A stretch of 39,828 bases of DNA from a virus: IMG/VR virus record IMGVR_UViG_3300042296_001394, positions 1 to 39,828 of that record; one strand, written 5' to 3'. The notes below the pieces were generated by a model. It was not told where the DNA came from. It worked only from the letters and a program-made list of their open reading frames with translations, and ran no database searches. The position numbers and the translations under genes were made by a program. Shown here one piece after another: positions 1-39,828 of this stretch; the first letter of the stretch is position 1, and each line of letters begins with the position of its first letter.

Positions 1-72
1 TTTGTGACGGGACGGTTTCTTACGTTTTCGTCCGCGTCCTTTTTGCGGCGATGGCGCGACATTTTCGCCCAT
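1..72 (-). CDS. 5' fragment of a chromosomal gene with a basic N-terminus
   Basis: An open frame starts with ATG at 70-72 and runs off the left edge (24 codons, no stop). A purine-rich AAGAAGTGAG lies 9 or more bases upstream of the start. The peptide has a Lys/Arg-rich stretch (GRGRKRKKPSRHK). This is host DNA outside the left attachment site. Too little is visible to name a family. Confidence 0.45.
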   Translation of the reverse strand, partial: MGENVAPSPQKGRGRKRKKPSRHK

Positions 73-200
73 GGCCGATAACTCACTTCTTATTTTCTAT
101 CCGGGCGGATGTGCCGCCGGTACCTGAAATCAACGCTACGCGCAGAGAGACAAAGATTCAAGATTTTTGAACGCCCCCCGCAACCGCCCGATTCAGCGGG

Positions 201-229
201 TTGACCGGACATGGCCACGGGCATATACG
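201..229 (+). promoter_or_regulatory. Native host promoter of tRNA-Gln, orphaned by integration
   Basis: TTGACC (201-206), a 17-bp spacer and TATACG (224-229) form a near-consensus sigma-70 promoter ending 12 bp before the orphan 5' tRNA fragment at 242. It lies in host flanking DNA. In the uninterrupted chromosome it would drive the tRNA; now it reads into the phage left end. Confidence 0.7.
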
Positions 230-241
230 CCCACCCCTTGC

Positions 242-263
242 TCCCCGGTCGTCTAACGGTAAG
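242..263 (+). repeat. attL core: duplicated 5' end of tRNA-Gln
   Basis: Twenty-two bases are identical to positions 39730-39751 and contain CCGGTCGTCTAACGGTAAG. They correspond to the 5' acceptor strand and D-arm of the tRNA. The match ends abruptly on both sides (C versus T before it, T versus A after it), as expected for a recombination core. Confidence 0.92.
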
Positions 264-518
264 TTATTGTCCTACTGTTATTTTTCAATTACTTAACTTT
301 AGAATTTCACGCGAGTTTGCGGCTAATTCTGCGCAGCGTCGCATGGCTACATAGCAAAACGGCGACGCATTGCTACGTCGCCGCTCGGTTGACCACAGAA
401 TTTCTGTCCTGAGTCTAAAGGGGTTTAGAGTTTGGATTCCACAATACGGCCAAGCCTTTCATTTTAGGCGCTGTAAGGGGCCGCAGCGCGCTTCGGCCAC
501 TTACGGCCCCGCGCTGCC
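264..518. other. Phage left-end non-coding region (attachment arm and late terminator)
   Basis: No gene is supported here. The first 90 bases are AT-rich. A CAGCGTCGCA motif at 334-343 matches one in the right arm (39671-39680), so it may be an integrase arm-type site. A terminator follows at 354-384. A further GGGGCCG/CGGCCCC inverted repeat (477-483 and 505-511) lies close to the end of the last late gene. The stretch 73-200 in the host flank also shows no gene. Confidence 0.6.
354..384 (-). terminator. Rho-independent terminator of the late operon
   Basis: Read on the minus strand, an 8-bp GC-rich stem (360-367 paired with 376-383, CGGCGACG/CGTCGCCG, 8-base loop) is followed directly by TTTT. 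It lies downstream of the last leftward gene and close to attL, so it would stop late transcription before host DNA. Confidence 0.75.
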
Positions 519-803
519 CTATTGGGGCTTCACGGTCCCGCAAATCGCGTTGTAGCGCGCATTATGCGCCTGTATTTCGGCGACCGTCATGTCGCTGTCC
601 GCTTTATTGCCTAAATCAATCTGTTGATCGGCGGGCAAGGCGCGCTGCGCTGGCGTCAATTGGGCATAGCTGATTTTGCTATACGCCGCGCAGCTTACGT
701 CGCTAACAGTTTTCGGGGGTTCGACTGTCGCGCACGCAATCGGTATGGCGCAAAACAGGGTCGCGCTTAACCTCGGCAGCAGCTTCATTGGCATTTTTGA
801 CAT
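519..803 (-). CDS. Putative o-spanin (Rz1-like outer-membrane lipoprotein), nested with the i-spanin
   Basis: The frame is open farther upstream, but the ATG at 803 is preceded by GGAAGG at a good distance and gives a 94-residue protein. It opens with a short basic segment and hydrophobic stretch (about residues 7-24) ending at Cys24, a likely lipidation site, although Pro at -3 makes the lipobox (PIAC) unusual. Pro-rich residues follow (VEPPKTV), then a soluble domain with Cys38 and Cys88. It overlaps the 3' part of the preceding membrane gene in another frame, the classic Rz/Rz1 layout. Its role would be to fuse inner and outer membranes at lysis. The lipobox should be checked. Confidence 0.68.
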   Translation of the reverse strand: MSKMPMKLLPRLSATLFCAIPIACATVEPPKTVSDVSCAAYSKISYAQLTPAQRALPADQQIDLGNKADSDMTVAEIQAHNARYNAICGTVKPQ

Positions 804-984
804 TTGACATTCCTTCCTCTGCAACAATGGCGCGCACATTGGCCGCGCCGGTTTCTTCGGCCGACTGAAAAGCGACATCAATGAAATGGTTGATCGTGGC
901 GACCGCGATGGCGACCAAAGCCAGGGCCGTCAAAACAACGCTTAGCTTCGCCACCATATTCAACCCTTTGAACCAATCAATCAT
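703..984 (-). CDS. Putative i-spanin (Rz-like inner-membrane protein)
   Basis: This 93-residue protein has one N-terminal membrane segment (about residues 11-31) and a charged, helix-prone tail, as expected for the inner-membrane spanin subunit. The start is supported by AAGGA about 8 bases upstream of the ATG. Its last third overlaps the start of the putative lipoprotein spanin in a different frame. It is the penultimate late gene, as is common for lysis accessory genes. The sequence is too divergent to assign by motif, so the call rests on topology and arrangement. Confidence 0.7.
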   Translation of the reverse strand: MIDWFKGLNMVAKLSVVLTALALVAIAVATINHFIDVAFQSAEETGAANVRAIVAEEGMSNVKNANEAAAEVKRDPVLRHTDCVRDSRTPENC

Positions 985-1013
985 TTCAATTCCTTGCTAA
1001 ACACCGCGTCCAT

Positions 1014-1436
1014 TTAGTTTTCGCCCAGGCGGCGTGCAATCGCTCCGACCATATTTGGATTAAACTGCCAAGGGTCATCAAATTTGAGCGCACCCATAAC
1101 AATCTCGCTGCAAAACCATAGCAAGGCCGATCCGCTGTGCGGACGCCAGACAAAACCAAACAGGCCGAAATAGTCATATCCTAGACCAACGCGTTTTTCG
1201 AAAAATGCCCGCGCATATTCCTCGTCCCCGTCGATCTCGACAAAATCCCATCGGTCGGGGTGATAGTCGATGAACTTGAACCGCACACCACCATCGCGTG
1301 CAGATGCCGACGCCGACATGCCGTCGCTAAATATCAGCTCAACATGGCTATAGGCTCCCCGCGTCCACCAACGGACGGCGGCGTCAAACGCACCAGCGAA
1401 ACCGCCGCGCTTGCCCTTGTAAAGCGCAACCTTCAT
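1014..1436 (-). CDS. Permuted papain-like (YiiX/NlpC-P60-type) phage protein
   Basis: The 140-residue product has the two hallmarks of circularly permuted papain-fold proteins: a His in YSHVELIF (His31) and a late Cys in WFCSEIV (Cys109). Small proteins of this kind occur near phage lysis and tail genes and may cleave amide bonds in peptidoglycan or lipids; the substrate here is unknown. The ATG overlaps the stop of the upstream gene (ATGA), suggesting coupled translation. It is distinct from the main endolysin at 4291-4929. Confidence 0.7.
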   Translation of the reverse strand: MKVALYKGKRGGFAGAFDAAVRWWTRGAYSHVELIFSDGMSASASARDGGVRFKFIDYHPDRWDFVEIDGDEEYARAFFEKRVGLGYDYFGLFGFVWRPHSGSALLWFCSEIVMGALKFDDPWQFNPNMVGAIARRLGEN

Positions 1437-1828
1437 GGTTCAACATCTTCGACCGGCGCAGGCAAATAGCCCGCAGCCACAGGATCGTCCACCTCGACAA
1501 TTTGAAGGTGGGAATCGGGATAATCAAGCGACAACGGCGCATTAAGTAAGATGCCTTGCAACGGGTGGTCAGTGCCGAACATCTGGTCCGCAATCTCGCG
1601 ACCACGGTCGCCAAGATGTGCATATATTTTCCCATAATCCGCCCACCACAGTCCGGGCGTTTCAAGATGCGCGTGCCATTCGTCCATGTCGAACGCATCG
1701 GTCGAATAGTCTGGGTCATCTTCGCGCAGATAATTGAAACCTGCCCATATGTTTGCTTGATGCAGAATGCGCTGTTTTAGCTCTTCTGCGGTCTCTGCGT
1801 GAAGCAGAATAAATTGAATGACTTTCAT
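1433..1828 (-). CDS. Hypothetical phage protein (131 aa)
   Basis: Family not recognised. The protein is acidic and rich in aromatic residues (for example GLWWADYGKIYAH), with no membrane segment or signal. A strong Shine-Dalgarno AGGAGG lies 5 bases before the ATG, partly formed by the stop region of the tail-protein gene just upstream. It is coupled by ATGA to the downstream papain-like gene. The position between a tail protein and lysis genes suggests a virion accessory or host-interaction role, but nothing in the sequence proves it. Confidence 0.75.
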   Translation of the reverse strand: MKVIQFILLHAETAEELKQRILHQANIWAGFNYLREDDPDYSTDAFDMDEWHAHLETPGLWWADYGKIYAHLGDRGREIADQMFGTDHPLQGILLNAPLSLDYPDSHLQIVEVDDPVAAGYLPAPVEDVEP

Positions 1829-1837
1829 CTGGACCTC

Positions 1838-3466
1838 CTATGTGATTGGTATGCCGTAATAAGCGGCACGGTTGCGCTCGATTAGTTGGAGCTCGGCGGT
1901 GGAGAGAACAGGGGGGAACGAAATCAATGCTGAAATGAAACCATCCAGCTGCACGTAGCCACCAGTCCCGCCGCCAATTCTCCAGATCGATGCAGTTGTG
2001 GCGACCGTTCCCTTTGCTGCCGTTTGCGACACAATCTGGAGAGCGTTGATAGGAAATCCATCTGCATTTGCAGCATTCAGCGCGCCGCCGTTGATGCCAT
2101 AGTTCAAGTGGGTGGTGAGATCGGTGGAACCGGCCCGAAGACCCCAAAGACCACGATCCCCGGTGGCAACGTTTGCACCCTCAACCACGGGCTGATTAGT
2201 GGCGCTTCGTCTGGCTACTGTGACCACTGTATTGCCCAAAATGAAGCTTGGTGTGATGAGTATGTCAGTGCCATCAAACCTGACGACAGGCTTTCCGTTC
2301 TGTGTCTCAATCACCCCTGCATTCACAATGCGCGGCTGATTATCTGGCGTCGTTTGCGTGGCATTGCGCCCATTGCCAGATTGGTCATACCAAATGGTTA
2401 TAAACCCGTCGCCTGTGCGGACTACGTTCGTTGTTGCGTAATACGGCTGTGCGGTCGCACCCGTATTCAGTTGCGCGCCCCAGATAATGCGGTTTTGCCC
2501 GATCGTTCTGCTTGTCGTATTATCCGCATCGGCGGCTGCATTAAGCACAGATATTGCCGCAACCGTTGACGTAGCGGTGAGCGATATACGATACCAACCA
2601 TTGCCAACAGGCGTTGAACTTGCTGTTAAACCACTCCATCCAGAGCCAAGTGTCGAAACAGTGCCAAGCGCGCCGGTTAGCATATTCACCCAGCAGAGGG
2701 CTTGGTTGGTGACGACTGCCGTCTCCAAAAATCCGATACGCGCCCAAGTGCCAGTTGAACCGGCTTTGATAAAGACCGAGTATGTGACCTGCCCCGCCGC
2801 AGCGAGCGTGATTTGTTGGAACCTGCCAGACGACGATGACAGCACTGTGCATCTATCTGCGGTCAGTGTGCCATCGGGGGCTATTTGCGAGTTTGCCGCA
2901 ATGGTTTCGGCTGCGCTTGTCACCCCCTCCCACACCACGTTTTCAAACTCCTGGGATCGCAGCAGCAGGTTCTGCGATCCGACGTGCGCCAGTAACGCCG
3001 TTGTGTCTAAATCACCGTTTGCAGTAAAACCAATATCCGCCTCGGCGTTGTCGCTCGACCGGCGCACCCGTCTCACGTTGCCAGTGTAGCTGCGGCTTTC
3101 ACGGCGCAACTCATAATTGACCGCTGGCTGCACGGACAATACATCCATCACGCCAACATAAAGAAGCGCCGCCGCCGCGCTGGCATTGCCGTCCACATTT
3201 GTCGCGGTGACAATACAGCCAAACAAGGCGTTCAGGTCTGCATCTGGAATGGTGTAAGTTGAAGCCGTCGCGCCGCTAATAGGCGTTCCGTTCCGGCTCC
3301 ATTGATACGCATAGGTTATCGGCGCAGTGCCCGCCCATGTGCCAGTCGTAACCGATAGCACCGAACCAGTCTGCGAAATTACGGGAAGCACGGTGTTGAC
3401 TGGGGCGGTGGCGGGGGCACTGTTTCTAGCCGGAAAAGAATAGCCATATCGACGACCATAGCGCAT
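1838..3466 (-). CDS. Tail/receptor-binding protein with Ig-like and lectin-like (LamG/arabinofuranosidase-like) domains
   Basis: The 542-residue protein appears modular. An Ig-like repeat (about residues 20-100, with YAYQWSRNGTPISGATASTY) leads into a segment (LRRESRSYTGNVRRVRRSSDNAEADIGF) whose pattern resembles the concanavalin-like fold of arabinofuranosidase-B-type proteins. A carbohydrate-binding-like insert follows (about 165-345), and the lectin-like part resumes at ITIWYDQSGNGRNATQ and ends YYGIPIT. This is typical of phage surface-binding appendages. No catalytic residues are claimed. The gene follows a 100-residue partner with a one-base gap. It could help recognise capsule or exopolysaccharide. 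Confidence 0.75.
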   Translation of the reverse strand: MRYGRRYGYSFPARNSAPATAPVNTVLPVISQTGSVLSVTTGTWAGTAPITYAYQWSRNGTPISGATASTYTIPDADLNALFGCIVTATNVDGNASAAAALLYVGVMDVLSVQPAVNYELRRESRSYTGNVRRVRRSSDNAEADIGFTANGDLDTTALLAHVGSQNLLLRSQEFENVVWEGVTSAAETIAANSQIAPDGTLTADRCTVLSSSSGRFQQITLAAAGQVTYSVFIKAGSTGTWARIGFLETAVVTNQALCWVNMLTGALGTVSTLGSGWSGLTASSTPVGNGWYRISLTATSTVAAISVLNAAADADNTTSRTIGQNRIIWGAQLNTGATAQPYYATTNVVRTGDGFITIWYDQSGNGRNATQTTPDNQPRIVNAGVIETQNGKPVVRFDGTDILITPSFILGNTVVTVARRSATNQPVVEGANVATGDRGLWGLRAGSTDLTTHLNYGINGGALNAANADGFPINALQIVSQTAAKGTVATTASIWRIGGGTGGYVQLDGFISALISFPPVLSTAELQLIERNRAAYYGIPIT

Positions 3467-3467
3467 G

Positions 3468-3770
3468 TTATGCGACCACTAGGCTTTTGATATTCCACAC
3501 ACCCTTTAAGATAGTAAACATCAACGGGACATCGGCGGGAATTTTTAGCGGACTGTTGCTTGGATTAGGTTCGGTCCCGGTTTCATCAATGGACAGCCAG
3601 CATTCTTCGTCCGAAAAAACGTAAATTTCGCATGGACCGGTAATGCTATTGCTTAAAGTGTTATGCGCAAGGCGCTGCCCACCGTCCAAACGCAACACAG
3701 GCGCGGGCAAGCTATGATTTGGACCATTACCTAATCCGCTTTGTGGAAAAATTGCATAATTTAATGGCAT
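3468..3770 (-). CDS. Small putative tail-associated protein
   Basis: The 100-residue product is beta-rich looking (EIYVFSDEECWLSIDETG, then LMFTILKGVWNIKSLVVA) with no membrane segment. An AGGAGG Shine-Dalgarno 5 bases before the ATG fixes the start. It is immediately upstream of the lectin-like tail gene (one-base gap), which suggests a joint role in tail-tip or fibre assembly. The family was not recognised by eye. Confidence 0.72.
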   Translation of the reverse strand: MPLNYAIFPQSGLGNGPNHSLPAPVLRLDGGQRLAHNTLSNSITGPCEIYVFSDEECWLSIDETGTEPNPSNSPLKIPADVPLMFTILKGVWNIKSLVVA

Positions 3771-3779
3771 GAAAACCTC

Positions 3780-3992
3780 CTATGGCTCTAGTTTTTTCAA
3801 TCGATTTTCGATGGAATTGAGGCGGACGTCCAAACCGCCGCCTGGTGCAATCACTTCTTCAACCGCCGCGATCGCTACCGATTCCACCGCCGCCGTCTGC
3901 ACCGCACTTACCGCGACGCGCTGCCCGATAATGCGCTGTTGCTGCCGCGCGGCGCGTTGTGCGGTAAAATCAGGGCTGGGCGAACGGTTCAT
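3780..3992 (-). CDS. Small hypothetical protein coupled to the holin
   Basis: A 70-residue frame begins at an ATG overlapping the holin stop (ATGA at 3992-3989). It has a basic Gln/Arg-rich N-terminal part (RAARQQQRIIGQR), an Ala/Val-rich middle and a terminal helix (VRLNSIENRLKKLEP) that could be a short coiled coil. No membrane segment is evident. Its position among lysis genes and the coupling suggest a lysis or tail accessory. A longer reading of this frame upstream is a shadow of the holin and endolysin genes. Confidence 0.6.
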   Translation of the reverse strand: MNRSPSPDFTAQRAARQQQRIIGQRVAVSAVQTAAVESVAIAAVEEVIAPGGGLDVRLNSIENRLKKLEP

Positions 3993-4294
3993 GACTCGCC
4001 CTGCTCGTTGCGCAATGCCTGTGCATCGGACGGGCTTTGCGGATGTCCGGCTTTGCTGCTGGCCACATTGTCCGTCATGTTGGAAATGACCGCGTTTTTG
4101 TCTTGGCTCGATTTTGATGTGCCGAAATAAAAAACAAGCGCCGTCGTCACCATGCCGGACAACTGCCCCAGCATATAAATTATCATGTCGCGATTGGTTT
4201 CGGGAACCTGCCATTTGAAAAGCGCCGCCAGCGCGAGCTGGAACGACAGCAACAGCACAATGGCCAAGGTTCCGCGCATCAATTCGGTTTTCAT
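3989..4294 (-). CDS. Putative holin (two membrane segments)
   Basis: The 101-residue protein has hydrophobic segments at about residues 8-26 and 38-57, then a hydrophilic tail starting FGTSKSSQDKN, a pattern seen in small phage holins. It is directly downstream of the endolysin gene with an ATGA overlap, the usual pairing. It would open the inner membrane to release the endolysin, which lacks a signal peptide. The specific holin family is not assigned. Confidence 0.78.
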   Translation of the reverse strand: MKTELMRGTLAIVLLLSFQLALAALFKWQVPETNRDMIIYMLGQLSGMVTTALVFYFGTSKSSQDKNAVISNMTDNVASSKAGHPQSPSDAQALRNEQGES

Positions 4295-4929
4295 GCCTCA
4301 CTTGCCCCTGTTGTGCCACGCGGCATGACCGGTAGCTTTATGTTGAGTAAAGGTATGGACGAAGGCCAGCGTATCGCCGTCACTTCGCTTACCAATATGT
4401 CGATGATCGACACCATATTGCCCTGATTACCGCCCAGGCACTTATAATATTTGCCGTCGCCGGTTATGCCAACGATCAGGAACACATGGTTGCCGCCAAC
4501 GCGTTTCTTGACACCCACGGCACCGACTTGCGGCGAACAGGCCTTGCCCCATGTTGCCCAGCTAATCGCGCGCGGCGCGTCTTTGGGCGGCACGATGCCG
4601 CACTTGACCATGACATAGGCCATGAACCCGCCACACCACGGCGTTTCATCATCGGTGAACCATGACGCCTTTGCCGCTGCCCAATATTCGAGGATTTTGG
4701 GATTATGCTTTGGCCCCGGCACTTCTTTCAGGCCCAATTGCGACCGCGCAATATTCACCCACGGCACATCGCTGTTGTGCGGCACCCTGGCCGTTTGCGG
4801 CTTCAACGTGCCATCTGGCTTTAATCCGGCTTCCAGCGCCGCCATAATATCATTGTACAGGTCGGCAGGAATTGACCCGCGACGCACGCGCAACGCTTTG
4901 ATGAACGCGCCGTGGTTGAATGCGTTCAT
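4291..4929 (-). CDS. Endolysin, NlpC/P60-like (TIGR02594-type) peptidoglycan hydrolase
   Basis: The catalytic pattern of papain-like peptidoglycan amidases is visible in 212 residues: Cys99 in TPWCGGFMAYV, His148 in GGNHVFLIVG, and the downstream GGNQGN (residues 166-171). The conserved opening PWVNIARSQLGLKEVPG (residues 56-72) is typical of the TIGR02594 family. No signal peptide is present, so export through the adjacent holin is expected. The short region 1-50 is helical and of unknown role. It is ATGA-coupled to genes on both sides in a lysis cassette. Confidence 0.87.
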   Translation of the reverse strand: MNAFNHGAFIKALRVRRGSIPADLYNDIMAALEAGLKPDGTLKPQTARVPHNSDVPWVNIARSQLGLKEVPGPKHNPKILEYWAAAKASWFTDDETPWCGGFMAYVMVKCGIVPPKDAPRAISWATWGKACSPQVGAVGVKKRVGGNHVFLIVGITGDGKYYKCLGGNQGNMVSIIDILVSEVTAIRWPSSIPLLNIKLPVMPRGTTGASEA

Positions 4930-5288
4930 TGCACTGCCTCCTGTGAGGCTCGGCGGCGGCAGCGTGGTAGAGACTGGCGTTTGCCGTCGATCTGGTCGAG
5001 CAATTCAAGCCAGCTTTGCGGGATCGGCTCTTCAAGGCTCCATGTCGCGCGCAATGTGCGCGCAAGCGGCGCAACCGAAGGGTTTTTGGGCGGCACGCCA
5101 TTGGTGCACAACTCAAAACATATTTCTGTCGTCAGACGCATCCGCTCTTGGTCACGACCGCGATGCTGCTTGCAGTCATTAACGTCACGTTGCAGCGTTT
5201 CAAATTTCCGCCAAAGGAAAGCGACGCCAGCGCCAACCGGCGTAAGCGCGCCGACTGCGGCGGATATGATGATAGCTAGGTCGCTCAT
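4926..5288 (-). CDS. Small membrane protein of the lysis cassette (holin-like or spanin-like)
   Basis: The 120-residue protein has one N-terminal membrane segment (about 4-25, LAIIISAAVGALTPVGAGVAFLW) followed by a charged, helix-prone cytoplasmic or periplasmic part. It overlaps the 19-codon ORF upstream and the endolysin downstream by ATGA. Because a two-segment holin and a spanin pair are already present, this could be an antiholin or an accessory holin; topology alone does not decide. Confidence 0.7.
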   Translation of the reverse strand: MSDLAIIISAAVGALTPVGAGVAFLWRKFETLQRDVNDCKQHRGRDQERMRLTTEICFELCTNGVPPKNPSVAPLARTLRATWSLEEPIPQSWLELLDQIDGKRQSLPRCRRRASQEAVQ

Positions 5289-5344
5289 TGGTAGCCCCCA
5301 TGAAAAAGCGTTTCAATCCGCATGAGGCGCTCCCCTTGTGTCAT
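5285..5344 (-). CDS. 19-codon ORF linking two genes by ATGA overlaps at both ends
   Basis: Between the S74-like gene and the membrane gene lies MTQGERLMRIETLFHGGYQ. Its ATG overlaps the upstream TGA, and its TGA overlaps the next ATG. It may be a coupling peptide, or the displaced N-terminus of the membrane protein, since phage membrane proteins often begin with an ERL-RIETL-like segment. Coding status is plausible from the overlaps but unproven. Confidence 0.4.
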   Translation of the reverse strand: MTQGERLMRIETLFHGGYQ

Positions 5345-5610
5345 GATTTTGCATTTTCCAGCAAGGCAACGCGGGCAGTGAGTAACTGAATGTGCTTTAG
5401 CATCATCGGAATAAACTTTGAAAAATCTACGCCAAGAATACCATCCGGCCCGCTCGATACGGCCTCTGGATAAACGTCAAGCAATTCTTGGGCAATCGCG
5501 CCATAACGCTGGTGTTCATCATTGACCTTCCAATCAAACTGACGAATCAAAATGGACAATATAATGCTTTCCGGGTCCTGTGCGTCCGCAATGTTTTTCT
5601 CTAAAGCCAT
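5341..5610 (-). CDS. Stand-alone S74-like intramolecular chaperone domain (tail fibre chaperone)
   Basis: The ATG at 5610 gives 89 residues. The core, FDWK then YGAIAQELLDVYPEAV, ILGVDFSKFIPMMLKHIQLLTARVALLE, matches the C-terminal chaperone (peptidase S74) domain that normally ends phage spikes and fibres. Here it is a separate gene 38 bases after the spike stop. The usual N-terminal Ser-Asp-x-Arg-x-Lys part, including the autocleavage serine, is absent. It could trimerise the upstream tailspike in trans. An upstream TTG/GTG start is possible; no strong Shine-Dalgarno is seen. Confidence 0.75.
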   Translation of the reverse strand: MALEKNIADAQDPESIILSILIRQFDWKVNDEHQRYGAIAQELLDVYPEAVSSGPDGILGVDFSKFIPMMLKHIQLLTARVALLENAKS

Positions 5611-5648
5611 TTTAATCACCAATCAAAATCAAAAGGGTGTGTTGTTGG

Positions 5649-7790
5649 TTAAACGGGATATGAAACCTGAAAACTAATCTGGCTTGTGTTTGTAAAATTA
5701 GTGTCTGCAAGGTTTGTCAATGATGCAGCGCCTTGCATAAACAGCGGAGCGTTAATGCTGGCAGACGCTTCGACGTACCCCAGAATAGGGCTTGTCAAAC
5801 CGCTCATACCTGAGACGCCGAGAACCGAAAACACTGGAAGCTGCGGGGTATCTTCGCGGCTATAAACGGGCATGATAAGTTGCGCAGCGCCAGTTGACGA
5901 TCCTTTTGCGGATAGGGTAAGCTTGCCTATGACCGTGCATAACCCGCCTTGGATGTAGTAGTCAGCAGATTGGTCGGTAAAGGTCATGCCTGTGCTACCG
6001 CCGCCGAATTGCAAACCGGGCGTGTATGTAAAACGTTTTGCGCCGACGAAGCCAGTGTTGTTCAGCAATTCTTTTTTGCGAAGTGCCGTGTCGTTTTTGT
6101 CATCGTAAAAGTTATCAAGGTTTACGTTGCAGACGTTAGCTGCGCCCAGCGTAACTGTTGTGATTATGCGGTTATTGCTATTTCCAACAAAGGTAAAATT
6201 GTTGAACAGCGTGCCCGTCGATGACGCTTGCGACGTTGTGTTTTGAAAATAATTATATTCAATCCCTAACCCAAACGCCCCGCAGTTTTCTTCGGTATAT
6301 TTTACAAACACGTCTACCACATACGCAGGGGTCGGTTGCGTGGCGGGGTTGTGCTGCGATTGGAACGCTAAACGCGAAGTGGCAAGGTTTGCCTTGTTCT
6401 TGAATACACAATCTATTTTGATGTTTCGCGTGTTTGCCGTGTAAGCCTTGACCAAGCAGCCAAGCCCAGTGTTTGCATTGGATGCAAAGTCAATCGTCCC
6501 AGTGACTGATACTTGCACGGTGTCATAGATGAAAAACCCACGGTTCTTGCCGTAAGTGTATATGTTTTCAACCAGCACGTTGACGCCATTACCGCGACAC
6601 GCAAGGCCGTAATTGCCCTTATAGAAATAGGTCGATCCGGTCAAAGTTAGGTTTGTAACGCGGAAAGCTGATGCAGGGTCGCCAGCCACATCAACGCTGG
6701 TGTAGTGATCGTTAATGCGCGTGTTGTTCAACGTGATGTTTTCAGAGTTTTGCGTAAAGCTGACAAACCCAATTCCGTTTGTGCCTGTGGTGCTGACGGT
6801 TGATCCGGTCATCACGGTTGCGCCGGTCATCTGCAAATTGTTAAACGTCAAGTTCGAGCAACCATCAAACAGCAACGTATATCCGCCGTCAGTTTTGTCG
6901 GAGACCAACTCCGCACCGTCGAATATAAAGTTCACGTTATTAAGGTCGGTCACATAAATCTGAACATCATTAGATGTAGCTGCATATGCAAAAGTGCCGC
7001 TAATTTCAGGGATGCTGACAACTTGCTGAACGCCAGACACAAGATATTGCCCCTTGGGGAATAGCACTGTGCCGCCGCCATTGGCTTTTACAGCAGCAAT
7101 CGTATTGATGATGGCTAGACGATCATTAGCAACACCGTTGCCGACTGCGCCGAAATCCTTAACGCTTACAATATCGCGCAGCTTGTCGGATGCTGACCGC
7201 AATACACTACCAAATAAATCTGGATCGTAAAGCACGATATCGCCACCTGGCCCTGTAGCCAAATCTCCACGCAAAGCCGCGTCGCCACCGCCCGTGCCTT
7301 CCGACCAAAACCAAGAACCGCCAATTGTACGCGACAAAAACTTGCCAGCTCCATCGAGTAAGGATGGCAGAACGCCAGCGATTTGACCTTTTGGCGATTG
7401 TAATGCGCGGTGATCCAGCTTTTCGCGCGCCACTTCTTGCTCCTGCAACGCCATCAACTGCCGGTCGTTTTCGCGCTCTAGCGCCGACGAACGGATTGCT
7501 TCGAACGGCGGCAATTCATATTCTTGCTCAAGCGACGTAGCGCGCTCGACGCGAAAATCATCATTGACTGGCCATGCCGCAAGCGCCGTGACGCTGCCCG
7601 TGCCATCGGGGCCGCTGCCGCTTATGCTGTAATCGTCGCCGAGAACGAGCACGGTTTCGGCGGCGGTTACTGCCGCAATGTGCGTGACGACGATCTGTTC
7701 ACCGGCCAGAAATTGCCATGGAATCGCCTCGGCCGTCATTGCCGCGCCGGGCTTGAAGGTGAATGGCTGATACTGGGTGGAAACCGTCAT
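5649..7790 (-). CDS. Tailspike with T7-fibre-like N-terminus and pectate-lyase-like beta-helix
   Basis: The first roughly 130 residues (MTVSTQYQPFTFKPG to EQEVAREKLDHRAL) resemble the virion-anchoring N-terminus of T7-type fibres. A linker follows, then the pectate-lyase superfamily opening IVSVKDFGAVGNGVANDRLAI (about residues 208-228) and GGGTVLFPKGQYLVSG. The long Asn/Thr/Val-rich remainder fits a right-handed beta-helix. Such spikes bind and often cleave surface polysaccharide; the catalytic residues and substrate cannot be read here. It has its own promoter at 7878-7906, an 80-base leader and a separate S74-like chaperone downstream. Confidence 0.88.
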   Translation of the reverse strand: MTVSTQYQPFTFKPGAAMTAEAIPWQFLAGEQIVVTHIAAVTAAETVLVLGDDYSISGSGPDGTGSVTALAAWPVNDDFRVERATSLEQEYELPPFEAIRSSALERENDRQLMALQEQEVAREKLDHRALQSPKGQIAGVLPSLLDGAGKFLSRTIGGSWFWSEGTGGGDAALRGDLATGPGGDIVLYDPDLFGSVLRSASDKLRDIVSVKDFGAVGNGVANDRLAIINTIAAVKANGGGTVLFPKGQYLVSGVQQVVSIPEISGTFAYAATSNDVQIYVTDLNNVNFIFDGAELVSDKTDGGYTLLFDGCSNLTFNNLQMTGATVMTGSTVSTTGTNGIGFVSFTQNSENITLNNTRINDHYTSVDVAGDPASAFRVTNLTLTGSTYFYKGNYGLACRGNGVNVLVENIYTYGKNRGFFIYDTVQVSVTGTIDFASNANTGLGCLVKAYTANTRNIKIDCVFKNKANLATSRLAFQSQHNPATQPTPAYVVDVFVKYTEENCGAFGLGIEYNYFQNTTSQASSTGTLFNNFTFVGNSNNRIITTVTLGAANVCNVNLDNFYDDKNDTALRKKELLNNTGFVGAKRFTYTPGLQFGGGSTGMTFTDQSADYYIQGGLCTVIGKLTLSAKGSSTGAAQLIMPVYSREDTPQLPVFSVLGVSGMSGLTSPILGYVEASASINAPLFMQGAASLTNLADTNFTNTSQISFQVSYPV

Positions 7791-7877
7791 CGAATGGCCG
7801 AACCTGATATGCCACAGCTACCGCAAAGCGGCAAAAGGGCGGGGTTCGGCGTAGGGGTGAACCAGCTGTTGAAGATG

Positions 7878-7906
7878 CTAATATCGTAACCGTCCTAATG
7901 CGTCAA
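7878..7906 (-). promoter_or_regulatory. Leftward promoter for the tailspike and lysis region
   Basis: On the minus strand, TTGACG (7906-7901), a 17-bp spacer and TATTAG (7883-7878) give a good sigma-70-type promoter in the 120-bp gap before the tailspike gene. Its spacer includes GGTTACG but not the full operator found at other phage promoters. The leader contains an 8-bp inverted repeat, GCCGAACC/GGTTCGGC. Confidence 0.65.
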
Positions 7907-7910
7907 GCGG

Positions 7911-10475
7911 CTACTGCGCGGACTCCGCAAACGCGTTTTCCAAGTCAGGTGCCCGCATTCCGGATAGCCCTGCACCAGGTGGCGCATAATAAGCCGTGCC
8001 TTCCTTCTCGGCGCGCTGTTCTAGACGGCGATATCGATCTTCAAATTCGGGATCAGCTAGTTTTCCCACCCAATCAACGACGATTTGTTCAAAAGCTAAT
8101 TTTTCATACCAGAGCGAACTGGCAATTGGGGTATACCGCTTTATCATTCGCGGAATGCCAGATGTATTGTTTTCCTCATTATCATCTGTCCATGGCTTGA
8201 TTAGATATTCATAAGCATCTTCGGCAGCGCCCGCCGTTGTGCCTGCCACGAACGAAGCAACCGATGCCTGCCTATCGTTGAAGAAGCTTCCCATGAAATC
8301 ACCCAATATACCAATTCCACCACCTTGCAGAGCAGCATCGATCCAGAATTCGGCCGTAGTCATCGGGCGAGGGTCTTTGCCCTTGGATATTTCTTTTAGC
8401 TGGAGCGACAGTGCTCCTATGAATGTCATTCCTACAAAGAAATTTGCCGCATAAATTGCACCTCGTTTCGGGCCTAATGCAATCATCCGGCTCACATGGG
8501 TCATCAACAAACTCGTTGTAAATGTCTTGAATTGCATAACATTGGCTGACAATTCACCGGCAACAGTTCCTTTTGGCCCGCCGCCAACGAGAGCGCGCAT
8601 TGCGGGGGTGGCCATTTGAATTGCGGCGTCGGTTTCGGCACCGACCATATCCATTACTTTGTCGCCGACTGCGCGATTTTCGATTTTTCGAGCATCAAAA
8701 TATTCATAACCCTTTTCTTTGCGCATCGGAGAGCTACGAATGTCGTTCCAGTCATCAGCATCAATTCCATGCTTGAGCAACGTAGAACGCAAAGGTGCGT
8801 CCAGTTCATCAAATTTTTGTGTTTTTTCTCGCGCTAAGGTACGCAGGAACGTGAGGCCAAAGTCACGCTGGCCACCTTCAGTCAGCGCATTATTGCCAGA
8901 CAAACGCAGAGTTGCGTCGGCCAAAATTGAGGTCCAACCGATTTCATTTTGCTCGCCAAAGTATCGATTGAGACCTAGCATCGACTGCGTTGCGTTACGC
9001 GCGCCAAGGCCCAATTCAACCGCTAACTTTCGATCCGCATCACTCGCTGGATTAAGTTGCTTGAGCATACCCGATATCATATTAACCTGCGGCAGCCCTG
9101 CAAGTGATCTGGCCAGACGCTGTGTATTAAAATCGCCGATGGCTGATAATGGCGATGAGCCGAGCCATGCCGAAGTTAGAATGTTACGAGTGCCTGCCAA
9201 CGGCCTTCCTACATAAGTAAGAAGCTTTCCGGTGACCGGGCTGTCCCATTTTCCGGTTACTACATCCCAAAGCTGCTGGGTTCCATATTCCTGCGCTTTT
9301 GCGCCAAAAATAGCATCTTCGCTGTCAGCGCCAGATTGCAGTTTCTGGCGCTTTGCCCTGTCCATTAAATACCGAAATGTTGCAGGCGGATTTGGTCCGA
9401 AGCGCTCCATAAGCGCGGTGTCGCGCGCCATAGATTTTAGATGACCCATGGCGACATTGAATGCGTCCGGATCGCCATATTTTTCGGCATAAGCCCGCCA
9501 CGACGGCCCATCTTTGTAAACGAAAAAGCGATGCTCACCTCGGGACTTTGCAAGCATTGTCTGCCCGACGCCACCATCGGTCGGGCCAAGGTCATCCATG
9601 CCACCCGTTCTAATATTATCAAATGCATCGCGCATCGCTTCTTCAAGCGTATCGGCATCAAACGGCTCACCAGTTTTCGTGGAGCGCATTTTAGGCACAT
9701 CAAGCAGTTTGAGCTGATCATCACGCCACACGCGGTAATTAAGGTCGATTAGTTCAGTATCAAGCTTTTCGGCGCGGATAATATCGCCCGTCCTGTACGC
9801 GGCTTCTCGCGCCTTACGCAGCGGCTTGTATTCAGGCTGGGACCTAGCCGCATCACGCACCTTGCGGGCATCATGATTATGTGGAAAATAACCGCCTTCT
9901 AGCTTTCCAATATTACCACCCGCTCTATTGAATCTTTGCCGTGCCGCCTCAAACGCCTCGGTAAACATTCCCGCGACGGCGTTAACATCGGCATCGCTAT
10001 TTTTATCACCATGAATAACATCGACCGCAAAGTCCATGTCCGCGCGGTTTCGCACTTGGCCACGCAAATTGCGACGGTGCTTTTGAATTGCTTCGTATAG
10101 CCCGCGCGTGGAATCATCAAATAAGGCTTCACCGCGCCGATAGGCGTTCATATAAGGAGCAAACTCGCTGTCAGTCAACATGCCGCGGATGGCAGCCCAT
10201 GGATCTCTACCCGTTTTGTCGCCATACGCTTGCATATCAAGCAATGCCTGCTTTTGAGCTTTTATTTTCAAAACCGCATGCAGCTGATCAAGCGTCAATT
10301 TCCGCTGCATTCCGTCTATAACCATTTGCCCGGCTACTTCAGCGGCTGTCGCGGCGTTCAGTTTCTTGGAAAGTTTTATGTTGAGCTGCTGAAACTCTTT
10401 TTTAATCGTCTCGGCGCGCTGTGGAGTCAGAGAACCATCTGCGACTAGTCCGGGTAGACAGGCATCAATACTCAT
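7911..10475 (-). CDS. Large internal virion (DNA ejection) protein
   Basis: The 854-residue protein is mostly alpha-helical, with an amphipathic N-terminal half and a hydrophobic segment late in the chain (FFVGMTFIGALSLQL). It is the last of three large, TAATG- or TGATG-coupled genes between the tail tubular proteins and the spike, the position of T7 gp14-gp16-type ejection proteins. It would be carried in the capsid and injected with the DNA. No enzymatic motif was found. Assignment is by position, size and composition. Confidence 0.78.
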   Translation of the reverse strand: MSIDACLPGLVADGSLTPQRAETIKKEFQQLNIKLSKKLNAATAAEVAGQMVIDGMQRKLTLDQLHAVLKIKAQKQALLDMQAYGDKTGRDPWAAIRGMLTDSEFAPYMNAYRRGEALFDDSTRGLYEAIQKHRRNLRGQVRNRADMDFAVDVIHGDKNSDADVNAVAGMFTEAFEAARQRFNRAGGNIGKLEGGYFPHNHDARKVRDAARSQPEYKPLRKAREAAYRTGDIIRAEKLDTELIDLNYRVWRDDQLKLLDVPKMRSTKTGEPFDADTLEEAMRDAFDNIRTGGMDDLGPTDGGVGQTMLAKSRGEHRFFVYKDGPSWRAYAEKYGDPDAFNVAMGHLKSMARDTALMERFGPNPPATFRYLMDRAKRQKLQSGADSEDAIFGAKAQEYGTQQLWDVVTGKWDSPVTGKLLTYVGRPLAGTRNILTSAWLGSSPLSAIGDFNTQRLARSLAGLPQVNMISGMLKQLNPASDADRKLAVELGLGARNATQSMLGLNRYFGEQNEIGWTSILADATLRLSGNNALTEGGQRDFGLTFLRTLAREKTQKFDELDAPLRSTLLKHGIDADDWNDIRSSPMRKEKGYEYFDARKIENRAVGDKVMDMVGAETDAAIQMATPAMRALVGGGPKGTVAGELSANVMQFKTFTTSLLMTHVSRMIALGPKRGAIYAANFFVGMTFIGALSLQLKEISKGKDPRPMTTAEFWIDAALQGGGIGILGDFMGSFFNDRQASVASFVAGTTAGAAEDAYEYLIKPWTDDNEENNTSGIPRMIKRYTPIASSLWYEKLAFEQIVVDWVGKLADPEFEDRYRRLEQRAEKEGTAYYAPPGAGLSGMRAPDLENAFAESAQ

Positions 10476-13297
10476 TATCCATTACCTTTTGGCAGCATGC
10501 AGGCTTTCAATGCATCAATTTCGCTTTGCTTTGCGCGAAGGTCATTTAGCGCATCGGCAATGCTTTGGTCGGGTCCGTCGTCAGAAATCCGAAATGTTAC
10601 GTCGGCATCGAGTACCGCGATCATTTCAAGATCATGGATCATGCCATCAATTACAGCGCGCGATTGCGGACTAGTTGGATCATCAAGACCGACAAGCCGT
10701 GCATCAAAACTTCTGGCCGTCGCGCGCGCTAGTTCGTCTTGCCTGTCGGCGCGGCTTTGCCCGCCAGCATACGGTGCATCCGCGCCGCGCGCGCCTGCGT
10801 TTCCGGCGTCATCCATGCTGTAACCATTGGCTTGCGCCACATCGTCAAACATGTTGCGGATATAATATTCTTCTTCCTCGCTACGGAACAGCTTTCCCGT
10901 TTTGATGCGCGCTGTGGCAACTTCATCCACCGGATAGAATTTCTTGCCGCCACGAAATGCGGAGTCGAGCATATCGAGCACTTCGCGCTCCGTTGGACGA
11001 TCACCGCCATTGTTGATATAGCCAGCCTCCCAAAGCAATTCGCCGATTTCGTCAACCGACCGGCCTTTATCGCTCACGATATAACCAGCCCCCGGCACCA
11101 AATATGTCGTATCGACCTTGTGCCTTCTGACCTCCATTAACGCGCCTTTGCCGACCTTGCGGCTTCGCGTCTGGACGACGCGGAACATGCCGGTTAAGTC
11201 ATGCCCTTCGCTGTCTTTTATGCCGCCCGCCCGCGCGATATATTTCAGCACATCGACCGGGCCACTGTCCTGCGGCAAGCGCATGAATTGCTGTTTCTTG
11301 TTCATGCGAATTTCTTTGCCCGCCGCCATCTGGATCAGGCCGCGTCGCAGCAAGGCTTCATCGACACCCAGCGCCGCCGCCATTTTGGCCGGTTCGTTCA
11401 ACGACATTTCGCGCGCGCGCACGATTTTTCGTAGCTTTGGCAAGAACGCGCTAACTTCGGCATCTTCGATTGTCGGCAATCGTGGCGGCACCGCTGGCGA
11501 AGCAATCGGCGCTGGCCGCGCAATTGCTTCAATCGGGTTCGCCAGCACGGGAATATCGCCACCATCATGGATTGGCTCTGGCAACATATCGTCATCGTCC
11601 ATCAACCGTGGCCGTGGCGCGATGCCTTCAATCGCGGCGCGGTCGGCGTCTATTTGCGCACGCTGGCGGTCAAGATCGGCGCGCACGGACGCCTCCGGGT
11701 CGATATCGACCGAACGGCCCGACGAAGGAACTCCGCCTTGCCCACCCATTTTGCGCGCGGCCCAATCAATCACGTCGGCGGCGTTCATCCCCTGAAGGAA
11801 TGGGTTGGCCTCAACCACCGCATCGCCGAGCACGTCGCGCACGGGCGTATTTGGCGGCACGCGATGCAGTTTGCGCGCACCGCTATTGCCCGCGAAATGC
11901 GCAAGATAAAGATTTCCGGCGTTTGGCGTGATGCCCGCACTGCGCAACGATTGTTCGTTCAACGCCATCAAATCGTCCATCAGGATTTCATTCAGGCGCG
12001 GGTCCGTGCGCAGCGCGGCAATTTCGGCATCGCTTTTACCCGATGCACCATAACGCGACTTATACAGCCGTGACCATGTACCGGTCAGGAACTGATAGGG
12101 GCCAAGCGCCGTTGAATTGGGATTGCGCGCAACATTGCTGCCCGACGACTCCACGACCTTGATCCGGCTTTTCAAAACACTGCGCGCATCGCCGGGAACG
12201 ACGCCCGACGATATCGACGTGCTGCGATTAAGTGTTTCACGATTTCCACGTGAAACAGCAGCGCGCGCCTGTGCGCCGAAGCCGCTAGGCGTAGGAGCAT
12301 CAAATATCCGCTGCATCGCCTCAGCCAGATTTTCGGCATGAACCCGCGTCCCGGCACCATCGGGCTTGAAGGGGTTGCGCGCCTCAATCGCACTTTCCCG
12401 CCGCACGACCGCCACGGCATCCGCCTCGGCTTCGCTTAGATTATCGCGGCCAATGACAGCCTCGGCAATGTCGGGCAACATATCATCGCCGATGGCATCC
12501 CAATCCATCTTAGGCCGGATCGATTCGGGCAAAGCTGGCGCAATCTGCGCCCACAGCTTTTCTTGCACCGCTTTCGGCGCGGCCTTTATGGCATCCCAAT
12601 TATCATAACCATAACGGCCCACGCCTGCAAAAAAACCACTGCCCACAGCCGCAATACCAGCGTCTGAAAATGCATCAGCGACCGTGCGTTCGGCACCCGC
12701 CATTTTTGCTTGTTTGCGTTTTAGACCTTCCTGCGCAAGTTCCAGCGAGCCACCTTCTAACATCGCAAGCCCAATAGCGCCTCGTAATGTTTTAGCGCCG
12801 ACGCCAGTGCCCAATATATTTATCGGGTCAATCATCCCGCCAAAGGCCTGTCCGAGGAACGATGCTACGACATTGCCGCGACTGGCGGCATCCCTGTCAC
12901 TATCAGCTTTCGGGCCGCGATAACTCAATCCTTTTTCAAATTCTTCTCGATTATTTATTCCCGCCAATGCTTGCGGGTTCCGTTTCTTAATTTCGGATAT
13001 GTCCGACCAGAGCGCGTCTAGATCGTAAACATCCAAATGGCTTGAAAAAGGCACAAACTGATTTAGCGTTTGCGACCACGGGCGATAATCGCCAAGCGAT
13101 TTTCCGTTGACCTCGCCAACGGCCTCCATCAACGCGAAATAGTTGCCGGATTGCATCATGTCTTTTGGCGTTGCGGAATCAGTTACACCAACCCGCGAAC
13201 CAGCGACAAATGTGTCAATCAGACCCGGAGCGGGGCCTTGGGTTGGCTGCAACGACGTTGGCGATTGCCGAATACCTTGTGGTGGAATACCCGACAT
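10475..13297 (-). CDS. Internal virion protein with lytic transglycosylase (SLT-like) domain
   Basis: The 940-residue protein contains a central lysozyme-like domain at about residues 370-520. Likely catalytic Glu383 lies in VVESSGS, followed by STALGPYQFLTGTW and AGNLYLAHFAGNSGA, the usual SLT signature order. The preceding region has a Gly/Ala-rich hydrophobic stretch, and the C-terminal part is long, helical and of unknown fold. It corresponds functionally to T7 gp16, which opens peptidoglycan locally during DNA entry. The ATG overlaps the upstream stop (TAATG). Confidence 0.87.
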   Translation of the reverse strand: MSGIPPQGIRQSPTSLQPTQGPAPGLIDTFVAGSRVGVTDSATPKDMMQSGNYFALMEAVGEVNGKSLGDYRPWSQTLNQFVPFSSHLDVYDLDALWSDISEIKKRNPQALAGINNREEFEKGLSYRGPKADSDRDAASRGNVVASFLGQAFGGMIDPINILGTGVGAKTLRGAIGLAMLEGGSLELAQEGLKRKQAKMAGAERTVADAFSDAGIAAVGSGFFAGVGRYGYDNWDAIKAAPKAVQEKLWAQIAPALPESIRPKMDWDAIGDDMLPDIAEAVIGRDNLSEAEADAVAVVRRESAIEARNPFKPDGAGTRVHAENLAEAMQRIFDAPTPSGFGAQARAAVSRGNRETLNRSTSISSGVVPGDARSVLKSRIKVVESSGSNVARNPNSTALGPYQFLTGTWSRLYKSRYGASGKSDAEIAALRTDPRLNEILMDDLMALNEQSLRSAGITPNAGNLYLAHFAGNSGARKLHRVPPNTPVRDVLGDAVVEANPFLQGMNAADVIDWAARKMGGQGGVPSSGRSVDIDPEASVRADLDRQRAQIDADRAAIEGIAPRPRLMDDDDMLPEPIHDGGDIPVLANPIEAIARPAPIASPAVPPRLPTIEDAEVSAFLPKLRKIVRAREMSLNEPAKMAAALGVDEALLRRGLIQMAAGKEIRMNKKQQFMRLPQDSGPVDVLKYIARAGGIKDSEGHDLTGMFRVVQTRSRKVGKGALMEVRRHKVDTTYLVPGAGYIVSDKGRSVDEIGELLWEAGYINNGGDRPTEREVLDMLDSAFRGGKKFYPVDEVATARIKTGKLFRSEEEEYYIRNMFDDVAQANGYSMDDAGNAGARGADAPYAGGQSRADRQDELARATARSFDARLVGLDDPTSPQSRAVIDGMIHDLEMIAVLDADVTFRISDDGPDQSIADALNDLRAKQSEIDALKACMLPKGNG

Positions 13298-15162
13298 TAT
13301 CTTGCCTTCAACGGCACTTTAAGCGGGAATGGCCGCTTGTTTTTCATCGACAATATGTTGCCGTTCGGATCGCGGAAATGGTAAAGAGCATAACCGTCGT
13401 CAGTCGGCCCTTGATAAACGATAAGGTAATTCGAGAGAATGTCCGACTTGCTGGCTGTGCCGCCATTGCGATGCACCGCGGATTCGAACGCGGCATTTGG
13501 GATGCGAGATATCATGGCATCAAACTGGCCAGCGGTATAGTTATCGGGCAAGGCAACCGATCGACCGCGCACAACCTGAATTCCCCCGTACCAGATACCG
13601 TCGCGCGTTTCTGCACCCGATGCGACCTTGATCGCGGCATCATAAATCGCCGGGTTGAATTCGTCGGGACCAAGCCCTGCCTGCTTGGCATAATAGGCAT
13701 AATATCCATTGGCCACGCGTTTGATATTTTGCTGCGTTTCTTGGGAAAGACCAAACGATGCCGATTTGGTTTGGCGCTCGAATTGTTTGGTCGCCAGCTT
13801 TTGGTCGATGATTTTCGGGTTGGCGACAATATCCTCCATACCCGACAATACCGCTTCGCGCGCCTGCGACTTCACAAAGGCGACTTGGCCCAAGCCCTGC
13901 GCCGCCGCCTCAGCTGCCGTGAAGCGTTGCGAAACGTCCATGGCGTCAATCTGCCCCAAGACCTGTTGCTTGCCCTGCACGCCCTGCGCAGCGGTTTGTT
14001 TGAGGTTCTTTCCGAACTCGGCCGCGCGCGTGTCGCCGATCTTTTTCAAATGCTTATATCGCCGCTCTTCGTCGGGCGTAGCCCTGCCACTGAATATTTT
14101 GGCTTCAAGCGCCGAAGCCGCCATACTGGCCTGCGTTCCCATCGGGTCAGCTTGCGGATTATAGGTCTGGTTGACCCGCGCCTCGACGGTCTTGTTTTCA
14201 AAGGCAATGACTTCCGATTCCTTGACCCCCGCCGCCCGCATCGCCGCCGCTGCCGCTGCCATTGATTTAGGATCAATAATCTCGCCGCCATCGATCCGCG
14301 CATCAATCTGCTTGGCCACTTCACGCGCCGCCTCGCGTTGGAGCATGGCGGCTTCTTCTACAGCCTGCTGCTTTTCGCGTTTTTCGATATCGAGCATTTT
14401 GAATGTTCGATTGAGGTCGATTCCCTTGTCGTTGAGAAAGCCCGATTTGGCCAAGGCTTCGAGCTGGTCGATCTGGCCAGCCTGCAACATGCCATCGCGC
14501 AGCTTTTCGGTCGTTGCTGCGACAAGCTTTTCACGCAATGCAGCTTTCTCCGTGCCATCGACGTCCATCAATTCGAGCGCAGCTTCGCCGTCCATGATCG
14601 TTTGCTGATACCGGCCCGGCGTCGGGTCGAGCATGACTTGATTGCCAGCCACATCGACATAGCTGGCCCAGCTATCGCCCTGATGCTTGGCGCGCTTCTG
14701 CAATTCCCACTCGCCTTCGTTGAGCAAGGTACGCGCTTCGAATTCGATTAGCATCGGCTCGAACCGTTCGCGCACTTCGGGTTCCTCGGCCAGCGTGCCA
14801 AGAAAATCGTCCATCTTGCTGCGGATCAGCTTGATAGCTTCTTCCTTGTGACCCACCGCGCCGGGCTTGCTGCGCGTGCGCACGTCCATCAACTCATTGC
14901 CGACGTCCGCCTGTAACTGTGCCCATGCGCCGATACGGTCTGCGCTGTGCGCCGATATCTCGCGGCGGCGCTGCACTTCGGCGATTCGAGCGTCGCTATC
15001 GGCGATGCGCTCCTGCACCTGTGCGTCTTGCGCGGCGATCTGACCGCCGACCTTACCCAGCTGTGCAATGCCCTCGGCAATCGCGCCACCGACACCGCCA
15101 CCTTGCCGCGCCTGCACCGGTACGACATTGGTATTGACCCTGCTCTGGAAACCGGGCGGCAT
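13297..15162 (-). CDS. Internal virion protein (gp15-like), coiled-coil rich
   Basis: The 621-residue product is highly helical, with long charged segments rich in Ala, Glu, Gln and Arg (for example EREKQQAVEEAAMLQREAAREVAKQ-like coiled coil at about 265-290). The N-terminus, MPPGFQSRVNTNVVPVQ, is typical of podovirus ejection proteins. It is placed between a gp14-like small protein and the transglycosylase protein, with TGATG and TAATG couplings. It likely forms part of the trans-envelope ejection conduit. No enzymatic motif is seen. Confidence 0.8.
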   Translation of the reverse strand: MPPGFQSRVNTNVVPVQARQGGGVGGAIAEGIAQLGKVGGQIAAQDAQVQERIADSDARIAEVQRRREISAHSADRIGAWAQLQADVGNELMDVRTRSKPGAVGHKEEAIKLIRSKMDDFLGTLAEEPEVRERFEPMLIEFEARTLLNEGEWELQKRAKHQGDSWASYVDVAGNQVMLDPTPGRYQQTIMDGEAALELMDVDGTEKAALREKLVAATTEKLRDGMLQAGQIDQLEALAKSGFLNDKGIDLNRTFKMLDIEKREKQQAVEEAAMLQREAAREVAKQIDARIDGGEIIDPKSMAAAAAAMRAAGVKESEVIAFENKTVEARVNQTYNPQADPMGTQASMAASALEAKIFSGRATPDEERRYKHLKKIGDTRAAEFGKNLKQTAAQGVQGKQQVLGQIDAMDVSQRFTAAEAAAQGLGQVAFVKSQAREAVLSGMEDIVANPKIIDQKLATKQFERQTKSASFGLSQETQQNIKRVANGYYAYYAKQAGLGPDEFNPAIYDAAIKVASGAETRDGIWYGGIQVVRGRSVALPDNYTAGQFDAMISRIPNAAFESAVHRNGGTASKSDILSNYLIVYQGPTDDGYALYHFRDPNGNILSMKNKRPFPLKVPLKAR

Positions 15163-15707
15163 CAGTATGCGACCCCCGGACGCGGTGCTTTGTTAATGAC
15201 CGACGACGGCATCTTGATTGCCCCGCTTAACGTCGCTGACCGCTCCCGCGCACGTTGGGCCGCCTCAAGCCGTTTGGCACGGATGTCTGACGCGCCCTCA
15301 AGAGCCGTTGAAACCGCGCTAAACCCGGCACCGATCAACGCATTCTTGCCCGCGCGGCGTTTATCCTTGGCCGATTGCTGCAAATTGCGCGCCTCGGCGC
15401 TGCGCTGCGTCCGGATATTGAAAATCTCCATTTCGCGCTGATAGGCTGATTGCGCGATCAAGTCGGCATTGCTGCCGTCCAGCAACGTGCCGCCACCCGC
15501 CATCGCGGCGATCATGTCTCCCGCCATGCTGCGTTCGTCTTTGCGCGTTTGCAACGCTTCTTGTTCACCCGTTAAGACGGTCAGACGCGCGTTTTCATCA
15601 TCAACCCGTGCGCCTGCGCGCTGAGTCTTGTTCTCCGCGATGCCGCCCGCCACTTGGCCCGCAACCTCCACGCCTAGCGCGATAACTGGTAATGCTGCCG
15701 CACCCAT
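15162..15707 (-). CDS. Internal virion protein (gp14-like)
   Basis: The 181-residue protein has hydrophobic, Ala/Gly-rich ends (AAALPVIALGVEVAGQVAGG near the start and NALIGAGFSAVSTALEGA near residues 125-142) flanking a charged helical middle (NARLTVLTGEQEALQTRKDERS). This matches the small ejection proteins that insert into the outer membrane in T7-like phages. The ATG overlaps the upstream TAA (TAATG), so translation is probably coupled. Confidence 0.8.
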   Translation of the reverse strand: MGAAALPVIALGVEVAGQVAGGIAENKTQRAGARVDDENARLTVLTGEQEALQTRKDERSMAGDMIAAMAGGGTLLDGSNADLIAQSAYQREMEIFNIRTQRSAEARNLQQSAKDKRRAGKNALIGAGFSAVSTALEGASDIRAKRLEAAQRARERSATLSGAIKMPSSVINKAPRPGVAY

Positions 15708-16141
15708 TATGCTTTCCTCCTAAATATAAGTGCATCGCCGCCATCGGGCATTGCTTGTGCCAGCGTTGTTTCATGGGACAGCCCGATGATATGTGCCCAG
15801 CGTTTAGCCGCAGCAAAATCGCTATGGATCATTGCGTCCACGCGATTGTAGGGCAATTGGTCGATAAAGCTGCGCACGCGCCTTGTTATTAACTGCATAT
15901 TGCCGCGCTTGCTTGTCGCGAGCACAGCCCAAAGCGACGCATGCTGTTTGTGCCATTCCGACGCGCCGCCGCAAATCAGGATGCGGCCTGTTTCAGCATC
16001 GCGCGCGGTGAATGCCATACCGCTGGCCGACTGCGCCTTACCCATTTCAAACAACGACACGCGGTAATTATCGCTGCGCTGCGCGGCTTGCACATTGATT
16101 TCCAACAAGTCATTGGGGACGAAAGGTGCAACGCGGATCAT
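15707..16141 (-). CDS. Acetyltransferase-like virion protein (T7 gp13-like position)
   Basis: The ATG at 16141 overlaps the stop of the tail tubular B gene (ATGA) and gives 144 residues, beginning MIRVAPFVPNDLLEI. The pattern of strands and helices (SGMAFTARDAETGRILICGG, HASLWAVLA, then DAMIHSDFAAAKRWAHIIGL) resembles GNAT-fold proteins found at this place in many podoviruses. Whether it is enzymatically active is unknown. Longer versions with an upstream start are disfavoured by the coupling. Confidence 0.75.
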   Translation of the reverse strand: MIRVAPFVPNDLLEINVQAAQRSDNYRVSLFEMGKAQSASGMAFTARDAETGRILICGGASEWHKQHASLWAVLATSKRGNMQLITRRVRSFIDQLPYNRVDAMIHSDFAAAKRWAHIIGLSHETTLAQAMPDGGDALIFRRKA

Positions 16142-18411
16142 CTTTCCTCCACATCGCATATCTGGCCAATGCCAAGGATAGTCGCTTCGGTTGGTGCAAT
16201 GCGCTCGATTTTCAACCAAGGCTGGCGAACATAATCGCCCAAATCTTCTTCGATGGCGAAACCGCTGACTGGATCGAACGCACTATCGGTAACGCTATCG
16301 GTGCGCAGCGATTCCAGCGTGCGCGGCGGTGGCCCGCCCGATGCACTAATTGCCAGCCCGCGCGTATTCAGCACCTTGACCGAGCCGCGCGAAACCCGCG
16401 CCATCTTGCCGATCGCGGGGCCGTTATCCCCGCCCTTTTCTGTCGGCAGTTGGCGGACATAGGCTTCAAACGGCAAACCGGCGACGACGATTGAGGCCGA
16501 TTGCGGCAACGTAAACGCGCCAGCGCCATTGGTTGATAGCGTCGTATAAACCCGCCCATCGGCAACGACATGAATATTGGCATTGGGTAGATGCGAAATC
16601 GTGAACGTAGTTGCCGCCGCGCCGTCCCAGCGTTTCGCCATATCGACCATAACGGCATTCGGGCGGCTCTCATTGTCCTGTCGCCATTCCTCCATCAAGA
16701 GGATATGCCAGCTTCCGCCATATTGTGCCGCCACCCAAATCTGTTCATACTCGCCGTTCGGGTCCGTCATGCTGGCAATGCTGCGCGCGGCCACGCCTGG
16801 CGCCATTGGGCGCTGGCACCATCCCAATACCTGTTCCTCGGGCAGATATGCCGCCGCTGACAAGCTGCCATCGCCACGCACCGCGAAGATCATGTTCATG
16901 GGCTGGTTTTGCGTCGCCAGTTGCACGAACCGGCTACTGCCAATTTGCCGTGCGTAGCGCGTGAGGTCGAGCACGCTTTCAACATTGCGCTGCGCTTCGA
17001 AATCCGCTTCGAATATCCGGCGCTTGCTGCGGTCAATATAGACGATCCGGCTGTCAATTTCCGCCGCCATCGCCGCTGAAGCGCCGCCATTGCTTTGCCG
17101 GTCCACGCGGTAATTGCCAGGGCCGATTCCTGCGGCCGCATTGGACGGGTTCAATGCCCACACACCGCTGGCCGTAAACATCAACAACTTGTCATCTGCG
17201 ACCGCGCGCAAGACGGCGTTCGGGTCTTTAATCGTAAAGATAAAGGCCATGTCGCTGGTTATGTCGCCCAGCTCATTATAGGTCGAAAAATCGTTGAGAT
17301 CGCCCGCGACGCTGGCATATCCCGTGCTGCCCTTGAACAACACATGCCGCTCGTTCCAGATCACCCCGCATTGCGGCCAACCACGCGTGTTTGAAAAGCT
17401 TCCAAACCGCCAGCGCCAACTACCATAGCTATAGGTGACGCCGGTTGCTGGTGGCACCCAAACGCCAAAGTCCGGATCCCAATAACCGTCCTCATAATCA
17501 TAGGCTTCAGACACCGTAAAGGGCAATGTGCGCAGAACGTCCGCCGTAACAACCGTGCCGCTGGTAAACCCCGTGATGCGCAAAACACCAAAGCGATCAT
17601 GCACATATTCCAGCTGGCAACCGCCCGCTGGCTTGTCGTTGATATCAGTGCCGACACCTATGCCGTCCCATTCGACGCCTTCAGTATGCACCGGCGCCAG
17701 CGTTCCTGTTCGTCCGCTGCCGCCCACCACGCGATAGACACGCTCATTCCAGGTCAACATCTGCCCGTTGGTGACGCTTATATATGGCTCCCAAGCGGTG
17801 ATATCGCCGAAATCATCGGCCTCCATCTGAAACAAGCTACCAACATCGGTTGCCACGAATAGGGCGCTTGATGACGTCAGCGTAACGCTGCCCGTGACTC
17901 CGCTAGCGGTAACCAGTAAAGTCTTGTCCTTGTTGCGCGGTTCGAACGGGCCATTTTCCAGTTCAAGCGTTTCAATCGCAAAGTCATCGGCGGCAAGACG
18001 CACAAATTGGCGCGTTTGGTGCAAAGGGTGATAGCAATAAAGCACGTCATAGCTTTGCTCAAACGCCAGCTGTTGCACGTGCGCATAGCTATAGGGCGTC
18101 TCGACTTCAAACGGCACAGTCCCGTCCATGACTTGCGCGTCATTGGTGAAAATACGGATTGCCATATTGCTGAATTCCAGCACATGGCCTTGGGTCACAT
18201 TATATTCGAACCGCTGCAATATGCACGGCCCCTTGGCTGCGGCAATTCGGATTGTGCCGGGCATTGCCTCTGCCGCGCCCTCAAGTGTCGGCGCAAAGCC
18301 GACCATGGCATCAAGGCCGATATCGTAAACCGCTTGATCGATGCGTGCGCGCAACCGCTGCGACAATTCACCGCCATTGAAACTGACTTGCCAGTGCGAA
18401 ACGCGCGACAT
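16138..18411 (-). CDS. Tail tubular protein B-like (nozzle) protein
   Basis: The 757-residue protein opens WQVSFNGGELSQRLRARIDQ, close to the motif that starts podovirus nozzle proteins (NGGE-SP-L-GR-D). It continues with beta-rich sequence such as EFSNMAIRIFTNDAQV and GWPQCGVIWNERHVLF (about 340-355), also typical of this family. It follows the tail tubular A-like gene by three bases. It would form the distal tail nozzle and bind the spikes. Confidence 0.87.
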   Translation of the reverse strand: MSRVSHWQVSFNGGELSQRLRARIDQAVYDIGLDAMVGFAPTLEGAAEAMPGTIRIAAAKGPCILQRFEYNVTQGHVLEFSNMAIRIFTNDAQVMDGTVPFEVETPYSYAHVQQLAFEQSYDVLYCYHPLHQTRQFVRLAADDFAIETLELENGPFEPRNKDKTLLVTASGVTGSVTLTSSSALFVATDVGSLFQMEADDFGDITAWEPYISVTNGQMLTWNERVYRVVGGSGRTGTLAPVHTEGVEWDGIGVGTDINDKPAGGCQLEYVHDRFGVLRITGFTSGTVVTADVLRTLPFTVSEAYDYEDGYWDPDFGVWVPPATGVTYSYGSWRWRFGSFSNTRGWPQCGVIWNERHVLFKGSTGYASVAGDLNDFSTYNELGDITSDMAFIFTIKDPNAVLRAVADDKLLMFTASGVWALNPSNAAAGIGPGNYRVDRQSNGGASAAMAAEIDSRIVYIDRSKRRIFEADFEAQRNVESVLDLTRYARQIGSSRFVQLATQNQPMNMIFAVRGDGSLSAAAYLPEEQVLGWCQRPMAPGVAARSIASMTDPNGEYEQIWVAAQYGGSWHILLMEEWRQDNESRPNAVMVDMAKRWDGAAATTFTISHLPNANIHVVADGRVYTTLSTNGAGAFTLPQSASIVVAGLPFEAYVRQLPTEKGGDNGPAIGKMARVSRGSVKVLNTRGLAISASGGPPPRTLESLRTDSVTDSAFDPVSGFAIEEDLGDYVRQPWLKIERIAPTEATILGIGQICDVEER

Positions 18412-18414
18412 GGG

Positions 18415-19038
18415 CTAACGCCCGATATAGGTGTTTGGGTGCATCCGCGCTTGCAGCCACGACGATTGCACCGTCACGGCGCTGCGATGGGTCAGGCCTG
18501 TTTGCATACCATCGATGCGCTTGGCATTTTTCAATGCGGCTTGGGCACGTTCGCGCAGCCGGTCTTTTTTGCCTTCGCTCTGCGTCACGCCATCGCAAAG
18601 CGATTCAGCTAGGCGCAGGATCATCGCGCGCACAAAATGCGGCGACCATGTTGCGATATCGACATCGCTTGTGATGTAGCGCAGCTGGATTGGCGGCGTG
18701 CTATCGACCAGCAAATAGCGGCCTTCAGCTTCGCCGCGAAAGAAATTCTTATCTTCGCGAGACGGCGGCAGCCAGCGTGCGCAGTCGGGCGGCAAGGCGC
18801 ACGCATAATCCCATTCGCTGTTGGTCAAATCGACGTCGGCAGTCGCGTTTAATGGCTTGCGCCGTATCTGGAAATTCCAAGGATGCTCTGCAAGCATTTC
18901 GGCAACAATATCGTCCCAAAGCCTTTTGGCGCGGTGCGCCGCGCTGTCATCGATGTTGTTGATAGTCGTCGTCGATCCCAATTCGGCATAGGCCGCGTTG
19001 ACGATGCGTGTTTGCGATGGGACGGGCGCTGCGGTCAT
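18415..19038 (-). CDS. Tail tubular protein A-like (adaptor) protein
   Basis: The 207-residue protein has the gatekeeper/adaptor signature: an N-terminal helix (RIVNAAYAELGS), WDDIVAEMLAEHPWNFQIRRKPL (about 42-64), YACALPPDCARWLPP, and a C-terminal helical region with VRAMILRLAESLCDG. Such proteins join the portal to the nozzle in short-tailed phages. It sits directly before the nozzle gene and downstream of a hairpin-bearing gap. Confidence 0.85.
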   Translation of the reverse strand: MTAAPVPSQTRIVNAAYAELGSTTTINNIDDSAAHRAKRLWDDIVAEMLAEHPWNFQIRRKPLNATADVDLTNSEWDYACALPPDCARWLPPSREDKNFFRGEAEGRYLLVDSTPPIQLRYITSDVDIATWSPHFVRAMILRLAESLCDGVTQSEGKKDRLRERAQAALKNAKRIDGMQTGLTHRSAVTVQSSWLQARMHPNTYIGR

Positions 19039-19135
19039 CGTGGCTTTGCTCCAAAGGGAAACAGATTGCGACGCGCCGGACTTTCACCCCTACGCCGAGC
19101 GTTGATCCAAACCGGATCATCCGGCGCGCCGCTTC

Positions 19136-19161
19136 ACCGGCCAACTCAAAAGCTGGCCGGT
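19136..19161. other. Intergenic hairpin downstream of the 138-aa virion gene
   Basis: ACCGGCCA (19136-19143) pairs perfectly with TGGCCGGT (19154-19161) around a 10-base loop, just after the stop of the 19169-19585 gene. On the leftward transcript no U-run follows, so it may be an mRNA-stabilising or partial termination element rather than a full terminator. On the plus strand it is followed by AAACTTTTT. Confidence 0.55.
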
Positions 19162-19168
19162 AAACTTT

Positions 19169-19585
19169 TTAACGTGCGACGGTTAAAACCGTCGTTTTCA
19201 ATATTCCGGCACTGGGCATGTTGGCGCTGGCGAACAGATAGATATCTTCCGCGACTTCAGACGCTTCGATGTTGTTCGCCAACAACGGCTGCAATACGAC
19301 AACGGCAGCGTTTGGCCCTGCGGTCGCGGCGCGATACTTGGCCGGTGCAGCAATGGTGCCGATCGTGAAGTTAATCGCCGACAGGTTGGCATCGGTGTCC
19401 AACCGGAATTCGTCGATCACATGGCCAATGCCAATTTTTGCGATCAAATATGGGCCGACTGTTCCGCCTTCGGTGCCGAGTGCAAAACGGTTTTTGAATG
19501 CCTTGATTGGGCTATTGTGCGATGTACCGTTCGCTTTTTTAAGCGAGTCGGTGGCGCTGAATTGAGTACCGTAACGAGTGGTCAT
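19169..19585 (-). CDS. Putative capsid-associated structural protein
   Basis: A 138-residue, Ala/Thr-rich, likely beta-structured protein encoded between the major capsid protein and the tail adaptor. The opening TRYGTQFSATDSLKKA and repeated small hydrophobic stretches (AAVVVLQPLLANNIEAS) suggest a soluble structural protein such as a decoration or stabilising protein. No specific family is recognised. Strong hairpins lie on both sides of the gene, hinting at separate mRNA processing from its neighbours. Confidence 0.72.
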   Translation of the reverse strand: MTTRYGTQFSATDSLKKANGTSHNSPIKAFKNRFALGTEGGTVGPYLIAKIGIGHVIDEFRLDTDANLSAINFTIGTIAAPAKYRAATAGPNAAVVVLQPLLANNIEASEVAEDIYLFASANMPSAGILKTTVLTVAR

Positions 19586-19636
19586 TGGATTTGTCCTTCT
19601 GCTTGTCCGGCTGACGACGCCGCTCTACGTCAGTTG

Positions 19637-19662
19637 ACCGGGCGGCATCGCTGCCGCCCGGT
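19637..19662. other. Strong 11-bp stem-loop after the major capsid gene
   Basis: ACCGGGCGGCA (19637-19647) and TGCCGCCCGGT (19652-19662) pair perfectly with a 4-base loop, six bases after the capsid stop on the leftward transcript. There is no U-run, so attenuation or protection of the upstream capsid mRNA from exonucleases is more likely than complete termination. Confidence 0.65.
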
Positions 19663-19667
19663 TCACC

Positions 19668-20579
19668 TTATCCTTGGCTGAGGAACAGGAAGCATTTGTC
19701 TTCGTCGGTGCGGACGCAGGCGCTGCGAGCTTCGCCGTAAATCTGCTCGCTGTGCTTCTTGTCGTTGCGTTCCGAAATTTTGCCCCAAAACTCGGTCCAG
19801 ATGCCCCGGTGCATACCACTTGGCATGAAGACCGGGAGACGGCGGGTTGCACCGCTATCGGCAAAATAGTTGCTGAACGACGTCGGCAACGATTCCGAAT
19901 CCGGATTGATGCAGACAAAGCGGAAGCCAAGCCACGGCATGATTTCGCCTTCGACCAGCGGCTTGAAATTATTGGTGTCGATATCGGCATATTCGCTGAT
20001 ACTCAGCAACTGGCTTTCATCCTCCGGGAACAGGAACATGACGGGCTTTTCGCGCATCGTCTTGTTGTTCCGCTTGCGCACCAATTCACGCATTTCGATC
20101 AGCTTTGCCTTCGTAACACCCGTGCCGCCGTGGGGGAGGATATTGGCGGCCTTGAACGGAATCGCCGTGCTGCCGGTTTCACCTTCCCAAGCATCTCCGA
20201 AATAACCAATGCCGAACATATCATCGTGATAGGTTCGTGCTGCGTCGGCGGTTTCGGTAACTGCTGGGCTTGTCAATTCGACTTCGGTTGTGCCTTGGTC
20301 GTCGCGATCAATTAACGGCGCGACATCGGCGCTTGGTCCGACCTTGATGTGACGCGCAACGCTATTCAAATCGACATTGTTGGTATCGCCGTTGCGCTCG
20401 GCCTTGGTCTGCATTTTCAAACGACCAAAACGGTTTTCGATCCGTGCGGCCTTGCTGCCGCTGTAGCTGGCGGAACTGCCGCAAAGCGGATACAGAATGC
20501 CAGGTTCCTGACGGAGCGTGGCGGTGACGTTGTTGTTAAAAGTTACATTGCGATGTGTATCGGCATAATTCTCGGGCAT
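19668..20579 (-). CDS. Major capsid protein
   Basis: The 303-residue protein follows the scaffold gene and precedes tail genes, the invariant capsid position. The sequence shows a capsid-like N-arm (YADTHRNVTFNNNVTATLRQEPG), an acidic and amphipathic middle (KAKLIEMRELVRKRNNK) and a C-terminal beta-rich part (MPWLGFRFVCINPDSE, then SGMHRGIWTEFWGKISERNDKKHSEQIYGEARSA). The start has AGGAGA 8 bases upstream. An operator-bearing promoter at 20776-20804 would allow separate high expression. Confidence 0.85.
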   Translation of the reverse strand: MPENYADTHRNVTFNNNVTATLRQEPGILYPLCGSSASYSGSKAARIENRFGRLKMQTKAERNGDTNNVDLNSVARHIKVGPSADVAPLIDRDDQGTTEVELTSPAVTETADAARTYHDDMFGIGYFGDAWEGETGSTAIPFKAANILPHGGTGVTKAKLIEMRELVRKRNNKTMREKPVMFLFPEDESQLLSISEYADIDTNNFKPLVEGEIMPWLGFRFVCINPDSESLPTSFSNYFADSGATRRLPVFMPSGMHRGIWTEFWGKISERNDKKHSEQIYGEARSACVRTDEDKCFLFLSQG

Positions 20580-20775
20580 GGCCCTGTCTCCTATAGGTCA
20601 AAATCAAACGGGATTTCGACCGGGTAGGCGTCGGATGACGGGCCGATCTCGGAGGATGCGCTCCACCTGGGCGTGGCTGCTTTCGCCTTGCACCGGGGCC
20701 GCTATATGCGGGTAGGCCGGAGTGTTGAAGGGCGGGCTGTATGGCGCGTGCGCTAAAAACCGCCCCTCCTTTGCC

Positions 20776-20804
20776 TTAGTTACCAAATGACATACTGACG
20801 TCAA
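20776..20804 (-). promoter_or_regulatory. Operator-bearing leftward promoter upstream of the capsid gene (site 5)
   Basis: On the minus strand TTGACG (20804-20799), a 16-bp spacer and TAACTA (20782-20777) enclose GTATGTCATTTGGTAACTA, a copy of the phage operator consensus. It lies in the 232-bp gap between scaffold and capsid genes, which otherwise shows no convincing gene. The capsid leader is therefore about 190 bases. Confidence 0.72.
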
Positions 20805-20811
20805 GCCAAAA

Positions 20812-21648
20812 TTATTGACCGCCTGCAATTATGCGAATGAGGTCGTCGCGCTTTTTCCATTCGGGCGAATTTTTGATCTGCGCTGCTTTGAAAAACGCAG
20901 GGTCTTTATCGAGGTTTGTCAGCGTTTCCTGCGCGGTTTTTGCGTTCATCGACCCAAGGCGCATCGACACTGTAACACCATCGACTTTGCCCAATTCGCC
21001 AGTTGCTTCGGCCAGCGTAAACAACGCCTTCATCGCCTTACCGGCACCGCCGCCGATCTTTTCCATTGCAGGAGCGATATCGTCCACTTCGACACCGGCA
21101 TTGCGCAATAGGTTGCTTACCGCTTCGACGCGCTGCGCATAGGCGGCTTCACCGATTTCCATTTCGATGCTTTTCAATTCGGTATTGCCAAGCTGCGTTT
21201 GCTTGCTGACCATATCGGCTTGCGTCTGGTTCCAAAATCCGACGACTTTGTTCACCTGCTCGGGGTGTAATCCTGCATCAAAGGCAACAGGCCTAAATGC
21301 ATCGGCCAATTCAGTGCCGCTTCCGTCATTGACTTCGATCTTGTAGGCATCGGCTGTTTCCGGCCTGACCTTGGCGGCAAACTCTGCAAAGCTGGTGGCA
21401 TCGCCTTCTTTTGGCAAGGCAACGCGGCCGCGTGCCCAATCCTGCGTTTCGGTCAATGCCTTGAACATATCGACTGGCTGCGCAAAGCGCGTCGCGCGCG
21501 CCTTCATATCGTCGGTTTGCAGTTCTGCGGGTATTTCGCCGAGCCATGCAGGAAAGGCGGACGCCTGTTGCTGTTGCTGTTGCTGTTGCTGGTCCTGCTG
21601 CTGCTCGGTGCCAGCGCCGCTCAATGCGCCTGATAATGCGTCACTCAT
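20812..21648 (-). CDS. Capsid scaffolding protein with polyglutamine tract
   Basis: The 278-residue protein is acidic and helical, lies between a Bbp19-like gene and the capsid, and overlaps the upstream gene by ATGA. Residues 16-28 are almost all glutamine (QQQDQQQQQQQQQ). The body contains LRNAGVEVDDIAPAMEKIGGGAGKAMKALFTLAEATG and ends FFKAAQIKNSPEWKKRDDLIRII, a helical C-terminus of the kind that binds capsid protein in other scaffolds. Function is inferred from position and composition. Confidence 0.8.
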   Translation of the reverse strand: MSDALSGALSGAGTEQQQDQQQQQQQQQASAFPAWLGEIPAELQTDDMKARATRFAQPVDMFKALTETQDWARGRVALPKEGDATSFAEFAAKVRPETADAYKIEVNDGSGTELADAFRPVAFDAGLHPEQVNKVVGFWNQTQADMVSKQTQLGNTELKSIEMEIGEAAYAQRVEAVSNLLRNAGVEVDDIAPAMEKIGGGAGKAMKALFTLAEATGELGKVDGVTVSMRLGSMNAKTAQETLTNLDKDPAFFKAAQIKNSPEWKKRDDLIRIIAGGQ

Positions 21649-21983
21649 GTTAGGGACTCCCTGATTTGTTGCGTAAGTTGACCGGCCTTGGTGCCGTCGC
21701 GGTCCAGACGGTTAATGATGTGCAAAAGAATTTTGCGACGACCATACCATTCGCGCAGCTCGCTATCCGAAAGCGCGCCGCTCATTTCTCCCAAATTTGC
21801 TGCTGTTATCAGGTCGGTTAATACGATCTGGCCATCATCGGACAGCTTGCCATCGACTAAGCCAAATATCGACTGATAGGCGGCATATATGCGCCGATTT
21901 GCCTTGGCGCGCAGCAATTCGCCCGGCGAGGTTTTTGCGCGCGGGCGGTGCGCATCAGCAAAAAAACCGGCATCATGCGACAC
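21645..21983 (-). CDS. Bbp19-like phage protein
   Basis: The GTG at 21983 has GGAG seven bases upstream and overlaps the portal stop by 11 bases, giving 112 residues. The core RIYAAYQSIFG, DDGQIVLTDLITAANLG and LREWYGRRKILLHIINRL follows the pattern of the small Bbp19-like proteins of BPP-1-type podoviruses, usually found between portal and scaffold. The role in head assembly is not established. Readings that extend farther upstream lie inside the portal gene. Confidence 0.72.
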   Translation of the reverse strand: MSHDAGFFADAHRPRAKTSPGELLRAKANRRIYAAYQSIFGLVDGKLSDDGQIVLTDLITAANLGEMSGALSDSELREWYGRRKILLHIINRLDRDGTKAGQLTQQIRESLT

Positions 21984-23637
21984 TGATTGACTCCGCTTGC
22001 GCAAAATTCTTCGCCGCGTCGGCGATCACCGGTGCGGCTGCCAATGCTTCCTGCATTTGCGCGGCCATCGCCTTGTCATTGTCGAACGCTTTTTTGTCGT
22101 CGTCGCTGCGTTCTAACATCGCTGGAATGCCGTTGTTGCGGCCCAGCCAACCGACAATTATGTTCGGGTCATAGGCGCGCTTGTATGCCTCGACATATTC
22201 GGCATCAATGGAACCAAGCGACGTTACCATTTCGGCGGTGCGCAACAATCCAACCGCGCCGGACGCTTCCTGCATCCGGCTCAGATTATTGTCGTACATG
22301 ACGTCAATGCCACCTTCCTGCGCAAAATACTCGCGCAGCTCAGGCGGCATGTCGTCCATCAACCCCAATTGCTCCATCAACCATAATTCGCGCGGCAACA
22401 TGCGCGACAGCCATTCATCTTCTTGCCGCGCCAACGGGCCGAGGAATATGCCCTTTTCGGCAATTTCCTCCATCGTCCGCGTTGCGGTGATATGGGTCTT
22501 ATACTCCTTGTTGATCTGGAAAAGGTCGCGGTAAAATGCGCGATCAATCATCTCGCGTTCTTCTTGGTGCAGCGCGGCGGCTTCGGTTAAGTCTGCGCCT
22601 TCAAGCCATGGCTGCATCGTGGGGTTGCCGCGCTCGTCCAGCCCGCCATAGGTGACACCATAAGGGCCAAGGTTCATGATACCGCGATCAAGCGCATCGT
22701 CCATTGCAATGATTCGCGGCTTGGTTTTTTGCTCGACCGCCAAAACGCGGTCTTGTTTCATGACCTGGCACGCGCGAATTTCCGGCAACACGAACATTGC
22801 CGGGCATTTGCCATAATGCTGGTTAAGCCCGCGATCAAACGAACTGACAATGCGCGGTAGGGTTTCATATCCACCCGTCGCAAACATATTATCATCCCCG
22901 CCTTCAAGATAATATCCGCCCAGCCATGGCATACCTGCTGCATCAAGCCTGCCTGTCAGCAATCGGCTGTTTTTTTCGATGCAATGAACAAAAGTAAAAT
23001 CGCGGTCAGGATTCTTGTTTAGGCCCGTCATGGCGTCGACAACTTCCTTGGGGGACTTGTCTTTCCACTTGTCCATCGCCTGCTGCGCCGACAAAATGAT
23101 CTTGCGATGAATCCGATATGGGCGTCCCGCGCCGTCGAGCTCCAGATAAATCCCGTCAATATGCTCTGCCTCATAGGTCAGGCCAACAGCCCGCCCGCGC
23201 TGGTCACGGCGAAGGTCAGGCCACATCGATTGCATCGCAAAGGCAAAAAGGCTGCACGCAGATTGGTGCATGTTCCAGACAAAGCCGCTTTCGGGATCGT
23301 TGCGCAGCGCAAATAACCGCCCTTCCATCGCTTCCAGCCACACGCGGTTCGCACGACGATTATTAACCGCTTCATCCGGAACTCTAAATTTTTGCCAACG
23401 CTGCCCCTTGGGCATGACAAAATCCTCAAAACCCGCAACGCCATCCAGCAACGCCAAAGCCGGATAGCTATCGAAACGGCGATTGTTGGAATATTGGCCT
23501 TCCATCCGGCTCATTGTCGGGAAATGGCCTTCTTCATCGAGCAGGAGCGGCGCGATTTCAGAACGACGGGCATCGACATTCGACCGGTTGCTCTCCATCC
23601 GGCTTTGCGCTGATTTCGCCTGTTTGATATCGATCAT
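21973..23637 (-). CDS. Portal (head-tail connector) protein
   Basis: The 554-residue protein has the features of podovirus head-tail connector portals: N-terminal RSEIAPLLLDEEGHFP (about 27-42), a conserved LLDGVAGFEDFVMPKGQRWQKF (about 65-86) and a C-terminal helical domain. It lies between the terminase genes and the scaffold. AGGAG seven bases before the ATG supports the start. It forms the dodecameric DNA channel and docks the terminase during packaging. Confidence 0.87.
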   Translation of the reverse strand: MIDIKQAKSAQSRMESNRSNVDARRSEIAPLLLDEEGHFPTMSRMEGQYSNNRRFDSYPALALLDGVAGFEDFVMPKGQRWQKFRVPDEAVNNRRANRVWLEAMEGRLFALRNDPESGFVWNMHQSACSLFAFAMQSMWPDLRRDQRGRAVGLTYEAEHIDGIYLELDGAGRPYRIHRKIILSAQQAMDKWKDKSPKEVVDAMTGLNKNPDRDFTFVHCIEKNSRLLTGRLDAAGMPWLGGYYLEGGDDNMFATGGYETLPRIVSSFDRGLNQHYGKCPAMFVLPEIRACQVMKQDRVLAVEQKTKPRIIAMDDALDRGIMNLGPYGVTYGGLDERGNPTMQPWLEGADLTEAAALHQEEREMIDRAFYRDLFQINKEYKTHITATRTMEEIAEKGIFLGPLARQEDEWLSRMLPRELWLMEQLGLMDDMPPELREYFAQEGGIDVMYDNNLSRMQEASGAVGLLRTAEMVTSLGSIDAEYVEAYKRAYDPNIIVGWLGRNNGIPAMLERSDDDKKAFDNDKAMAAQMQEALAAAPVIADAAKNFAQAESISVA

Positions 23638-23670
23638 GTTACCGCTCCTGCTGTGATGATATTGCTGCCT

Positions 23671-24438
23671 TTAGGCTGCGCCGGTTTTCGCTTCTGACTT
23701 TTTAGGCGCCCGGAACAGCAACGAACCGCTGTTGATCCGCGCACTGCCACCGCCCGATACCGACAAAGGCGATACAAATTCGCACACCGACAGCGCTTTG
23801 CCCTTGGCATCCACCAAGAACGCCGCCGCGACGCTACGTGCCGGCGCATGTACGGGGAATTCGATTTCGGCATTCAACGTGCGACCGTTCGCGGCACCGC
23901 TGAACTTGTCCGACGAAAACGACAATGGTGGCAAATCGGTGATCAGATTGCCGTTGCTGTCTCCAAAAACGACCGTCGTTGCACGTTCGAATTCTTCATC
24001 ATCGACCTTGCTGGCAACCGATATCTGCTTTGTTTTTTTGATTTTCAGTTGCGATGGATCGGGCGTGAGCGCCTCGATCTGGCTATGCAATTCGACTTCA
24101 ACGGCTTTTGCTTCTTGCAAAGCCCGCAACGCGGCATCGGCGATCATAGCGACGGGAATTGCCTCATCTGCGGGTGGCAAGAACGCCTCATCCCGTAGAT
24201 ATCTTGCAAGCGGGATTAAAGACTCTGTGAAGTCAGCAACTTGTCGCTGTACTTCGAGCAGATCGACATCAGAACCCTTTGCCGGTGCCGCCGCTACGTC
24301 AGCTTGCAAAGCATTTTCAATTTCGGCGGCGTTTTCTTGCTGGATGCTTGCTGGATCAACGCCAGCCTGTTTTTCGACCGCCACGATGGCATCCTGTGTT
24401 TCGGCGACAGCAGCGCCCTCAACTTTAGCTTTACTCAT
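23671..24438 (-). CDS. Hypothetical virion-associated protein between terminase and portal
   Basis: The ATG at 24438, with AGGAG eight bases upstream, is preferred to a GTG nine bases earlier. The 255-residue product has an acidic, Ala/Glu/Gln-rich helical N-terminal half and a beta-richer C-terminal half (RTLNAEIEFPVHAPARSVAAAFLVDAKGKALSVCEFVSPLSVSGGG). No motif was recognised. The position suggests a head or packaging accessory. Confidence 0.75.
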   Translation of the reverse strand: MSKAKVEGAAVAETQDAIVAVEKQAGVDPASIQQENAAEIENALQADVAAAPAKGSDVDLLEVQRQVADFTESLIPLARYLRDEAFLPPADEAIPVAMIADAALRALQEAKAVEVELHSQIEALTPDPSQLKIKKTKQISVASKVDDEEFERATTVVFGDSNGNLITDLPPLSFSSDKFSGAANGRTLNAEIEFPVHAPARSVAAAFLVDAKGKALSVCEFVSPLSVSGGGSARINSGSLLFRAPKKSEAKTGAA

Positions 24439-24453
24439 ATCACTCACTCCTGA

Positions 24454-24681
24454 TTATCCGCCCAATGCGGTCTTTTTGCCGGTGGATGACTCCACCCCGC
24501 CCGCGCCTGTGCGCTGGTTTTCGATTGTGCCACGTCGGCCTGCCAAGGCATTAGCGACCACGCTGTTGCTGCGCGGCGTAGCTGTTGGTTGCGCGTAAAC
24601 CGGCTTTTGTGCGGCGGGCTTTTTCTTGAAAGCCCCCGCAAGGGCCAGAACTGGTGAAAGAAATGGCAACGCTTTCGACAT
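24454..24681 (-). CDS. Small podovirus protein (T7 gp7.3/gp6.7-like position)
   Basis: The 75-residue protein starts MSKALPFLSPVLALAGAF, then is Pro/Ala/Gln-rich, and ends RRGTIENQRTGAGGVESSTGKKTALGG. The GRRGTI and terminal K-x-LGG patterns are common in small head or tail assembly proteins encoded near podovirus terminase and portal genes. A GGGG-rich Shine-Dalgarno precedes the ATG. The start lies six bases after the large terminase stop. Confidence 0.68.
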   Translation of the reverse strand: MSKALPFLSPVLALAGAFKKKPAAQKPVYAQPTATPRSNSVVANALAGRRGTIENQRTGAGGVESSTGKKTALGG

Positions 24682-24686
24682 AATGC

Positions 24687-26504
24687 TTACCCCTGATGTG
24701 CAAATGGACCCGAACCGTAATTGACCTTGACGCGCGACCGCGACCGCGCACGTTCGCGCTCTGCCTGCCCCGCTTGGGCATCTTCCCAACCCTCGAACTT
24801 GGTCAGGCCAAGCACGAGATATTGGTTCGCGTCGTGAATGTGACTCCAATCGTTTTTGACCGGCTGATCTTTCCAGCGACCACCGCCGGTGCTGAATTGC
24901 GTGCGCACCATGACATAGCCGCGGTTAAAGCCTTCACGTAGCTTGCGGCACTTGTCCGAAATCACATATCCCGGCTCTGCATCGCCTTTCAGCTTTTCAG
25001 CTACCGCCTCAATACGCGGTCCAATCAGGTTTTGCTTAACCGGCGCTGGCTTCATTTTCAGCTTAACGCCAATCGCAGTTTCGTTGAATCCGGCGACGAA
25101 CTTATGGATGAATGCCCGATCTTCCTGATTTTTTTCGCTGTCACCATACCAGCATGAAGGGTCGGCCCAGCCCAATTCACCCAGCTTACAACCGGCAAAA
25201 TTATCGTTCCAATATTCGCCGCACTCTTGGCCAAATTCCTTGCCACCCAATTTATCGAGCACATCGTCTTTACCGGCTTTGAAAATCACCACTTCATCGA
25301 CGACACGGATCTGTCCCTTCGCAGTTTTTTGCGCGAAAAGGGCGGCGGGCGTGCTGCCACCATCAAGTCCGATATAGATCGGCAAACGGCGATCGACCGC
25401 CATGTCGGCGATGCAATGGCGGCTATCATTGTAACCTGCATAGACCGGGCTTCCGTCGCGCACCGCGCCGAATTTGTTATGGATGAACCGGCGCTTGTCG
25501 CCTTCGGTCATACCGATCTGGATGCGCTCATAATATCCGACCGGCAAATTGCCGATATTTTCGGCACCGGCAGATAATCCACCTGGCTGCACATGGAACG
25601 TCACACGGAAATTGTCGCCGAAACTTGCGCGGTAGGCGTCCATTTGTTCGGGCGACAAACCGATATTCTTGTTGACGTTAAAGTCATACGTCCAATTATC
25701 TTCGGCAGGGGCGTTCATGTCGCCGATCATGCCGGACCAGCCCCCAAGCCGCGTGCCCGGCGCGCGATATCGACCGACGCGCGGAAAGCCATATTTGAAC
25801 ACGTCGATGTGCAAGGTGTCCATTTCGTTCAACCACAGGCCAGTAAGCGCCATACCCTTGAACAATTCTTCGGCGGATTGATTATCGACCGCGCGGAAAA
25901 GCATTTCCAGCTCAAGCCGCATGATATCGCCATTGGCTTGCGGAATGGCGAATGACAATTTGTGGGTATTGGTCGTCTGGTTGTAATTTTCCTTGGTCTT
26001 GGGAAACCACATAAACCAATCGGCCATGACGTTGGATTGCAAATGACCATAGGTATCGCGCACCACACACCAGCGCGCACGCCGCACCCCGTCCGGGCCG
26101 GGCGGTTGCCAAATCAGCGAATTGATGATTTTTTGGAAACAGGTCGTCGTTTTGGCGGAGCCATAAGGCCCCATAATCGTTGATACCGCCGCCTTGTCGG
26201 ACCGGAACGCATGTGCGACCGGGCCGACCCAATTCATCGTCAACCCTTTGCTGGCTGCCAGCAATTCACCGAAACGACCAAGGGCTTCGGTCTCGACGTT
26301 AGCGATGTCGATTTGTGCTAACCGCTCACTAATCCGGTCAGCTTCTTGAATTTTCCGCGCTTGCTCGACCGTATTGCTCGACATATCGCGCAGCGGTCGG
26401 GCTTCAATCAATGCCTCGGCGCATTGGTCGAGTATCGGTGCAGTAATCAGGCTGGCCGCCATAAGCGCGTGTAGCGCATTGTCGATGAAGGGTTTAGCTT
26501 TCAT
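24687..26504 (-). CDS. terL: Terminase large subunit
   Basis: The 605-residue protein has a Walker A-like motif MGPYGSAKTTT (about 111-121), a Walker B-like LWLNEMD (about 223-229) and a nuclease-half segment beginning IGLDGGSTPAALFA, with conserved Asp in GLDGG. This is the motor ATPase and headful nuclease that packages DNA through the portal. It overlaps the small-subunit gene by 11 bases and lies directly upstream of the other head genes. The length is normal for the podovirus group. Confidence 0.92.
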   Translation of the reverse strand: MKAKPFIDNALHALMAASLITAPILDQCAEALIEARPLRDMSSNTVEQARKIQEADRISERLAQIDIANVETEALGRFGELLAASKGLTMNWVGPVAHAFRSDKAAVSTIMGPYGSAKTTTCFQKIINSLIWQPPGPDGVRRARWCVVRDTYGHLQSNVMADWFMWFPKTKENYNQTTNTHKLSFAIPQANGDIMRLELEMLFRAVDNQSAEELFKGMALTGLWLNEMDTLHIDVFKYGFPRVGRYRAPGTRLGGWSGMIGDMNAPAEDNWTYDFNVNKNIGLSPEQMDAYRASFGDNFRVTFHVQPGGLSAGAENIGNLPVGYYERIQIGMTEGDKRRFIHNKFGAVRDGSPVYAGYNDSRHCIADMAVDRRLPIYIGLDGGSTPAALFAQKTAKGQIRVVDEVVIFKAGKDDVLDKLGGKEFGQECGEYWNDNFAGCKLGELGWADPSCWYGDSEKNQEDRAFIHKFVAGFNETAIGVKLKMKPAPVKQNLIGPRIEAVAEKLKGDAEPGYVISDKCRKLREGFNRGYVMVRTQFSTGGGRWKDQPVKNDWSHIHDANQYLVLGLTKFEGWEDAQAGQAERERARSRSRVKVNYGSGPFAHQG

Positions 26505-27228
26505 CGGCTATCTCGCTATAATCAGCATCCTGCACCTGCCCACCATGCGACGGCAAAAACTGCATATTCTGGAGTTGCTCTGGTGACAGCTCGGTGTCGT
26601 CCGCCATCGCCGCCAGCGCGGCGGGGTTAGTCAATCCGGCTATATTGAGGATAACGTCAGGTTTCTTGTTGACATCGACCACGATCGGTTGCTTGCCGTG
26701 GACATATGGCGCAACATCGACCAGCGCCGACTTTTTAATTTTCATCGCCTTTTCGGCCAAGTCGCCGGGCTTCATGGCGTGGCGGCGGATTGCATCAAAC
26801 ACGCTGTCGGCAATATCACCTAGTGCATCCAGATAGTCCTGACTCGCTTTACCCTGCAAATCCTCAATTTTGGCCATCAAGCGTTCGGCCATATCTGTTA
26901 GTTTTTCTTCGATCTTGCTTTGCCCTGTGGCAACAACCAACATTTCAACCATTTGGTCAAGCGGCATAAACCCGATGCTGGCCAGCTCCATTACCGGGTC
27001 GCCGTGGACCTGCACGACCATCTGCGCAATTTTTCGGTTGAGCTTATTGGTGGAACCTGGAGGACGCCCTCGACCGCTGCGCACTTGCCTATACGCATCT
27101 TGCGGCAACCGACCATCTTTGTCGCGCAATAAGTCAAGCTGCTCTACGGTCGTTTCAGCGCCAAAAAAACCGGCTCCAATCACCGTTTCGCGCACCGCCG
27201 CTTCAAGGCTCGAAACTTCAGTTGACAC
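26494..27228 (-). CDS. terS: Probable terminase small subunit
   Basis: The GTG at 27228 gives 244 residues (a TTG ten codons upstream is also possible). SGRGRPPGSTNKLNRKIAQM (about 50-69) is a basic DNA-binding-like segment seen in phage small-terminase or DUF5681-like proteins, followed by long helices suitable for oligomerisation and an acidic tail (ADYSEIADES). It lies immediately before the large terminase with an overlap. Assignment is by position and the basic motif. Confidence 0.72.
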   Translation of the reverse strand: MSTEVSSLEAAVRETVIGAGFFGAETTVEQLDLLRDKDGRLPQDAYRQVRSGRGRPPGSTNKLNRKIAQMVVQVHGDPVMELASIGFMPLDQMVEMLVVATGQSKIEEKLTDMAERLMAKIEDLQGKASQDYLDALGDIADSVFDAIRRHAMKPGDLAEKAMKIKKSALVDVAPYVHGKQPIVVDVNKKPDVILNIAGLTNPAALAAMADDTELSPEQLQNMQFLPSHGGQVQDADYSEIADES

Positions 27229-27952
27229 GGTGCACCGCCCCGCATAGCATCGCGGCAACGGCTACATCGGAAGGCACATGCCCGGCGACTTTACCCCTTA
27301 CCCCTTTGGCATCCACGCCACTTCCACCGGAAACACCGCAGTTTTCGGCTAATTTTTGGCCAAATCGGTCCGCCCGCACCCCCGACCCCGTTTGAACAAA
27401 TTGAAGTTCGCCGACCTCCGAAACCTTGTGATTGCTTAGCAAAGCCGATGGTCCGGTTTCGGCCTTTTTTTCAAATCTTGGTCCTGCGCATCCGCGACGG
27501 GCATTGCGGGGGTGCGTCGTCGCGAAAGGGGGCACCCCCCCCGCCCGATCTGGCCGCGTGATCAAGGCCACCCCGCCCTGCCCAACAGCGACCAGCCAGC
27601 GTGGCGGATAACTAACGGTTAGACGACCGGCACCTTGTAACCCGCAGAAATTCGCGCTTTTCATGCTACCGTGCGACGCTGGCCATGCGACGATGCGACA
27701 GCCGACCCGCTGAAACCCGCAGAAATCCGTGCTTTCGAAGAAACGGGCCGCAACAGCCCGAGAGCTGTGCGACCCGTTCCGACATGCTAGGTCAACGACT
27801 ACACCAGCACCATCGAGCGCACCAATCCGGCGCGCCGATCCCAAAAAATTCTGCCGATCCAGACAAACACCCCGACCAAACACCCATCGAGAGCGGAAAC
27901 CGGAATTTCCACCCATTAGAATATTCGCCGAAGTCGGAACGCATGACGCCAT
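27218..27952 (-). CDS. Doubtful ORF upstream of the terminase genes
   Basis: A 244-codon frame begins with ATG just inside the leftward promoter at 27962-27992 and ends overlapping the terS start. Its location fits a first late gene, and the C-terminal 80 residues look protein-like (KVSEVGELQFVQTGSGV, RFGQKLAENCGVSGGSGV). However, the first half is built from repeat DNA (two FCG-F/L-Q peptides encoded by TTTCTGCGGGTT repeats) and contains the att-like segment. It may be partly or wholly non-coding. Confidence 0.28.
   Translation of the reverse strand: MASCVPTSANILMGGNSGFRSRWVFGRGVCLDRQNFLGSARRIGALDGAGVVVDLACRNGSHSSRAVAARFFESTDFCGFQRVGCRIVAWPASHGSMKSANFCGLQGAGRLTVSYPPRWLVAVGQGGVALITRPDRAGGVPPFATTHPRNARRGCAGPRFEKKAETGPSALLSNHKVSEVGELQFVQTGSGVRADRFGQKLAENCGVSGGSGVDAKGVRGKVAGHVPSDVAVAAMLCGAVHRVN
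27508..27539. other. GC-rich inverted repeat near the terminase genes
   Basis: GGGGGTGC (27508-27515) and GCACCCCC (27532-27539) form a perfect 8-bp stem with a 16-base loop. There is no U-run on either strand. The location upstream of the terminase pair makes it a candidate packaging or RNA-structure element. It would fall inside the doubtful 244-codon ORF if that ORF is real. Confidence 0.45.
27612..27730 (-). other. Internal attachment-site-like segment
   Basis: On the minus strand, TCGCAT/TCGCAC repeats (27700-27671, including CAGCGTCGCAC) are followed about 41 bases later by CCGGTCGTCTAAC (27630-27618). That 13-bp match to the attachment core extends to 16 of 18 positions. The right attachment region has the same order with a gap of about 53 bases. 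ACCCGCAGAAAT, also present next to attR, occurs here twice (27640 and 27715 regions, plus strand). It looks like a relic or duplicate of an attachment region. Confidence 0.5.
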
Positions 27953-27961
27953 AGGCCGAAG

Positions 27962-27992
27962 CAGTTACCAAATGAGAAACCAATATTGCAAG
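27962..27992 (-). promoter_or_regulatory. Operator-bearing leftward late promoter (site 4)
   Basis: On the minus strand TTGCAA (27992-27987), an 18-bp spacer and TAACTG (27968-27963) enclose GTTTCTCATTTGGTAACTG, the same operator seen at four other promoters. It would drive transcription leftward through the terminase genes. It is the most diverged of the five high-confidence copies. Confidence 0.68.
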
Positions 27993-28007
27993 CGATATCA
28001 ACCGCCG

Positions 28008-28217
28008 TTCTAAATGTTCTATCCATAGAACGGTCTAAGTATATGTAATAGAACGTAAATCAGGCGCTTGTTCTGCGTTCTGCACGTCGCGTGCGCATAA
28101 GGCGCACACATACATACGCACATGGAGAAAATCGGCGATAGAACAGAACGATAGAACAAAACGCCAAGATATTGAAAAACAACATATAACGATAAGTCAA
28201 TGCAGAACATTTAGAAC
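28008..28217. repeat. YAGAAC repeat cluster bracketed by a 14-bp inverted repeat
   Basis: Eleven copies of TAGAAC or CAGAAC, in either orientation, lie in 210 bp (28008, 28017, 28027, 28050, 28071, 28078, 28139, 28144, 28152, 28203, 28212). The outermost pairs are an exact inverted repeat: GTTCTAAATGTTCT at 28008-28021 and its complement at 28204-28217. GTGCGC/GCGCAC and GTTCTAT/ATAGAAC dyads lie inside. The region is AT-rich, has no gene, and sits between oppositely oriented promoters, so it may be a replication origin or multi-site operator. Confidence 0.65.
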
Positions 28218-28358
28218 ACCCCCCGACCCGCAGAAACAGCCAAAAATCGGCCCAATATCTTGCTTGTTTCAACGGGTGCGGGTTCGGGTGCAGCGGCACA
28301 AAGCCATAGCGCCACGCCCCAAAACACAGCTTTGTGGCGGATAGAGAGAGAATGATGA

Positions 28359-28397
28359 AGCCGTGCGCACCGCGCGCCGGCGGCGCGCTGCACGGCT
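28359..28397. other. Long GC-rich hairpin between the repeat cluster and the early promoter
   Basis: AGCCGTGC (28359-28366) pairs with GCACGGCT (28390-28397), and an inner GCGCGCC (28372-28378) pairs with GGCGCGC (28382-28388) around GGC. No U-run follows in either direction. It could be an origin-associated structure or an insulating element. The stretch 28218-28420 otherwise contains no supported gene. Confidence 0.6.
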
Positions 28398-28421
28398 GAT
28401 TGGGCGTATGAAAAAAACCTA

Positions 28422-28458
28422 TTGACTTGCCTTTAGTAGTATCTTATTTGGTTACTAG
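28422..28458 (+). promoter_or_regulatory. Operator-bearing rightward early promoter (site 1)
   Basis: TTGACT (28422-28427), a 17-bp spacer and TATTTG (28445-28450) give a plausible promoter overlapped by the operator copy GTATCTTATTTGGTTACTA (28439-28457). An alternative -35 (TTGCCT at 28427) is closer to the operator, as at the other sites. It precedes the small early genes beginning at 28495. Confidence 0.7.
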
Positions 28459-28494
28459 TTACCTAAACAATCATTGGCGAAGAAAGGCCGAGAT

Positions 28495-28635
28495 ATGAAA
28501 CTATCAAAGATACAACCCGCGCGGCGTTTTGCGTCACCGGCTGAAATGGCGGCGGCGCTTGGCACGTCGCGCTATCCGTTCCGCGATCATGGAACCATGG
28601 CAGACCATGCCAAGGCGCAGGCGGTGCAATCATGA
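28495..28635 (+). CDS. First small early gene (46 aa)
   Basis: ATG follows GAAAGG at a proper distance and is the first start downstream of the rightward early promoter. The basic N-terminus (MKLSKIQPARRF) leads to SPAEMAAALGTSRYPF, which is reminiscent of a short helix-turn-helix-like segment, though too short to assign. It ends QAVQS and overlaps the next gene by ATGA. Below usual ORF-calling length, but the promoter, ribosome site and coupling support it. Confidence 0.6.
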   Translation: MKLSKIQPARRFASPAEMAAALGTSRYPFRDHGTMADHAKAQAVQS

Positions 28636-28772
28636 GACAAACTGATCAGGACATCCACGCCGAAATCGCAACACTTCGCATCGCGAAAGCCAACCGGACG
28701 ATCAGTGAGCGGCAATCTTTTTATTTGAAGGCGCTTGAACGTGAACAACGGGTTCGGGCGGTGCAATCATGA
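28632..28772 (+). CDS. Second small early gene (46 aa)
   Basis: ATGA-coupled to the genes on both sides. The peptide is charged and helical (IHAEIATLRIAKANRTISERQSF, LKALEREQRVRAVQS) and could form a coiled coil. Its last five codons and junction repeat those of the previous gene: GGCGGTGCAATCATGA occurs at 28620-28635 and 28757-28772. No family is recognised. Confidence 0.6.
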   Translation: MRQTDQDIHAEIATLRIAKANRTISERQSFYLKALEREQRVRAVQS

Positions 28773-28978
28773 CCGCCGCCACAACCAAAGAGCAACGGCT
28801 TGCCGAACGCGACGACGCACTGGACGGCATCGACCGCTTTATTGCGGAGCGCGATCGGCAAATGATAGCCGCCGCCGTCAACGGTCCCCATCGCCGCGCC
28901 ATGCACGTCGATCAACGCGACGCGGGCCTTTTTCCCGAAATGTTTACTGTTGATTTATTGGCGGCACTATTTGAGTAA
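28769..28978 (+). CDS. Small early protein (69 aa)
   Basis: A charged, helical protein (TKEQRLAERDDALDGIDRFIAERDRQMIAAAV) ending in a hydrophobic helix (FTVDLLAALFE). Translation is probably coupled to the preceding gene by ATGA. The Asp/Glu/Arg-rich composition is common among early phage proteins that bind host factors, but no function can be assigned from sequence. Confidence 0.65.
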   Translation: MTAATTKEQRLAERDDALDGIDRFIAERDRQMIAAAVNGPHRRAMHVDQRDAGLFPEMFTVDLLAALFE

Positions 28979-29022
28979 CAGCGAAACGCCCTTTCGGGGC
29001 AATGCAAAAGGAGAATATGAAA

Positions 29023-29286
29023 ATGTTTTATTTTGAATGGACCGGCCAAAGCTATGGCAATGATGATGACCGCAGCCGAGGGATAGCCGCAGCAGTCAAA
29101 TACTGCACTGATAACGGGATCGATCCCGCAGCGGCTTATGATGCAACGCTGTGCGATAACGATGAAGAGCCAAAGCAAGAGTCTCTTGATCTATGGGCCG
29201 GCGTTGAGTTTGCCGCTGTTTCGGAAATGTGTGATGGCTGGCAAACTTTGCCCGACAATGTGAGTTTGCTTTGGGTTGCACAATGA
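29023..29286 (+). CDS. Small early acidic protein (87 aa)
   Basis: AAGGAG at 29008-29013 is best placed for the ATG at 29023; in-frame ATGs at 29002 and 29017 are too early or too close. The protein is acidic with MFYFEWTGQSYGNDDDRSRGIAAAVKYCTDNGID and later WAGVEFAAVSEMCDGW. A short GCCC/GGGC hairpin precedes the ribosome site. No family is recognised. It ends 26 bases before the convergent membrane gene. Confidence 0.65.
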   Translation: MFYFEWTGQSYGNDDDRSRGIAAAVKYCTDNGIDPAAAYDATLCDNDEEPKQESLDLWAGVEFAAVSEMCDGWQTLPDNVSLLWVAQ

Positions 29287-29311
29287 AAGCAAAAAATGAG
29301 CCTGATATGAC

Positions 29312-29596
29312 TTATTTCGCGCGGCGCTTCCACTTGCCGAAGCCAAATCCGATCATGAAAACTATCGTGGTGGACAGTAGCTTTATAACAAAATTGAACA
29401 ACATAGACACTGGCATCATCCGCAAGGCGCGCTCTTCTTCGTCTATCAGGCGATTATGCATCATATACAAGTTAAGAACGCTTAACGCGAACAACACCGC
29501 AGTCACGATGAGAATTCGCTTTACTGCATCGGGCCAAAATCGTTCCGTTAGTGCGCCCCACATAACAACGAATGGCCATATCAAAAGACCTAACAT
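29312..29596 (-). CDS. Small three-segment membrane protein encoded antisense to the early operon
   Basis: The ATG at 29596 has AAGGGGA at a suitable distance and gives 94 residues. Hydrophobic segments lie at about 1-20 (GLLIWPFVVMWGAL), 28-47 (RILIVTAVLFALSVLNLYMM) and 65-87 (SMLFNFVIKLLSTTIVFMIGF), with a basic tail (GKWKRRAK). It is the only leftward gene in this rightward block. Such isolated membrane genes are often lysogenic conversion or superinfection-exclusion genes, but that is inference. Confidence 0.65.
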   Translation of the reverse strand: MLGLLIWPFVVMWGALTERFWPDAVKRILIVTAVLFALSVLNLYMMHNRLIDEEERALRMMPVSMLFNFVIKLLSTTIVFMIGFGFGKWKRRAK

Positions 29597-29846
29597 ATCA
29601 TTCCCCTTGCAAATTCCTGCAAAGCCTGCCATATCCAGCCCTGCAAGGCAAGTCGCCTTGTCGGGATTGGGAACCCGCTTATGTAGGCGCACCCAGCGCC
29701 ACGGCCCTGCCTGAGGCGCTTTCTTTATGGCCGGACGTGGATGGGGCAGCAAAAGCTGCGCCGTTGCCTACAGCGGTATTTCCAACCCGCCACGCCCGGT
29801 CACCAAGCTATTGGGAAAGCTTGACCGGCAGACTGTAGGAATTGCC
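29597..29846 (+). promoter_or_regulatory. Structured leader upstream of the antirepressor, P4-immunity-like
   Basis: This 250-bp stretch holds a terminator-like hairpin (AGCGCC 29695-29700, GGCGCT 29715-29720, then TTCTTT), further hairpins (AAGGC/GCCTT near 29645, GCAGC/GCTGC at 29747-29760) and two long overlapping open frames. One of them, in frame with the antirepressor, begins at 29727 (AVAYSGISNPPRP). This resembles the leader or antisense-RNA regions seen before Ash-like or antirepressor genes in many prophages. A regulatory small RNA is possible but not shown. Confidence 0.45.
29695..29727 (+). terminator. Terminator or attenuator in the antirepressor leader
   Basis: A 6-bp stem AGCGCC/GGCGCT with a 14-base loop is followed by TTCTTTA. 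The stem is short, so partial termination is more likely than a full stop. It lies about 120 bases before the antirepressor start. Confidence 0.45.
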
Positions 29847-30575
29847 ATGAACGATATACTAAATTTGACATTCGAGAACCAACCTGTCCGCATCGTCCTG
29901 CAGGACGGTGAACCGTGGTTCGTCGCCACCGACGTCGCTTCGATCTTGGGTTACAGCCACGGCCCACACATGGTTAGAATAATGGATGACGATGAAGCTG
30001 CTGTCCACATTATGGACACCAGCGGGCAAAACCGCGAAGTTTCTATCATTTCCGAATCGGGCCTATACAACGCGATCTTCAAGTCGCGCCGGGCGGAGGC
30101 AAAGGCGTTCCGCCGCTGGGTGACGGGCACCGTATTGCCAACGATCCGTCAGACAGGGCAATTTGCGTTTTCTGCAAATTATCCGCCAGTCCCCGATATG
30201 CGCCGTTTTGACGATGCCGCTTGGCTCAACGCGGGCGTTGCTGCGGTGCGAGAGGCGCGGCGCTTGTTCGGCCATGGCGTCGCGCGCGCCGTGTGGCGCG
30301 ACATCGGCCTGCCTTTGCCGGAAAATGCGATGCCGGCCTTGCCCGATGGCCTGTCCGATGCCGTCAACCTGTGGACCGATGGCCGCGACCGATTTACTTT
30401 TGCTGATCTTGCGGCGGGTCTGGGTCTGGGCGAACCCGACTGGCCATTGAAACGTCGCTTTTCCGACATATTGACCGCCTTGGGCTGGACCGAGAAACGC
30501 ACACGGCGCGGCAATGGCTTGGTCTATGCGTGGCACCGGCCAATCGAAACCGTCAATGCGGAGGAAGCGGCATGA
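29847..30575 (+). CDS. BRO-N domain antirepressor-like protein
   Basis: The ATG at 29847 has AGGA seven bases upstream and gives 242 residues. Residues 3-105 form a BRO-N domain: VRIVLQDGEPWFVATDVASILGYSH, then IISESGLYNAIFKSRRAEAKAFRRWVTGTVLPTIRQTG. The C-terminal domain, DRFTFADLAAGLGLGEPDWPLKRRFSDILTALGWTEKRTRRGNG, looks like a winged helix. Such phage proteins counteract repressors or regulate early genes. An upstream in-frame start at 29727 would add a 40-residue Ash-like segment. Confidence 0.85.
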   Translation: MNDILNLTFENQPVRIVLQDGEPWFVATDVASILGYSHGPHMVRIMDDDEAAVHIMDTSGQNREVSIISESGLYNAIFKSRRAEAKAFRRWVTGTVLPTIRQTGQFAFSANYPPVPDMRRFDDAAWLNAGVAAVREARRLFGHGVARAVWRDIGLPLPENAMPALPDGLSDAVNLWTDGRDRFTFADLAAGLGLGEPDWPLKRRFSDILTALGWTEKRTRRGNGLVYAWHRPIETVNAEEAA

Positions 30576-30763
30576 TCCATACCGACTTGGCCTTTGCCGC
30601 TGCCGTCGCCAACGACCGCGCAGAACTGACGCACAGCCGTCTTGTCGCCGCTATTGCTTGGCTTGGGGAAACATTGGAAAACATGCCTGACGACACATCG
30701 CCGCAAGGATTGGGCGGGTTATTGTCATTGCTGGCCGAAAAGGCAGAGGACGATACAGGCTAA
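30572..30763 (+). CDS. Small protein coupled to the antirepressor (63 aa)
   Basis: GGAGG lies seven bases before the ATG, which overlaps the antirepressor stop (ATGA). The product is acidic and helical (LAFAAAVANDRAELTHSRLVAAIAWLGETLENMPDD). Its stop overlaps the stop of the convergent leftward gene (CTAA shared at 30760-30763), so the two operons meet end to end without a visible terminator. Function unknown. Confidence 0.68.
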   Translation: MIHTDLAFAAAVANDRAELTHSRLVAAIAWLGETLENMPDDTSPQGLGGLLSLLAEKAEDDTG

Positions 30764-31188
30764 AGCAACCGCGCCGATTGGTCCCTTGTGCAGCTGGGCC
30801 AATGGAACCTGGTCGGCGCGGACTTGTCCGTGCTGAACCTGTACCAACTGCAATCGTCGGTCGCGTCATGCTTGCTGTTAAGGAACCATTTGAGGCGGCC
30901 GACACTGACAATATCGGTGCACAGCCGCTGGCCGATGGATGTCGCCGCCTTTGTGTGCGGCCAGCTACTATCAAACAATAACCATACCTCGTCGGCAATG
31001 GCCGTAAAATGTTCGATTAACGGGTGCAGCGCCGCCGCCAACTTTTGGCCGATGGTCAGTTGAATATACTCGGCACCAGCCTTGCCATTTTTGCTTATGT
31101 TCATCTTGCGCGACGCCACTTTGACGCCACTGGAAAAATCAGGCGCGCCAGTATTGGCCACCTTGTTTATTAAAACGGAATACCCCAT
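30760..31188 (-). CDS. Hypothetical protein at the end of the replication operon
   Basis: The 142-residue product starts at an ATG overlapping the helicase stop (TAATG), with AAGGAG eight bases upstream. It contains KNGKAGAEYIQLTIGQKLAAALHPLIEHFTAIADEVWLLFD and several Trp/Ser/Thr-rich segments; no motif was recognised. The operon position suggests a replication or recombination accessory, for example a DNA-binding protein, but this is a guess. Confidence 0.72.
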   Translation of the reverse strand: MGYSVLINKVANTGAPDFSSGVKVASRKMNISKNGKAGAEYIQLTIGQKLAAALHPLIEHFTAIADEVWLLFDSSWPHTKAATSIGQRLCTDIVSVGRLKWFLNSKHDATDDCSWYRFSTDKSAPTRFHWPSCTRDQSARLL

Positions 31189-33071
31189 TACTCAGCTCCT
31201 TCTTTACTGTTCCAAAACGATTTAAGCGGTATCGCCACGGCATTTTCGCTGCCGCCTGGGTTGAACCGGATTTTAAGCCCGCTGATGCATCCGTCGATTT
31301 TTTGCATCGACTGTATCCATTTTCCGGCTTCCCACTGGCTGCGCGAAAACAGGTCGCACAAGGGCGATGACGTGGGATAGGCGACCGCCAGATAGGCATT
31401 TTCGTCCTGCAACCACGCGTCTTTTATTTTGCGTTTACGGTCGATTGTTTCAAAACGGATAAGGCGCAGGCCAACGGTTTTCAGGCGTTCACGTGCTTTC
31501 TGGTCGATGCCGTGGCTTTCATTTGTTACTGGGTCGATGATTGGCTTTAATGCCCGGTCGATCCACTGCCCAACCGTTTCCGCCGCCGCGCCATGTGCGC
31601 CTTGCAATGTCTTGGCGAGGAGGAACGGCATAACCGTTTCGGTATCGCTTAACGCCTCACCCTTGCCGACGGCTAACATCGGCAGGATCAACCGGGTCCA
31701 TGCTTTTTCAGTCGGGTTTTCTGCATCTTCGGTGCGATTGCGCGGCGCATCGTCAAACAACAGCAGATCGGCGCAGGCCAACAATGTGCCAAATGTGTCG
31801 GCCCATCGTCCACTATAGCCATGGCTTGAAATTTCGCGCTTATATGTCGCCAGCGTTTCGGCAAGGCGCGGCCATTGTTGCACCATGCGGCGGTGCATTT
31901 TGCGTCCGATTTCGCGCCAATAGGACACATCGAAACTTAACGGCGCAACCCCTTCTGGCACCTGAAGCATGTCCAGCTTGGCAACACGGTTGCGATGTTC
32001 GCCCTTCAATGGCGCGTGCAGGACGCACGACAACATGAAACAGCTTTGCGCCGTAAATTCCTGCGCCTTGTGATCTTGTGACCCTCTAATGATTTTGCCG
32101 CCCGACGACGCCTTTTTCATCAGGTTCAATATCGCAATTTGGCGCTCTCCATTATCGTCGCCCTCGGCTTCGTCGAGCAGGAAAGGCAAGGTATCGTCAC
32201 CCAATATTTGCCGTATTGCCGCTTCGCTGGCATCTTCGGCAAACAAGGTCCAATCGCCATGCAACGCACGAAACAGGCTTTGTAAATAGCTTTTACCCGC
32301 AGCGGTCGGGCCGGTGGCAAGCACATGGCTGCGCCACGTCAATGCGCCGCAAATGTGCATCTGTGCCGAAAAACCCAAAAGCAATAATGTCGCTGCATCT
32401 TGTTCACGAAAGAACCATCGGTTGAACAATGCGCGAAGCTGCTTTCCTTCCTCGACCGTGCTGATGTCTTTGGCGGGTGCGGGCAATGTCGGCAGCGCGG
32501 GGAAATAACTTTCCCCAACGCGGCCTGCCTTCACAACGCTAATCGGCTGATCGGTCTGTGCCCCGCGCCAGTCGGTGGCGCTGGACAACATGACACGGTT
32601 GCCCATGTGCAGTATTAACTGTGTATCGTCATCCCGCGACCGGTGGGCCCCACGGCCAAACACACGGTTGACCGGGTTAAATATGCCCTTGGCATAGCAG
32701 GCGGACAATAAATCGACCTGGACTTCTTTTTGGTTGAACCCGTCTTTAACCGGCTCGCTTTGCCCTTTGCCCGGCTGTTTCCATTGCGGCCAGCGTTCGT
32801 CGAGATATTCACAGCCGCCAAAAAGCAGGATCAAGTCCCCTTTTTTGCAGTCTGTTTTCATGTTTATGATCTGGCTAGACGCATCAAGCACCCAAATGCT
32901 TTGCCCTTGCACGCCCAACGCGGTCACAGGACAATTTTCGGGCAAATAGCTGAACAATTGCCTTTCCTCGCGCTGCTCCTGCGACTTTGCCTTCCGCCGC
33001 CGCATATCGGGCGCGGGCTGCGGAGTCGCCGCTGCGGCGGCAACCGCCTCGATGTTGCTGGAATCGGTCAA
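31188..33071 (-). CDS. Replicative helicase/NTPase of the primase operon
   Basis: A TTG at 33071 overlaps the upstream stop (TTGA) with AGGTGA just before it; a GTG at 33122 is the alternative and would overlap by 55 bases. The 627-residue form has Walker A GPTAAGKSY at about 254-262 and Walker B LPFLLDEAEGDD at about 295-306, after an N-terminal region containing conserved FNPVNRVFGRG. The layout resembles DUF927- or D5-like phage helicases. It probably works with the adjacent primase at the prophage origin. Confidence 0.82.
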   Translation of the reverse strand: MTDSSNIEAVAAAAATPQPAPDMRRRKAKSQEQREERQLFSYLPENCPVTALGVQGQSIWVLDASSQIINMKTDCKKGDLILLFGGCEYLDERWPQWKQPGKGQSEPVKDGFNQKEVQVDLLSACYAKGIFNPVNRVFGRGAHRSRDDDTQLILHMGNRVMLSSATDWRGAQTDQPISVVKAGRVGESYFPALPTLPAPAKDISTVEEGKQLRALFNRWFFREQDAATLLLLGFSAQMHICGALTWRSHVLATGPTAAGKSYLQSLFRALHGDWTLFAEDASEAAIRQILGDDTLPFLLDEAEGDDNGERQIAILNLMKKASSGGKIIRGSQDHKAQEFTAQSCFMLSCVLHAPLKGEHRNRVAKLDMLQVPEGVAPLSFDVSYWREIGRKMHRRMVQQWPRLAETLATYKREISSHGYSGRWADTFGTLLACADLLLFDDAPRNRTEDAENPTEKAWTRLILPMLAVGKGEALSDTETVMPFLLAKTLQGAHGAAAETVGQWIDRALKPIIDPVTNESHGIDQKARERLKTVGLRLIRFETIDRKRKIKDAWLQDENAYLAVAYPTSSPLCDLFSRSQWEAGKWIQSMQKIDGCISGLKIRFNPGGSENAVAIPLKSFWNSKEGAE

Positions 33072-33658
33072 CTGTTCACCTGTGGATATCGGCAACGGAC
33101 CTTCAACCCATGCAGCGGGCACGTCACAATGCCATCGGCATCGGGTTCAAATTGCGACAAATCGACCTTTTTATGAGGGCACAGCAACCGTCCATCGGGG
33201 CGTTGAATTGCGCCTGCCGGATCGGTGAACCGCGACCACATTATATGTTCTTCACTCGGCTTAAACGGCAAGGGCCAATGCAATTCAAGATTTGTGCATT
33301 TGCGCTTTTCTAAAGTGGGTTTGCGCGGGATCGGGCCGTATTTTTTCACATTACATTCACGGTCCTGATCAATTTCCGACAAAGGCCAGATGTTATATTT
33401 ACGGAATAAAAAAGTTTCGCCACCGCGCCATCTCGTCTCTTCCTTAAAAGCTACGCGCTGCTGCTTACGCGTCAGAAAACGCGCGTCGATGTGATAGTGT
33501 ATCGGCATAAAGCCTATTTCGGCGTCATGATGTGGTGGGCCGATAACTGGCCATGATGCAACCATTCCATGCCAATCATAACGGACGCATGGCACCAGAT
33601 AATATTTCCCGACAACCGGCGGTTCGCGCAGGTCAGTGATTTTTTGCAACTTGCTCAC
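33068..33658 (-). CDS. Rieske-type [2Fe-2S] protein in the phage replication operon
   Basis: The 196-residue protein has a C-terminal Rieske signature: Cys160-x-His162, 17 residues, Cys180-x2-His183 (LCPHKKVDL... and VTCPLHGLKV), exactly the C-x-H/C-x2-H ligand spacing. The N-terminal part (residues 1-150) is aromatic-rich (VRYDWHGMVASWPVIGPPHHDAEIGF) and not recognised. GTG start overlaps the primase stop (GTGA), and its stop overlaps the helicase start. A redox-active cluster next to primase and helicase is unusual. Cluster binding is inferred from the motif only. Confidence 0.8.
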   Translation of the reverse strand: MSKLQKITDLREPPVVGKYYLVPCVRYDWHGMVASWPVIGPPHHDAEIGFMPIHYHIDARFLTRKQQRVAFKEETRWRGGETFLFRKYNIWPLSEIDQDRECNVKKYGPIPRKPTLEKRKCTNLELHWPLPFKPSEEHIMWSRFTDPAGAIQRPDGRLLCPHKKVDLSQFEPDADGIVTCPLHGLKVRCRYPQVNS

Positions 33659-34743
33659 GCTGCGCTCTCCATCTTCACACCGCGCAACACATCGTTGAAA
33701 TCCTTATATTCATGCGGCGGCCATAGGATGCTGACACCGCGCACTTCGCCGTCCGTCGTCATTTGTTGGTCGGCTTGCTCTTGTTGCAATGCGATGCACG
33801 CTTCCAATGCGGCAACCGCATCGCGCGGCTTGTCGGGCTGGCGCTTGTCCCATTGCCCGACGATCACCAGGTCGCCCGCTTGGGCTGGCAATATCAACGA
33901 ACCAATTTTATCCAGCGTCCCCGCCGCCAATACCCGCCGCGTTGGGTCCACCATTGCGATGGTGAGCGCGTCTTCAATCCCCTCGCTGACATAGACGGGC
34001 GTGCCCGCGTCGATATCGCGCAGCGTCTTTGTGCAACTGCCTTTATGGATCGGCATGGCCGCGCCTTTGAACCCACCTAAAATCGACTTTGGTGTATCAA
34101 GATTGGCTTTCACCCAACCTTTGCCCGTATGCTCCAAAAACGTGCGGTGCGTGGCGATATGCTTGCCATCGATGCCGATTATTGCGGTGACGACGGCGGG
34201 GATATTGCGCCGTAATTCGGCGTTCCAGCAATCATGCCGATATCGGATTGCGCCCGGCAACTTACCTAATTTGCTAAAATCAATGTGGCGACCCTCAAAA
34301 TATTTCTGCGCGGGCGTGTCCTTCATCGGCGCGGCAAATTGCCACAATCCGCGCGCCGACTCCTGCTTTTGCTTGGCCGCTTCTTCCTCGCTGCGCTGGC
34401 GTTCAATGCGGCGCTGCTCGACCTCGGCGCGGTTGGCCGGCGTATCAAACGAAATCCCTGCATCGGCCTCAAGCATCCGCAGCGCATCCATAAACGTCAT
34501 GCTTTTGCGCTCAATCACATATTTGATCACATCGCCGTTCCAGCCACAGCCAAAACATTGCGCAAATTGCTTGGCGTCATTGATCATGAAACTGCCTGTG
34601 CGCTCACCGTGGAACGGGCAACAGGCTTCTTGTTCGCTGCCCTTCTTGGTTAGTTTCAGGTCGACGCCGACAATAGACGACATCGGCACGCGGTCCTTGA
34701 CCGCCCGTGCGCGCGCCTGAAGGTCTGTGGTCCCCACCTTCAT
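33655..34743 (-). CDS. DNA primase (CHC2 zinc finger and Toprim)
   Basis: The 362-residue protein has a CHC2-type zinc finger (Cys42-Pro-Phe-His45, Cys63-x2-Cys66 in CFGCGWNGDVI) and a Toprim domain beginning TPVYVSEGIEDALTIAM (about 248-264, acidic Glu254) followed by LVIVGQWDK (about 292-300). It is a short phage primase without a fused helicase; the helicase is the separate downstream gene. It makes primers for phage replication. The start lies nine bases after a readthrough ORF. Confidence 0.9.
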   Translation of the reverse strand: MKVGTTDLQARARAVKDRVPMSSIVGVDLKLTKKGSEQEACCPFHGERTGSFMINDAKQFAQCFGCGWNGDVIKYVIERKSMTFMDALRMLEADAGISFDTPANRAEVEQRRIERQRSEEEAAKQKQESARGLWQFAAPMKDTPAQKYFEGRHIDFSKLGKLPGAIRYRHDCWNAELRRNIPAVVTAIIGIDGKHIATHRTFLEHTGKGWVKANLDTPKSILGGFKGAAMPIHKGSCTKTLRDIDAGTPVYVSEGIEDALTIAMVDPTRRVLAAGTLDKIGSLILPAQAGDLVIVGQWDKRQPDKPRDAVAALEACIALQQEQADQQMTTDGEVRGVSILWPPHEYKDFNDVLRGVKMESAA

Positions 34744-34752
34744 GATCCAAAC

Positions 34753-35103
34753 CTATCCTGTCGTTTCAGCATGGCGGACACCCACGGCGAATACAGCTTC
34801 GCCATGAATGCCCGCGTCATTGGCCCGGCGCTCACCCGAAACGTGGGAAAACGGGTCGCCGGACCCATGATTGGTTGCAGGGGTCGGACTCGAACCGACG
34901 ACCTCTTGGGTATGAACCAAGCAAGCTACCGCTGCTCCACCCTGCAATCTGTGAAATATTTCAGATATCGACTTGACCTTATGCCGCTCGGTCCCGCGTT
35001 TGCTGCCGTCAGGGCCATAAAGTTCGGGACAAGCGCCAAGCACCTGCGCGCGCCGCTTACGCGTTTCCCATCCTTTGATCGAAGCGGCGCGGCTATCACG
35101 CAC
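34753..35103 (-). CDS. Possible small gene reading through the phage tRNA
   Basis: A GTG at 35103 overlaps the upstream stop region and begins a 116-codon frame with a basic N-terminus (RDSRAASIKGWETRKRRA). After about 52 codons it enters the tRNA gene, where it spells HTQEVVGSSPTPATN, the usual translation of tRNA sequence, and ends nine bases before the primase. The first half could be a genuine small DNA-binding protein truncated or extended by the tRNA. Coding status is uncertain. Confidence 0.35.
   Translation of the reverse strand: MRDSRAASIKGWETRKRRAQVLGACPELYGPDGSKRGTERHKVKSISEIFHRLQGGAAVACLVHTQEVVGSSPTPATNHGSGDPFSHVSGERRANDAGIHGEAVFAVGVRHAETTG
34872..34946 (-). tRNA. Phage-encoded tRNA-Met(CAT), initiator-like
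   Basis: A complete cloverleaf folds on the minus strand: acceptor TGCAGGG/CCCTGCA, D-stem GAGC/GCTT, anticodon stem CTTGG/CCAAG with loop TTCATAC (anticodon CAT), T-stem GTCGG/CCGAC with TTCGAGT loop, discriminator A and encoded CCA. A11:U24 in the D-stem is an initiator-type feature; the T1:A72 pair and only two G:C pairs next to the anticodon loop are less typical. It lies inside the leftward replication operon. Confidence 0.88.
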
Positions 35104-35359
35104 GGTGAGACCAATCCTTATCTGCAATTGGCGTGATTACGCCACCATCTGTGATAAGCGTATCGGGGTCACTGTTCCATGATGGCTGAAATTGCGCCGC
35201 TTCGCGCGCCCGGTCCGGCACCCGCCGCGCCGCCGCCAATTCCTTTTCCAACTGTTCACATGCCGCAGGCGGCAGGCCAATGCGGAAATCACGGATGAAC
35301 AACTGCACCTCGCCCTTATTCTCGTTCCACACGATCTGGATATCGATATCGGCTTTCAT
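35096..35359 (-). CDS. Small hypothetical protein downstream of the leftward regulator
   Basis: The ATG at 35359 overlaps the regulator stop (ATGA) and has AAGG just upstream, giving 87 residues. MKADIDIQIVWNENKGEVQLFIRDFRIGLPP suggests a small beta-hairpin protein, followed by a helix (ACEQLEKELAAARRVPDRAREAAQF). No motif was recognised. Its start and coupling show that it is co-transcribed with the regulator in the replication operon. Confidence 0.7.
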   Translation of the reverse strand: MKADIDIQIVWNENKGEVQLFIRDFRIGLPPAACEQLEKELAAARRVPDRAREAAQFQPSWNSDPDTLITDGGVITPIADKDWSHRA

Positions 35360-35676
35360 GCTACCTTCTCCATAATCTGAAATAACTGGCGCGGGCATTT
35401 GCCGTGCGTGCATCCTTGCACAACCGGGTCACGCAACCGTCGTTCGCATGTCGCGCACAGCAACGGGCCATCGACGGTTTCAAACCAATCGTGTCGATCC
35501 ACAATATCATCATCATGCAATTTGTTGATGATAGCTTTGGACGGGAAGGCAATTAAGCCTGTCTCCCATTTATAAACCCTTTGCTTGTTAACGCCGAAAC
35601 GCGCACCAAACTGGGCCTGCGTCAAACCGAATGCCTCACGGAACGCTTTGATCTTGTGTGCTGCTAAACTAATCAT
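35356..35676 (-). CDS. XRE-family regulator with C-terminal Cys cluster (Cro-like)
   Basis: The 106-residue protein has a helix-turn-helix domain (about residues 5-55, AFREAFGLTQAQFGARFGVNKQRVYKWETG) and a C-terminal cluster of Cys74, Cys77, Cys89, Cys94 with His91, suggestive of a zinc knuckle. It begins the leftward replication operon. Its promoter predicts transcription starting about at the ATG, so the mRNA may be leaderless; no Shine-Dalgarno is seen. By position it is the Cro-like partner of the divergent repressor gene. Confidence 0.82.
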   Translation of the reverse strand: MISLAAHKIKAFREAFGLTQAQFGARFGVNKQRVYKWETGLIAFPSKAIINKLHDDDIVDRHDWFETVDGPLLCATCERRLRDPVVQGCTHGKCPRQLFQIMEKVA

Positions 35677-35678
35677 GC

Positions 35679-35711
35679 TTGTCAGTAACCATAGAAGATA
35701 CTATGTGGCAA
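35679..35711. promoter_or_regulatory. Overlapping divergent promoters with shared operator (site 2)
   Basis: Rightward: TTGTCA (35679-35684), 17-bp spacer, TATGTG (35702-35707). Leftward: TTGCCA (35711-35706), 18-bp spacer, TACTGA (35687-35682). Each -35 overlaps or abuts the other promoter's -10, and the operator copy GTATCTTCTATGGTTACTG, read leftward, fills the space between. Polymerase binding in the two directions would be mutually exclusive. The leftward start predicts a leaderless regulator mRNA. Confidence 0.7.
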
Positions 35712-35750
35712 TAATAAATTTCACTGAATTACCAATTTTGGATTTTTAAG

Positions 35751-36143
35751 ATGACCGCACATATTGTAAAATTTCCCTCGATGGCACGAAAAACCTTATC
35801 CGATTATCCGAACCGTGTGCGCTTTTGGCGTGATCAGGTCGGATTGAAACAAGAAGAGCTTGGAAAGCTTGTTGGTCTCAGCAAGGTGCAGATTTCTCGC
35901 ATTGAACTGGGACAACGCGACTTAAACTTTGGTTATGCGCGGCGGATTGCGGCTGCATTGGGCGTTGCGACCGCTGACCTATTGACCGAATTGGATAATC
36001 CGGTTGCTGCCGATCCAAAGCTGAGCGAAATTAATAAGAATTACCGCCTGGCAACTGACGAAGGCCGCAATACGATTGCTGCCGTGGCGCAAAGCAGCGC
36101 ACAATTCCGCGCTGGACCAAAAATACTCCCTTTCGCCGTCTGA
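35751..36143 (+). CDS. XRE-family phage repressor (CI-like candidate)
   Basis: The 130-residue protein has a helix-turn-helix domain at about residues 22-78 (RVRFWRDQVGLKQEELGKLVGLSKVQISRIELGQRDLNF) and a short C-terminal tail without a LexA/CI-type peptidase domain. It is transcribed alone from the bidirectional switch and ends at a strong terminator, as expected for a lysogenic repressor. It is the best candidate to bind the five operator copies. Loss of repression would need antirepressor rather than RecA-driven cleavage; the BRO-N protein fits that role (inference). Confidence 0.8.
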   Translation: MTAHIVKFPSMARKTLSDYPNRVRFWRDQVGLKQEELGKLVGLSKVQISRIELGQRDLNFGYARRIAAALGVATADLLTELDNPVAADPKLSEINKNYRLATDEGRNTIAAVAQSSAQFRAGPKILPFAV

Positions 36144-36173
36144 TAAAGCCCAACTGACCGCCCAAAATTTTCG

Positions 36174-36208
36174 GCCGCGCTGCGCAATCTGTGCAGCGCG
36201 GCTTTTTT
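36174..36208 (+). terminator. Rho-independent terminator of the repressor gene
   Basis: A perfect 10-bp stem GCCGCGCTGC (36174-36183) and GCAGCGCGGC (36193-36202) with a 9-base loop is followed by TTTTTT. It isolates the repressor from the rightward operon at 36308. Confidence 0.9.
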
Positions 36209-36248
36209 GTGTCGCATATCGCCAGTATCTCCTATGGTAATTTTTTTG

Positions 36249-36277
36249 TTGCACTCGGTATCTTATATGGTTACTAT
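36249..36277 (+). promoter_or_regulatory. Operator-bearing rightward promoter of the integrase operon (site 3)
   Basis: TTGCAC (36249-36254), 17-bp spacer and TACTAT (36272-36277) enclose GTATCTTATATGGTTACTA, the best match to the operator consensus. The first gene starts at 36308 with AGGAG eight bases upstream. A second half-operator-like GAGTTACC lies at 36290-36297. Confidence 0.78.
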
Positions 36278-36307
36278 TTAAAGCGACCGAGTTACCAGGA
36301 GACTTCA

Positions 36308-36733
36308 ATGCAACCAAATAATAATTTTCACTTGGCGCACGACGGCAGCAACATATTGCCGTTCCCTGTTGCCGCAATAGACGAAATGCCGCGCGCAATA
36401 CCAAGCCTGCGTGATCGCATGACCTTTAATGAGGTTGCGCGCGAAATGTGCCTCGACTGGCATAAGCGCAACTGTGGCATTATCGAAAAACTACGCAGCT
36501 TGCACCGGCATCAATCCATGCCGTTGCCCGAAAATCCCCGCTTTAAATCGGGTGTTCCTTGCAAGGGTGCGGAAAATATCTGCGCACACAGCATTTGGTC
36601 GCGCCAGAAATTTATGGCGTGGAAACATCGCGGGGCCGAACAAGTCGGTATTGGCCCTGCCGAAAGGCGCGCTGTGGAAGGACGCTTGGCCCGCAACGCT
36701 GCCTTGGTGGCTGGCACATCGGGTGCCCTATGA
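36308..36733 (+). CDS. Hypothetical early protein, first gene of the integrase operon
   Basis: The 141-residue protein begins after AGGAG at a good distance. It contains MTFNEVAREMCLDWHKRNCGIIEKLRSLHRH (about 38-68) and a later basic segment (IWSRQKFMAWKHRG), with four Cys residues in the region. A DNA- or RNA-binding role is possible but no family is recognised. It is coupled by ATGA to a small membrane peptide. Confidence 0.72.
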   Translation: MQPNNNFHLAHDGSNILPFPVAAIDEMPRAIPSLRDRMTFNEVAREMCLDWHKRNCGIIEKLRSLHRHQSMPLPENPRFKSGVPCKGAENICAHSIWSRQKFMAWKHRGAEQVGIGPAERRAVEGRLARNAALVAGTSGAL

Positions 36734-36873
36734 AAAAGATTATCCGCGAACGGCTTTACAGCTTTCTGGAAAACAATCTGGCCATTGGCTTTGCCATGTG
36801 CCTGATTGCCGCCGGTGGCATCGGCGCGGCATGGGCAAAGTTTGAAGCCCTCACATCGGCCACCCCTTTATGA
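36730..36873 (+). CDS. Small membrane peptide (47 aa)
   Basis: ATGA-coupled to both neighbours. The peptide has a basic start (MKKIIRERLYSFLENN) and one membrane segment (about 17-36, LAIGFAMCLIAAGGIGAAWA). Similar one-helix phage peptides can affect host membrane or exclude other phages; nothing specific can be read here. Confidence 0.62.
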   Translation: MKKIIRERLYSFLENNLAIGFAMCLIAAGGIGAAWAKFEALTSATPL

Positions 36874-37043
36874 ATTTGGCGAGCCTTCGAAAAGCTGCCA
36901 AAGCGCGTCGCTTTGCCCACCCCGGGTTCGACGCGTCCAACCTGCCCGTGCCTTGCTTTCCCCATTTTCGGGATGATGGAGCCGAAGACGACCAAAGGTC
37001 AATTCACCTGCAAGGCGCGGGCTTTTTTGGCGGCATCGCATGA
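36870..37043 (+). CDS. Small hypothetical protein (57 aa)
   Basis: A basic N-terminus (MNLASLRKAAKARRFAHPGF) is followed by DASNLPVPCFPHFRDDGAEDDQR. It is too short for usual ORF calling, but its ATG and TGA overlap the neighbouring genes (ATGA at both ends). Function unknown; no motif recognised. Confidence 0.58.
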   Translation: MNLASLRKAAKARRFAHPGFDASNLPVPCFPHFRDDGAEDDQRSIHLQGAGFFGGIA

Positions 37044-37192
37044 CCAATAGCCGCCCGCCTATATCACTTTCCGAAAAACGCCGCCGCGAACGGCTTTACG
37101 CCGAACAGCGCAGCTTGAATTGGTGCAGCAATCTTGGCCGTGTTGGCCATGTCGGAAGCAGGAGCCAGAAAAATGGACAGCCCAGCATTTGA
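37040..37192 (+). CDS. Small basic protein (50 aa)
   Basis: The ATG overlaps the previous stop. The peptide is strongly basic (SEKRRRERLYAEQRSLNW) and ends GSRSQKNGQPSI, overlapping the next gene by 20 bases in another frame. A role in nucleic acid binding is possible. Coding is supported mainly by the unbroken overlap chain. Confidence 0.52.
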   Translation: MTNSRPPISLSEKRRRERLYAEQRSLNWCSNLGRVGHVGSRSQKNGQPSI

Positions 37193-37577
37193 TCGCCCGC
37201 CGCTCGAAGCATCGACGGACTTGTTCGACGGCACACCCGCTGCGCCGCCGCGCCTCAAAGAACGCGATGAATTGAACAGCGCGCAACAGGCAACGCTTGA
37301 CCGGCTTATGCGGCATCCGGCTGCCTTGCTGGACGTCAATAAGCTCCGTATGGAACAAGTGACCAAACACGGCCACAGCGACGAAAGCGACGCGGAGGAA
37401 CGGCTTATCAATATGATTGGCCGCTCCCGCGAACGCCTGACCGACGCCATGGAATATTGCGGTGGAAACGAAGCCACCAACTTCGACTATATCCGCCGCA
37501 AACTGGCCATCAGCGCCGCTCTATCCATGGCCGCAATGGACTGGATCGACAATTTTCAACCAAAGAATGAAAACTAA
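37173..37577 (+). CDS. Hypothetical phage protein, possibly related to a MazG-like phage family
   Basis: AGGAG eight bases upstream favours the ATG at 37173, giving 134 residues. The part KLRMEQVTKHGHSDESDAEERLINMIGRSRERLTDAMEY and RRKLAISAALSMAAMDWID resembles the helical pattern of a small phage family with conserved hydrophobic AAL-AAMDWID endings, but catalytic acids cannot be assigned. No transmembrane segment is evident. Confidence 0.65.
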   Translation: MDSPAFDRPPLEASTDLFDGTPAAPPRLKERDELNSAQQATLDRLMRHPAALLDVNKLRMEQVTKHGHSDESDAEERLINMIGRSRERLTDAMEYCGGNEATNFDYIRRKLAISAALSMAAMDWIDNFQPKNEN

Positions 37578-37578
37578 A

Positions 37579-37872
37579 ATGGCCAACTTACCCGAAACCA
37601 CAAACCCTATGGTTGCCGTCGCGCAAGGGGCGGTAGCATCGGTGCAAGCGGCGTTTCTCAAACGCTTTGACAAGTCGATCGACGTCACTGTCCACAAGTT
37701 CGTGGATCCAGCAACGCACAAACCGGCCATCGAATTCCGTTTCAGCCCGACGAAGCCGGGCTTGCTACCCACGGCTATCGAAAAGGCATTTTTCGACGGT
37801 TTTATGGCTGGATATCAGCAATGCCATCATGTCGTCTGCAACATGTTTACGATTGAACAACCGGTGAATTGA
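37579..37872 (+). CDS. Hypothetical phage protein (97 aa)
   Basis: The ATG at 37579 is one base after the upstream stop; an in-frame ATG at 37567 is also possible. The product contains FDKSIDVTVHKFVDPATHKPAIEFRFSP and a helical C-terminal part with AIEKAFFDGFMAGYQQCHHVVCNMF. It has no recognised domain. A weak hairpin (GGGCG/CGCCC) lies between this gene and the next. Confidence 0.65.
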   Translation: MANLPETTNPMVAVAQGAVASVQAAFLKRFDKSIDVTVHKFVDPATHKPAIEFRFSPTKPGLLPTAIEKAFFDGFMAGYQQCHHVVCNMFTIEQPVN

Positions 37873-37921
37873 CAAAACCACGGGGGCGGCGCAACGTGTC
37901 GCCCTTAATGATGATTGGCAG

Positions 37922-38110
37922 ATGGAGGCCGACTTGACTATTTCCAACACCGAAGAATTCCGCTCCCTTGTGGACCGGCATGGTGGCCCGGCTGCCGTTT
38001 CTCGAAAATTTGATGTCGGACGGCGATCACTTAATCGGCTGCTCAATGGCTCTCAACCACCGCCGAACAATTTGCTCGATGAAATGCGCACGGCAAAGGT
38101 GCCATCATGA
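37922..38110 (+). CDS. Small HTH protein upstream of integrase (excisionase or regulator candidate)
   Basis: The 62-residue product contains a single helix-turn-helix-like segment, FRSLVDRHGGPAAVSRKFDVGRRSLNRLLNG (about residues 13-43). GGAGG lies inside the annotated start, so a TTG at 37934 may be the real start. It is coupled to the integrase by ATGA. This is the usual place for an excisionase or integrase regulator; a winged-helix excisionase fold is not obvious. Confidence 0.62.
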   Translation: MEADLTISNTEEFRSLVDRHGGPAAVSRKFDVGRRSLNRLLNGSQPPPNNLLDEMRTAKVPS

Positions 38111-39387
38111 CCCGCAAGCGCAGCAAGGGCCGCATTGGTATCCCCAACCTGTTCCCCGTCGAATTGGCTGGCGGCGTCATCAAATATCATTGGAAACCGA
38201 CTCCGCGCATGCGCCGCGCGGGCTGGGCTAATCTGGATTGCGGCACGGATCGCGCGACCGCTATTCAACTGGCCGAGGCACGCAACGCTGAAATCGCCAC
38301 TTGGGACGCTGGGCTTAACCATGCTGGCCTTGGCCATAATGGCGGGCCTTCACTGTCTGACATGCGCCCGCGCAGCATGCGCGAACTTGCCGACGCATGG
38401 ATGCGCAGCGACCATTTCCGCAACACACTCGCGCCAAAAACACAGCGGCTATACAAACACAGCGCCGACAAGTTGATGATCTGGACCGAGCAAGGCAGCA
38501 TTCCCGTTGCACATATCAGCCGCGCCGCATGTCTTGAACTGCGCGATCACTTGGTACGCAGCGGCCAAAAAAGCGCCACCGCCAACACATTGCGCGTTTT
38601 GCGCGTCCTTATGGCTTATGCCGTTGATCGCGGCATCATCGCCGTAAACCCTGCGCTAAAAATGCGCATCCCCGAATCCGACCGGCGAACCCACATCATT
38701 GACGCCCGCGCAATTGACTTGCTCGACCGCGCCGCAACTGCGCTGCATCTGCCATCGGTCAGGCTTGCCATGCTCATTGGCTTTTGGACTATGCAGCGTG
38801 AAAGTGACCTTCTCGCTTACACTAAGGCTGATTGGCGCATCATTCCAGCGGTAGACGTCCCGCCCGAAGCGCGGTGCGCCCTGTCCGACGCACACGGCAA
38901 TGTATGGGGCTTCAAAAAGGCGCAGCAAAAAACCAAGCTGCACGTATGGCCATCGGTGCCGCCCGCCGTGCGCGACCTTGTGCATACGACCATAAAGGCC
39001 AATGAAGCGCGCGACGTGCCAACCTTTGTCATCTTGCCAGATGACCGCATGGCAAAACGCTACAGCGACAAACAGTTTCAGCGCCGCTTTAGCCAGGTGC
39101 GCATCGTCGCATGGTATGGCGCCATCCTTGCGGGCGATTGGAGGCTGGCCAAGCATATCCGCAAAACCCAATTCCGCGACTTCCGCCGCACGGGCATGTG
39201 CTATTTTGGCGAATTGCGCGTGCCGGTGCCATTGATTGCCGCGATCAGCGGGCACAGCATCAACTACACGCAAAAGATTATCGACACCTACATGCCAGCC
39301 AACAACCGCTTTGCCGTCATGGGCCTAGCCGAAGCCATAACCCGCGCCGCCGAGCGCACAGTGATCGAAGAAAGGTTAGAGGGATGA
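38107..39387 (+). CDS. int: Tyrosine recombinase, prophage integrase
   Basis: The 426-residue protein has an N-terminal arm-binding or SAM-like part and a catalytic domain with Arg231 in TMQRESDLL, Lys276 in QQKTKLHVW, Arg360 in FRDFRRTG, His383 in ISGHS and nucleophile Tyr395 in IDTYMP. His of the usual H-x-x-R pair is replaced by Arg357, as in many phage integrases of this type. It lies 340 bases from attR on the same strand as the tRNA. Confidence 0.92.
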   Translation: MTRKRSKGRIGIPNLFPVELAGGVIKYHWKPTPRMRRAGWANLDCGTDRATAIQLAEARNAEIATWDAGLNHAGLGHNGGPSLSDMRPRSMRELADAWMRSDHFRNTLAPKTQRLYKHSADKLMIWTEQGSIPVAHISRAACLELRDHLVRSGQKSATANTLRVLRVLMAYAVDRGIIAVNPALKMRIPESDRRTHIIDARAIDLLDRAATALHLPSVRLAMLIGFWTMQRESDLLAYTKADWRIIPAVDVPPEARCALSDAHGNVWGFKKAQQKTKLHVWPSVPPAVRDLVHTTIKANEARDVPTFVILPDDRMAKRYSDKQFQRRFSQVRIVAWYGAILAGDWRLAKHIRKTQFRDFRRTGMCYFGELRVPVPLIAAISGHSINYTQKIIDTYMPANNRFAVMGLAEAITRAAERTVIEERLEG

Positions 39388-39716
39388 CCAGCAACCGCAA
39401 GTTGGACGGCGTTAATGGCATTTGGTTTAATGAAGCTGGCCTCGTTTCCAAAGACGCAATTCGCGATTTAACTGTCGGAAAAATTAGGGACGCATTGGGA
39501 ATTTTTGACCGCCCTGCAAAGATCGACCCGCTGCTAATTCCACATTATTTTTACGAGTCATTAACGCCACTAGAGCGCGCTGATTTTTTGCCCAAAAACT
39601 TTGTAATCGCACAGGCGATAGTTACCCCGAAAGATACCATCGTCGCACGTGCGACTGAGAAATCATCGCACAGCGTCGCACAGAACGCTGTTGACCCGCA
39701 GAAATCCGACGTTTAA
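39384..39716 (+). CDS. Integrase-coupled hypothetical protein (110 aa)
   Basis: The ATG overlaps the integrase stop (ATGA) and the frame is open to the TAA at 39714-39716. It contains GIWFNEAGLVSKDAIRDLTVGKIRDALGIFDRPAKIDPLLIPHYFYESLTPLERADFLP, a compact alpha/beta-looking core, then a Ser/Thr/Val-rich tail. Its 3' end contains integrase-arm-like repeats and the promoter for the adjacent tRNA. A role in recombination control is possible but unproven. Confidence 0.7.
   Translation: MTSNRKLDGVNGIWFNEAGLVSKDAIRDLTVGKIRDALGIFDRPAKIDPLLIPHYFYESLTPLERADFLPKNFVIAQAIVTPKDTIVARATEKSSHSVAQNAVDPQKSDV
39607..39683. repeat. TCGCAC repeats, candidate integrase arm-type sites
   Basis: TCGCACAG occurs at 39607-39614, 39666-39673 and 39676-39683, and a perfect 14-bp palindrome GTCGCACGTGCGAC lies at 39642-39655. 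The motif also appears in the left arm (CAGCGTCGCA at 334-343). The repeats are inside the integrase-coupled ORF, 45-125 bases from the core. Confidence 0.55.
39618..39638 (-). promoter_or_regulatory. Weak sixth operator-like sequence
   Basis: On the minus strand GTATCTTTCGGGGTAACTA matches the phage operator in both half-sites, differing in the central four bases. No -35-like sequence is present upstream, and it is inside an ORF, so it may be a chance match or a silencer site near attR. Confidence 0.35.
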
Positions 39717-39719
39717 GGG
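39691..39719 (+). promoter_or_regulatory. Phage-supplied promoter for the interrupted tRNA-Gln
   Basis: TTGACC (39691-39696), 17-bp spacer and TAAGGG (39714-39719) lie ten bases before the tRNA, closely matching the geometry of the native promoter (TTGACC, 17 bp, TATACG, twelve bases). The -10 begins with the TAA stop of the integrase-coupled ORF. The -10 is weak, so readthrough from the integrase operon may also contribute. Confidence 0.55.
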
Positions 39720-39729
39720 TTTTCATTCT

Positions 39730-39751
39730 TCCCCGGTCGTCTAACGGTAAG
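39730..39751 (+). repeat. attR core within tRNA-Gln
   Basis: The exact 22-bp repeat of attL forms the 5' acceptor strand and D-arm of the complete tRNA-Gln. Because the intact tRNA is here, the part of the gene 5' of the crossover point is phage-derived. Confidence 0.92.
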
Positions 39752-39803
39752 ACTACGGACTCTGACTCCGTCTATTGAGGTTCGAATCCTTACCGGGGAA
39801 CCA
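39730..39803 (+). tRNA. tRNA-Gln(CTG)
   Basis: The cloverleaf is complete: acceptor TCCCCGG/CCGGGGA, D-stem GTCT/AGAC with AACGGTA loop, anticodon stem ACGGA/TCCGT with loop CTCTGAC (anticodon CTG), T-stem TGAGG/CCTTA with TTCGAAT loop, discriminator A and encoded CCA. Its 5' part is the attachment core. The 25 bases after it show nothing recognisable. Confidence 0.95.
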
Positions 39804-39828
39804 TCCTAAAATTATGATCTGATTGCGT

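Follow-up and report, generated by a model that had tools for sequence, protein, structure and literature searches.

A two-sided array of short iterons as a probable replication origin in tailed phages encoding a SaPI Rep/Cch-like helicase

Genomic setting of the array

The DNA analyzed here (hereafter, the window) is a 39,828-nt IMG/VR virus record, IMGVR_UViG_3300042296_001394, derived from a phage that is temperate and carries a T7-like connector (PHROG 332). Its closest relatives are found in sphingomonads, specifically in Sphingomonas and Stakelama genomes (among them L015 in Sphingomonas hankookensis and L016 in Stakelama pacifica). Its leftward genes encode structural proteins, the connector, the large terminase (TerL; 24687-26504, minus strand), which is 34% identical to TerL of Burkholderia phage BcepC6B, and, adjoining TerL, a putative small terminase (TerS; 26494-27258, minus strand) that has homologs in relatives and whose start codon is uncertain. 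Approximately 0.75 kb of non-coding DNA separates terS from an array of short repeats at 28007-28217, on the far side of which lies a rightward run of small open reading frames (ORFs) that includes a Bro-N gene. The divergent promoters placed around the array in the initial annotation are candidates recognized by eye. Next come a leftward helicase gene (31188-33122, minus strand; Walker A motif GPTAAGKS), whose product has a C-terminal half predicted to form a helix/strand domain, and, in the same replication module, a gene for a CHC2/TOPRIM primase (33655-34743, minus strand; Pfam Zn_ribbon_DnaG, 5.6e-24; PHROG 510, 4e-41), followed by repressors and an integrase. An ORF lying between TerS and the array (27218-27952) probably does not represent a true gene, because its substitutions relative to the related locus L018 are distributed 22/38/32 over the three codon positions, compared with 9/5/15 for TerS.

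Eleven iterons surround an alternating purine/pyrimidine centre

The window contains 26 copies of the hexamer YAGAAC, 11 of which fall within 28007-28217. From the 15 copies located elsewhere, 0.08 would be expected per 211 bp, corresponding to a Poisson P of ~2e-20 for a motif that was chosen afterwards. When any 5-mer was permitted, the cluster score reached a log10 p of -11.4; among 100 Markov-shuffled versions of the window, the lowest value was -8.4. The YAGAAC cluster reported in the initial annotation is therefore real, although it begins at 28007 rather than one base later, and the unit that is conserved is the 5-mer AGAAC and not the hexamer. This unit takes the form RGAAC in close relatives and NNAAC or similar in distant ones.

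The outer block adjoining terS (28007-28031) contains two minus-strand iterons (28007-28011 and 28016-28020) and one on the plus strand (28027-28031). It is followed by a first AT-rich spacer (28032-28069; the segment 28021-28069 is 63% AT), which carries an extra plus-strand iteron at 28050-28054, and by an inner block on the minus strand (28070-28081) whose iterons, 28070-28074 and 28077-28081, are 7 bp apart. The centre (28083-28138) holds a 23-nt run of alternating purines and pyrimidines (28102-28124), which is the sole run of this kind of at least 16 nt in the 39.8-kb window. On its other side are an inner block of three plus-strand iterons (28140-28157; 28140-28144, 28145-28149, and 28153-28157), a second AT-rich spacer (28158-28202; 71% AT) containing AAGATATTGAAAAACAACATATAAC, and an outer block on the plus strand (28204-28217; iterons 28204-28208 and 28213-28217). 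Thus, the AT-richness originally ascribed to the background as a whole applies to the two spacers only, the centre being 45% AT. Read in the direction of terS, the iteron order is >>|>>>||<<|>|><<, with five sites on one side of the centre and six on the other. GC skew across the window was uninformative.

The outermost segments of the array form an inverted repeat in which 28007-28020, GTTCTAAATGTTCT, is paired with 28204-28217. As initially described, this 14-bp match is exact in the window; however, it is not maintained in relatives, and in L018 one side of the repeat reads GTTCCGGATGTTCT. What relatives retain instead is a pair of sites, spaced by 9 bp, on each flank, and the terminal inverted repeat is a by-product of these symmetric site pairs. 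An outer block of the form GTTCT-n-AGAAC-attt-AGAAC is common to the window, L018, and L025, and is degenerate in L015, L021, L026, and L027.

Array anatomy persists while the iteron letters drift

A DNA-level search of annotated phages yielded no match. Using the helicase as the search query, we recovered 79 and then 80 loci. Close relatives (TerL 98% identical) retain the array with small changes. Relatives with 66-73% TerL identity seem bare when scanned for YAGAAC, yet they carry 6-11 copies of RGAAC at the same place, and distant relatives (TerL ~30%) have 8-12 copies of TAGACA, AGACAG, GGGACA, or GAGACA there. Overall, a strict array is present in 103 of 119 non-redundant loci encoding the helicase (one of the 103, L219, is a tandem repeat), so that an equivalent non-coding array accompanies the helicase in ~100 relatives. 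In several of the 16 remaining loci (L015, L089, L090, L095, and L099), the array is of mixed letters and escaped the strict scan. Among the 5-mers seen across phages are AGAAC, GGAAC, GTAAC, CTAAC, GCAAC, AGACA, and TCACA. The iteron letters therefore drift between phages while the anatomy persists.

This anatomy consists of multiple short identical sites clustered within ~200-300 bp of non-coding DNA. The most frequent number of sites is 12 (42 of 103 arrays), with 11 sites in 16 arrays and 13 sites in 13, and the commonest split about the widest gap is 6|6 (28 arrays). For the 39 arrays with exactly 12 sites, the two commonest orders, >>><<<>>><<< (nine arrays) and ><<<>><<>>>< (eight arrays), are both dyad-symmetric, being identical on both strands. 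In 12-site arrays, 111 of the 112 spacings between inner neighbors measure 8-9 bp, and outer neighbors are mostly 11-12 bp apart. The two spacers of ~36 nt in these relatives have a mean AT content of 59%, as opposed to 36% for the background, and the centre of ~67 nt contains an alternating purine/pyrimidine run with a median of 22 nt; the median for random 60-mers is 6 nt, and only 0.3% of them reach 22 nt. The window array is irregular compared with these relatives, both in having 11 sites and in the order in which they are arranged.

When the arrays were masked, only 7% of 57 loci reached the same score elsewhere. Among ten loci with a related TerL that do not encode the helicase, three reached the array score (L045, with short tandem palindromes; L047, with 12 copies of CTAAC; and L062, with AGGATA) and seven lack an array (L035, L040, L046, the two BcepC6B loci L061 and L063, L070, and L074). 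The CTAAC sites of L047 (2668-2940) are divided 6/6 in an AT-rich phage locus, with no family helicase in the stretch covered, and perhaps constitute another iteron origin. In Jeremy, Touem01, phiT5282EW, and PY223, phages with a fused primase-helicase, no clear array was evident within the stretch read. Long hexamer arrays of a different type, with 18-25 copies of ACGGCT, CCGTAG, or AACCGT, are present in L092 (at 3641), L106 (5015), L133 (2406), and L069 (1331); in the first three, nearly all copies share one orientation. These arrays are unlike the candidate origin arrays.

The helicase as a candidate initiator

An AF2 model of the helicase (pLDDT 79.8) has as its best solved match the SCCmec protein Cch (5dgk; Z 17.0 over 446 residues), and it also matches MCM proteins and SaPI5 PriRep1 (7om0, Z 14.8; Foldseek E 7.3e-8 to 7pds). 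By this model, the phage encodes a helicase of the SaPI Rep/Cch fold. No relative emerged when solved structures were searched by protein sequence. A match to DUF927, the domain named for Cch, was obtained for 2 of 16 members of the helicase family. The C-terminal domain is predicted well (pLDDT 86.8); when taken alone, it yields weak fold matches (Z <=3.2), mostly to winged-helix DNA-binding domains, together with residues 347-474 of PriRep1.

Covariation was used to look for the protein that reads the iterons. In Mantel tests, motif distance correlated with helicase, primase, TerS, and TerL distances to a similar degree (r 0.31-0.37 each, TerL highest), and genome-wide motif/protein distance correlations singled out no binding protein, the helicase included. 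At helicase residue 546, Arg or Lys accompanies GAAC iterons (28 of 33 basic), whereas Ala, Val, or Leu accompanies TAAC (0 of 22 basic); the pattern held in new loci, where the residue is basic in 0 of 14 TAAC types and 2 of 4 GAAC types. The tree contains only three changes of motif letter, however, so the link between residue and letter is not phylogenetically independent and may reflect shared ancestry. As a recognition rule, residue 546 is consequently reduced to a lead.

Replication origin or packaging site

The window array very probably represents the phage replication origin, and the phage's own ring-shaped helicase is its likely binding protein. The origin option, raised in the initial annotation, is favored by sequence comparisons revealing the usual 12 sites in two halves, the AT-rich spacers, the co-occurrence with an initiator-type helicase, and the persistence of the arrays alongside unrelated terminases. 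The main rival is a packaging site, of the pac or cosB-like kind, at which the neighboring small terminase would bind the repeats and direct TerL to cut and package the DNA. It merits attention because core-family arrays lie close to terS (median 59 bp) and are nearer to that gene than to the helicase gene, which they follow at a median of 372 bp (98 non-redundant loci), and packaging sites often adjoin terS. TerS homologs accompany every core-family array, and the distance from array to helicase gene is 3 kb in the window and as much as 6.4 kb elsewhere, with the array upstream of the helicase in three loci. Moreover, L067 and L163 show the order array-terS-primase-helicase-terL, in which the array has stayed beside terS and apart from the helicase gene; in combination with the short distance to terS, this is the strongest point in favor of packaging.

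Adjacency to terS nevertheless does not extend to all phages with arrays. The same anatomy is seen in arrays of phages that have this helicase and TerS/TerL proteins not detectably related to those of the window (MinM1, S-H1, ZRG1, Acjo_20, and fHe-Yen8-01). In MinM1, 12 TCACA sites directly follow the helicase gene; in Acjo_20, the array is upstream of and next to the helicase gene, ~4 kb from terS; in fHe-Yen8-01, 10 GGAAC sites lie ~40 kb from the portal gene; and the array of ZRG1 is likewise not adjacent to terS. Serratia phage MQ-4 has 14 GTAAC sites separated from terS by ~2 kb and several genes, if the two ends of its linear record are taken as joined. Conversely, BcepC6B, which has a related TerL and a different replication module, is without an array. 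The dyad symmetry and the usual count of 12 also suit a bidirectional loader of two hexamers better than a directional start of packaging. Because the arrays persist with unrelated TerS and TerL, and because phages with a related TerL that do not encode the helicase are mostly bare, we favor the replication origin and regard a packaging site as improbable.

The second option in the initial annotation, a cooperative operator for an unidentified protein, can be framed as an operator or silencer through which a phage or host regulator controls divergent operons. Such a function would accord with the many sites and with their intergenic position between terS/terL and the rightward small ORFs, but it is superfluous and leaves unexplained why the two-half, 12-site geometry, the AT-rich spacers, and the alternating centre are kept over ~250 bp despite changing flanking genes. 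In many relatives, furthermore, the array sits inside one co-directional helicase-array-terS run, in which divergent promoters are not expected, and we consider a regulatory role very unlikely. A centromere-like partition or incompatibility site bound by a ParB-like protein would also consist of clustered sites in both orientations. No ParA or ParB gene was recognized among the window genes scanned, however, and the phage has an integrase and therefore does not need plasmid-like partition, making this the least credible of the alternatives. The alphaproteobacterial LexA box is a GAAC-N7-GAAC direct repeat; a LexA operator was ruled out, as no same-strand iterons in the window start 11 bp apart.

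A proposed mechanism and its relation to known systems

If the array is the replication origin, the helicase encoded at 31188-33122 would act as a self-loading initiator of the SaPI Rep/SCCmec Cch type, with its C-terminal domain binding the AGAAC iterons. One hexamer would assemble on each side of the array, using about six iterons and forming around the AT-rich spacer, such that the alternating purine/pyrimidine centre lies between the two opposed hexamers. Together they might then open the duplex and, with the DnaG-like primase of the phage, start bidirectional theta replication. Twelve sites in two halves of six would fit two hexamers, although the step from site count to hexamer number is one that we infer. 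We regard it as possible, if somewhat doubtful, that the number and order of sites directly encode assembly of the double hexamer. Under such a code, each of the six C-terminal domains of a ring would take one iteron, the inner and outer groups would set the ring around the AT-rich segment, and the centre would serve as a conserved non-B-DNA or strand-separation element, leaving the letters free to vary with the helicase as long as the 6+6 arrangement is kept. Were this correct, many tailed phages, forming a large group, would share a geometry-coded, loader-free origin.

Iteron origins of the SaPI type with self-loading helicases are already known, and for SaPI Rep, binding of two hexamers to the origin iterons has been reported. 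The rep-ori modules of SaPIbov1 and SaPI5 resemble the phage arrays in having short repeated intergenic sites near the initiator gene. The phage arrays differ in occurring in both temperate and lytic tailed phages, in their association with a DnaG-type (CHC2/TOPRIM) rather than an AEP primase, and, as far as overall layout is concerned, in usually comprising 12 sites in dyad-symmetric halves about an alternating purine/pyrimidine centre. The cch/cch2 modules of SCCmec are similar in that Cch is the closest structural match to the phage helicase. For Cch2, the bound repeats lie downstream of the gene that encodes it, but there are only three iterons, with the sequence AAGTG, and these modules have a different primase and no phage structural genes.

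More distant parallels exist as well. The ori1 and crr sites of phage P4 are bound by its alpha protein, a primase/helicase fusion, and thus likewise pair an initiator of this kind with clustered short repeats, but the P4 repeat and its layout are different. In the pac site of phage P1, which lies near the small terminase gene and is cut by terminase, hexamers are grouped to both sides of a centre; this site differs in having no link to a helicase gene. In SV40 and papillomavirus origins, dyad-symmetric short sites load two hexameric helicases. These viruses infect unrelated hosts, and their origins have far fewer sites. The DNA-binding domain of their initiators is N-terminal (PMC7581432).

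Three features distinguish the phage arrays from the known SaPI-type origins: a symmetric 6+6 layout, the alternating centre, and a wide distribution across tailed phages. A search of the open-access literature found no paper describing such an array in phages. Most replication genes of this large phage group are unnamed, and for its members an origin and its initiator can now be predicted, with a geometry that can be counted. The ~100 natural variants, in which the 6+6 layout is kept and the letters are changed, bring two questions within reach of a test. One is what positions a pair of self-loading hexamers on a single origin when there is no loader, and the other is how the specificities of initiator and iteron change jointly. 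Orthogonal helicase/origin pairs might also be used to build plasmids for Gram-negative laboratory strains.

Additional features of the window

The non-coding segment between terS and the array (27260-27950) contains repeated CGCAGAAA and TCGCA elements, which by eye are also present in L012, L013, and L014, and is a candidate cos/pac region. Between the array and the rightward genes, 28358-28400 can form a strong GC-rich hairpin with a 5′ bulge, possibly a terminator, and similar hairpins occupy the equivalent place in L011, L012, L013, and L014. Farther to the right, a C4 antisense RNA (29723-29807; Rfam RF01695, 52.8 bits) overlaps the start of the Bro-N ORF (29727-30575), in an arrangement that looks like the C4-antirepressor switch of the P1/P7 type. 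A tRNA-Met is predicted on the minus strand of the early region (34872-34946), overlapping the ORF at 34753-35127, and a tRNA-Gln at the end of the window (39730-39803), just downstream of the integrase gene (38107-39387), is a candidate attachment site.
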